From positions 1 through 41,416 of IMG/VR virus record IMGVR_UViG_3300037346_000555: 41,416 nucleotides of DNA; one strand, given 5' to 3'. Within the stretch, counting starts at the first letter, position 1. Every line of letters begins with the position of its first letter. Positions 1 through 41,416 of the stretch are shown here, piece by piece. The notes below the pieces were generated by a model. It ran no database searches and was not told the DNA's origin. It saw only the letters and a list, made by a program, of their open reading frames with translations. A program made the position numbers and the translations under genes. The stretch comes from a virus.

Positions 1-1588
1 AGTGCGCACCTCCGACAAGCATTGATACCAACTTGGCTGCGTCACTTGCAATCAGCGTGTGCGAACCTGTGTACACATTTCCAGTCAACGGGAAGAACGC
101 CGGTCCTGTTGGTCCAGTCGGACCTGTTGGTCCTTGTGCGCCAGTTGGACCTGTTACACCTTGCGGGCCGGTTGGACCGGTAACTTGCGAATCAGCACCT
201 GTTGGACCTAAAGGTCCCTCGGGTCCTGTTGGGCCAAGGATACTTCCAACGCTTTGCCATGCAGAGATAAACGGAACCCAGACATACAAAATTCCATTAC
301 CAACAACGTATCCGTCACCAGGACTTCCAACAGCAGGCAAATCATCTACTGTTGCAAGTGCTCCAATAATTTGAAGTGCCTCGCCTGTTGCACCGGTTGG
401 ACCTGTTGGGCCAGTTGGACCAGTGACAAAAGAATCAGCGCCCGTTGGACCCGTTGGGCCGGTTGGACCTGTTGGACCAGTTGGCCCTGTCACAAAGGAA
501 TCTGCTCCGGTTGGGCCGGTAGGGCCCGTCGGTCCAAGCTCGCCTTGTGGTCCAACAATTTGTCCAACGCTGTTCCAGGCAGCGCCGTCCCAAACATAGA
601 GGTCACCGTCGTCGTCAACAATGTATGCATCATTGGTTACGTTTTCTAATGATGGAAGAGCTGCGGCTGTAAGCACTGAGCCCTTGAAATCAATTGATGT
701 TCCTTGTGGACCTGTCGGCCCTTGCGGTCCAGGGATAGTCGATGCTGAACCTGTTGGTCCCGTTGGGCCCGCCGCGCCTGTTGCTCCACGAATACCTTGT
801 TCACCTGCAGGGCCAGTTGCTCCGGTAGAGCCTGTGGGCCCAGTTGGTCCACCTGATGGACCGGTTGGCCCGGTCGGTCCAGTACTTCCAACAACGCTTG
901 TGCCTGTTGCACCGGTTGGCCCTTGTGCACCTGTCGCACCAACGAATCCTCGAGGACCAGACGGACCAGTTGGTCCCTGTGGACCACTTGGGCCGGTAGG
1001 TCCTTCAGGACCGGTAGGTCCCTGGTTTCCTGCAGGTCCAAGGTCACCTTGTGGGCCAGTGTTTCCACGTTCTCCTTGTGGTCCAACAAGTCCTTGCGGT
1101 CCTGTTGGTCCCTGTGGTCCTGGTAGTCCGATTGGCCCTGTTGCACCAATGGCACCTGTTGGCCCGGTGTTTCCAAGTGGACCTGTTGCGCCACGTGGTC
1201 CTGTTGCACCTTCAATACCTTGAATACCCATTGAGCCTTGTTGCCCTGTTGGGCCAGTTGCACCGGGAGGACCAGCGTTGCTTGACGCGGACTCAATCCA
1301 AAAGGAATCATAGTAAACGTAAATCTGTCCGGACTCGGAGTTGAACCAGGCGTCACCTTCAGCTGGATTTTCAGGAGGCGTTGCTGATGACGTTGCAAAA
1401 ACGCCATCGGGTCCAGTTGGCCCTGTTGGTCCTGTTCCGCCGTCAGGTCCCGTTGGACCGGTTATTCCCTGTGGACCAACAACCTGAGTTACTGTTAGGT
1501 TCCATACGGTACCGTTCCATATCCATATAGAAACACCGTCTGTAAACGTATCTTCTATACTCGGTGAGTTTGGAAAATCAAGTGCCAT
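1..1588 (-). CDS. collagen-like tail fibre protein (3' end outside window)
   Basis: The gene starts at ATG 1586-1588 with AGGAG 10 bases upstream and stays open to the window edge, so the C-terminus is missing. The product begins [15 protein letters not shown] and has long Gly-Pro-Thr/Gly-X-Y runs broken by modules of about 45 residues with a pattern like [17 protein letters not shown]. The last visible part, after the final GPTG run, reads [15 protein letters not shown] and looks like a C-terminal fibre domain. Collagen-like Gly-X-Y regions with interspersed globular modules are typical of phage tail fibres and minor tail proteins, which extend from the tail tip and touch the host surface. 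It is the most downstream of three collagen-like genes in one leftward operon, 13 bases after the previous stop. The fibre call is solid; the receptor cannot be predicted. Confidence 0.85.
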
Positions 1589-1601
1589 TTTCTGCTATCT
1601 C

Positions 1602-2300
1602 CTAACCCAGCGCGGATTCGTATGTGAAGTGAATAAGAATCTTGTCATTGATGGCAAATAATACAGGAGTATCCGCGGCCACTGGAACGCCCTCGTCATA
1701 GGTTGCGGTCTGCGAGTGGAGCCAAATCTCGATGGTGTCGTCGTCATCATTGTTGAACATCGCTGTTCCAAAGTATGTGATACCTGGTCCTTCATCACGA
1801 AGAGTAACCTGCCCCATTGGCTGGTAGTTCTCAGCGACACCTGTGGCTGGTAAAGAGAACCTGTAGGTTCCGGTACCGCGTACTGTCGTTGAGCCAAATA
1901 TAACTCTAAGTTCACCAATGATTGTTGCGCCTAAGCTTACGTATCGCCCTGTGATTGAGCCATTACCAATTTCTGGTGCGGTGCCTGTTGCTGTCCAGAT
2001 TGGAGTATAGGTTGTCCAGGGGACAAAGGCAAAGCTGCCTGTTTCGCCTATCGGCCCTGTCGTACCGGTTGGTCCTGTAACGTTAGATGGGTTTCCTGTA
2101 GCGCCTGTAGGGCCTGTTGGTCCTGTAGGACCAATTTCACCAATAGCAGTCGAGTCAAGACCTGCAGGGCCGGTAGGGCCGGTTGGGCCAGCGGCACTTG
2201 TGCGAACTAGTCGCCAAGCTGTGCCATTCCACACGTAGGTCTGACCGTTATAGGTATACTCATCGTCTACCACAGGTGTACCTGGGAAATCAATTGCCAT
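1602..2300 (-). CDS. short collagen-like tail fibre protein, 232 aa
   Basis: The N-terminus ([19 protein letters not shown], then [11 protein letters not shown]) is the small Trp-rich module that recurs in phage fibres. It is followed by about 60 residues of GPTGPTG-type repeats (residues 38-92) and a beta-rich C-terminal domain starting near [13 protein letters not shown]. That domain resembles the last domain of the 1531-aa neighbour (shared pattern [10 protein letters not shown] versus [10 protein letters not shown]) and probably forms the trimeric tip. It sits between two other collagen-like genes, 29 bases after one and 13 before the next, so the three are almost certainly co-transcribed. 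Start ATG has AAGGA 9 bases upstream. Exact role (fibre, fibre tip or decoration) is inferred. Confidence 0.85.
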
Positions 2301-2329
2301 CTGTGTTGGTCCTTGTCTCGTTTCTCATT

Positions 2330-6955
<4,626 letters not shown>

Positions 6956-7034
6956 TTACCATATTTATACTACCAAGGACTTGTGGAGTGTGATACGGCT
7001 TTGGCACCTAGAAACGCAGGTTAGTTTACTGTAT

Positions 7035-8234
7035 TTAGTTTACCTCAGCTGGAATAACGCACACGTCTTGTCGAGGGTCATAGCCTTCTCCAACAACCAT
7101 TGTAAGAATACCGGAGTTTGATTCCATTCCGTGGCGGTCTCTAAACCAAGATGAACCTGGGTCAACTGTTGGGCACTGCGCCCAGAACCTTCCACCAATG
7201 TCCATGCTGCGGTAGTTGTGGTAATGCCCTGACAGCCAAACATCACAGTGACCTAGTGCGGTTTGCCCTGCTGCTTGGTTTGCAAGATACTTCATAACGT
7301 CACGGCCTGTTTGGTGCCCATGGAAGATGCCAACCATTGCCCCGCAAACCTCTATAGCCAGGGTCTGATGGTCTCTAGCAGGGTACCTAAACTCGACATG
7401 AGACAGAGCGGGGTTTTCAGCGCATGCGTCCTGGACAGAGCTTGCAATCTCAGTGTTCCATCCCTCAGACGGGTCAAGCATCACCTGACGCGACACCTCA
7501 TCGTGGTTTCCATTTACAGCGGCAACAATAATGCTGTCCGCGATAGGCGCGAAGGCTTTGATTTGAGCCATCAGAAGTCGACGGGCCACTCTTGTCTGTT
7601 CCGTAAGCCCAAGGTCAGAAGCAGAGTGGCTTTGCAACTTACCGCCCTGTGAAACGTTACCTTCAACATGGTCACCAGGTAACGCAATCATTACCGTGCC
7701 AATCTGACGACCTATCTTGCGCAGGTCATGTAATCTTTGCACCGCGCCATCGGTTGCACGCAGAATGCGGGCAATGGTTTGAGGAGTTCCCTGGCCATTG
7801 GCCTTCTTACCAATCTGCTGGTCACTTGGTGCAAAGATAAAGGCAAGGTCACCGGTTGTCTTAGTTCGTGACTTCCCTGGCTTCCAGTTTTTTACCTCAT
7901 TCACTAGAGCTTCAACGTCAGCCCTGTCTGCTTGAGTGCCTGCTGCGGGAACAACACTTAGCCGATATGCCTCAAGCCATTCACCATCATACTTTTGCCA
8001 TCGTGAGCGACGGACAGACGTCACTCTCCAGTGCTCGGGGTTGAGGTCAAATTCCTTTAGTATCTCCTCAGCGTCGGGCATGTTTCCCGCGGTATGTGGA
8101 GTAGATACGACGTAGCCGCCGTTCTCATCTACCTCGAGGCGAGGCTTCCAAGCCTCTGGAGTATTTAGCGCTTTTTGGTCAGAACCACGACGTCCTGCCT
8201 CGGACATCTCTGCAAACTTATCAGACAGCCCCAT
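7035..8234 (-). CDS. calcineurin-like metallophosphoesterase, 399 aa
   Basis: Motifs of the binuclear-metal phosphoesterase fold are visible in the second half: GDHVEGN (about residue 191), GNHDE (about 240) and GHYHN near residue 340, with HGHQTG between them. The first part includes DLAFIFAPSDQQIGKK, which may supply the first metal-binding segment. The N-terminal 100 residues are a family-specific extension with a basic, Trp-containing stretch (RRSRWQKYDGEWLEAY). Actinophages carry this protein beside a small HTH protein, as here, where the HTH gene ends 3 bases upstream; a role in nucleic-acid processing is likely but unproven. The start ATG is preceded by the stop of the HTH gene, so translation is probably coupled. 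Confidence 0.85.
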   Translation of the reverse strand: MGLSDKFAEMSEAGRRGSDQKALNTPEAWKPRLEVDENGGYVVSTPHTAGNMPDAEEILKEFDLNPEHWRVTSVRRSRWQKYDGEWLEAYRLSVVPAAGTQADRADVEALVNEVKNWKPGKSRTKTTGDLAFIFAPSDQQIGKKANGQGTPQTIARILRATDGAVQRLHDLRKIGRQIGTVMIALPGDHVEGNVSQGGKLQSHSASDLGLTEQTRVARRLLMAQIKAFAPIADSIIVAAVNGNHDEVSRQVMLDPSEGWNTEIASSVQDACAENPALSHVEFRYPARDHQTLAIEVCGAMVGIFHGHQTGRDVMKYLANQAAGQTALGHCDVWLSGHYHNYRSMDIGGRFWAQCPTVDPGSSWFRDRHGMESNSGILTMVVGEGYDPRQDVCVIPAEVN

Positions 8235-8237
8235 GCT

Positions 8238-8516
8238 TTATACTTTGAACTTAGGGCTATTTCCATAACAACGGCAGGTCCTGGCTCTGTGCTTATTTAC
8301 TGAGTGGTCTCCAATATCAAAGGCCTCGTCTCTAAGTGCAGCGGCAATCGCCGTATTTGGAAGTCGTCCTGGTGTTCCATATGGAACATCTAGTACTTGA
8401 ACTAGTTTTTCCTTGTCATCTTTCGTTAGTCTATCTCCATGGATAAGACTCCCAACCTTACAGGGAAGCCCTGCTCCGATTGCACGCGTCTGTTCTAGCT
8501 TTTCGGCGAGTGACAT
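8238..8516 (-). CDS. small HTH DNA-binding protein (actinophage type)
   Basis: About 92 aa. The sequence SLAEKLEQTRAIGAGLPCK leads into LPNTAIAAALRDEAFDIGDHS and ends with basic HRARTCRCYG, a helix-turn-helix arrangement ending in a Cys motif seen in actinophage proteins upstream of metallophosphoesterases. The reading frame extends to 8549, but AGGAGA lies 4-5 bases before the ATG at 8516 (an adjacent ATG is at 8519), so the shorter form is preferred. It could be a DNA-packaging or regulatory protein; terminase small subunits have a similar size and fold, but nothing here settles that. It is coupled to the metallophosphoesterase gene. Confidence 0.75.
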   Translation of the reverse strand: MSLAEKLEQTRAIGAGLPCKVGSLIHGDRLTKDDKEKLVQVLDVPYGTPGRLPNTAIAAALRDEAFDIGDHSVNKHRARTCRCYGNSPKFKV

Positions 8517-8549
8517 CATTTCTCCTATATCTGCTTGTGGGGAGTACAA

Positions 8550-8720
8550 GCATGTAAAATAATTGTATACATAGAAGTCTATAAGAGTGTAATTATCTGG
8601 CGCATTTACTGTAAAATAAAAAGTATGCTTTACTGTTTACTTTAGTGTAGACACACCACAAGTATACGCCTATATTGGTAGAAATTACGTCAGCAGGGAA
8701 ACTGCTTCATATCGTTTAGT
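8550..8720. promoter_or_regulatory. AT-rich intergenic region with probable leftward promoter
   Basis: No gene is seen here. On the minus strand TTACAC and TATACA are separated by 17 bases and face the HTH gene, a plausible promoter. TTTACTGT occurs at 8605-8612 and 8629-8636, and again at 7025-7032; this may be a weak operator repeat or chance in AT-rich DNA. Confidence 0.4.
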
Positions 8721-9071
8721 CTATTTGTCGTCGTTCTTGAAGGTGTGCAATCCAAACTTTGGTGCCGCAGCGTTTCCGCCTTGCTGGCCTAGAATAGTTA
8801 GAAGAACTTCCTTCATAAACTTTACCTCAGTGTGAGTCTGTTTGGCGTCCTCAGCGACCTCATTGACTTTGTCCGCGAGTGAGTCTCCGCCGTTTTCCCA
8901 TAGCTGATGCTCTACTCGTTCTAGTCTTTGCGAAATTGTTCGCCCTTCTTCGTCTATTCCAATGGCGTCATCAAGACGACGAGCAATTTTATAAATTGTG
9001 TATAAGGCTCCGAAGATAGCCACAAGCGCACCGACTATGCTGGCGAACGTGATTATTGCTTCTTGTGTCAT
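8721..9071 (-). CDS. one-TM coiled-coil membrane protein, 116 aa
   Basis: Residues 5-27 (AIITFASIVGALVAIFGALY) are a single membrane helix, followed by a charged helix likely to form a coiled coil (RRLDDAIGIDEEGRTISQRL, then VEHQLWENGGDSLADKVNEV) and a polar tail. The layout resembles the DUF2746-like one-TM proteins of actinophages, sometimes proposed as accessory holins or tail-associated membrane proteins. The gene is the first of the leftward arm after the divergent control region; no lysis genes adjoin it. Function not established. Confidence 0.75.
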   Translation of the reverse strand: MTQEAIITFASIVGALVAIFGALYTIYKIARRLDDAIGIDEEGRTISQRLERVEHQLWENGGDSLADKVNEVAEDAKQTHTEVKFMKEVLLTILGQQGGNAAAPKFGLHTFKNDDK

Positions 9072-9380
9072 CGGGAGAGAGTTCCTGTCTAATACGGGCT
9101 ACGAGGCTGAGGTCATCATTACTACTATTCTAGTTCAGAGTGTATTTTGTGACTCGATAAATACTGCTGTTTTATAGTGAATCTTCCAAAACTTATTGAT
9201 AAAACACCTATCCGGTGTGTACGATATCACACATACCCGTTATAGTCGTAATGCTACAAATACCGCAAACTGCATAAACGTCTTTCTAGTGATGAAACGA
9301 TGTACTTATCGATACTGCAGTACATCTAACGTTAGCGGTCAAGGTTTTTGAGTACAGAATCAACGGAGAGGAACAGTGCA
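9072..9380. promoter_or_regulatory. divergent control region between left and replication operons
   Basis: This 309-base AT-rich region separates the leftward membrane-protein gene from the rightward HTH gene. It holds a dyad GATGTAC (9299-9305) / GTACATC (9320-9326) around the palindrome TATCGATA, and a second dyad GTGTG (9215-9219) / CACAC (9228-9232). Both look like binding sites for a dimeric regulator. No coding region is evident. Confidence 0.5.
9299..9326. promoter_or_regulatory. 28-bp dyad, possible operator
   Basis: GATGTAC and GTACATC are perfect 7-bp inverted arms with a 14-base centre that itself contains TATCGATA and CTGCAG. It lies about 55 bases before the HTH gene start, where an operator for that protein would be expected. 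The pairing is seen directly; the role is inferred. Confidence 0.45.
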
Positions 9381-9596
9381 TTGAATCATCAGACACAAAG
9401 ACGCATGAGCATTCGTAATGTGGCAATGACATATGGGATACCGGCTAGAACGGTCTCGCGTGCTATTGACACCGGAGAGCTTTCAGCGGCAAAAACAACT
9501 ACTGAGACTGGTAGAGAACGAGCATACATTTCTAGACAAGACGCTGATGCCTGGTTTGAAACGCTCTCGCTTCCACGCGAGAGAGCTCGAGCCTAG
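9381..9596 (+). CDS. small MerR/excisionase-like HTH protein
   Basis: About 71 aa from TTG 9381 (GGAGAGG 9 bases upstream); the frame also allows a TTG at 9348. The core (MSIRNVAMTYGIPARTVSRA, IDTGELSAAK, then AYISRQDADAWFE) matches the helix_turn_helix_17 / excisionase DNA-binding fold: helix-turn-helix, a small wing and the 'D.W' ending. Such proteins act as excisionases or repressors. Its stop is followed 3 bases later by the primase-helicase start, so it heads the replication operon and may regulate it through the dyads just upstream. The recombinase at 13630 is a possible partner if this is a directionality factor; that is speculation. Confidence 0.8.
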   Translation: MNHQTQRRMSIRNVAMTYGIPARTVSRAIDTGELSAAKTTTETGRERAYISRQDADAWFETLSLPRERARA

Positions 9597-9599
9597 AAC

Positions 9600-12221
9600 A
9601 TGACAGAAGATATTTCATCGGGAGGTCGTCTCCAAAAAGGAGCGCTTTGGTATGCGTCGCAGGACTGGAAGATTCTTCCATGCTACGGAATAGTTGGAGG
9701 AAAGTGTACTTGTAAAAGTACTCACAATGAACCAAAGGACGTTGGCAAGCACCCAAGTATCCCTGAGTGGAACACCCGAGCAACGGCTGACCTTGAGACA
9801 ATTGGAAACTGGTGGGGACAGGCGCCCGAAAGTAACGTCGGTGTCCACTGTGCTGAAAGCGGATTCTTTGTTATTGATATTGACCCTCGCTCCGGTGGCC
9901 CAGAGTCGTTTGAAAAGTTTGAAGGTCTTGTTGATGGCGCGCTGCCAAAGACAGTTGAGGCTATCACCGGAACCTATTACGACCCCAAAGGCAAGGCTGA
10001 ACGAGGCCGTCACATATTTTATAAGTGCGATGCTAACGAAAGTTTAGTTGGTAATCTCAACAAGGCTGGACTAAAAGGTGTTGACATCAAGCACAACGGA
10101 TACGTGCTTATCTCTCCATCACGCCACCACTCAGGGGTTTCTTATGAGTGGGTTCCTGGGCATGCGCCTTGGGAAATTGAGATGGCAGAAGCTCCGGAAG
10201 AGTTACTTTCAGTTCTGCGCAAGCGAACTCGTAAAACAACCGCATTGGGCGAGGCTGAGTGGGGTTGGCTTGATGACCTTGAGTATGGTGGCGAACGTGT
10301 CAACGTTGACAAAATGCTCGAAGAGGGTATTGAAGAAGGCTCACGCGCAGTAGATATATACAGGCTAGCCTGTGCCCTTTCAAATAAGTTCCCTGTGCAG
10401 ACAGAGGCTGGACGTCTTGCAGTTGAGACAATGATGATTCGTTTCAACGCTGAGAAGGTTCGCCCGCCCATGGAGCTTGAAGGTGCTAACTCTTTACTAA
10501 TGCACACGCGGCGTGCAATCGACTACGTTCTTGAAAATCCTAAGACAGAACGCATGTGGCCAGGTCTCAAGGAGTGGGCAGACAAGTCTCAGGAAGAGAC
10601 AACCGCGCAACAGGCTATAAGAAACGAACGCCGTTCTATACAACGCAGTGAGCAGGATGCCTACATTGAGGACATCGGTCTTATTGGCACTGTTGGAAAT
10701 GCAATATCAACGTCAATCTCGGATGGCGACTCTGTCCGCGTGGCGTCAAACCTAAACAACATTGATGTTCCACATGACCCTGACGCCATTGGCGCTGATG
10801 AAGGTGGTACACCCGGTAAGCGAACATTGACTGACGTTGGTAATGGTCGTCGCCTTGTTGATTCATTTGGTGGAGCTATCCGATACACGCCTGGCCTTGG
10901 CTGGTTTCATTGGGACGGTGGTTACTGGAAGCCTGACGTTGAAAACCTTGAAATGCGAGAGCTTGCTAAAAAGCTCGCGCCCATCATCGCTAGTGAGGTA
11001 AAGAACTACAGCGATTCGGATAAGCACTCTGAGGTTATCAAGTGGGCCAACCAGGCTAAGTCAAATGGTCGTCTTGCTGGCTCTATTGAATCTGCAATTT
11101 CCGACCCTCGAACTGTGGTTGGCGTAAAAACGTGGGACAGTGACGCGACGTTGCTTGGTGTTGCCAACGGCGTTATCGACTTGCGAACAGGCGACCTGCT
11201 CAAAGGACGTCCTGACCTATTTATAACTAGGCGTGCACCAGTTGCCTACACTCCCGGCATGCGTAATACACGTTGGGAAGAGTTCATTGACTTTGCTACT
11301 GGCGGAGACAAGGAGCTTCAGGGGTGGCTGCAAAAGGCCGCGGGTTATTCGCTTACAGGATTACGCACACACGACGTCATGTTCCTTGTCTACGGCCCTC
11401 CAGGGTCCGGTAAGAACACTTTCGTTGAGGCACTGGTGAAATGCCTGGGTACATCTGAATATGCATGGCCGCTTGATTCAAGTATCCTTGCTCAAGGTGA
11501 CGGGCAGTCGCATGGGGCGGACCTTTATCACTGGGCTGAGCTTCGCGGACGTCGTATGGTTTGGGTCGATGAGCTGCCTGACGGTGAGCGTATGAAAGAG
11601 AACTCGGTAAAGAAACTAACCGGTTCATCTGAAATCTCAGCACGTTCACCCGGTGAGAAGCCATTCAGCTTTGAATCACAGGCAAAACTGTGGGTCACAA
11701 CTAACCACAGACCTATTATCAATGACGAGGCAATGTGGCGACGTCTACGTCCTATCCCGTGGTCAAAGGTGCCAGAGTCACCTGACCCTGACTTGAAGGC
11801 GTATATCTTCGACCCTGAAGGCGCATTGCCTGCAGTGCTATCGTGGGCAGTCGAAGGTGCAATCAAGCTTCTTGGCTCTAGCGCAAGGGATAATCTAGGC
11901 TGGTGCACGGCAGTCAGTGAGTCAGCGGATATTTATCGCAAGAACGAGGACCGTATCGGTATCTTTCTTTCTGAAGAAACGAAGGAGGCTCCCGGTACAG
12001 CGTTACCATTCAAGTCTCTCTATGCTGTATACCGTGCCTGGTCTGAAGAACGCGGGGAGCGTCCGATGACACAGATTGCGTTCCAGCGCAAAATGTCAGA
12101 CCGTGGTCTTGAAATCAATGGCCACGGTTCGAGGGCGGAGGTTATGGGGCGCCAGCTTATCCCAAGAGCAGTGCCGAGCGGTGAGGTTGACTGGAACATG
12201 GCAAATAGATTTGCGCGGTAA
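9600..12221 (+). CDS. primase-polymerase / SF3 helicase fusion, 873 aa
   Basis: Replicative protein joining a bifunctional primase-polymerase domain to a superfamily 3 (D5-type) helicase. The prim-pol part has the metal-binding DIDPRSGG motif (Asp93, Asp95), GKHPSI near residue 50, and ISPSRHHSG near residue 170. The linker (330-420) is acidic and Ser-rich. The helicase has a D5-N-like region (about 440-570), Walker A GPPGSGKNT at about 599, Walker B VWVDELPD at about 654, and the sensor motif WVTTNHRP at about 698. Length and order match phage P4-alpha/D5-type primases used in phage replication initiation. The start ATG is 3 bases after the HTH gene. No separate DNA polymerase or helicase gene is visible in the window. 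Confidence 0.92.
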   Translation: MTEDISSGGRLQKGALWYASQDWKILPCYGIVGGKCTCKSTHNEPKDVGKHPSIPEWNTRATADLETIGNWWGQAPESNVGVHCAESGFFVIDIDPRSGGPESFEKFEGLVDGALPKTVEAITGTYYDPKGKAERGRHIFYKCDANESLVGNLNKAGLKGVDIKHNGYVLISPSRHHSGVSYEWVPGHAPWEIEMAEAPEELLSVLRKRTRKTTALGEAEWGWLDDLEYGGERVNVDKMLEEGIEEGSRAVDIYRLACALSNKFPVQTEAGRLAVETMMIRFNAEKVRPPMELEGANSLLMHTRRAIDYVLENPKTERMWPGLKEWADKSQEETTAQQAIRNERRSIQRSEQDAYIEDIGLIGTVGNAISTSISDGDSVRVASNLNNIDVPHDPDAIGADEGGTPGKRTLTDVGNGRRLVDSFGGAIRYTPGLGWFHWDGGYWKPDVENLEMRELAKKLAPIIASEVKNYSDSDKHSEVIKWANQAKSNGRLAGSIESAISDPRTVVGVKTWDSDATLLGVANGVIDLRTGDLLKGRPDLFITRRAPVAYTPGMRNTRWEEFIDFATGGDKELQGWLQKAAGYSLTGLRTHDVMFLVYGPPGSGKNTFVEALVKCLGTSEYAWPLDSSILAQGDGQSHGADLYHWAELRGRRMVWVDELPDGERMKENSVKKLTGSSEISARSPGEKPFSFESQAKLWVTTNHRPIINDEAMWRRLRPIPWSKVPESPDPDLKAYIFDPEGALPAVLSWAVEGAIKLLGSSARDNLGWCTAVSESADIYRKNEDRIGIFLSEETKEAPGTALPFKSLYAVYRAWSEERGERPMTQIAFQRKMSDRGLEINGHGSRAEVMGRQLIPRAVPSGEVDWNMANRFAR

Positions 12222-12242
12222 TAGTACAATGGAAAGGCACGT

Positions 12243-12434
12243 ATGGACAACATAATTAGACAGACGATTGAGGCAGAAGTAAGACTAAAAATCTACAATG
12301 AGATTATAGAATACAAGGAGACCTGCATCAAAAATGGAATATCAAACTATTTTATAAGTGGTCTTGATGTTTCAGCGGACATTGCCATGAACACCAGAGA
12401 GATAAAGAAAGAACAGAAGGAGACACTTTTCTAA
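12243..12434 (+). CDS. hypothetical small protein, 63 aa
   Basis: Charged, mainly helical protein (RQTIEAEVRLKIYNEIIEYK) with no recognised domain. Start ATG follows AAAGG at 7 bases. The stop overlaps the next start as TAATG, so the gene is translated with the DUF4406-like gene. TACAAT lies upstream at the end of the helicase gene and might add a promoter. Confidence 0.7.
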   Translation: MDNIIRQTIEAEVRLKIYNEIIEYKETCIKNGISNYFISGLDVSADIAMNTREIKKEQKETLF

Positions 12435-12931
12435 TGACAGATGTAGAAGTTATCGAAGACATTGCAAAGAACCCGGAGCTAAACCCTGCAGGAATGCAGA
12501 AGATGTACCTTAGTGGTCCAATGACTGGCAAGGACGATTGGAATCATAATAATTTTCACAGGGTTGCCGCTGAGTTCCGTATGGCTGGTTTTGAAGTATG
12601 CAGCCCTGCTGAATTTTTTGACGGCGACACTGGGCGTTCACGTAGTGAGTACATGCGTGAGGCATTCAAGTATCTCCTTGAGGCCGACACCGTGGTTCTT
12701 CTACCGGGGTGGATGGACAGTGAGGGTGCAAAGATTGAGGCAACAATGGCAAAGGAACTTGACCTTACCATCGTTGAATACGTAGAGAACGATGAGGCAG
12801 CCCAGGAGTTTCACAACTACGTTGGCGCACTGACACCAGTAGACGAGGATGGAAACCCCGTTGGTCCTGACCTTGGAGGCTTCAAGGCGGTTGACAGCCC
12901 GGCTGATGATAGCGAGGGCGAGGACGGCTAG
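12434..12931 (+). CDS. DUF4406 / nucleoside 2-deoxyribosyltransferase-like protein, 165 aa
   Basis: The core begins MYLSGPMTGKDDWNHNNFHR, the phosphate/nucleoside-binding 'YLSGPMTG' motif of DUF4406 and nucleoside 2-deoxyribosyltransferase-like folds. It continues with GFEVCSPAEFFDG, REAFKYLLEADTVVLLPGW and SEGAKIEATMAKEL, matching that Rossmann-like family in order. Phage members are thought to act in nucleotide salvage or modification, but few have been tested. The last 35 residues are an acidic tail (DDSEGEDG) outside the domain. It closes the replication operon; a promoter and hairpin leader for the endolysin follow. Confidence 0.8.
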   Translation: MTDVEVIEDIAKNPELNPAGMQKMYLSGPMTGKDDWNHNNFHRVAAEFRMAGFEVCSPAEFFDGDTGRSRSEYMREAFKYLLEADTVVLLPGWMDSEGAKIEATMAKELDLTIVEYVENDEAAQEFHNYVGALTPVDEDGNPVGPDLGGFKAVDSPADDSEGEDG

Positions 12932-12960
12932 ACAGTCAAAATCTGAGCGTGGTATATAGT
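12929..12960 (+). promoter_or_regulatory. candidate promoter for M15 endolysin
   Basis: TAGACA (12929-12934) and TATATA (12953-12958) are 18 bases apart and point to the endolysin gene. The predicted start, about 12965, falls inside the 5' arm of the hairpin at 12961-12993. A transcript from here would lack much of that arm, while read-through from upstream would keep it. Confidence 0.45.
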
Positions 12961-12993
12961 TTGCCCCTGGAAGTAGTCTACTTTTAGGGGCAA
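12961..12993 (+). promoter_or_regulatory. long hairpin that covers the endolysin Shine-Dalgarno
   Basis: TTGCCCCT (12961-12968) pairs with AGGGGCAA (12986-12993), GG with TT as G-U wobbles, and AAGTA with TACTT around the loop GTC. This gives an unbroken 15-bp RNA stem with a 3-base loop. The 3' arm includes AGGGG, the only good Shine-Dalgarno, 7 bases before ATG 12998. Folding would therefore hide the ribosome-binding site. No U-run follows, so a terminator is less likely. Confidence 0.75.
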
Positions 12994-12997
12994 GCTT

Positions 12998-13504
12998 ATG
13001 TCAGCAGCACGTTTAGTGAAAGGCGGAGAAGTTCTTCGCAACCAAATTGACGCAATGTTTCCCAGGCGAGACAAGAAATCTGATGGATGGATTGGAGACA
13101 GAGCTCACCAGGCTCGCGCCTCCGACCATAACCCTGACTCAAGTGGATGGGTTCACGCGATTGACATTGACGAAAACTTCGGCAAGGGCAGGTGGCGTAA
13201 TGGGAAGAGCGCTCAAGCCCTTGCCGACCAACTTATTGAATACGCCGCGTCTGGCCTCCCCGGTTCTGACCGAGTAAAGTACGTTGTGTACGAGGACGAA
13301 ATTGCGTCAGGCACCTACGCGAACACGTGGTGGAAGTGGCGAGGTAAGGGCTATAGCCACCGCCAGCACATTCATGTGTCATTCAACCCTGCAGCACGAA
13401 AAGACAGCACCATCTGGCCTTTGCCAGTTCTTACGCGCAACCTAAAATTGAAAAAGCAGTGGAAGGCTGACTTGACACGCAATAAAGAAACACCGCTACA
13501 ATAG
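12998..13504 (+). CDS. M15-like peptidoglycan peptidase (endolysin domain), 168 aa
   Basis: Probable phage lysin that cuts peptidoglycan stem peptides. Zinc-site motifs of the M15 (D-Ala-D-Ala carboxypeptidase-like) fold are clear: RASDHNPDSSG (His44) with VHAIDID (Asp56/58) and HIHVSF near the end (His124, His126). The whole sequence is the catalytic domain plus a basic tail; no cell-wall binding domain or signal peptide is seen, so export would need a holin. Actinophage endolysins often carry this domain as one module; here it stands alone. The leader hairpin suggests translation is held back until late. A terminator follows at 13581. Confidence 0.88.
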   Translation: MSAARLVKGGEVLRNQIDAMFPRRDKKSDGWIGDRAHQARASDHNPDSSGWVHAIDIDENFGKGRWRNGKSAQALADQLIEYAASGLPGSDRVKYVVYEDEIASGTYANTWWKWRGKGYSHRQHIHVSFNPAARKDSTIWPLPVLTRNLKLKKQWKADLTRNKETPLQ

Positions 13505-13580
13505 CAATACACTAGCTTCACTTGTTGTATATTGGAAAAGTAACAATTTTGATGCTCTGGGAGAGGAGCGTCATCTTGGT

Positions 13581-13630
13581 GGGTCGTTGGTGTTTCGTTT
13601 CCGTTGGCACCGACGGCCCGCCTATCTTTT
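13581..13630 (+). terminator. rho-independent terminator after M15 endolysin
   Basis: GGGTCGTTGGTG (13581-13592) pairs over 12 bp, with two G-U pairs, with CACCGACGGCCC (13608-13619), followed by ATCTTTTTA. It serves the rightward endolysin; the recombinase comes in from the other side and ends at its edge. Confidence 0.7.
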
Positions 13631-14286
13631 TACATCAATGACTTACGTACTGTTGACCCATGCCATTCCTTGCCTCCTAAGGCCGTAGGAACCTCCCTGG
13701 CGTTCAACTCTCTGGCAATTGCATGATAGGACAGGCCGGATTTTCGCATCGCCTCCATCTCTGCCATGACCTCTAGCGGTATCTTAGACTTTGGCCCGAC
13801 GTCGACACCCCAAACCTGACCACGTGCACGTCTGTCCCTATGGACGTCCTTCTGACGCTCACCGATGATAGCTCTTTCCATCTCGGCAAGTGCACCCATG
13901 ATTGTGACAACGAATCTTCCCTGGTACGTGGACGTGTCTAAGTTTAGGTCAAGAAGGACCAATCTCCATCCGTTTTTGTTAGCCCGGTCGATTATTGCCA
14001 GGAAGTCCTGGGTGGACCTGGCCAATCTATCCACGCGAGTGACGAACAAAGCCACCGCTGAGGCATTGTCCAATCGCTCTAAAGCAGACGTTAGCTTTGG
14101 ACGACCCTTGATAGATTTGCCACTCCGCCCCTCCTCGCGCACCATTTCTACTTCTGTGTAGCCAGCTTTCTCTGCCGCGGAAAGCAAATCTCGCTCCTGA
14201 GCGTCAAGTGACACACCTTCGTTTGCTTGAGCAGCTGTAGATACGCGTGCGTAAAGTAATGCTAATCCTTTTGTTTCCATATTCAC
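13630..14286 (-). CDS. serine recombinase (resolvase/invertase type), about 218 aa
   Basis: Site-specific recombinase of the small serine family. The N-terminal catalytic domain has the nucleophile motif LLYARVSTAAQ, the VDRLARS motif (residues about 89-95) and GRFVVTIMGALAEMERAIIG leading into the E-helix. The C-terminus ends with an HTH_7-like domain (KSGLSYHAIARELNAREVP). At about 218 aa it has resolvase/invertase size, not the 450-600 aa of large phage serine integrases. Starts TTG 14289, GTG 14286 and ATG 14280 are possible; GTG lies 6 bases after an AGGA. It points leftward among rightward lysis genes, suggesting later insertion. A perfect 11-bp inverted repeat at 14350 upstream may be its site. 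Confidence 0.88.
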   Translation of the reverse strand: MNMETKGLALLYARVSTAAQANEGVSLDAQERDLLSAAEKAGYTEVEMVREEGRSGKSIKGRPKLTSALERLDNASAVALFVTRVDRLARSTQDFLAIIDRANKNGWRLVLLDLNLDTSTYQGRFVVTIMGALAEMERAIIGERQKDVHRDRRARGQVWGVDVGPKSKIPLEVMAEMEAMRKSGLSYHAIARELNAREVPTALGGKEWHGSTVRKSLM

Positions 14287-14349
14287 CAAATTCCTTATAT
14301 TCCGCAGAGATGTACAATTCTTTACCTATAAACTAGGGCTCTGCGCGTG

Positions 14350-14373
14350 TACACGTTTTCGGGAAAACGTGTA
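14350..14373. promoter_or_regulatory. perfect 11-bp inverted repeat upstream of recombinase
   Basis: TACACGTTTTC (14350-14360) and GAAAACGTGTA (14363-14373) are separated only by GG. It lies 64 bases upstream of the recombinase start. Such a compact dyad suits a recombinase crossover site or an autoregulatory operator; as RNA it would also be a stable hairpin. A smaller stem, CAGGG/CCCTG, follows at 14384-14398. Confidence 0.55.
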
Positions 14374-14478
14374 TGAAATCTATCAGGGTTTCGCCCTGGG
14401 TAACACACCGGGAGGAACAGAACTAATATGGATATGTAGATAAACATCTACGTCATGTTTATTTGTGTAAGGAGCAAA

Positions 14479-15111
14479 TTGGCTAAATCACAGTTCCCGA
14501 TTGATGGGAGAAAAGGAAAGGCTTGGAAGATAACAAGCCCGTTTGGTTGGAGAATCCATCCAATCGAGAAGATAAAGAAACATCACAACGGAGACGACAT
14601 CTGGGGACCTAATCCAAAGATACACATTGAGTCCTGGCATGACGGCAGTGTTGCCTACGCTGGAACGTCTAGACTAAAGAACTCAGATGGCTCTCTAGGC
14701 GGGGTTGGCTACTACGTCGACGTTCGCAGCAAGGTAGATGGGAAATGGTACACGGCGCGCTATGGTCACATGGCCGAAGGCTCGCTAAAGGTAAAGACTG
14801 GCCAAAAGATTGAAGCCGGTACAATCCTAGGAATAATGGGAAACACCGGCGCATCAGCCGGTAGACACCTGCACTTTGAGATTTGCGAAGGCAAGACCTT
14901 GAGATGGGACCTCAACGGAAAAGGATATGTAAGTCCTATTGCCTTTGTTGAAGCAGTGATTCAGTTTGAAAAGCTAAAGGCATCTGCAAAGCTATTGACT
15001 CCTGAGGGAGGCACCGTCTCAGTCACTATGCCAAGTCTAGACGTGAAGAAGTTGGTTGCAAAGCCAAAGCCACGTGCACGTAAAACTGCAAAGCGCGAGC
15101 GCAAGGTGTAA
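14479..15111 (+). CDS. M23 family (lysostaphin-like) endopeptidase, 210 aa
   Basis: Zinc endopeptidase expected to cut peptidoglycan cross-bridges. Zinc-ligand motifs are present: FGWRIHPI, then HNGDD (His36, Asp40), YGHMAEG (His97) and RHLHFEI (His130, His132). The body is a single M23 domain with a short basic C-terminal tail (KPKPRARKTAKRERKV) that could bind the wall or membrane. The frame opens at ATG 14455, but TTG 14479 has AAGGAG 4 bases upstream, giving MAKSQFP. It is clearly related to the M23 domain of the gene at 15390 (shared FGWR.HPI and HHNG.D), so the two look like a diverged duplication. No signal peptide is visible. Confidence 0.88.
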   Translation: MAKSQFPIDGRKGKAWKITSPFGWRIHPIEKIKKHHNGDDIWGPNPKIHIESWHDGSVAYAGTSRLKNSDGSLGGVGYYVDVRSKVDGKWYTARYGHMAEGSLKVKTGQKIEAGTILGIMGNTGASAGRHLHFEICEGKTLRWDLNGKGYVSPIAFVEAVIQFEKLKASAKLLTPEGGTVSVTMPSLDVKKLVAKPKPRARKTAKRERKV

Positions 15112-15115
15112 GGGT

Positions 15116-15121
15116 TATAAT
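15116..15121 (+). promoter_or_regulatory. -10 box TATAAT upstream of structured leader
   Basis: A consensus TATAAT just after the M23 gene stop could start transcription near 15128, about 90 bases before the hairpin cluster. No convincing -35 is seen. Confidence 0.4.
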
Positions 15122-15208
15122 AGACAACTGCCCTGACGATGGCGCTATGAAATGGATAAGATATAAGTAGTCCCGAGCACGACTAAAAAACTGCTAGCTC
15201 CGCCGGCT

Positions 15209-15313
15209 ATATAACGTGTCATATAACGGACACGAGTCAGAGTGCCAGACGCTGGAAAGTACTCATAGCGGAGAGTGTGGAATGGTTGGAGACTCCGACC
15301 GCCAGCGTCTGGC
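15209..15313 (+). ncRNA. structured RNA candidate in lysis-gene leader
   Basis: This non-coding stretch carries a direct repeat ATATAACG (15209-15216, 15221-15228) and a hairpin CGTGTC (15215-15220) / GACACG (15229-15234). It also has a perfect 12-bp stem GCCAGACGCTGG (15244-15255) / CCAGCGTCTGGC (15302-15313) that encloses a 7-bp hairpin (GGTTGGA/TCCGACC) and a weaker ACTC/GAGT pairing, giving a branched fold. It is not a tRNA: the outer stem is too long and there is no anticodon or T arm. It may be a small RNA or a regulatory leader of the next lysin gene. Confidence 0.5.
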
Positions 15314-15342
15314 TCGACCCAAGTCACCTATTTGTACTGGAA

Positions 15343-15374
15343 CTAAAATAGAAAAACAACTACACGTATTTTAG
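15343..15374 (+). promoter_or_regulatory. hairpin immediately before endolysin SD
   Basis: CTAAAATA (15343-15350) and TATTTTAG (15367-15374) are perfect 8-bp arms. The Shine-Dalgarno TAAGGA begins at the next base, so folding or a bound protein could limit ribosome access. Confidence 0.5.
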
Positions 15375-15389
15375 TAAGGACAGGAACAA

Positions 15390-16436
15390 ATGGGAAAGAT
15401 AGTATGGCCCTTGGAAGGTGTCTACGGAAAAAACTTCCGCACCACCTCGAGCTTCGGGTGGAGAACACACCCAATTACAAAGAACCGCAAACACCACAAC
15501 GGTGAGGACCTTATTGGTCAGAAGTGGGTTCGTTCAATGGCGGCTGGTACAGTAATTGCAGCGCGCGCATCAAAAAGCAAGAAATCTAATGGAGAACCAG
15601 GCGGCTTTGGTTACTTCGTAACCGTTCGCCACATGATTGGCGGAGAGTACTACACCTCGCTATACGCACACCTAAAGAAGGGTAGCTTCCAGGTAAAGGA
15701 AGGCGACAAGGTAAGTGCCGGCCAGCTTCTTGGCGAGATGGGCACAACCGGAGCTTCAACCGGCGTTCACCTTCACTGGGAAATCTGGAAGGGCAAGACT
15801 CACGGATGGACAGCTGACGGTAGAGGATTTGCCGACCCTATTGCGTTCCTAGCGGCTCACGCGGCTGCAGGCGCAGTTGCGGAAAGTATTGGAAAGCCAA
15901 GCGTTGACAAGGAAGAGCTAAAGAAGTATGCTGCTCCTGCGAACAAGCCAAAGTACACAGACGCGATGTCAATCGGGGATGCAGACAGAGGCGAGGACGT
16001 CGCATATCTGCAGAAGTTCCTTGGTATTGCCATTGACGGAATCTTCGGGCCAAAGACGCACTCTGCAGTAATTGCGTTTCAGCGTAAGCACAAAGGCATC
16101 ATTGCTGATGGTGTTGTTGGCCCAATCACGTGGGGGCTTGTTGAAATCAAGAAGGAAGCTGCCAAGCCAGTGCCAGTCAAGAAGCCAGCGCCAGTCAAGA
16201 AGCCGGTTACTGCTCCTGCAAAGCCGAAGGTGCTCATGAGTAAGCCAACACTTAGCGGATGGGCAAAGGTTGGGTCACGAGGTGACGATGTCAAGTATAT
16301 CCAACAGTACCTTGGTATGAAGGCTGACGGAATCTTTGGACCTCAAACAGACAAGGCCGTAAAGGCGTTTCAAAAGGCGCAAAAGCTCGAGGTTGATGGT
16401 ATTGTTGGCCCTGTAACTTATGGGAGAATGAAATAG
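15390..16436 (+). CDS. M23 endopeptidase with two PG-binding domains (endolysin), 348 aa
   Basis: Modular lysin. Residues 1-150 are an M23 zinc peptidase: [20 protein letters not shown] (His36, Asp40), YAHLKKGS (His94), HLHWEI (His127, His129). Residues about 196-250 and 290-348 are two peptidoglycan-binding_1 repeats ([17 protein letters not shown] and [17 protein letters not shown]), joined by a Pro/Lys linker of repeated [11 protein letters not shown]. The binding repeats should hold the enzyme on the wall while the M23 domain cuts the cross-bridge. No signal peptide, so a holin or other route is needed. The gene follows a long structured leader and is followed by a terminator at 16474. 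Start ATG has AAGGA 9 bases upstream. Confidence 0.92.
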
Positions 16437-16473
16437 ACGGCTCAGAATATAAACGCCGTTGAAGATAAGCGTC

Positions 16474-16512
16474 CCCCTGTCGGTAAATACATCGGCAGGG
16501 GTGACTCTTTTC
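16474..16512 (+). terminator. rho-independent terminator after M23/PG-binding endolysin
   Basis: CCCCTGTCG (16474-16482) pairs with CGGCAGGGG (16493-16501), one G-U pair, loop of 10 bases, followed by TGACTCTTTTCT. Confidence 0.65.
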
Positions 16513-16564
16513 TGGGGAAAACCACAATAAGATGTTCACTTTACAGTAGGCAAGCGATACAATA

Positions 16565-16684
16565 ATGGCAAGTAGAATACAAGAATGGATATGCCAAACC
16601 TGTAAAAAGCAATACCCTATTCCTAGTCTTGCTAGAGATTGCGAAGGACGACATGAAAGAGACAGTATACTACCGCATAGGTGA
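16565..16684 (+). CDS. short zinc-finger-like protein, 39 aa
   Basis: A small frame starting at ATG 16565 encodes WICQTCKKQYPIP followed by LARDCEGRHERDS. The CxxC ... C-x3-H spacing is that of a small zinc finger. Its end overlaps the next gene by 32 bases. TACAAT at 16558 sits too close for a leader, so expression signals are unclear. Short length lowers certainty. Confidence 0.5.
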   Translation: MASRIQEWICQTCKKQYPIPSLARDCEGRHERDSILPHR

Positions 16685-17135
16685 TGGTGGCCCTGTAATC
16701 AACTTTCTTGCTGACATGGCTGGCAGCATTGGCACTAGACTTCTCAAATGGTCGCTACCGCACGCTAAGGTGCATGTCCTAGACCTTGACTCTTTGAACG
16801 ACGCGTACTACGACACTGAGGGCGACGGCGAGATGTACGACTCATGGCTAGACCTTGAGCGCAACACACTTGAGAACACAGAAACGTCTATGTTTACTCA
16901 CGAAAAAAAACAATGTGTAGGCGAGTACTGCACGATTCATAATCGTAGCAACCATGTAATGCGTGGCTTTCCACAACACTTTAGATTTGACCGCATGTTG
17001 ATGGAACGTACCTGCCCTCACGGAACTGGTCACCCGGACCCAGATGAAATAAAGCTTACAGGACCTAACGGATGGGTTGAGGCAGTCCATGGCTGCGATG
17101 GGTGCTGTGGGGCAGAGATAACGAAAGGCAAGTAA
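16653..17135 (+). CDS. conserved Cys/His-rich actinophage protein, 160 aa
   Basis: Start ATG 16653 has AAGGA 5 bases upstream; the frame opens earlier at 16629. The second half holds a Cys/His cluster likely to bind metal: CVGEYCTIHNRSNHVMRGFP, then RMLMERTCPHGTGHPDPDE and HGCDGCCG. Proteins with this CxIH...CPHG.GHPDPD pattern recur in actinophages without known function. The N-terminal half has no recognised motif. It ends directly at the nrdH start, so it probably belongs to the same operon. Confidence 0.8.
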   Translation: MKETVYYRIGDGGPVINFLADMAGSIGTRLLKWSLPHAKVHVLDLDSLNDAYYDTEGDGEMYDSWLDLERNTLENTETSMFTHEKKQCVGEYCTIHNRSNHVMRGFPQHFRFDRMLMERTCPHGTGHPDPDEIKLTGPNGWVEAVHGCDGCCGAEITKGK

Positions 17136-17396
17136 TTGAAGGTAACAGTATACACGACACCAAACTGCGCGCAGTGCATGACAACAAAACGAAAAATGGA
17201 CAATCTTGGAATCAAGTATGAAGTTGTTGACCTAACAACAAACCTTGACGTACTTGAACAGTTCAAAGGCTTAGGTCACACGCAGGCACCTATCGTTACC
17301 ACAGATACAAAAATATGGTCAGGATTCAGAAATGATAAAATAGAATCACTAGCAAGACATCTTTTAGTATCTAAAATTAGAGGAGAGACAGAATGA
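17136..17396 (+). CDS. nrdH: NrdH-type glutaredoxin-like redoxin, 86 aa
   Basis: Thiol electron donor for ribonucleotide reductase. The product has the redox motif TPNCAQCMTTKRKMD (CxxC at residues about 10-13), a TQAPIV cis-Pro segment and the NrdH signature WSGFRNDKI near residue 66, all in the thioredoxin/glutaredoxin order. Length is normal for NrdH. TTG 17136 is the start, directly after the upstream stop. The nrdB gene about 1.3 kb downstream is the natural partner; no reductase large subunit body lies between them. Actinobacteria use NrdH widely, which fits the host call. It overlaps the next gene by ATGA. Confidence 0.9.
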   Translation: MKVTVYTTPNCAQCMTTKRKMDNLGIKYEVVDLTTNLDVLEQFKGLGHTQAPIVTTDTKIWSGFRNDKIESLARHLLVSKIRGETE

Positions 17397-17710
17397 AACA
17401 AAGTAAAGAAAGTAAAGCACAGACAGAAAAACTGCCTGACCCACTTATTGACTTACACGTCGCCGCTGAACATTACGTTGATGGTATGCGTCGAGCAAGG
17501 GCAGTTGGAATTACAGAAGAACGTAACCGCATAAAGCACCTTCTGCGTTCGGACTTTGGGCGTGACTGGATATGGAACAGGTGGAAAGGAGACACTCAGC
17601 TTTACGACCTTCTTGAAGAGCTGATTGACCTATCACAAAAAAACAATGCGATAACTAGCCAGGTGTACAGACTAAACCGTGTCCTTGACATTGAATCGGA
17701 GATTGAATAA
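17393..17710 (+). CDS. hypothetical protein, 105 aa
   Basis: Helical, charged protein without a recognised domain (DLHVAAEHYVDGMRRARAVG, YDLLEELIDLSQKNN). The ATGA overlap with nrdH indicates coupled translation. AGGAG precedes the start at 8 bases. Confidence 0.75.
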   Translation: MKQSKESKAQTEKLPDPLIDLHVAAEHYVDGMRRARAVGITEERNRIKHLLRSDFGRDWIWNRWKGDTQLYDLLEELIDLSQKNNAITSQVYRLNRVLDIESEIE

Positions 17711-17712
17711 AA

Positions 17713-18093
17713 ATGGGAAAGCGCGAGCGCAAGGTAAAGGAATCTTGGAAGTGTGATGACTGCAACGCGACCAATGACTTTACAAAGGACTACTGCGATG
17801 CTCTAGAACACCACTGGGCTGAACAGTACACTCACACTAAGCACGCACTTCAGGATGCAAAGGATGAGATTCATCAGCTAAAAACAGAAAACAATAGAAG
17901 CTTCTACATGACCAAGGAAGAGTTCACTGGCATGTACACGGCTGCACTCAGTGACTACCTATCAGCAACATTCGCGTTTGGGCCTGGCCACGACCAGAGG
18001 CTTCACCCCGAGGATATTGGCGCAGCCATAGCGACGTTCAATGACGCAACATTTGCGCTGCTATCAAACTACAGCTACAACAGACTTCGCTAA
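17713..18093 (+). CDS. hypothetical protein with CxxC motif, 126 aa
   Basis: Begins with a basic stretch and WKCDDCNATNDFTKDYC, a possible half zinc ribbon, followed by a helical middle (HTKHALQDAKDEIHQLKTEN) and a C-terminal helical region. It follows its neighbour by 2 bases and is the last gene before the tRNA. No family recognised. Confidence 0.7.
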   Translation: MGKRERKVKESWKCDDCNATNDFTKDYCDALEHHWAEQYTHTKHALQDAKDEIHQLKTENNRSFYMTKEEFTGMYTAALSDYLSATFAFGPGHDQRLHPEDIGAAIATFNDATFALLSNYSYNRLR

Positions 18094-18108
18094 CCGCGAA
18101 GTTTGTCT

Positions 18109-18182
18109 GCCCTGATAGCTCAGTTGGCCAGAGCATCGCTCTTGTAAAGCGAGGGTCGTCGGTTCAAATCCGACTCGGGGCT
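18109..18182 (+). tRNA. tRNA-Thr (anticodon UGU)
   Basis: Complete cloverleaf: acceptor GCCCTGA (18109-18115) with TCGGGGC (18175-18181), D arm GCTC/GAGC, anticodon stem TCGCT/AGCGA around loop CTTGTAA (anticodon TGT at 18143-18145), variable GGGTC, T stem GTCGG/CCGAC with loop TTCAAAT, discriminator T18182. CCA is not encoded. It reads ACA (and by wobble ACG), useful given the Thr-rich collagen-like fibres. Confidence 0.95.
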
Positions 18183-18186
18183 CGAA

Positions 18187-18192
18187 TAGAAT
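18187..18192 (+). promoter_or_regulatory. -10 box TAGAAT, 6 bases before ATG 18199
   Basis: TAGAAT-GGAGCA-ATG. The spacing fits leaderless initiation, although GGAG in the gap could also act as a Shine-Dalgarno on a longer transcript reading through the tRNA. Confidence 0.4.
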
Positions 18193-18198
18193 GGAGCA

Positions 18199-18423
18199 AT
18201 GATGCATTACTTTGATGACCCTCGTGAGCACTGGGTAAACAACCCGCTTATCAAACCTCGTAGCAAGCTTCATCTGTTTGACGAAGCTATTGAACGAGCT
18301 AAGACACAGGAGCGCAAACGCGCAACTACACTGCTTCAACTTGACATTCTTTTAGAGATACAGAACAACCCGGAGAACTGGGTAGAGCGCGCAGTTGCCA
18401 TCATCGAAAGAAAAGAAAAATAA
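18199..18423 (+). CDS. hypothetical protein, 74 aa
   Basis: Charged helical protein (MMHYFDDPREHWVNN, FDEAIERAKTQERKRATTLL) with no recognised domain. Two ATGs in tandem (18199, 18202). It lies 16 bases after the tRNA. Confidence 0.7.
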   Translation: MMHYFDDPREHWVNNPLIKPRSKLHLFDEAIERAKTQERKRATTLLQLDILLEIQNNPENWVERAVAIIERKEK

Positions 18424-18594
18424 GGCTACAACGCCTGAGCAGTTGAGAGAAAAGTTCTCCCTAGCAAACAACCATAAGCGCAAGTTTTCCGCCGCAAGGT
18501 AACCTTATAAGCCTGAAACAAACAGGCATACGATATAACTTCAGCCACTTCTGGCACATAAAACGCATTGACCCTTGGAGGGGTTCTATTACCT
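18424..18594 (+). promoter_or_regulatory. structured leader region before the reductase cluster
   Basis: This 171-base gap has several small hairpins: GAGAA/TTCTC near 18446, GCCTG/CAGGC near 18512, and ACCCT/GGGGT around TGGA near 18571 that includes the GGAGG Shine-Dalgarno. TATAAC near 18534 is a possible -10. No protein-coding frame continues the NrdA-like sequence upstream; an in-frame stop lies near 18556. Confidence 0.4.
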
Positions 18595-18672
18595 ATGAAT
18601 GAAGAAATCATTGACGGCATTGTCTGTCCTGTAGACCCAATGGAAGCAATGATGTGCGAGAGCTGCCAGTAA
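18595..18672 (+). CDS. free-standing NrdA-like C-terminal redox tail, 25 aa
   Basis: The 25-codon frame encodes an acidic start (MNEEIIDGIV) and then CPVDPMEAMMCESCQ. Many class I ribonucleotide reductase large subunits end in exactly such a tail: a flexible segment with 'C..D ... CExCQ' whose last two Cys pass electrons from thioredoxin/NrdH to the active site. Its stop overlaps the nrdB start as TAATG, the arrangement expected of an nrdA-nrdB junction. Yet there is no NrdA body upstream: the same frame meets a stop near 18556. GGAGG lies 13 bases before the ATG, longer than ideal. It is either a remnant of a lost nrdA or a separately made tail. The similarity is from memory of the family, not a search. 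Confidence 0.6.
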   Translation: MNEEIIDGIVCPVDPMEAMMCESCQ

Positions 18673-19649
18673 TGGGTATCCTAGGAACAGGAATCCAAGA
18701 CGGGCTACTGCTCAAGCCCGTGAAATATCAGTGGGCCATGGACCTCTACGACCAGGCTGTAGCAAACACCTGGTTCCCCAACGAAATTCAGTTGGGCGAG
18801 GACATCGCAGACTTCAAGAAGATGACAGCGGAAGAGCAGCACGCTCTGACATTCCTCATGTCCTTCTTCAACCCTAGCGAGCTCATCGTAAATAAGGCAC
18901 TTGCCTTTGGCGTGTATCCATACGTGAACGCACCGGAAGCTCACCTGTACCTTGCAAAGCAGATGTGGGAGGAAGCCAATCACTGCATGAGCTTTGAGTA
19001 TGTGCTGGAAACCTTTCCTGTTGACCGTGACAAGATATACGCCCAGCACATTGAGTCTCCGACCATCTCTGCCAAGGAGGACTTTGAGACTAAGTACATC
19101 AAGCGTATGACCGAGGCAACTCTGGACATTACTACTCTTGAAGGCAAGCAGGACTTTGTTCGTAACCTGATTGCATACAACATCATCATGGAGGGAATCT
19201 GGTTCTACTCAGGCTTCATGGTTGCTTTGTCTTTCCGTCAACGCAACCTGTTGAGGAACTACGCGTCACTTATTGACTGGGTAGTACGAGATGAAAGTCT
19301 TCACCTCAAGTTTGGAATCAACCTGATTCTGACAGTGCTTGAAGAAAACCCTGAGATTGCCACTGACGAGTTTGTTCAGGAAGTAATCAAGATGATTACC
19401 GACGCAGTTCAAATGGAATGCGCGTACAACGAGGAGATGTTCCCGTCAGGTATTCTTGGTCTCAATGCTCAATACGTAAACCAGTACGTGAAGTACCTGG
19501 CTGACCGTCGCTTTGAAGAGCTAGGTCTTCCCGCGCAATACAACGTGAGTAACCCCGCAAAGTGGATGGCAACCGCTAATGACACTCTGCAGCTGGTGAA
19601 CTTCTTTGAGTCAACAAACACGTCCTATGAGGTAAACGCTAAAAGCTAG
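18672..19649 (+). CDS. nrdB: ribonucleotide reductase small subunit, class Ic type, 325 aa
   Basis: R2 subunit that houses the metal cofactor starting radical transfer to the large subunit. Metal ligands are all present: Glu70 (FFNPSELIV), Glu101 and His104 (WEEANHCMSF), Glu174 (IIMEGIWFYSGF), Glu208 and His211 (VVRDESLHLKFG). The residue that is the radical Tyr in ordinary class Ia/Ib (E. coli Tyr122) is Phe108 here, and the first ligand is Glu instead of Asp. Both are the hallmarks of class Ic, the Mn/Fe enzymes typified by Chlamydia trachomatis. The tail LVNFFESTNTSYE is the segment that docks on NrdA. The frame opens at GTG 18654, but ATG 18672 overlaps the upstream stop (TAATG). A large subunit must come from the host or from outside the window. 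Confidence 0.95.
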   Translation: MGILGTGIQDGLLLKPVKYQWAMDLYDQAVANTWFPNEIQLGEDIADFKKMTAEEQHALTFLMSFFNPSELIVNKALAFGVYPYVNAPEAHLYLAKQMWEEANHCMSFEYVLETFPVDRDKIYAQHIESPTISAKEDFETKYIKRMTEATLDITTLEGKQDFVRNLIAYNIIMEGIWFYSGFMVALSFRQRNLLRNYASLIDWVVRDESLHLKFGINLILTVLEENPEIATDEFVQEVIKMITDAVQMECAYNEEMFPSGILGLNAQYVNQYVKYLADRRFEELGLPAQYNVSNPAKWMATANDTLQLVNFFESTNTSYEVNAKS

Positions 19650-19798
19650 ACGTTCCAGTTATCAATGTTGAACCGGGACCAAGTGTTTGTGGCACTGCGT
19701 ACATAAATGTGCGTAGCATCAATTGCCATTTGACCTTGTGTCCCGGTTGACGTTGGGCTAGCAGGGACATTGGGGATTCTACCTGGGTTAGCTGCCAT
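19646..19798 (-). CDS. 50-aa tail-fibre-like small protein
   Basis: A short leftward frame encodes PASPTSTGTQGQMAIDATHI then YVRSATNTWSRF. The pattern 'P.S.TSTGT.GQ.A.D...IYV..ATNTW.R' is common at the ends of phage tail-fibre proteins, where it forms a small beta unit. Here it stands alone, far from the fibre operon. The stop overlaps the nrdB stop on the other strand by 4 bases. A -10-like TAGACT lies exactly 6 bases before the ATG, consistent with leaderless expression. Confidence 0.7.
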   Translation of the reverse strand: MAANPGRIPNVPASPTSTGTQGQMAIDATHIYVRSATNTWSRFNIDNWNV

Positions 19799-19804
19799 AC
19801 AATT

Positions 19805-19810
19805 AGTCTA
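19805..19810 (-). promoter_or_regulatory. -10 box TAGACT, 6 bases before ATG 19798
   Basis: Reads TAGACT-AATTGT-ATG on the minus strand, placing +1 at the start codon. It is back to back with the rightward box at 19819. Confidence 0.5.
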
Positions 19811-19818
19811 ACTCGATA

Positions 19819-19824
19819 TAAGAT
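19819..19824 (+). promoter_or_regulatory. -10 box TAAGAT, 6 bases before ATG 19831
   Basis: Reads TAAGAT-TGGTTT-ATG; an overlapping TATAAG gives an 8-base gap. No Shine-Dalgarno is present. Confidence 0.5.
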
Positions 19825-19830
19825 TGGTTT

Positions 19831-20025
19831 ATGGATAAAGAAAACCTAATCGCGACACTAACTGAGCGCGTATTAGTTGACAGAGGCTACTCGCCTGACG
19901 ACAGAGACCTGGACATTGAGTGGGACGAAACTGACCCAGACAGCCAGTACTCACTCGTAAAGGACGACATGAAAATTGTTGCTGAGGTACTTGACGACCT
20001 TGATATAGTAACGTTCTTTTCGTAG
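19831..20025 (+). CDS. acidic hypothetical protein, 64 aa
   Basis: Very acidic (SPDDRDLDIEWDETDPDS), no recognised domain. Leaderless-type start. Its stop nearly touches the stop of the convergent zinc protein gene. Confidence 0.7.
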   Translation: MDKENLIATLTERVLVDRGYSPDDRDLDIEWDETDPDSQYSLVKDDMKIVAEVLDDLDIVTFFS

Positions 20026-20026
20026 A

Positions 20027-20236
20027 CTAAGAAATCTTAGCCGTTTCATCAACAATGTCGACGGCAAGCTCAATCAACTTCTTAGAGTATCTGTGCCAGT
20101 GATGACCACAAAAGAACAATGTCTTTTCATCCTCAAGAAGAACCAAAACATACGCTTGTGAACCACACGCGTCGCAACGGTCTGTCATCTCTAGGACGCT
20201 AAACTCTTGGTCAGCCTCGGCTACTGTCGTACTCAT
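20027..20236 (-). CDS. DUF7455-like zinc-binding protein, 69 aa
   Basis: Contains DRCDACGSQAYVLVLLEDE followed by LFFCGHHWHRYSKKL: a CxxC and C-x2-HH metal site typical of small actinobacterial proteins (DUF7455 type). Start is taken at ATG 20236 because TACAAT lies 6 bases upstream; the frame extends to TTG 20254, which would overlap that -10. Function unknown. Confidence 0.8.
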   Translation of the reverse strand: MSTTVAEADQEFSVLEMTDRCDACGSQAYVLVLLEDEKTLFFCGHHWHRYSKKLIELAVDIVDETAKIS

Positions 20237-20242
20237 ATATCT

Positions 20243-20248
20243 ATTGTA
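20243..20248 (-). promoter_or_regulatory. -10 box TACAAT, 6 bases before ATG 20236
   Basis: Reads TACAAT-AGATAT-ATG on the minus strand; no Shine-Dalgarno. Confidence 0.55.
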
Positions 20249-20349
20249 TTCCAACGTGTAAGTTGTGTTAGCGTGAAATAAGCTAAAAACAGGCTTGCTG
20301 AGACGCCCGTAGAGACACTTTCACACTGGTACTAGGGTATTCACATGGG

Positions 20350-21186
20350 CTAACAAATAGGGTAACCGCGATAAGTATAGGTCCCGTGGTGGTTCAGCAC
20401 AATGCGTGGGTCAATCCAAACCTTGCCATCAATTGACTGCCAGCGACGACAAAATGTGTAATCTTCAGAAAGATACCGCTCTGTCTCGAGCTCAATCGAT
20501 GTGTCAAAGAACGCGAACTGCTTAGCCTTCTTCTTTGTCAAGGTTCCATCATTCTCGACTGTTGAAGTATCAGTGACATAGGAAATCTCAGTGCCATACG
20601 CTTCGGTAAGCTTTTCAAAAGCGTAGCGTGAAATCATCATAAAACCAGTTCCGGAGTCGTGCACCTCGAGCAGTCCATCGTGAAGCTCGATGTCCAACAT
20701 GCCATTGGCCTTTGTCTTTTCAACAACGTCATTTGGTAAATTGATTACATAATTGATGACAGAGTCCTTTACCTCCTGCCCGGTCTTTTTCTTCACCGCA
20801 CGGTCCCAGGAAAGACCCTTGACAGGATATGCTCCCGCAACTACGTCACGTTTGTGAAGTGCAAGCTGGAAAACATCAACGGGCTCGAAAGAGATATCAG
20901 AATCAATAAACAACAGATTGGTTGCGTTAGACTCAAGGAACCCACCGGCAAGGACGTTACGTGCCCTAGTCACAAGTGACTCATTACCAATCACCGTGTA
21001 TGTGACCGGAAGGTTATGCAAAGTTGCGAGCGCAAAGAGGCTGGCCAGGGAACGAGCGTAGTACGCGGATACCTGCTCACCGTAAGCTGGAGTTGCAATA
21101 TAGATAGGGTTGCTGCGAAGGTATGCCAGCTCTTCATCTGAAAACAAACTGTCTTTTTTCTTATCCATGCGCGCCTCTAACGTCAT
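20350..21186 (-). CDS. glycosyltransferase, GT-A fold, 278 aa
   Basis: Probable nucleotide-sugar glycosyltransferase. IYIATPAYGEQVSAYYARSL opens the Rossmann-like half, LVTRARNVLAGGFLES is the conserved 'RARN' helix, and LLFIDSDISFEPVDV holds the DxD metal/sugar-nucleotide motif (residues about 92-106). SGTGFMMISR and YLSEDYTFCRRW near the C-terminus (ED motif) match family-2-like phage glycosyltransferases. Candidate acceptors are the Thr-rich collagen-like fibres or phage DNA; the first is favoured by analogy with glycosylated GPT repeats in Bacillus BclA. A TATTCT box lies 7 bases before ATG 21186; a later ATG at codon 7 is possible. A second enzyme of this type is at 29843. Confidence 0.85.
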   Translation of the reverse strand: MTLEARMDKKKDSLFSDEELAYLRSNPIYIATPAYGEQVSAYYARSLASLFALATLHNLPVTYTVIGNESLVTRARNVLAGGFLESNATNLLFIDSDISFEPVDVFQLALHKRDVVAGAYPVKGLSWDRAVKKKTGQEVKDSVINYVINLPNDVVEKTKANGMLDIELHDGLLEVHDSGTGFMMISRYAFEKLTEAYGTEISYVTDTSTVENDGTLTKKKAKQFAFFDTSIELETERYLSEDYTFCRRWQSIDGKVWIDPRIVLNHHGTYTYRGYPIC

Positions 21187-21193
21187 TAGCTGT

Positions 21194-21199
21194 AGAATA
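21194..21199 (-). promoter_or_regulatory. -10 box TATTCT, 7 bases before ATG 21186
   Basis: Reads TATTCT-ACAGCTA-ATG on the minus strand, divergent from the TATAAT at 21204. Confidence 0.4.
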
Positions 21200-21203
21200 C
21201 TAA

Positions 21204-21209
21204 TATAAT
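21204..21209 (+). promoter_or_regulatory. -10 box TATAAT, 6 bases before ATG 21216
   Basis: Reads TATAAT-CTATCT-ATG with no Shine-Dalgarno: a clear leaderless configuration. Confidence 0.6.
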
Positions 21210-21215
21210 CTATCT

Positions 21216-21452
21216 ATGGCTAGCATTGACGCATTGGACCAGATAGAGGCTAGGTTTCTTTTTGAAGAAGGAGACCATGAGCGCTTCGCGCACTACGTTG
21301 AGAAAAACGAATCCATGCGAGGTTACGTAGAAGGAACGCCTGTAATCGCGCTATGTGGAAAGGTTTGGGTTCCATCAAGGGACCCGAAAAAGTTCCCTGT
21401 CTGCCCGACCTGCAAGGATATTGTAGACGCATTGTTCCTACCACATGAATAG
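21216..21452 (+). CDS. DUF3039-family protein, 78 aa
   Basis: The sequence GTPVIALCGKVWVPSRDPKK followed by FPVCPTCKDIVDAL is the signature of DUF3039, a small actinobacterial family with three Cys that probably bind metal; HYVEKNES upstream fits its N-terminal part. The presence of this host-type family in a phage supports an actinobacterial host. Function unknown. Overlaps the next gene by 8 bases. Confidence 0.9.
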   Translation: MASIDALDQIEARFLFEEGDHERFAHYVEKNESMRGYVEGTPVIALCGKVWVPSRDPKKFPVCPTCKDIVDALFLPHE

Positions 21453-21897
21453 ACGAAAAGTGAAACTAACAACAGCAGAGATGCACCCTAAAAATCCGGC
21501 GGCACCGTTGGGACTAATACTTGGTGCAGCCTTGCTAAACATTGACATTGACATGGACTTTACTGAATACACGCATGACCTAGAGTTTCAGATTAGAACA
21601 CCTGATATTCGTGACGGCATGGCACACGGCATTGAAGACACGGACGAGGGTTGGATAAGGTCAGTTGAACTTATGATAAATCAATATCTAATTCCCAATC
21701 ACCCGGCTATGGCGTTTCACTACGATGGATTACGAACATACGGAACCACGATGCGAACACTGCTTGGTGTTCCAGCAGAACCGAGTACACTAAAAATAAT
21801 GCATATGCGAGTACGCAATCTGCTTGGAGGACGAGGCGGAGAGACCTTGCAGCGCGAAGACGTGCGATTATTGTCCAACATAGCAAGAAATATCTAA
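21445..21897 (+). CDS. hypothetical protein, 150 aa
   Basis: No recognised domain. It has a hydrophobic patch (PLGLILGAALLNIDIDMDF) too short and mixed for a clear membrane helix, and a basic C-terminal part (MRVRNLLGGRGGETLQREDV). Overlaps the DUF3039 gene, so it is translated from the same message. Confidence 0.75.
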   Translation: MNRRKVKLTTAEMHPKNPAAPLGLILGAALLNIDIDMDFTEYTHDLEFQIRTPDIRDGMAHGIEDTDEGWIRSVELMINQYLIPNHPAMAFHYDGLRTYGTTMRTLLGVPAEPSTLKIMHMRVRNLLGGRGGETLQREDVRLLSNIARNI

Positions 21898-21959
21898 TTT
21901 GGTTGTTGAGTAATATGTCACTGCGATAGGATAGTTTCGTAGATACATAAGGACAAAAT

Positions 21960-22133
21960 ATGCCAACATACGAGTACAGATGTGAAAACAGTCACTACTA
22001 CTCCGAGGAGCGCTCTATCCATGAGAAGGACAAAGTCGTTACCTGTGAAATCTGCAAAGAAAAATTAGTTCGCATCTGGGGTCAGCCACCGATAACATTC
22101 AAGGGCGCTGGGTTCAACTCTTCCAAAGGATAG
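21960..22133 (+). CDS. FmdB-like zinc ribbon protein, 57 aa
   Basis: MPTYEYRCENSHYYSEERS opens the typical FmdB/CxxC_CxxC_SSSS pattern; TCEICKEKLVRIWGQPPI gives the second CxxC and the usual ending is FKGAGFNSSKG. The first pair is degenerate (a single Cys at residue 8), so metal binding may be altered. AAGGA lies upstream of the ATG. Small zinc ribbons of this type are common in actinobacteria and their phages. Confidence 0.8.
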   Translation: MPTYEYRCENSHYYSEERSIHEKDKVVTCEICKEKLVRIWGQPPITFKGAGFNSSKG

Positions 22134-22141
22134 ACACACAT

Positions 22142-22435
22142 ATGCCAAAAAGATTCTTTCTACCAAACGACTACCCGGACTTTTCATCGCAAGGAACTCC
22201 TCCCTGCGCTGAGGCAATGCCTGACTCGTATTTTTCAGACACTAGTTCTAAAAACGGGTACACTCATGGAGCAAATGCAAAGAAGATTTGCAGCACTTGC
22301 CCTTATCAAATTGTCTGCCTTGAGTATGCGCTCAAACACAATGAGATAGGTATATGGGGTGGAACAACCGAGAATGAACGTCGCAGAATGAAGGGGACTG
22401 TCCTTGGTCACGGAAGACCGAGAAGGATACAATAG
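22142..22435 (+). CDS. WhiB-family iron-sulfur transcription factor, 97 aa
   Basis: Four Cys for a 4Fe-4S cluster are present: PPC near residue 22, then KKICSTCPYQIVCLEYAL. The turn motif GIWGGTTENERR and the basic tail GHGRPRRIQ are the sigma-binding and DNA-binding parts of WhiB proteins. The family is confined to actinobacteria and their phages. Phage WhiB proteins (for example WhiBTM4) can interfere with host WhiB2 and give superinfection or septation effects; a comparable role, or control of phage promoters through the host sigma factor, is plausible here. Lies 8 bases after the zinc-ribbon gene. Confidence 0.95.
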   Translation: MPKRFFLPNDYPDFSSQGTPPCAEAMPDSYFSDTSSKNGYTHGANAKKICSTCPYQIVCLEYALKHNEIGIWGGTTENERRRMKGTVLGHGRPRRIQ

Positions 22436-22493
22436 ATATGTCGCCGGGAGAGGGTGGCAACCACCTTATTGACAAATCCTCTCGGGAGACAAC

Positions 22494-22760
22494 ATGGAAA
22501 ATGAATACTACGAAGAACCAGAGAACGTAGAAGCTCACACGAACAAGGTCGGCAATATCATCATGCGAATCTTTGCTGTGTTTGTTGCTACCGCTCTTGC
22601 CACAATTGGTGCAGGTTCGCTACTTGGAATTGATGCACTGCTAGCCGCAGGACTTGCAGGGACAATGGCAGTTGCTGTTGTAGTTGAAAGACTTGCTCGC
22701 AACTTCCTTGACGATGGCAAGCTAGACGGAGATGAAATCAACGAGTCCTTCAAGGACTAA
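22494..22760 (+). CDS. two-TM membrane protein, 88 aa
   Basis: Acidic N-terminus, then two membrane helices (IIMRIFAVFVATALATIGAG and LLAAGLAGTMAVAVVVERLA) and an acidic tail (DDGKLDGDEINESFKD). Size and topology would suit a class II holin, but no lysis gene adjoins it. The leader has a small hairpin GGTGG/CCACC and GAGAGG/CCTCTC pairing before GGGAG and ATG; TACAAT at 22430 is a possible promoter. Confidence 0.75.
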   Translation: MENEYYEEPENVEAHTNKVGNIIMRIFAVFVATALATIGAGSLLGIDALLAAGLAGTMAVAVVVERLARNFLDDGKLDGDEINESFKD

Positions 22761-22784
22761 ATACTTCACCCGACAAGAAGAGGG

Positions 22785-22816
22785 AAGAGCGTCTGGGAAA
22801 CCAGGCGCTCTTTTCC
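22785..22816. terminator. terminator between convergent genes
   Basis: AAGAGCGTCTGG (22785-22796) pairs over 12 bp with CCAGGCGCTCTT (22801-22812) around a GAAA tetraloop, followed by TTCC. It separates the rightward membrane-protein gene from the leftward operon ending at 22816 and could act in both directions. Confidence 0.75.
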
Positions 22817-23091
22817 TAATCCTCGTCGTCAGTTAGCTCAGGGTTCCATTCAAAAACAATAGTGTCCTCGTCGTCGTCAAAGAACTCACTATCCGTGATT
22901 GAAACTGTTGTCGTTGAGCCAGAGTCAGCAAGATAAGCTGTAAGCCTAAGCCCTTGGTCCTCAGTGAAACCCGTACCTGTCAGAGCTAGAAAAAGCTCAT
23001 GCATACTAGCGGCGTCCTGCTCCAGAGGACTCAGGCCGTCATACTCGAGGTGGTCGAGATTCGTTTCCTTATCTTCGTTTTCCTTGCTCAT
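22816..23091 (-). CDS. acidic hypothetical protein, 91 aa
   Basis: Strongly acidic, especially at the end (FFDDDEDTIVFEWNPELTDD). No recognised domain. AGGAGG lies 5 bases before the ATG. Last gene of the leftward operon 22.8-25.4 kb; overlaps the DUF6065-like gene by 23 bases. Confidence 0.75.
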   Translation of the reverse strand: MSKENEDKETNLDHLEYDGLSPLEQDAASMHELFLALTGTGFTEDQGLRLTAYLADSGSTTTVSITDSEFFDDDEDTIVFEWNPELTDDED

Positions 23092-23818
23092 TTACGCCTC
23101 CTATATTTGGCTCTCGCAAGGATAACTTTAGCTTATGTAAGTCCTCGTGAGCAATGGGGCAACCGTCTGGAGCAATACCCTTCTTGTAGTATCCGTGTGG
23201 CTTGTCAGGGTGTGCTCCCCTATCATCTGACCAATCTTTATATGCTTCATAGTGCTCGTGTTCTTCAATCTCTCTAAACACCGGAGAGAAGTTTTCAAGC
23301 TGTGCGGAGTCGATAGGGAAGAAGTGGACAAAAGGTTCACCAGCCTTGAACGTCACCGGTCTATTCTTATACCTAATCTTCCAGTTCATGGTGAATGTGT
23401 ATGGTGACCACCAGGTCTCAACAACACCCGTAACCGGTGCAGCACCTTTCACGAAATGGTTAGGTGCTCCAGAGACGTACAGGTTATATGGCTTTGGGGT
23501 CTTTATAAGATACCAGGTGTAGAACGTCACAATGCCGTGCCCAACAAGAGACGCGGCAATAGGCTGCCCGTTCTCTTCGTGAAACTCTCCATCAATAACC
23601 TGTAGTGCGTCAGGGGATTCTGTTCCGTCCCAGATAACTGTTACGTCGTGGTCAAGCCGCAGCTCCCAGCCATGAGAGTTTGCACGCACAATAGGGATAC
23701 ACTTATACGGATGCTTATTTGAGCTTACATCCATCCAGTCGCGACGGGCGGAGGACTGGTAGATTTGTGGTCGATAGTAATCAGTTATTGGATAAAACTC
23801 AATCGGTAAGTTCGTCAA
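23069..23818 (-). CDS. DUF6065-like protein, 249 aa
   Basis: Middle and C-terminal parts show the family pattern: GHGIVTFYTWYLIKTPKPYN, a GAPNHFVKGAAPVTGVVETWW segment split across residues about 128-150, YTFTMNWKIRY and FKAGEPFVHFFPID. DUF6065 proteins are about this size; their function is unknown and some lie near biosynthetic clusters. TTG 23818 is the start and overlaps the upstream gene by 20 bases. Several Trp and His residues are conserved in the pattern, suggesting an enzyme, but this is not proven. Confidence 0.75.
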   Translation of the reverse strand: MTNLPIEFYPITDYYRPQIYQSSARRDWMDVSSNKHPYKCIPIVRANSHGWELRLDHDVTVIWDGTESPDALQVIDGEFHEENGQPIAASLVGHGIVTFYTWYLIKTPKPYNLYVSGAPNHFVKGAAPVTGVVETWWSPYTFTMNWKIRYKNRPVTFKAGEPFVHFFPIDSAQLENFSPVFREIEEHEHYEAYKDWSDDRGAHPDKPHGYYKKGIAPDGCPIAHEDLHKLKLSLREPNIGGVNEQGKRR

Positions 23819-24179
23819 GTTCCGCCCGCTTTGTTTTTATCTCGTCCGAACACTTGTCACATAGAGTTCTTACATAATACTCGTCTGTGCGTAGCTCTCC
23901 GCGCTGGCCACAAATCTCACAGACAGTTAGCGACTGACTTTCAGAGTCAGAGACTATTGCCCACATAATCCGGCGTGCAATCTCTGTCTTGCCACCTTCA
24001 AAGTAATAGCGAAGTCCACCAAACTTCTCCTTGATTTGATGAATCTCATAGTCAGGGTCGATATACGCGAGCATCTCATCGGTAAGAAGAACAAGGTCCT
24101 TCCAGCCGTCAGGTGCAATGCAACCATACCAGCCTTGAGTCTTTATCCGTTTCCTATTCAGCTTTTCCTGCCACCTCAT
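23799..24179 (-). CDS. phage zinc-ribbon protein, 126 aa
   Basis: N-terminal half carries IKEKFGGLRYYFEGG, a motif seen in many phage proteins with the pattern 'P.Y...Q.KEKFGGLRYY'. The C-terminal half has a four-Cys ribbon (VCEICGQRGELRT, then RTLCDKCSDEIK). Function unknown. The start overlaps the upstream stop as TAATG. Confidence 0.8.
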   Translation of the reverse strand: MRWQEKLNRKRIKTQGWYGCIAPDGWKDLVLLTDEMLAYIDPDYEIHQIKEKFGGLRYYFEGGKTEIARRIMWAIVSDSESQSLTVCEICGQRGELRTDEYYVRTLCDKCSDEIKTKRAELDELTD

Positions 24180-24397
24180 TAGTCTGTCTCCTCTGAGCCG
24201 TAGCGTCGCTCTATCTGTAGTTCAGCAATAGCAAAGGCGAGCTCTGTCTCATAACTCGCGGCAATCTGCCCAAGCCTAGTTTGCAGGTGGTTGACAACGG
24301 CCTCTAGCTTTTCAATTTGACGTTCCAGCTCTGGAACCTTTTTAGCGTTGTACCTCGCGGAATCACTAGTCTCCGTAGGTGTCTTTTTCTCTGTCAC
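24179..24397 (-). CDS. coiled-coil hypothetical protein, 72 aa
   Basis: Taken from GTG 24397 because GGAGG lies 5 bases upstream; the frame itself extends to 24466 with no good signal. Residues about 20-60 form a continuous helix likely to be a coiled coil (KKVPELERQIEKLEAVVNHL). No recognised family. Confidence 0.65.
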   Translation of the reverse strand: MTEKKTPTETSDSARYNAKKVPELERQIEKLEAVVNHLQTRLGQIAASYETELAFAIAELQIERRYGSEETD

Positions 24398-24653
24398 TTT
24401 TTCCTCCATCTGGAAAGTTCTCATCGTCGTCTGCCCAAAGGCGTTCAACGATGTCTGCAGGTACACTGTGCTTACGTCGCTTATGCTTTACGAGGTGGTC
24501 AACCATGTCCTGCGTAGAGTAAGCGTTATAGTTACTAAACCTGTCCGGTTCTATAACATCAACGCCAGATAGTGAACACGCACAGCACTGAAGAAAATCA
24601 TCGAGGTGCATAAAAACGTAAACGTCATGCGGCACAAAACGAGAATAAGACAT
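24366..24653 (-). CDS. hypothetical protein, 95 aa
   Basis: No recognised domain. Contains FLQCCACSLSG and a basic stretch (VDHLVKHKRRKHS), with an acidic end. AGGAG is 9 bases before the ATG, inside the end of the upstream gene. Confidence 0.65.
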   Translation of the reverse strand: MSYSRFVPHDVYVFMHLDDFLQCCACSLSGVDVIEPDRFSNYNAYSTQDMVDHLVKHKRRKHSVPADIVERLWADDDENFPDGGKSDREKDTYGD

Positions 24654-24656
24654 TTG

Positions 24657-25121
24657 TTAGGCTCCTACGGAACGCAGCCTTGCTCGTTGAACACCGTAGT
24701 AAAGAGGCTGAGAGCTTGAAAGACCAAGACCATCAGCAATCTTTGCAAGCGACACGCCGTTGTCATACTCTATTGCGAGCTGAGTGTGATACGTTTCACT
24801 TGAATCAGCCTTTGCTACCTTGATACGCTCGACAGCCTCGGCAGTCTCCTCAGCGGTCAAACGCGAACGCGTCTTTGACGGAACCGCAGGAATATCAAAA
24901 GTAACGACACGACGACGTAGACCAGCATAGGTAACACCTAGTGAGTCTGCCATTGCTACAAGAGAGCCACCAGACTCGTAGAAAGTCTTCAATAGTTGAG
25001 TGTACTCGCGGCTAGCCTGATGAGCTAGGGTGACGTGGGTTCTCGCGCCAAAGGCTTTCTTAGCCAGTGGAAGAAGCTCCTCGAGTTTATCTTTATATTC
25101 GTTGAACGTAGAGTCGTTCAT
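24657..25121 (-). CDS. HTH-containing hypothetical protein, 154 aa
   Basis: Two helix-turn-helix-like segments are visible: GGSLVAMADSLGVTYAGLRR at about residues 50-70 and GVSLAKIADGLGLSS at about 123-137. Each resembles the recognition unit of small DNA-binding proteins, so this is probably a regulator binding two half-sites. The start overlaps the upstream stop as TAATG. Confidence 0.7.
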   Translation of the reverse strand: MNDSTFNEYKDKLEELLPLAKKAFGARTHVTLAHQASREYTQLLKTFYESGGSLVAMADSLGVTYAGLRRRVVTFDIPAVPSKTRSRLTAEETAEAVERIKVAKADSSETYHTQLAIEYDNGVSLAKIADGLGLSSSQPLYYGVQRARLRSVGA

Positions 25122-25438
25122 TAGATTTGTTCCTCTTCTATAATGTGGTCGTCAACCGTCACATCTATATTTACATCAGGTTTTGCTGGTAATGACTGTA
25201 ACTGTATTGTTGCTCTTATTGATGTAGCCAAAGCAGAAAGAAAAGCTCCTGTAAGCTTTCCAGACATTCCAAGGTCACAAAGTGATGTTATACCTCTCGT
25301 CTCGGAATGTGACCGGAGAACCAGGGTTTCACTTTGAATCTCAGGTACAATCATTGCCAAGGCGCCTAAGGTATTACGAACCGCCTTTGAGGCTAGTTCT
25401 TCGTCTATTCCTGTTACATCAATAACAATTTTGCGCAC
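25121..25438 (-). CDS. hypothetical protein, 105 aa
   Basis: Alternating hydrophobic pattern suggests a small alpha/beta domain (RKIVIDVTGIDEELASKAV, then MSGKLTGAFLSALATSIRAT). No family recognised. GTG start with GGGAGA upstream; the operon promoter lies at 25467-25496. Confidence 0.65.
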   Translation of the reverse strand: MRKIVIDVTGIDEELASKAVRNTLGALAMIVPEIQSETLVLRSHSETRGITSLCDLGMSGKLTGAFLSALATSIRATIQLQSLPAKPDVNIDVTVDDHIIEEEQI

Positions 25439-25466
25439 TACTTCTCCCTATGTCATTTGTTATCCT

Positions 25467-25496
25467 ATTATAACGCGAAACATGGGAAAATGGCAA
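25467..25496 (-). promoter_or_regulatory. sigma-70-like promoter for leftward operon
   Basis: On the minus strand TTGCCA and TATAAT are 18 bases apart, with the GTG start of the first gene 28 bases beyond the -10. It is one of the few promoters here with a recognisable -35. Confidence 0.6.
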
Positions 25497-25508
25497 CACG
25501 GCAAAGCT

Positions 25509-25685
25509 CTAGTTTTCGTCGTCCCTAGGATTGCGTAGACGGTATGTTACAAGCCAAATTGCTGCTGACCAGAGTATGGCATAACCCACTAACGTCTTGG
25601 CAGAGCCGTCCAGAACAATCCACGCGACAAACATGCCAAGTAGTGTCCAAAGCTGGTCAAGAACGTCTCGAATAAAGTCCTTCAT
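25509..25685 (-). CDS. two-TM holin-like protein, 58 aa
   Basis: Short frame encoding two membrane helices (LWTLLGMFVAWIVLDG and TLVGYAILWSAAIWLVTY) and a charged end (RLRNPRDDEN). Size and topology match class II holins and related actinophage membrane proteins. The start overlaps the stop of the 822-aa PA14 gene as TAATG, so the two are made together. That pairing suggests a role in exporting or anchoring the PA14 protein as an alternative to lysis. Confidence 0.75.
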   Translation of the reverse strand: MKDFIRDVLDQLWTLLGMFVAWIVLDGSAKTLVGYAILWSAAIWLVTYRLRNPRDDEN

Positions 25686-28153
25686 TATTTACCTATCCTT
25701 CTTCTCGTGCCACCTGATGGTCCAACCGCGCGGCCGCCCATGGTGCCTGAAGCAGCTAGTGCTCCCTGAGCAGCTGTCATTGCTGCCTGAACAGCGATGT
25801 TTGAGACGATAACCGCGGCAATAATTACCTTCTCTGATTCCTCTTGTTCCTCCTCGGACATGTCCGCGCCAACATTAGACAGCGCGAAGATGACGGCTGT
25901 AGGGTCAGTGAGAATATCACCTAGTAGTTCTACAGGATTCGCTAAAGTATCTAGAGCAGCGGCAACCTCCGCTGTGATAACAACCGGGTTACCGTTTACA
26001 TCGGTTCTAATCTCAACGGGTGTGTCCTCTGGAAGGTCCTCGTAATCAATGCCAAGCTCCGCAAGCTTAGACGCGGGTACTGCCTCGTCTATATATTCAC
26101 CAATGATGGCGGCAACGACAGCCTGCTTCTCTTCCTCGGTGATAACACCATCAGCCATCGCGTTCCTAGATACATCTTTCGCGGGAGGTTTAGAATCAAC
26201 TATAGGTTCTTTGACAGGAGTTGGGATGGGTTGTTGTGGTGATTCTACAGGTAGTGTTTTGGGTGATGGTTTTGGTTGCTGCTGTTCAGGCGGTGGCAAT
26301 TGTGGCTGCGGTGATGGAGGAACGACGTCTACTGCTGGTGCAGCAGGTGGCTGCCGTTCAACAGGAGTTGAGTCATCAGGCTCTTGTTCAACAGGAGGAG
26401 GAAGTTGAGGTTTTTCCTGGTCGGGGAGAGTAGATGAGTCATCAGGTTCAGGTTGCTGCTTTGGAACTGGCATTGGGCTCGGTTGTGACACTGGTGGTGC
26501 TGGTGTTAGCTGCTCTGTCTCTGTTTCGTCGATAACTACCTGCGCGTAGGCAACACTGTCACTTGCTATTGACAATAGGTCATTAGCTACATCGATTGAA
26601 GTATAGAAATCCTCGAGGGCTTTATCCGCGGCGAGCTGTTCATCAAGTGCAAGTTGGAGCTGCTCGTTATAATCAACTACCGCGTTTTCAAGAATCTCGT
26701 CTCGGTTGGTGACCAGTTCGCTGGCTGTAGCCTGTTCAAGCAGCAGGTTATCGAGGATACTCGTCTCGGTAGACAACAAATCCTGTAGATTTTCAAGGGT
26801 TTGCACCAGCTCTGGGTCAAGAGTCATCGTGGTAACCATGTCAACGGTTAGAGGAGCAAGCTTTCCACCTGGCTCCGCGATGAACAACTGAACGCTTGCA
26901 CCACCACCGTTTTCATAGTAAAGAAACTCGAAGAGCATGGGTGTACCTGCAGTGACCTCATAGTAATTTGTGCTACCGCCAGTACCCTTGTCGTACCAAT
27001 CGTCGATGACAAGATTGCCGTCAAGGTAGAGACGAGTGCCATCGTCCGCGGATGCGTAAAACGTCGCGGTACCTGCGATACTGCTCGTAAGATACCCAGT
27101 AAACCGGAGAATAACGTCCTCGTAAAGACCGGAGTCAAGAACCTGACCGCTACCCCAGTTGTAATAGACAGGAGTGTTCTTAGCGGGGTGACTACTTGTT
27201 GAACCATCAACTATTGTTGTTAGGACTGGTTCAGCATCCTCGGGGATATATGGTGCGTTGTTTTGACCAAGAACGTCATAGACCTCGACGTTGAGTCCCG
27301 GTTGTTGTGTTTCCTGGAGATTGGTAGTTGCCTCGTCAATGTCTAGTTCAACATCGGCAATAACATTGGTCTGATTTGTGATACCCGTTGTGACCTGTGA
27401 GAGGTCCGTGAGCGCGGTGTCAAGCTCCGCCTGGGCATTCGTTACCTGGTCAGACGCAGACTGGGTTACGGTCGCTAGCCCGTCTGCCTGTTCCTGTGTT
27501 GTGCCTGCAATTATAAGTAGTTCCTGCGAAACCTCGACCGCCGATGACGCAGACGCAGTATCATCTACTGCCTGTTGAAGTGCCTCCGATACCTTTGTCG
27601 TTTCCTCGAGTGATTGTGATTGAGATATTGCCTCCTCTAAACTATTTGTTAGTGTTTCCAGATTAGATACTGTCGTTGCTGCGACAGGTGCCGCGTCCTC
27701 AATGGATGGTTGCGTGCCATCCTCGGAGTTGGCTGGTTGAATCACCTCCTCGGACGCGGTTGACTCGGAGTTTGGTTCCGGAGTCGGTTCGGGTTCACTT
27801 TCTTCACCTCCTGTGTTATAATCAGTATCGTCGCGAATAACCGCGACCTCATTAGAAGACGTATTAGACGAGTCATCGAGAGGAGTGTCTGATGGACTGG
27901 ATGAGTTTTCTGCTTGGCCTGATGTCGAGCTTTGCTCTTCTTGGGTTTCTGGCGATTGCAGCTGCTGTTGTGCAGATGAAGAAGAAGTAACCAGGCTGGT
28001 CTCTGTCTCTGGGCTGTAACTGCCATCAGATGCCACCGCCTCAGTTGAAGGTGATAGTGTAAACCACGCGCCTAGTGCTATTGTAGCAAGAACTACTCTG
28101 AGGCGATTTAGTTGCGACTCGTGCTCTCCCTCACGACCTTCGTCGTGGAGCAT
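25685..28153 (-). CDS. secreted PA14-domain surface protein, 822 aa
   Basis: N-terminal signal-like segment after a charged stretch (RLRVVLATIALGAWFTLSP, cleavage likely near TEAVA). Then an acidic Ser/Thr-rich region, helical coiled-coil segments (residues about 160-270), and a PA14 domain at about 280-430 with SADDGTRLYLDGNLVIDDW and FEFLYYENGGGASVQLF. A second helical region (about 440-540) leads to a long Pro-rich segment (VSQPSPMPVPKQQPEP). The C-terminus has an acidic domain, a hydrophobic helix (VIIAAVIVSNIAVQAAM) and basic TRRRIGK, resembling a membrane anchor. PA14 domains bind carbohydrate in many surface proteins. No Shine-Dalgarno is seen; the start is 9 bases after the upstream stop. 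It may be a virion adhesin or modify the host surface. Confidence 0.8.
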   Translation of the reverse strand: MLHDEGREGEHESQLNRLRVVLATIALGAWFTLSPSTEAVASDGSYSPETETSLVTSSSSAQQQLQSPETQEEQSSTSGQAENSSSPSDTPLDDSSNTSSNEVAVIRDDTDYNTGGEESEPEPTPEPNSESTASEEVIQPANSEDGTQPSIEDAAPVAATTVSNLETLTNSLEEAISQSQSLEETTKVSEALQQAVDDTASASSAVEVSQELLIIAGTTQEQADGLATVTQSASDQVTNAQAELDTALTDLSQVTTGITNQTNVIADVELDIDEATTNLQETQQPGLNVEVYDVLGQNNAPYIPEDAEPVLTTIVDGSTSSHPAKNTPVYYNWGSGQVLDSGLYEDVILRFTGYLTSSIAGTATFYASADDGTRLYLDGNLVIDDWYDKGTGGSTNYYEVTAGTPMLFEFLYYENGGGASVQLFIAEPGGKLAPLTVDMVTTMTLDPELVQTLENLQDLLSTETSILDNLLLEQATASELVTNRDEILENAVVDYNEQLQLALDEQLAADKALEDFYTSIDVANDLLSIASDSVAYAQVVIDETETEQLTPAPPVSQPSPMPVPKQQPEPDDSSTLPDQEKPQLPPPVEQEPDDSTPVERQPPAAPAVDVVPPSPQPQLPPPEQQQPKPSPKTLPVESPQQPIPTPVKEPIVDSKPPAKDVSRNAMADGVITEEEKQAVVAAIIGEYIDEAVPASKLAELGIDYEDLPEDTPVEIRTDVNGNPVVITAEVAAALDTLANPVELLGDILTDPTAVIFALSNVGADMSEEEQEESEKVIIAAVIVSNIAVQAAMTAAQGALAASGTMGGRAVGPSGGTRRRIGK

Positions 28154-28162
28154 AAGTTAGTA

Positions 28163-28429
28163 TTACTCGTTTCTGGTGTCTAACGCGCTATGGATATCGT
28201 AAGGGTCGTCCTGTTGCCATGCGATTGCACGAGCTCTTGATGCAAGCGCAAGCGCGATAATCGTTATGTCCTCGGCTGCAAGTAAGATATCAGCGCGACG
28301 GTCAGGGTCAATCGGGTCAAGGAGTTCCTCGTGGATTCGATTGAGTGTGTAGATAGTAGCATACATGCGACGAAGTACCCGTTCATGAACGTATGAAGGT
28401 TCCTCAATGTTGAAGTATTCGTATTGCAT
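28163..28429 (-). CDS. hypothetical helical protein, 88 aa
   Basis: Mostly helical (VLRRMYATIYTLNRIHEELL, ITIIALALASRARAIAW), no recognised domain; the hydrophobic part is too short and charged for a clear membrane segment. TAGAAT lies 6 bases before the ATG, so it heads the message that includes the PA14 gene. Confidence 0.7.
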   Translation of the reverse strand: MQYEYFNIEEPSYVHERVLRRMYATIYTLNRIHEELLDPIDPDRRADILLAAEDITIIALALASRARAIAWQQDDPYDIHSALDTRNE

Positions 28430-28435
28430 GTAACA

Positions 28436-28441
28436 ATTCTA
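28436..28441 (-). promoter_or_regulatory. -10 box TAGAAT, 6 bases before ATG 28429
   Basis: Reads TAGAAT-TGTTAC-ATG on the minus strand; leaderless configuration, no Shine-Dalgarno. Confidence 0.55.
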
Positions 28442-28463
28442 AACGTTTTTTTGAGCCACGTCT

Positions 28464-28802
28464 CTACTCGGAGTCTTCTGAGTGCTCCTCGCTGTACTGC
28501 GCGTTTGACGCGGCAATAAGCACGACCAGCATAACTATGGTTAGGAAAACAAAACCATAGACGAAATAAAACGCCCAACCTAATGGAAAGAGTGTCAGGA
28601 GAAAGGCTAGAGAGACTAGGAGACCTATGCCAGGGCGTTGCGCGTACCGGTCAAGAAAGAACGGAAACATCAATGGCCAGAGAAATAGAACCATAAACGC
28701 ATATGAAAACAGAACAGTTGAGTCCTCAGTGGACATCGAACCCTGTTCACGATTTGCTCGTCTTTGCTCCTTATATATAAGGGCTGCTAGTATTGTCAAC
28801 AT
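28464..28802 (-). CDS. three-TM membrane protein, 112 aa
   Basis: Basic N-terminus (YKEQRRANREQGS) and three hydrophobic helices (LFSYAFMVLFLWPLMFPFF, IGLLVSLAFLLTLFPLGWAF, YGFVFLTIVMLVVLIAA), acidic tail. No family recognised. It is driven by an extended -10 CCTGATATAAT that here lies only 6 bases from the start codon. Confidence 0.75.
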   Translation of the reverse strand: MLTILAALIYKEQRRANREQGSMSTEDSTVLFSYAFMVLFLWPLMFPFFLDRYAQRPGIGLLVSLAFLLTLFPLGWAFYFVYGFVFLTIVMLVVLIAASNAQYSEEHSEDSE

Positions 28803-28808
28803 GCGTCA

Positions 28809-28819
28809 ATTATATCAGG
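28809..28819 (-). promoter_or_regulatory. extended -10 CCTGATATAAT, leaderless form
   Basis: The same 11-base element that recurs in the right arm, here on the minus strand and followed by TGACGC and then ATG 28802. It links the two promoter styles of this genome. Confidence 0.65.
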
Positions 28820-28853
28820 CATTGCGTTATCGCGGCGCCAGAGTAAAAAGGAC

Positions 28854-28859
28854 TATAAT
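28854..28859 (+). promoter_or_regulatory. -10 box TATAAT, 5 bases before ATG 28865
   Basis: Reads TATAAT-AATTC-ATG; divergent from the box at 28809. Confidence 0.5.
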
Positions 28860-28864
28860 AATTC

Positions 28865-29026
28865 ATGGCAAAATTAGATAACATGATGGACATTGTCTGG
28901 AAGTGCGTATGTGGCTGGTCATGTCGCGGAATCAACGTAAATGAGCTCGAGCCACAGGCAAGCATGCACCGGTGCGAGGAAAACGAGTACACGGGAAAAC
29001 TTCCGGAAAAAGACAAAACAGCTTAG
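28865..29026 (+). CDS. small zinc-binding protein, 53 aa
   Basis: Contains VWKCVCGWSCRGINVNE and MHRCEEN, giving C-x-C-x3-C ... H-x-x-C, a plausible zinc site. No Shine-Dalgarno; leaderless-type start. Followed by the AT-rich non-coding region. Confidence 0.65.
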   Translation: MAKLDNMMDIVWKCVCGWSCRGINVNELEPQASMHRCEENEYTGKLPEKDKTA

Positions 29027-29097
29027 TATCTCGGCGGGGCGACGAAAAGACAAGTTCTCGAACTACACAGAAAATGCTCTGCAGTAGAGAGAAAAGT

Positions 29098-29163
29098 GCT
29101 TAGTATGAGACGAAAGATACTGAGATAGAAAAGTAAAACTAATCTTGCTTTTTTGCTTAGTAT
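29098..29163. repeat. GCTTAGTAT direct repeats
   Basis: Two copies here (29098, 29155) and a third at 29021, at the end of the preceding gene. Spacings are 77 and 57 bases, not helical multiples of one another. Possible binding sites. Confidence 0.4.
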
Positions 29164-29308
29164 AACCATTCTTTATACTTCAATTAGAGAATACTGGATT
29201 ATTTTTAGTTTACGTGTAGGGGTAGGCAGGAGGGGGCTACGAAAAGAATAGTCTCGTATTACCGTTACATAAAATAGGTATAGAAATAGTCTATAGTTAT
29301 ATATAAAC

Positions 29309-29319
29309 CTGATATGGTT
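29309..29319 (+). promoter_or_regulatory. variant extended -10, CCTGATATGGT
   Basis: Followed by TAGACATAC like the cassette at 34980, but with TATGGT in place of TATAAT, so probably weaker. It lies 56 bases before ATG 29376. Confidence 0.45.
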
Positions 29320-29375
29320 AGACATACGGACAGGTTGTTTGAAACATGTCTACAACTCGATGAAAGCGAGAAAAC

Positions 29376-29837
29376 ATGAGTGACGAGAAAAATCCATTCG
29401 ACTACATGGACTTTACACTCGACGAGGCTCTAGCAGCAGATGAACTGCTAAGGTCAAAGCCAGCAGAACGAGACGGACGTATCTGTCTATGCGGACACCC
29501 GGTTGGGAGACACACGATTGCAACAGGAATCACATACTGCAAGCCATCAAGAATGGAGTGTCCTTGCAAGTCGTGTCGACCAGTAATCGAAAGTGACGAT
29601 GTGAGACCGTTCCTGCGTAAAACCGGAGGAGCTGGAAGACAACACGCACTAGGTCGAGGAATGGCTGCGGCAATGGAAAAAGGCATTCACTTTGAATGGA
29701 CGATTGACATGGAATGTGACAGGTGTCATGAACAAGGAAGGTTATCACCTGTGCCTGTAACCCAAAACGGTACTGCAACACAGGAAGCGACAGGATTCGA
29801 TGCGTTGTTGTGCACTAGCTGCAGAGAGCAGGTGTAA
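29376..29837 (+). CDS. Cys-rich actinophage zinc protein, 153 aa
   Basis: Two Cys clusters: RICLCGHPVGRHTI followed by YCKPSRMECPCKSCRP, and MECDRCHEQGRLSP with LLCTSCREQV. The first cluster with 'CxCGHP..RH ... CKPSRMECPCK' recurs in actinophage proteins; the second is a zinc ribbon. Function unknown, nucleic-acid binding likely. The leader carries a small CTCG/CGAG hairpin before the start. Confidence 0.8.
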   Translation: MSDEKNPFDYMDFTLDEALAADELLRSKPAERDGRICLCGHPVGRHTIATGITYCKPSRMECPCKSCRPVIESDDVRPFLRKTGGAGRQHALGRGMAAAMEKGIHFEWTIDMECDRCHEQGRLSPVPVTQNGTATQEATGFDALLCTSCREQV

Positions 29838-29842
29838 CAGAT

Positions 29843-30517
29843 ATGGCAAGAACGACATTTGAACAAAATGAATTTGACGTCCTTATAGCAACACCGGGAC
29901 GGATGGTGCACTCTGAGTACGTGCAAAGTCTTGTCGCAACGACTGAGCTGCTAAATGACCTTGGGATTACATACAAGTTCCTGAACAAGTATTCCAGCTT
30001 TGTTCCAAGCGCGAGAGAACTAACCGCAACGGACACGTACCATCACGACTGGGACACGAGAACAGTTGGAGCTGGGAAGTATCGGTACAGCAAGATTATC
30101 TGGATAGACTCCGATGTTGAGTGGGACCCGAACGACTTCTATCGTCTATACGCATCAGAGCACGACATCATCTCTGGGCTATACCAAACGGACCCAGGTG
30201 GAACGATTGCGGCATACCATCCTGACAAGGACGGAGTCCCGACACATATCAATAAGGTTGAGTTCCTGTTACACTCTGAGCCAGTCGAGGTTGGCGGAGT
30301 TGGCTTCGGGTTCTTAGCAGTGCGCTATGGAGTATTCGAAACAATGGAGAGACCGTGGTTCAAGATTCGTGATGTTCAGCTTCACAATGTGGAGTATCGG
30401 ACAAACATGGGTGAGGACTACTCCTGGTGTGTATCCGCACGTCAGGCTGGGTTCAAGATAATGATTGACCCACAGGTCAAGGTGCGTCATCACAAAGAGA
30501 CAGTGTTCGAGGTCTAA
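29843..30517 (+). CDS. glycosyltransferase, GT-A fold, 224 aa
   Basis: FDVLIATPGRMVHSEYVQSL opens the fold and YSKIIWIDSDVEWDPNDFYR carries the DxD motif (residues about 85-105). VGGVGFGFLAVRYGVFETM and MGEDYSWCVSARQAGFKI (ED motif) match the acceptor-side features, and VRHHKE ends the catalytic core. It is a remote relative of the enzyme at 20350. Targets may be the Thr-rich fibre proteins, host surface or DNA; the sequence does not decide. The stop overlaps the next start as TAATG. Confidence 0.85.
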   Translation: MARTTFEQNEFDVLIATPGRMVHSEYVQSLVATTELLNDLGITYKFLNKYSSFVPSARELTATDTYHHDWDTRTVGAGKYRYSKIIWIDSDVEWDPNDFYRLYASEHDIISGLYQTDPGGTIAAYHPDKDGVPTHINKVEFLLHSEPVEVGGVGFGFLAVRYGVFETMERPWFKIRDVQLHNVEYRTNMGEDYSWCVSARQAGFKIMIDPQVKVRHHKETVFEV

Positions 30518-30912
30518 TGGCAAAGGTAAATAGAGAAGACCCTTTAGGTTACAGAGGTGACCGAGTACCGTTACGAGTGAAACCCTGCGGTTTCTGTGCA
30601 GACGTTTACCACGAGAATTGCGCAACAGAGATTGCGTACTTTGACAAACTATGGATATGCGGATGCTCATGTAATGATGAGCATTGGAGATACTACGAAG
30701 GTAAGGAGAGAATAACAGATGATATGCGAACAGTGCGGGTACCAGGAAAAGCCCGACAACATGCCGAGACTAGTGAGTCACGTCCAGACGTGCAAGAGCA
30801 CGAAGGACCTGGAGAAGGTGAAATTAGTGTGGAGGACGAGTCAGATAACGGCAACCCTGAAGTCAAAGAAATCGGAGATGCACTTCCCGGAGAAGATTCA
30901 GAAGCTGCCTAG
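30517..30912 (+). CDS. Cys-rich protein, overlapping next gene over 194 bases, 131 aa
   Basis: Residues 20-60 form a metal-binding pattern (KPCGFCADVYHENCATE, then WICGCSCNDEHWRYYEG), and this part is surely coding. From residue 69 on, the frame continues through 194 bases that are also read in another frame by the next gene. There the product is acidic and low-complexity (EGPGEGEISVEDESDNGNPE) and may be an overprinted or run-on tail. Start overlaps the glycosyltransferase stop as TAATG. Confidence 0.7.
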   Translation: MAKVNREDPLGYRGDRVPLRVKPCGFCADVYHENCATEIAYFDKLWICGCSCNDEHWRYYEGKERITDDMRTVRVPGKARQHAETSESRPDVQEHEGPGEGEISVEDESDNGNPEVKEIGDALPGEDSEAA

Positions 30913-31024
30913 CGCTCCACCTCCTCTCCCCTATGTGCAGAAGGACTACACTCCCAACGTCACACAGTTGCCAGTAACCCAAGAGATTCTTGAGGAGATA
31001 AAGCGAGGTCAGGTCAGTGAGTAA
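30719..31024 (+). CDS. small zinc-finger protein, 101 aa
   Basis: Begins MICEQCGYQEKPDNMPRL and continues VSHVQTCKS, a CCHC-type zinc finger. The rest is basic then Pro-rich (PSAPPPLPYVQKDYTP) with a short C-terminal helix. AAGGAG lies 12 bases before the ATG. It shares 194 bases with the previous gene in a different frame, and its last 8 bases with the next gene. The later third is the only frame open there, which supports it as a real gene. Confidence 0.7.
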   Translation: MICEQCGYQEKPDNMPRLVSHVQTCKSTKDLEKVKLVWRTSQITATLKSKKSEMHFPEKIQKLPSAPPPLPYVQKDYTPNVTQLPVTQEILEEIKRGQVSE

Positions 31025-31289
31025 AAAATCAGATGAGCTAGTAGAACGAGTCATTGGGACACTGAAATTGTTGGTCGACTCAGACAAATGGCCACTACAA
31101 CCTGAACAGATGCGAGTCCTCGTTGACGCAGCCGTAACTGGCTGGACGGACGAAATCAACGATGAAATCGAGACACTCATCAAGGAATGGGAAAGCCGTA
31201 TGCCTGACGACACGACACTGTATTCACTCGGCGTCCGACGAGCTCAGGATATCCTTCGTGGTAATGACAGCCTAAATGAGCAACCCTAG
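31017..31289 (+). CDS. helical hypothetical protein, 90 aa
   Basis: Mostly helical (ELVERVIGTLKLLVDSDKW, TDEINDEIETLIKEWESR), no recognised domain. GTG start inside the end of the previous gene. Last gene before the holin-like gene leader. Confidence 0.7.
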   Translation: MSKKSDELVERVIGTLKLLVDSDKWPLQPEQMRVLVDAAVTGWTDEINDEIETLIKEWESRMPDDTTLYSLGVRRAQDILRGNDSLNEQP

Positions 31290-31359
31290 AAAGAAGCAGT
31301 TTGCGGTTTAGGTAGTCTCATATTCAAACAACTGTTTCTACAGAGGAAAAAACCTATCC

Positions 31360-31420
31360 CCGTCTCCCCGCTTCCCAAGAAACTTCCGAGACGGTGTGAT
31401 ACGGTTGTTCCTTGCGGAAC
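31360..31420 (+). promoter_or_regulatory. structured leader of holin-like gene
   Basis: CCGTCTC (31360-31366) pairs with GAGACGG (31388-31394), and GTTCC (31407-31411) with GGAAC (31416-31420). AAGGAGA follows, 11 bases before ATG 31447. The gap 31290-31446 otherwise holds nothing. Confidence 0.4.
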
Positions 31421-31446
31421 GTCCGCTATAAGGAGAGAAATAATCC

Positions 31447-31773
31447 ATGCATAAACTACTGACATCACAGAACAAGGCAATCCTTGCTTCCTGGTTCCGG
31501 GTTTTCATCGCGGCTTCCGTTGCACTTTACTCGACAGGTATCACTGACCCCGCCGTTCTTTTGAACGCCGGCGTCGCGGCTCTTATACCTGTGTTGATTC
31601 GGTTCTTCAACAAGAATGACCCTGCCTACGGTCTCGTTGCCGAGGGTATCCTGACCAAGGTCGGCGAGGCATCGGCAGCGGCCGCGAAGGCTTCTACCAA
31701 GAAGACCACGGCTCCGGCCGCCACGACTCCAGTCAAGAAGGCCCCCGCCAAGAAGGCAGCTCCAAAGAAGTAA
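31447..31773 (+). CDS. holin-like two-TM protein with Lys/Ala tail, 108 aa
   Basis: Residues 15-55 give two hydrophobic helices (SWFRVFIAASVALYSTGI, VLLNAGVAALIPVLIRFF), followed by NKNDPAYG and a long Ala/Lys/Pro tail (AAPAKK-type repeats, residues 78-108). The 'NAGVAAL.PVL.R..N..DPA.G' pattern resembles actinophage membrane proteins annotated as holins. The basic tail resembles histone-like KAAP repeats and may bind nucleic acid or wall polymers. It lies 1.2 kb before a CHAP-like protein, so a lysis role is reasonable. A terminator follows. Confidence 0.7.
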   Translation: MHKLLTSQNKAILASWFRVFIAASVALYSTGITDPAVLLNAGVAALIPVLIRFFNKNDPAYGLVAEGILTKVGEASAAAAKASTKKTTAPAATTPVKKAPAKKAAPKK

Positions 31774-31847
31774 CTACACTCTAACCTAGTGACGCACGCC
31801 ACCAGTTTCAGGTTGTGTCACAGCCTGTCCTAGTACGAGGCGGGCTT

Positions 31848-31900
31848 CGACCGCTGGTCCTCTCCCCGACGCGGTCGGAGTCCGTCTCTTTTTTTCTTTT
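31848..31900 (+). terminator. rho-independent terminator after holin-like gene
   Basis: CGACCGC (31848-31854) and GCGGTCG (31871-31877) form a 7-bp stem, followed after about 10 bases by CTTTTTTTCTTTT. The next promoter lies just beyond. Confidence 0.6.
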
Positions 31901-31906
31901 CCGTTG

Positions 31907-31912
31907 TACTAT
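31907..31912 (+). promoter_or_regulatory. -10 box TACTAT, 6 bases before ATG 31919
   Basis: Reads TACTAT-CTTTAT-ATG; leaderless configuration. It also decides the start, since the frame opens at TTG 31904, before the -10. Confidence 0.6.
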
Positions 31913-31918
31913 CTTTAT

Positions 31919-32845
31919 ATGAGTGCAGACGTAAACCTTTTCGGTGAGACCGAGGACGAGAACCCCGAGGTTCAAATTGATGAACCGGTAAACCTGCGGC
32001 CTGACCTTGGTGAAATTGGAATCGATGAGGTCGAGCGCGGCGTTTGCCAGGACACCTACGAGAACCGTAAGATTCTTCGCGGGGCAAAGATGGGCTGGGA
32101 CACGGTGTACTCCTCTAACGGAGTGCCGACGGGCCTCATCATGGCACGGTCACAGGCAATGGCCACGGAGCGACGGATGTTGTCCCTGGCCGAGAAGAAG
32201 CCAATCATGGTTGACTCGAGCTCATCAAACTCAGACTACCTAACCGGGCTTGACCTTATCGTCGAGCAGGCGTCGGACTACCTGGTTCCGCCCTGGGTTA
32301 TCGGCGCGACAAAGATGTGGTTGCGCGAGCAGGACGAGCCGGTGGCATCGGAGAAGAAAAAGCCGACGGCCCTTCCACACAGATGTCGGGCTGTCAAGGA
32401 CGACGGCCTGCGCTGTATGCTTTGGAGTAGCGGACGGCCTAAGGACGACGGACTTTGTCGAGTACATCTTCGAAGTATCAAGAAACGGCCTGGCGAGGAC
32501 ATTGAACGGGCACGACAAAAACTTACACAGGCTGCACCTTACGCGGTTGATATCCTCGAGGACCTGATGGAGAACGCGGCATCCGAACCGGTTCGCCTAA
32601 AAGCCTCAACGGAGATTCTAGATAGAGCGGGGATTCGTGGCGGGCAGGAGTTCGATGTTACGGCTAAGGTTATTGATGCAAGGCCTGCCGCTCAGATTAT
32701 TGCTGAGCGTCTTGAACGGCTAGCCGGGGTTGCCCTTGAACGGGCAACGGCGCTGGTCAATAATGACACCGAGGAAATAACCGATGCGGAAATCGTTGAG
32801 GTCGAGGTCGAGGAAGAGGAAGAGGAACCAAGTGAGTCTAAGTGA
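31919..32845 (+). CDS. actinophage protein with terminase-small-subunit-like C-terminus, 308 aa
   Basis: Residues about 150-190 hold a Cys/His group (HRCRAVKDDGLRCMLWSSG, then GLCRVHL) that probably binds zinc. The next region (APYAVDILEDLMENAASEPV, RLKASTEILDRAGIRGGQEF) has the helical pattern found in several actinophage small terminase-like proteins. The end is strongly acidic (EEEEEEP). A DNA-packaging or DNA-binding role is possible, but no large terminase follows. G+C and codon choice (CGG, ACG, GGG) are higher here than in the genes on either side. Overlaps the next gene by 14 bases. Confidence 0.6.
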   Translation: MSADVNLFGETEDENPEVQIDEPVNLRPDLGEIGIDEVERGVCQDTYENRKILRGAKMGWDTVYSSNGVPTGLIMARSQAMATERRMLSLAEKKPIMVDSSSSNSDYLTGLDLIVEQASDYLVPPWVIGATKMWLREQDEPVASEKKKPTALPHRCRAVKDDGLRCMLWSSGRPKDDGLCRVHLRSIKKRPGEDIERARQKLTQAAPYAVDILEDLMENAASEPVRLKASTEILDRAGIRGGQEFDVTAKVIDARPAAQIIAERLERLAGVALERATALVNNDTEEITDAEIVEVEVEEEEEEPSESK

Positions 32846-33017
32846 GCTAACAGAGACGGCCCGTAGATTAGCAGAACAGCTGTTTCACGATGTGGAACAG
32901 GCCGGGAACCGGGAAGACCACATCCGCGTGACGGCTCGCGCCAACGAGGCCCGGAAACTCGCGGACAGCATTGAGGCATTGGCTGTATCCTCGACGGGTG
33001 CTGACGTGATAGTATAA
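32832..33017 (+). CDS. small helical protein, 61 aa
   Basis: GTG 32832 is chosen because GAGG lies just upstream; the frame opens at 32784 inside the acidic tail of the previous gene. The product is one charged helix pair (ELTETARRLAEQLFHDVEQA, ANEARKLADSIEALA). Such short helical partners often follow terminase-like genes, but no function is known. Confidence 0.65.
   Translation: MSLSELTETARRLAEQLFHDVEQAGNREDHIRVTARANEARKLADSIEALAVSSTGADVIV
33010..33015 (+). promoter_or_regulatory. -10 box TAGTAT, 6 bases before ATG 33022
   Basis: Reads TAGTAT-AAATGC-ATG and overlaps the stop of the previous gene; no Shine-Dalgarno. Confidence 0.5.
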
Positions 33018-33021
33018 ATGC

Positions 33022-33792
33022 ATGTTTCGAAAGACGAACGACCTGTGCACGTCCTTTATTGAGACGGCCCGCACCCACCTAGGCTACCAGTCACGCCCGA
33101 ACCAGCAAAGCTTCCACGGAGGCAAGGTTGGGTACACGGGCAACCCCTGGGCTGGTGCATTTGTTGACGTGGTGGCACGGGAGGCAGGCCTGGTACTCCA
33201 CTCCTGTGTTTATACCCCAACGAGCATGGCCGAGTTCATCCGTAACGGACGGTGGCACTCGAGACCCAGGCCCGGGGACATTGTTTTCTTCTCGTTCACG
33301 ACGGGCACTGCTTTTGACATGCCACATTGCGGAATCGTCACTAAGACCACGGATTGGGACACGGCAAGGAAGTTCGCAACCATTGAAGGCCAGGTCGACA
33401 GCGGCCTGTTCAGGGCCTCTACGGAGGCAACGGGCGTGTTCGAACGGACACGGTATGGCTACGAGGTCATCGGGTTCGGACGGCCCGCGTACCGAACTAT
33501 AAAGGAAAAAACGGATGACGGGCCTGAGCTCGACACGATTCGATTTTCATGGATGCGGCCTGCCCAGGGTAAACGTAGCCCGGACGTTGAACGGGTGCAG
33601 CTTGCGTTGGTTTCCGCAGGAGGCCTGCGTAAATATAAGCCAGGGGCTTGGGACGGGCCTACGAAGGCAGCCTACGCACAGTATCAGCGACGGATAGGTC
33701 ACGTTGGGCCTGACGTAACGGGCGTACCCGATAAGGGAACCTTGGAAAGGCTTGGCCGGGAGACTAGGCTGTTCAAAGTACATAACGGGTAA
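33022..33792 (+). CDS. CHAP-like protein with PG-binding domain, catalytic Cys absent, 256 aa
   Basis: Residues 10-155 align by pattern with CHAP amidase/peptidase domains: GNPWAGAFVDVVAREAG, PRPGDIVFFSF, MPHCGIVTK and ATIEGQ. The position of the catalytic Cys (PWC..F in active CHAP enzymes) is Ala in PWAGAF, while the His (PHCGIV) is kept. Residues about 185-250 look like a peptidoglycan-binding repeat (ERVQLALVSAGG, GAWDGPTKAAYAQYQRR). So it should bind cell wall but may not cut it by the usual mechanism. Similar proteins with 'PW.GAF.D' occur in other actinophages, so the change may be a family trait. It lies in the GC-richer block and has a leaderless-type start. Confidence 0.75.
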   Translation: MFRKTNDLCTSFIETARTHLGYQSRPNQQSFHGGKVGYTGNPWAGAFVDVVAREAGLVLHSCVYTPTSMAEFIRNGRWHSRPRPGDIVFFSFTTGTAFDMPHCGIVTKTTDWDTARKFATIEGQVDSGLFRASTEATGVFERTRYGYEVIGFGRPAYRTIKEKTDDGPELDTIRFSWMRPAQGKRSPDVERVQLALVSAGGLRKYKPGAWDGPTKAAYAQYQRRIGHVGPDVTGVPDKGTLERLGRETRLFKVHNG

Positions 33793-33846
33793 AACCACAG
33801 CCCCATCCCACATCTTAGACTTCCACCAGGAAGTTTCCCTAGCTTT

Positions 33847-33866
33847 AGCGAAATCCTCGCTTTTGT
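33847..33866 (+). terminator. weak terminator after CHAP-like gene
   Basis: AGCGA (33847-33851) pairs with TCGCT (33857-33861), followed by TTTTG. Short stem. Confidence 0.35.
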
Positions 33867-33904
33867 AAAACACCTTGGTTCAAATACCGTAAATGTCGCA
33901 TCCA

Positions 33905-33915
33905 CCTGATATAAT
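33905..33915 (+). promoter_or_regulatory. extended -10 CCTGATATAAT (cassette 1)
   Basis: First rightward copy of the repeated element. Leader to ATG 33973 is 57 bases and contains CGAAGAG...CTTCGG, which can pair, so this copy has a longer and different leader; the Shine-Dalgarno is ACGGAAG. Confidence 0.65.
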
Positions 33916-33972
33916 CAGTTCTAACGAAGAGTTACGCTTCGGACTAACCAATTGAATAACGGAAGAAGTCAA

Positions 33973-34611
33973 ATGACAAAACTCAGAGACATGGCATTTA
34001 TTCGCCCACTAAAGACAAGGAACATAGATATGACAATTGCGACACCAGTTCGTTCACTGCCACCTCGGTTACGTGAACACATCCAGCAAAAACAGCGCGA
34101 CGCAGCAAACTTCCGTGAAATCGTTCTAATGGCAATCGACGACCTCGGGTTCCCGGCAGCTGCAATCGAAATAAAAGCTCACCTGAATTCTGAGCTTGAC
34201 AAGGACTACAGCCTGGAGCGCGTGCGCTATGCATTGAGCGCGCTACTGGATACGAGGACCATCTTCTCTCGACCGGAAACTCACGCTGAGCGCTCGCTCC
34301 GCTTCGTTGATGGTCGTAAGCCACTGGGACACTGTGCTGACCTGTACTCAATCAGCAACCCGGTTCCGGAACGTACCCAGGCTGCAGTGCCTGGAACCGA
34401 GATGACAGGTCCAACGAAAAAGCGTGGACCCAACAAGAACACCAAGAAGAGAACTCCTGTTGCAGCTTCGGTTCCACAGTCGCAGCAGGCTTCGACTCAG
34501 GACGCGCTTGACTTCCTGATTGGGAAGCTGGTTGAGGAGAGGACGCAGGAGATTCAGGCGAAGCTGACTGCAGCCGAGGCGAAGCTGGCGAAGCTGCGAG
34601 CACTGCTCTAA
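33973..34611 (+). CDS. winged-helix-like protein with coiled-coil end, 212 aa
   Basis: Start ATG 33973 follows the ACGGAAG leader; the frame also opens at TTG 33952. Residues 45-110 look like a winged-helix domain (FREIVLMAIDDLGFPAAAIE, then YSLERVRYALSALLDTRTIF), followed by a basic Lys/Thr/Pro linker (KKRGPNKNTKKRTP) and a C-terminal coiled coil (LTAAEAKLAKLRALL). Probably a DNA-binding regulator acting as an oligomer. As the first gene of the cassette-driven arm it is a natural candidate for controlling it; that is inference. Confidence 0.7.
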   Translation: MTKLRDMAFIRPLKTRNIDMTIATPVRSLPPRLREHIQQKQRDAANFREIVLMAIDDLGFPAAAIEIKAHLNSELDKDYSLERVRYALSALLDTRTIFSRPETHAERSLRFVDGRKPLGHCADLYSISNPVPERTQAAVPGTEMTGPTKKRGPNKNTKKRTPVAASVPQSQQASTQDALDFLIGKLVEERTQEIQAKLTAAEAKLAKLRALL

Positions 34612-34623
34612 AAGTAACAATTT

Positions 34624-34671
34624 TATAACAGGTGGCGCTTAGGCTCCGGTTTAGGCGCCACACCTGTTATA
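34624..34671. repeat. large inverted repeat containing a promoter
   Basis: TATAACAGGT+GGCGC (34624-34638) pairs with GCGCC+ACCTGTTATA (34655-34659, 34662-34671) with a 2-base bulge. The right arm is the extended -10 of the next gene. It can act as terminator for the upstream gene when transcribed and as promoter when double-stranded; the left arm carries a mirror-image -10 facing left. Confidence 0.65.
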
Positions 34672-34673
34672 AT
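34663..34673 (+). promoter_or_regulatory. extended -10 CCTGTTATAAT (cassette 2)
   Basis: Followed by ACAACGACGAAAGGACACC and ATG 34701, 27 bases after the -10. Confidence 0.75.
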
Positions 34674-34700
34674 AGAACTACAACGACGAAAGGACACCCA

Positions 34701-34973
34701 ATGACAGATAGAATTTATATACACGACATGGTCGAATGCGAGGACGTCTTCTACGAGGACCTCGACGCTCTGGTTGCCTACGCAACCGAACACACAAACT
34801 CCTTTATCTTCGACTCCACCCTTGAGCTCGAGAAGGTCGAGATTGTGGACGACCTCGAAATCACGTATCGAACCATCGATGATATCGACGATAACGACAA
34901 CGAGGTCTGGGTAACCAAGACAGAGAAGTTCTCGTACAGCTACAAGGAGCTCGTCACTGTGGTTCGCAGCTAG
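34701..34973 (+). CDS. acidic hypothetical protein, 90 aa
   Basis: Very acidic (VECEDVFYEDLDALVAYA, TIDDIDDNDNEVW) and without a recognised domain; alternating pattern suggests a small beta-rich fold. Start fixed by the cassette leader AAAGGA. Confidence 0.75.
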   Translation: MTDRIYIHDMVECEDVFYEDLDALVAYATEHTNSFIFDSTLELEKVEIVDDLEITYRTIDDIDDNDNEVWVTKTEKFSYSYKELVTVVRS

Positions 34974-34979
34974 AGCGCG

Positions 34980-34990
34980 CCTGATATAAT
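34980..34990 (+). promoter_or_regulatory. extended -10 CCTGATATAAT (cassette 3)
   Basis: Followed by TAGACATACAACGACGAAAG and ATG 35019, 28 bases after the -10. Confidence 0.75.
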
Positions 34991-35018
34991 TAGACATACA
35001 ACGACGAAAGGACACAAC

Positions 35019-35321
35019 ATGATTCAAGAAATTCGAGAGCAGGGAATCGGAAATGGATTCCACGTCACTGAGGCAGCCGATGGTTTCCGCAAGGACAATC
35101 GACTCTGGTTCGGCAAGTGCGAAACCTGCGGAGAACGAGTCACCAACGCTAGCTTGACTGGAGTTTGGCAGCACAAGATTACCAAGTACGAAGAGTACTG
35201 GGTGTACGGTGGAAAGAAGAATCCATTCCCAAACCATTCAAACAGTCGCCACGTCGACTACTGCCCAACCTCACGCGGTGAGGTTCACGAAACCGAAATC
35301 AGGATAAGGGAGATGTCATGA
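35019..35321 (+). CDS. zinc-ribbon-like hypothetical protein, 100 aa
   Basis: WFGKCETCGERVTN gives a CxxC and NSRHVDYCPTSRG a later His/Cys pair, so a small metal site is likely. No family recognised. Overlaps the next gene by ATGA. Confidence 0.75.
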   Translation: MIQEIREQGIGNGFHVTEAADGFRKDNRLWFGKCETCGERVTNASLTGVWQHKITKYEEYWVYGGKKNPFPNHSNSRHVDYCPTSRGEVHETEIRIREMS

Positions 35322-35599
35322 GTAACTACCCACCCGGAGTAACCGGAAACGAATACGCCATTGCTGGACCCGACTCTGATTGGGAAGAGAAGATGGACGT
35401 CAAGTGCGAGAATGACGAGTGCGAGAAGGTCGACGAACCACAGGAGGTAGTCGTCTCCGGTGAGAGCTACGCCGGAACCAACTACTACACGTGGGACTGT
35501 CCTTTGTGCAGCCACGCACACGACTTCGAACGTGAGGAAGAGGGTCCTGACCCAGATGATGCACGCGACGCGTGGCTCGACAGTCTGCATGACGACTGA
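35318..35599 (+). CDS. zinc-binding phage protein, 93 aa
   Basis: Begins MSNYPPGVTGNEYAIAGPDS, an opening shared by many actinophage proteins. It has a four-Cys site (DVKCENDECEKVDE and WDCPLCSHAHDFE) and an acidic end. Function unknown; the ATGA overlap shows coupling to the previous gene. Confidence 0.8.
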   Translation: MSNYPPGVTGNEYAIAGPDSDWEEKMDVKCENDECEKVDEPQEVVVSGESYAGTNYYTWDCPLCSHAHDFEREEEGPDPDDARDAWLDSLHDD

Positions 35600-35695
35600 T
35601 GGCTTACGACTCAGGTGTAATCCGCAAAGTGTGTTCGGAAACCGACCCGGCGGCTGCTGCGTCTTGAGCTGTCTGCGAACTGTATTCCAAACCCA

Positions 35696-35706
35696 CCTGA
35701 TATAAT
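35696..35706 (+). promoter_or_regulatory. extended -10 CCTGATATAAT (cassette 4)
   Basis: Leader of 38 bases with AAAAACGACGGAAGGAACC before ATG 35745. CACCTGA here is matched by TCAGGTG at 35611-35617, a possible long-range stem. Confidence 0.75.
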
Positions 35707-35744
35707 TAGATTATCAACATCCAAAAACGACGGAAGGAACCAAA

Positions 35745-36206
35745 ATGGAAAATGCAACGACTGTAGGAAAAGCTCTTTACATGGAGTTCCGACGCGGTGA
35801 CTCAACCCAGCAGGTACTCTTTACACCGGAAGGTATAAACTTATCTGGCAGGTACGTTCCAATGACGACGTATCGACGTCGCATCTCTGAGACTGCTCCC
35901 CGTAAAGCGTGGAAGCAGATGAGTACCATGTTCATTAGCGAGAAGAACCTCGATGGTTCTCTCGTCCAGCTTGGCAAGGAGCACGCCTTGTCCACAGTGC
36001 AAGACAGACTCAGCTATAGCGATAATTTGTTCAGGCAGCTTCTAAACCAAGGTTGGGCACTTCACAAGCAGCCCATCACTGTCGAGGTAACACCTGAGGA
36101 CCTCGAGGATGTACGAGCTGCAAAGACGCCCTACAAGATTCTTGGTCGTGTTACCCGCTGCCGTAGAACTCTTGACTTCGGTGAGGCACTCTTCGTACCT
36201 GCCTGA
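35745..36206 (+). CDS. hypothetical protein, 153 aa
   Basis: Predicted alpha/beta protein without a recognised domain (KALYMEFRRGDSTQQVLFTP, LLNQGWALHKQPITVEVTPE). Start set by the cassette leader. The last five bases overlap the next promoter element. Confidence 0.75.
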   Translation: MENATTVGKALYMEFRRGDSTQQVLFTPEGINLSGRYVPMTTYRRRISETAPRKAWKQMSTMFISEKNLDGSLVQLGKEHALSTVQDRLSYSDNLFRQLLNQGWALHKQPITVEVTPEDLEDVRAAKTPYKILGRVTRCRRTLDFGEALFVPA

Positions 36207-36212
36207 TATAAT
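36202..36212 (+). promoter_or_regulatory. extended -10 CCTGATATAAT (cassette 5), overlapping a stop codon
   Basis: The element uses the TGA stop of the upstream gene as part of CCTGATATAAT. Leader of 37 bases with ATGACGAAGGGACACC before ATG 36250. Confidence 0.75.
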
Positions 36213-36249
36213 AGATTCAACACCCAAACAAATGACGAAGGGACACCAA

Positions 36250-36378
36250 ATGGAAAACATCGCAAATGTACTTGAATACGCAGAGAACCGCATCTGCTTT
36301 GACAACAAGGCAGGCAGCTGTGAACATTCAGCCTGCTATGCGATGAAGGACCTGATTGTGTTCCTCAACACACTGTAA
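36250..36378 (+). CDS. small hypothetical protein, 42 aa
   Basis: Short frame with AAGGGA before the ATG. Contains ENRICFDNKAGSCEHSACY, three Cys that may bind metal. An earlier in-frame start at 36109 would run through the promoter and is rejected. Followed by the AAA ATPase gene with its own ACGACGGAAGGA leader but no -10, so the two share a transcript. Confidence 0.65.
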   Translation: MENIANVLEYAENRICFDNKAGSCEHSACYAMKDLIVFLNTL

Positions 36379-36413
36379 CAACACACCCAAACGAAACGAC
36401 GGAAGGAAACAAA

Positions 36414-37394
36414 ATGGACACTCTAGAATACGATAGCTTGTATCCGAACCTTGGAGACGTCATAACCAGTATGGCAACCCAAGGTGTAAACACCGAGCTC
36501 GCAGAGCTTCTGGACAAGTACATGCCAGAACCTGGTAAGGCAAGTCCTCGAGCCACAGCGAAGAAAAAGGTTGTACCTGTGGTTACTGCGGATGCTCTTC
36601 TTGGAGACAAGAAGTATGCTCGCCCTAATGGCGACGACTACTACACTCGCAAGTGGGGTGAGCATGATGACGTTGAGGTGCTGCGTAAGGCGCGCACCAA
36701 GTCTCAGTTCGTTCTACTCTATGGAGCACCAGGCTGCGGTAAGACTGCAGTTATTGAGGCTGCCTTCGGTGAGAAGCTTCAAACAGTTCTCGGCTCCGGA
36801 GACACTGAGGTGTCTGACCTCGTTGGTGGATACGTGCAGACCCCGTCAGGTGGATTCCACTGGGTGGATGGTCCTCTGCTCAAGGCTGCCGAAGATGGTC
36901 AGGTCCTGCTCATCGACGAGATTGGTCTCATTGACCCGAAGGTTCTCTCGATTGTGTATGGTCTCATGGATGGTCGTCGCGAGTATAACGTGACAGCCAA
37001 CCCAGAGCGAGGCATAGTCAAGGCACAGGAAGGGTTCTATGTCATTGCGGCAACCAACCCGAATGCACCTGGGGTACGACTCAGTGAGGCGCTCCTATCG
37101 CGATTCACTGTCCACGCAGAGATGACCACAGACTGGGGTCTTGCTAAGAAGCTTGGCGCTCCAGCAACAATCGTCACTGCAGCGCAGAACCTAGCAAAGC
37201 GTCAGGCGGCAGGTGAGACCTCATGGGCTCCACAGATGCGCGAGTTGCTTGCGTTCCGCGACCTAGCAGAAACCTTTGGCACGCAGTTCGCAATCGCGAA
37301 CTTACTCGCCGCTGCTCCTGAACTCGACCGTCCCGTCGTTGCGGATGTGTTCACCAGGGCATTCGGTGAGGAGTGCCGTCCCGCCAAGATATAA
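36414..37394 (+). CDS. MoxR/CobS-like AAA+ ATPase, 326 aa
   Basis: AAA+ ATPase with Walker A GAPGCGKT (residues about 104-111), Walker B VLLIDEIG (about 164-171), sensor 1 AATNPN (about 213) and an Arg-finger segment LLSRFTVHAEM. The insertion before Walker B (VSDLVGGYVQTPSGGFHW) is the helix-2 insert that marks MoxR and CobS-type ATPases. These enzymes work with VWA-domain partners to remodel proteins or insert metals; the VWA gene follows at 37492. The N-terminal 90 residues are a separate region with a basic stretch. The leader has ACGACGGAAGGA but no own -10. Confidence 0.9.
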   Translation: MDTLEYDSLYPNLGDVITSMATQGVNTELAELLDKYMPEPGKASPRATAKKKVVPVVTADALLGDKKYARPNGDDYYTRKWGEHDDVEVLRKARTKSQFVLLYGAPGCGKTAVIEAAFGEKLQTVLGSGDTEVSDLVGGYVQTPSGGFHWVDGPLLKAAEDGQVLLIDEIGLIDPKVLSIVYGLMDGRREYNVTANPERGIVKAQEGFYVIAATNPNAPGVRLSEALLSRFTVHAEMTTDWGLAKKLGAPATIVTAAQNLAKRQAAGETSWAPQMRELLAFRDLAETFGTQFAIANLLAAAPELDRPVVADVFTRAFGEECRPAKI

Positions 37395-37445
37395 CTTGGC
37401 ACAGGTGTGGGGGAGAGTCTATTGGGTGGGCTCTCTCTCACCCCA

Positions 37446-37456
37446 CCTGATATAAT
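37446..37456 (+). promoter_or_regulatory. extended -10 CCTGATATAAT (cassette 6)
   Basis: Leader of 35 bases with AAAAACGACGGAAGGAAATG before ATG 37492. Upstream GC-rich arms (AGGTGTGGGG ... CACCCCACCT) can form an imperfect hairpin ending at the element. Confidence 0.75.
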
Positions 37457-37491
37457 TAGAACCACGAACAAAAACGACGGAAGGAAATGAC

Positions 37492-39285
37492 ATGGCACAC
37501 TTCAAGATTACGGAAACCAGGGCGAAAAAGACGCCAGTAGAATGGCTGCGAGTTGGCAGCCAAATTGGTGACCTCGCAAACCTGTGGGCACTGCGCAGCG
37601 ATATCATCGCATACGTTGGCCCCGGAGCTGGTGGACCTGCTCCAGCTTGTTTCAACCCACAGCTTGCTGAGGTCGAGGTAAACGTTGATTCAGCGTTTGG
37701 TAAGATGGTTGACCCAGAGATACTTGCGGCAGCCGACATTCGAGTGCGTCGCACTCAGTTTGATTACCCTAAGGCGACAGGCGCAATCTTTCACGAGGCA
37801 TTGCACGCACGCTTCTCTCGATGGAGCCTTGAGGCTGCAATCACTGACTTGAACCAAAAAGAATTCCAGGCAATCAGCCTTCTCGAGGAAACACGTATCG
37901 AGGCTGCAGGTGTTACTGCGGTCCCAGGCAATCGTCCATTCCTTCGCGCATGTGCCCTTGAGCTTGTGCTCGCTGACCTTGAGGAGGGTCTAGACAAGCT
38001 TACAAGTACTGCTGCGGCTGCAACCATGGCTGGATTGACTTTGGCCCGTGTGGACGCTGGTGTCCTCGAACGTGATGACGTTGAGGCAGTCGCTGACGTC
38101 CTGGAGCTTTTCCTTGGCGAAGAGTTGCTCATCACACTTCGTTCAATCTGGAATCGCTTTCAAATGCATGATGCTCATCGCGACGCACTTCCACTGTATG
38201 AACTTGCACGCGAGTGGGTGAAGGCAATCGAGGACGCTCAGGAAGAGCGTGGTGAAAACGAGAAGTCCGAGGAACAGGACAAGGTAACTCAGGAGTTCAT
38301 CGAAGAGTTGCTGGATGCTTTAGGCGAGTCTGCGGATGCAGCCGCGATTGGTTCTGCGGATGATTGTGCAGACCAGCAGACATCTGAAGAGTGGGCAGAG
38401 ACAGTGAGCTCTAAGGGTGCTGCCTCGAAGGAGAAGATGCAAAACAAGAAAACGTCTGACGACGTCTTCTCAAAAGGCACAGGTCCTGCTCCGGGGCAGT
38501 CAACAGGTTCACGTCTTCGTGAGAAGCGTCCACCATCTGACAAGGAACGTGCGGCTGCCGTCAAGGTTGCGCAAATGCTGGAAAAGGCAAAGTACCGTGA
38601 GCGTGATGCAGTCGACATCAAGTCAGTTGTTCCTCCAGGTCGTCTGCGGACACGAGCAATCGTCCAGGGTGCTGCGCTCAAGAGCAAGGGCGTTATGGCA
38701 GAGGTAGAACCGTGGCGTCGCACAGTTCGACGTCACACTGATGACCCTACGCTTACGATAGGCGTGATGGTCGACATATCAGGCTCCATGTCCTCCGCGA
38801 TGGAACCCATGGCAGTTACTGCGTGGGTAATGTCAGAGGCCGCCAAGCGCGTCCAGGCGCGCACCGCGATGGTGTACTACGGTTACGACGTGTTCCCTAC
38901 ATTGAAGCCAGGGCAGCACCTCGACCAGGTCCACGTCTACACCGCACCGGATGGAACAGAGAAGTTCAACAGAGCATTCAAAGCTTTGGATGGCGGACTG
39001 AATCTACTCAATGGGACAGGCGCTCGTCTGCTTGTGGTTGTGAGTGATGGTTGTTACACAACGGATGAGGAAGAGCGGGCAAGGCACTGGATGCGACGCT
39101 GCCAAGAGTCGGGCGTCGGAGTTCTGTGGCTGCCATTCGACCACGGGCACCACGCAAAGGGAATTACAAAGGGCACGGACGCCGTGGTGATGAGCGGTGG
39201 GCATGACCCAGCCGGAGCAGCCATGGAAATCGGACGGGCTGCAGCCGAGGCGCTCATAAAGATAAGCGCGCGGCAAGCCGCGTAA
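37492..39285 (+). CDS. VWA-domain protein with HExxH motif (CobT-like), 597 aa
   Basis: Partner of the MoxR ATPase. Residues 90-130 contain IFHEALHARFSRW, an HExxH zinc-peptidase-like motif followed at a distance by FQAISLLEETRIEAAG, whose Glu could be the third ligand. The middle (250-400) is charged and low-complexity. The C-terminal VWA domain has the MIDAS motif MVDISGSMSS (Asp428) and VVVSDGCY near residue 518. Predicted metallopeptidase plus VWA with a MoxR ATPase is the layout of cobaltochelatase-like CobS/CobT pairs and of some peptidase-VWA operons in phages. The substrate is unknown. Confidence 0.88.
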   Translation: MAHFKITETRAKKTPVEWLRVGSQIGDLANLWALRSDIIAYVGPGAGGPAPACFNPQLAEVEVNVDSAFGKMVDPEILAAADIRVRRTQFDYPKATGAIFHEALHARFSRWSLEAAITDLNQKEFQAISLLEETRIEAAGVTAVPGNRPFLRACALELVLADLEEGLDKLTSTAAAATMAGLTLARVDAGVLERDDVEAVADVLELFLGEELLITLRSIWNRFQMHDAHRDALPLYELAREWVKAIEDAQEERGENEKSEEQDKVTQEFIEELLDALGESADAAAIGSADDCADQQTSEEWAETVSSKGAASKEKMQNKKTSDDVFSKGTGPAPGQSTGSRLREKRPPSDKERAAAVKVAQMLEKAKYRERDAVDIKSVVPPGRLRTRAIVQGAALKSKGVMAEVEPWRRTVRRHTDDPTLTIGVMVDISGSMSSAMEPMAVTAWVMSEAAKRVQARTAMVYYGYDVFPTLKPGQHLDQVHVYTAPDGTEKFNRAFKALDGGLNLLNGTGARLLVVVSDGCYTTDEEERARHWMRRCQESGVGVLWLPFDHGHHAKGITKGTDAVVMSGGHDPAGAAMEIGRAAAEALIKISARQAA

Positions 39286-39292
39286 ATAGAGT

Positions 39293-39342
39293 TCCGGTGC
39301 GGGACGGTTACCTTCCGTCAATCGTCCCCGTCCCGTACCGGA
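39293..39342 (+). terminator. 15-bp hairpin between VWA gene and next promoter
   Basis: TCCGGTGCGGGACGG (39293-39307) pairs with CCGTCCCGTACCGGA (39328-39342) with one G-U pair and a 20-base loop. There is no U-run; the extended -10 begins 6 bases later. Either a factor-dependent terminator or a block to read-through into the promoter. Confidence 0.6.
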
Positions 39343-39348
39343 CACCGT

Positions 39349-39359
39349 CCTGATATAAT
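39349..39359 (+). promoter_or_regulatory. extended -10 CCTGATATAAT (cassette 7)
   Basis: Followed by a GGCACGACGGAAAGGAAATG leader and ATG 39390, 30 bases after the -10. Confidence 0.75.
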
Positions 39360-39389
39360 TGGATACAGGCACGACGGAAAGGAAATGAC

Positions 39390-39602
39390 ATGACGGACAA
39401 ACGGACACCAATCTTTGATTCATTGCAGGCACGCCATGCGGATGGAGAGAGACGGGCAAGGCTTGAGGCTGACCTGCCAATAACGGAAGAGCCACGGCAG
39501 CCTCAGACCAGACGGGACCTGCGCGACGGGCTTCGCAACATGAAGGCACGGAAGGCACGGAAGGCACGTCCTCGTTACAGGCGTAACGGAGGGCTCGGAT
39601 AG
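39390..39602 (+). CDS. basic hypothetical protein, 70 aa
   Basis: Strongly basic, especially at the end (LRNMKARKARKARPRYRRN). No recognised domain; nucleic-acid binding is likely. Codon use is GC-richer (ACGG, GGGC) than most neighbours. Overlaps the next start by one base. Confidence 0.7.
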   Translation: MTDKRTPIFDSLQARHADGERRARLEADLPITEEPRQPQTRRDLRDGLRNMKARKARKARPRYRRNGGLG

Positions 39603-39808
39603 TGACGGGCACGACGGGCAGGCAGCTCAAGGCGATTGACCTTGAGACTCTTGACGGCCTGATTAGATTCGTTGACCGGAACCTGAACGGGTGCAAGGTC
39701 ACGCTGGACGCAAATGGACAGCTGGTAATCAAGACGGGGCTTGCTTTATCTATTGATGGCTCGAAGAAGCTCGTGTACCATTGGCTGAATTCAGACCGAT
39801 TGAAGTAG
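39602..39808 (+). CDS. hypothetical protein, 68 aa
   Basis: GTG start overlapping the previous stop (TAGTG). Small alpha/beta sequence (LDGLIRFVDRNLNGCKVTLD, GSKKLVYHWLNS), no family recognised. Shares the GC-richer codon use of its upstream partner. Confidence 0.7.
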   Translation: MTGTTGRQLKAIDLETLDGLIRFVDRNLNGCKVTLDANGQLVIKTGLALSIDGSKKLVYHWLNSDRLK

Positions 39809-39819
39809 CCTGATATAAT
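39809..39819 (+). promoter_or_regulatory. extended -10 CCTGATATAAT (cassette 8)
   Basis: Begins at the last base of the upstream stop codon; leader CAACGACGACGGAAGGAACG to ATG 39849, 29 bases after the -10. Confidence 0.75.
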
Positions 39820-39848
39820 TGATTCCAACGACGACGGAAGGAACGGAC

Positions 39849-40028
39849 ATGAGAATCAACAACATCGAAGACGCAATGAAAAATGTCAAGGACGCAGAGC
39901 ACGATGTCATGATGGATTTTGGAGAGGAAGCTGTCGAGGAAGGGTACCACGACCTAATCGAATCCGTGGCAGCCGATTGCACACCAAAAATTGCCAAGGA
40001 ACTAAGACGAATAACCCTTGGATTTTAG
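39849..40028 (+). CDS. hypothetical protein, 59 aa
   Basis: Start ATG 39849 follows the cassette leader; an upstream in-frame ATG at 39819 lies inside the promoter and is rejected. Acidic helical protein (IEDAMKNVKDAEHDVMMDFG), no recognised domain. Confidence 0.75.
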   Translation: MRINNIEDAMKNVKDAEHDVMMDFGEEAVEEGYHDLIESVAADCTPKIAKELRRITLGF

Positions 40029-40033
40029 AGACA

Positions 40034-40044
40034 CCTGATATAAT
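40034..40044 (+). promoter_or_regulatory. extended -10 CCTGATATAAT (cassette 9)
   Basis: Leader of 39 bases with GAAACGACGGAAGGAAAA before ATG 40084. Confidence 0.75.
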
Positions 40045-40083
40045 TAGACTATCAGCAAGTACGAAACGACGGAAGGAAAAAAC

Positions 40084-40266
40084 ATGGCGATTCAAATTCA
40101 AGATGGAAACGCATTCAGCATCATCGCAGCCGGAACCAAGGAGCTCAAGCGTCAAGGACGCCGAGAAGAAATTGGAAAGTTCACTGAGGAATCGATGTCA
40201 GGAGATTACGACAACGTAATCGCAACCCTGCTCCGCTGGTTCCCAGACGAGGATGTGGAAATCTAA
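40084..40266 (+). CDS. hypothetical protein, 60 aa
   Basis: Small charged protein (FSIIAAGTKELKRQGRREEI, VIATLLRWFPDEDVEI), no recognised domain. The DUF3846-like gene follows with no gap, so both are probably on one transcript. Confidence 0.7.
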   Translation: MAIQIQDGNAFSIIAAGTKELKRQGRREEIGKFTEESMSGDYDNVIATLLRWFPDEDVEI

Positions 40267-40647
40267 TTGGGCGCGCAGGCGCTTCAAATTAGATACAACT
40301 TCACAACGAAGCTCGTTGACCTTGACCAGGACAACGCACTGCCTCAACTGCAAAAAGCAGTTGGTGGCTACATTGAACTCGTAAATCTGAGCGACGACAT
40401 GCTCATGTGGGTCAATGAGGAAGGCGCCATTGAAAAGCTGCCAGGAAATCTCGTTGGCACGCACCTCTGGGACCAAAGCTTCCCGGAGTACAAGGGAACG
40501 AATAAAATCTTTGGCAACGTGATTATCACTGGTGTCGAGGACGAGAACGGAAATCTAAAAGACATAGATGAAGACGTGGCTGCCGAGATTACAAAGCTCT
40601 GCATCGAGGCAAAACAGCTCATCGGTAGTGGAAAGTTGGTGTACTAA
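40267..40647 (+). CDS. DUF3846-like protein, 126 aa
   Basis: LPQLQKAVGGYIELVNLSDD followed by MLMWVNEEGAIEKLPGN matches the DUF3846 pattern ('LQ..VGGYIE.V......+.NEEG'), and GNVIITGVEDENGN is its usual second half. The family is found in actinobacteria, plasmids and phages with unknown function; some relatives resemble antirestriction-associated proteins. TTG 40267 directly follows the previous stop. The stop overlaps the next start (TAATG). Confidence 0.85.
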   Translation: MGAQALQIRYNFTTKLVDLDQDNALPQLQKAVGGYIELVNLSDDMLMWVNEEGAIEKLPGNLVGTHLWDQSFPEYKGTNKIFGNVIITGVEDENGNLKDIDEDVAAEITKLCIEAKQLIGSGKLVY

Positions 40648-40886
40648 TGAAAACAGGAAACCCACAGCGAGACAAAGCTCTCGCAAAAGGAGCACGCAAG
40701 AAGAATGCTGCGGCTGGCATCTGGGAAATCAGGGACGTAAGAACAGACGAGAAAGTCTCCCGGTTTAGAGCCCGTCGACACTCAGACGTTGTGCGGTATT
40801 TGGACATGGCACGCATTGGTCTCAATCGGCCCATGGAGGACTTCGAGGCTGTGTACATTACGGACTGGGATGGAGACGTCAAGTGA
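40647..40886 (+). CDS. basic hypothetical protein, 79 aa
   Basis: Lys/Arg-rich first half (QRDKALAKGARKKNAAAG, VSRFRARRHSDVVRYL), no recognised domain. Coupled to the DUF3846-like gene by TAATG. Confidence 0.7.
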   Translation: MKTGNPQRDKALAKGARKKNAAAGIWEIRDVRTDEKVSRFRARRHSDVVRYLDMARIGLNRPMEDFEAVYITDWDGDVK

Positions 40887-41038
40887 CTACACAAACCAGA
40901 CGCGGTCGACGTAAAGCTCGGAGATCTTTCCTAGGCAGCCTTGCACATTTACTAGGTGGGATTATAATCAAACTGCGGACCTGGGAATCTGTGCTGCTGA
41001 TTATCGATGGGAAAAGAAATCAAAGAAGAAACGCGTAA
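40883..41038 (+). CDS. basic, partly hydrophobic small protein, 51 aa
   Basis: GTG start overlapping the previous stop (GTGA). Begins MTTQTRRGRRKARRS, then a hydrophobic stretch (FLGSLAHLLGGIIIKL) and a basic end. Overlaps the next frame by 32 bases. Could be chance; no Shine-Dalgarno of note. Confidence 0.45.
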   Translation: MTTQTRRGRRKARRSFLGSLAHLLGGIIIKLRTWESVLLIIDGKRNQRRNA

Positions 41039-41156
41039 AGCATTCTGCACAGACTGCGGCAAGGTAGTCGATTCATCGAGTAATCTCCCGTACTTCTGTT
41101 CAACTCCGGAGAACCCAATGGACCACTTCTATTGCGGTTGCTTTGGAGCTGACTAG
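41007..41156 (+). CDS. small zinc-ribbon protein, 49 aa
   Basis: KAFCTDCGKVVDSSSN, YFCSTPEN and FYCGCFGAD give five Cys in a ribbon-like layout. Too short for many gene finders but the Cys spacing supports it. No clear Shine-Dalgarno; probably translated with the preceding genes. Confidence 0.6.
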   Translation: MGKEIKEETRKAFCTDCGKVVDSSSNLPYFCSTPENPMDHFYCGCFGAD

Positions 41157-41159
41157 TCA

Positions 41160-41170
41160 CCTGTTATAAT
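41160..41170 (+). promoter_or_regulatory. extended -10 CCTGTTATAAT (cassette 10)
   Basis: Followed by a CACAACGACGAAGGGAAAC leader and ATG 41202, 31 bases after the -10. Confidence 0.75.
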
Positions 41171-41201
41171 AGATACGTACACAACGACGAAGGGAAACAA
41201 A

Positions 41202-41405
41202 ATGGCTTACGAAAAAACCCACGAAATCCACTCATCCAATCTTACGGTTGAGATGCTTCTTGAAATGGCGAACTACGCAATGGATGAAGAAGACCAAGTC
41301 CAAGCCGAGAGCTTCAGTGAAGAAGAAATCGACGAGCTTGCGGAGAAACTTTCTGATTCAGTCGCAGCCGTAGTCGAGGACTTCCTAAACCACAGGAAGT
41401 CGTGA
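41202..41405 (+). CDS. acidic helical protein, 67 aa
   Basis: Acidic, helical (SNLTVEMLLEMANYAMDEED, EEEIDELAEKLSDSVAAVVE), no recognised domain. Start fixed by the cassette leader. The stop TGA overlaps an ATG at 41405 that opens another frame (MSER) running out of the window. Confidence 0.75.
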   Translation: MAYEKTHEIHSSNLTVEMLLEMANYAMDEEDQVQAESFSEEEIDELAEKLSDSVAAVVEDFLNHRKS

Positions 41406-41416
41406 TGAGCGAAAGA
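41405..41416 (+). CDS. start of a further gene, cut by window end
   Basis: ATG 41405 overlaps the previous stop by one base and is followed by AGC GAA AGA. Only four codons are visible, so the call rests on the coupling pattern common in this arm. Confidence 0.35.

Follow-up and report, generated by a model that had tools for sequence, protein, structure and literature searches.

Class I ribonucleotide reductase is very probably split in Microbacteriaceae and their phages, with the redox tail of the large subunit NrdA encoded as a separate mini-gene whose peptide would act in trans, and with phages supplying a tail of their own. During turnover of class I enzymes a cysteine pair in the active site becomes oxidised and is re-reduced by a C-terminal cysteine pair, which in turn is recharged by thioredoxin or glutaredoxin (PMC5704485, PMC4520616). 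The separate tail was recognised in the window, the whole 41,416-nt viral stretch analysed here, and was then compared with tails of bacterial and other phage genomes.

The tail ORF of the window and its neighbours

The features of the region are:

17136..17396, plus strand: nrdH-like redoxin (PF00462, glutaredoxin, 1.9e-10; TIGR02194, NrdH, 2.6e-22)
18577..18583, plus strand: Shine-Dalgarno (SD)-like GGAGGGG, 11 bases 5' of the tail ATG (read from the sequence)
18595..18672, plus strand: stand-alone NrdA redox-tail gene, product MNEEIIDGIVCPVDPMEAMMCESCQ (translation, open-frame check, alignment A2, tail profile)
18660..18669, plus strand: C-terminal CESCQ codons, approximate position (redox CxxC and final Gln; from the translation, with C, C and Q invariant in A2)
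18672..19649, plus strand: nrdB, class I ribonucleotide reductase small subunit (PF00268, 3e-75), overlapping the tail stop (TAATG)

Translation of 18595–18672 gives MNEEIIDGIVCPVDPMEAMMCESCQ*, a peptide of 25 residues with three cysteines and a CxxC pair at its extreme C-terminus (CESCQ*). Its reading frame opens no earlier than 18562 (36 codons), and the last A of the stop TAA (18670–18672) is common to the nrdB ATG (18672–18674). The SD-like motif is present in 8/8 members of the window clade. A tail profile that includes the window peptide itself recovered the ORF with E = 4.9e-14, which, together with at least 119 loci found with a DNA pattern of about 49 bits, places it far from chance. 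Judged from sequence, the tail ORF is a real gene, neither a fossil nor a chance frame.

The short frame, its overlap with nrdB and the absence of an upstream reductase catalytic body had been noted in a preliminary description of this DNA, and all were confirmed by translation and a PF02867 search. No NrdA catalytic domain was detected within the 41.4-kb record and, with no nrdA body upstream, the tail has no covalent link to NrdA. The record is a linear virus contig and possibly incomplete, so a phage nrdA may lie outside it. In a search for structured RNA or an intron 5' of the tail ORF, Rfam gave tRNA alone above chance; a tRNA-Thr (TGT) lies just upstream of the tail-nrdB region (18109–18183, plus strand). 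The peptide resembles neither glutaredoxin or NrdH, which have a thioredoxin fold and an N-terminal CxxC whereas the CxxC here is C-terminal within 25 residues, nor NrdJb and the class II cysteine-rich domain, which span 150–230 residues compared with 25 residues and three cysteines.

The window NrdB shares 78–85% identity and the same C-terminal region with NrdB of Microbacteriaceae, and it therefore likely pairs with host NrdA. The nrdH-like redoxin, which scores 78.8 bits against TIGR02194, just below the model cut-off of 85.75, is a candidate reductant of the tail. Further downstream, a 150-aa ORF (21445–21897, plus strand) matches positions 179–268 of the 724 in TIGR02505, a model of class II ribonucleoside-triphosphate reductase (E 3e-7). 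This ORF is probably a relic or derived fragment; in the relative L005/G002 a class II enzyme of full length is encoded some 5 kb away from nrdB.

Tail-less NrdA and tail genes in Microbacteriaceae

The bacterial NrdAs closest to the phage enzyme are those of Microbacteriaceae, the likely hosts, in which class Ia NrdA has a C-terminus without cysteine (for example ...APARRGFGGLAPKAGE*). NrdA sequences were aligned on the phage enzyme and catalytic residues scored by alignment column. C230, N442, C444, E446, C459, Y762 and Y763 are kept in 47/47 tail-less NrdAs; by comparison with class I enzymes in general, these columns represent the thiyl-radical Cys, a catalytic Asn and a catalytic Glu, the two redox Cys and the paired Tyr. 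After the Tyr pair there is no cysteine in any of these 47 intact catalytic subunits, compared with two or three in each of 32 tailed relatives. An [RK]GFG motif is present in 45 of the 47 tail-less C-termini (L165–L234), where the free tail might dock. An AlphaFold model of tail-less NrdA made with 16 sequences had a mean pLDDT of 54 and was too poor for use. The shortfall of one phage NrdA (L028) relative to NF005101 was considered as a sign of tail loss and rejected; it is uninformative because tail-less host proteins fill the model (that of G153 aligns over 1–822).

A mini-ORF lies directly behind tail-less nrdA in 42 of the 43 loci with a complete flank. The host nrdA frame closes before the tail, whose ATG often overlaps the nrdA stop; examples are MNEEYIVPVDPMDELQCESCQ in Alpinimonas and MNYTTSVDEYVVPVDPMDELQCDSCQ in Aurantimicrobium. 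A DNA pattern beginning with CP gave no matches in tail-less hosts and six in tailed genomes; it missed the host tails, in which the first Cys is replaced by a different residue, and a looser search of the nrdA flanks found them. Long open frames under some host tails (486–1475 codons) were examined as possible NrdAs with the tail in cis, and the 11 inspected proved to be out-of-frame readings over tail-less nrdA. Among 150 Microbacteriaceae genomes, all 69 with NrdA of the tail-less type (67 over the model cut-off and two fragments) have a stand-alone tail, against 2 of the 81 without that NrdA, as read by eye from the tail and NrdA tables. Of the two exceptions, one has no ribonucleotide reductase that could be found and the other gave a weak tail match. 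Most Microbacteriaceae genomes without this NrdA gave only an NrdE-like match of approximately 180–200 bits.

Many genomes carry, besides the copy between nrdA and nrdB (tail1), a second copy at another locus (tail2, L255–L284; for example MDNENDTVGGYAVPVDPMDLLQCDSCQ), frequently upstream of a dehydratase, MaoC and murB-like cluster (gene names read from sequences). An SD-like motif precedes tail2 at a frequency of 0.97 versus 0.14 in the background, a contrast somewhat inflated because the choice of start favoured SD motifs. In three genomes (G101, G064 and G182, the last a Homoserinimonas MAG and the genome of L183), nrdA is followed by nrdB with no tail between them and the only tail found lies elsewhere.

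Detached and in-cis tails are homologous. Both CxxC cysteines and the final Gln are invariant throughout alignment A2, which spans the two forms, and the in-cis NrdA C-terminus of Jiangella, Cellulomonas, Demequina, Nocardioides and Cutibacterium is the same sequence (for example VDGVACPVDPMERLQCESCQ). Within 198 genomes of the whole order, 15/15 tail matches outside the centre genome are in-frame NrdA C-termini. A third cysteine, the first of the motif (CPxDP), is found in most phage and in-cis tails and is usually V in host stand-alone tails, a difference that speaks against the split-enzyme reading. In a tree of 80 NrdA sequences, made by a quick method and with L026 on a long branch, there is one change between tail-in-cis and tail-less forms, and phage NrdAs fall inside the tail-less clade, L028 and L009 beside Aurantimicrobium and Alpinimonas. 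A MAG labelled Cellulomonadaceae (L168) falls beside Pontimonas in this tree and may be mislabelled. As part of the same strongly favoured reading, a single ancestral event would have cut class Ia NrdA just before the CxxC tail in Microbacteriaceae.

Stand-alone tails are under purifying selection. Pooled pN/pS was 0.26 for tail1, 0.08 for tail2, the more conserved of the two, and 0.19 for the phage set, and invariant residues use several codons. The phage set was gathered with a pattern fixing the cysteines and DPM, and entry into the other sets likewise depended on a motif; motif positions are therefore conserved partly by construction, and the test is carried by the rest.

Tail genes in other phages and competing explanations

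Searching with NrdB recovered 32 phage loci. The mini-ORF is immediately 5' of nrdB in L001–L005, slightly farther upstream in L008 and L015, about 1 kb or more upstream in L011, L009 and L028, and behind nrdB in L007. With the A2 tail profile, a tail was found in 22 of 29 nrdB-bearing phage records. A strong NrdA match was present in only 3 of the 21 phage records searched first (G004, G015 and G020); these three pair a tail-less NrdA, ending without CxxC (...PKKGFGFAVAKN, ...PRKGFGFKSAN), with a separate tail gene upstream. Phage NrdAs outside the group (L040–L043) keep the tail in cis. The suggestion that an intron or mobile gene interrupts nrdA, as in phage Aeh1, and that the window ORF is its final segment was not upheld, since no catalytic piece lies upstream and the tail gene is 5' of nrdA in nrdA-bearing relatives. 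In phage Aeh1, NrdA function is reportedly divided between two or more polypeptides, a likeness to the present phages, and the break there goes with a mobile gene within nrdA. Here, in contrast, nothing but the tail has separated from an intact catalytic body, and this is so in bacterial hosts and phages alike.

At least 119 IMG/VR phage contigs carry the tail pattern (C..DPM..C..CQ-stop, about 49 bits, chance expectation in the collection far below one). Among the 119 matches listed, all end short frames of 24–135 codons from stop to stop and none ends a full NrdA. NrdA, NrdB, a class II enzyme and NrdH were absent from most of the fetched stretches around listed matches. Genes for an M23 peptidase and for small membrane proteins typically lie nearby; the M23 peptidase known from Pontimonas phage phiPsal1 recurs with 72 of the 119 matches listed. 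In phiPsal1 an unannotated tail ORF (...VDGIDVPIDPMDLLQCTSCQ) follows the annotated holin; tail ORFs are also present, unannotated, in Clavibacter phages CN1A and CMP1, in the latter again after an annotated holin, and in phage Pan2 the ORF is gene Pan2_27. None of the matches in isolated phages is strong by itself (tblastn E 0.02 to 1); they were accepted because of their exact ends, the family motif and their position.

That most phage copies lack nrdA and nrdB would suit a peptide acting as an inhibitor or decoy, binding host NrdA or thioredoxin and blocking or diverting host dNTP synthesis, as would the extra cysteine of phage copies that is absent from host tails. This explanation is nevertheless improbable: the full CxxCQ is present in all collected phage copies (part of it demanded by the pattern itself), the window copy is coupled to nrdB, and the three phages that pair a tail with their own tail-less NrdA call for a working tail. 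Marginally less probable again is re-use of the phage mini-protein in an unrelated role, such as metal binding or lysis, its likeness to NrdA tails being due to descent only. Such a role would fit the many copies that adjoin M23 peptidase and holin-like genes, and those of phiPsal1 and CMP1, which follow annotated holins; the location nevertheless varies among phages, the window clade is coupled to nrdB, and the sequence constraints equal those of host and NrdA-borne tails. A second function of the phage tail, in addition to that of a redox tail, is possible because phage copies often adjoin lysis genes (the M23 peptidase and small membrane proteins) and not nrd genes.

The split could also exist in DNA only, with a programmed frameshift, bypass or re-joining fusing the tail to NrdA. 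Frameshift fusion would predict what is seen in 35 of 42 host loci, a tail in the -1 frame behind nrdA, often with overlapping stop and start; the other two frames are, however, used in seven loci. Fusion by frameshift is excluded in G101, G182 and G064, where the only tail lies away from nrdA; tail2 copies are likewise unlinked to nrdA, phage copies including that of the window have no nrdA upstream, and many copies have an SD motif and ATG of their own. Fusion is thus unlikely, slightly more so than an unrelated role. The proposal, made in the preliminary description, that the ORF is a leftover of a deleted phage nrdA agrees with the lack of nrdA in the record and has almost no chance of being correct, given a stand-alone form conserved in more than 100 phage contigs under purifying selection, with its own SD motif and ATG and the profile match given above.

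A tail peptide working in trans with host or phage NrdA, which had also been put forward at the outset, is in turn strongly supported by the comparisons: NrdA of the likely hosts is tail-less and the hosts carry the same mini-gene, the record holds no complete tailed nrdA, and the ORF is conserved in relatives and similar to large-subunit C-termini.

Proposed mechanism and precedents

In the split-enzyme reading, the tail cut from ancestral NrdA would have survived as a gene of its own (tail1). Because tail-less NrdA keeps an active-site cysteine pair needing re-reduction, the peptide most likely does the job of an ordinary tail in trans. It would dock on the tail-less NrdA dimer, use its C-terminal CxxC to reduce the disulfide of the active site, and be recharged by thioredoxin or NrdH. 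The window phage would supply NrdB, tail and NrdH to work with host NrdA, and would presumably benefit from doing so; the three nrdA-bearing phages would pair their own tail with their own tail-less NrdA. For most phages no other ribonucleotide reductase gene was detected in the stretch fetched, and the tail may be the sole contribution. A broader proposal, that the tails are diffusible and interchangeable peptides serving a family-wide enzyme, and that phages take over or boost the host enzyme with a tail gene of about 25 codons alone, is put forward with distinctly less assurance, though it is favoured. If correct, the tail gene would be among the smallest metabolic genes carried by any virus, and one very small peptide may be enough for viruses to control dNTP synthesis in the host.

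The closest precedent is NrdJa/NrdJb of Pseudomonas aeruginosa, a split class II reductase with the redox part on a separate chain, NrdJb (PMC4520616, PMC5704485). In both systems a gene beside that of the catalytic subunit encodes redox cysteines as a chain of their own, which serves the active site in NrdJa/NrdJb and would do so here; both parts of NrdJa/NrdJb are needed in vivo. NrdJa/NrdJb differs in being class II and B12-dependent, with an NrdJb of 229 residues, whereas the present system is class Ia, uses a peptide of about 21–40 residues (25 in the window), has a second unlinked copy and is carried alone by phages. Tails can serve another subunit, as in the cross talk of NrdJd (PMC5704485). 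In one published test, activity was not restored by a class II tail domain expressed on its own (PMC5704485), which by analogy would count against a tail acting in trans. The class I NrdA/NrdE C-terminal tail has homologous sequence (CPVDPMxxLxCESCQ) and the same predicted role, and differs in being the end of NrdA rather than a gene of its own. A NrdB-glutaredoxin fusion in Facklamia (PMC6187632) is likewise a rearranged redox relay of a class I reductase, by fusion there and by detachment here.

One paper states that, outside viruses, NrdJ is the only ribonucleotide reductase found to be split (PMC4520616). No report of a detached class I tail was found in the open-licence literature, although one may have been described elsewhere. 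In a survey, 1737 of 2022 class I sequences had a CxxC; tail-less entries may therefore have been noticed without explanation. What appears new here is a class I case of a split reductase with a proposed trans redox part, which is no larger than a peptide and occurs in phages as well. Class I NrdA and its mobile CxxC tail are usually regarded as inseparable, and the natural, family-wide detachment of the tail offers a clean system in which tail docking, service to the neighbouring subunit and the limits of re-reduction can be approached with peptides in trans. It also adds to Microbacteriaceae and their phages a conserved gene too short for annotation, and provides a DNA marker for phages of this family.

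Two minor observations concern phages with tail genes. An RNase H-like gene neighbouring the tail of Pan2 (L252, Pseudanabaena phage) is common to 40 environmental contigs of the tail group; the cyanobacterial host label of Pan2 may be questionable, and a host among Microbacteriaceae is conceivable. Free-standing intein-derived ORFs are located directly behind the tail gene at L009:2556-3539, L028:2556-3539, L011:5043-5981 and L013/L029/L031:5037-5996. These ORFs are without the first intein cysteine, are 34–39% identical to the intein within the NrdA of L026, and include one LAGLIDADG_3 match.
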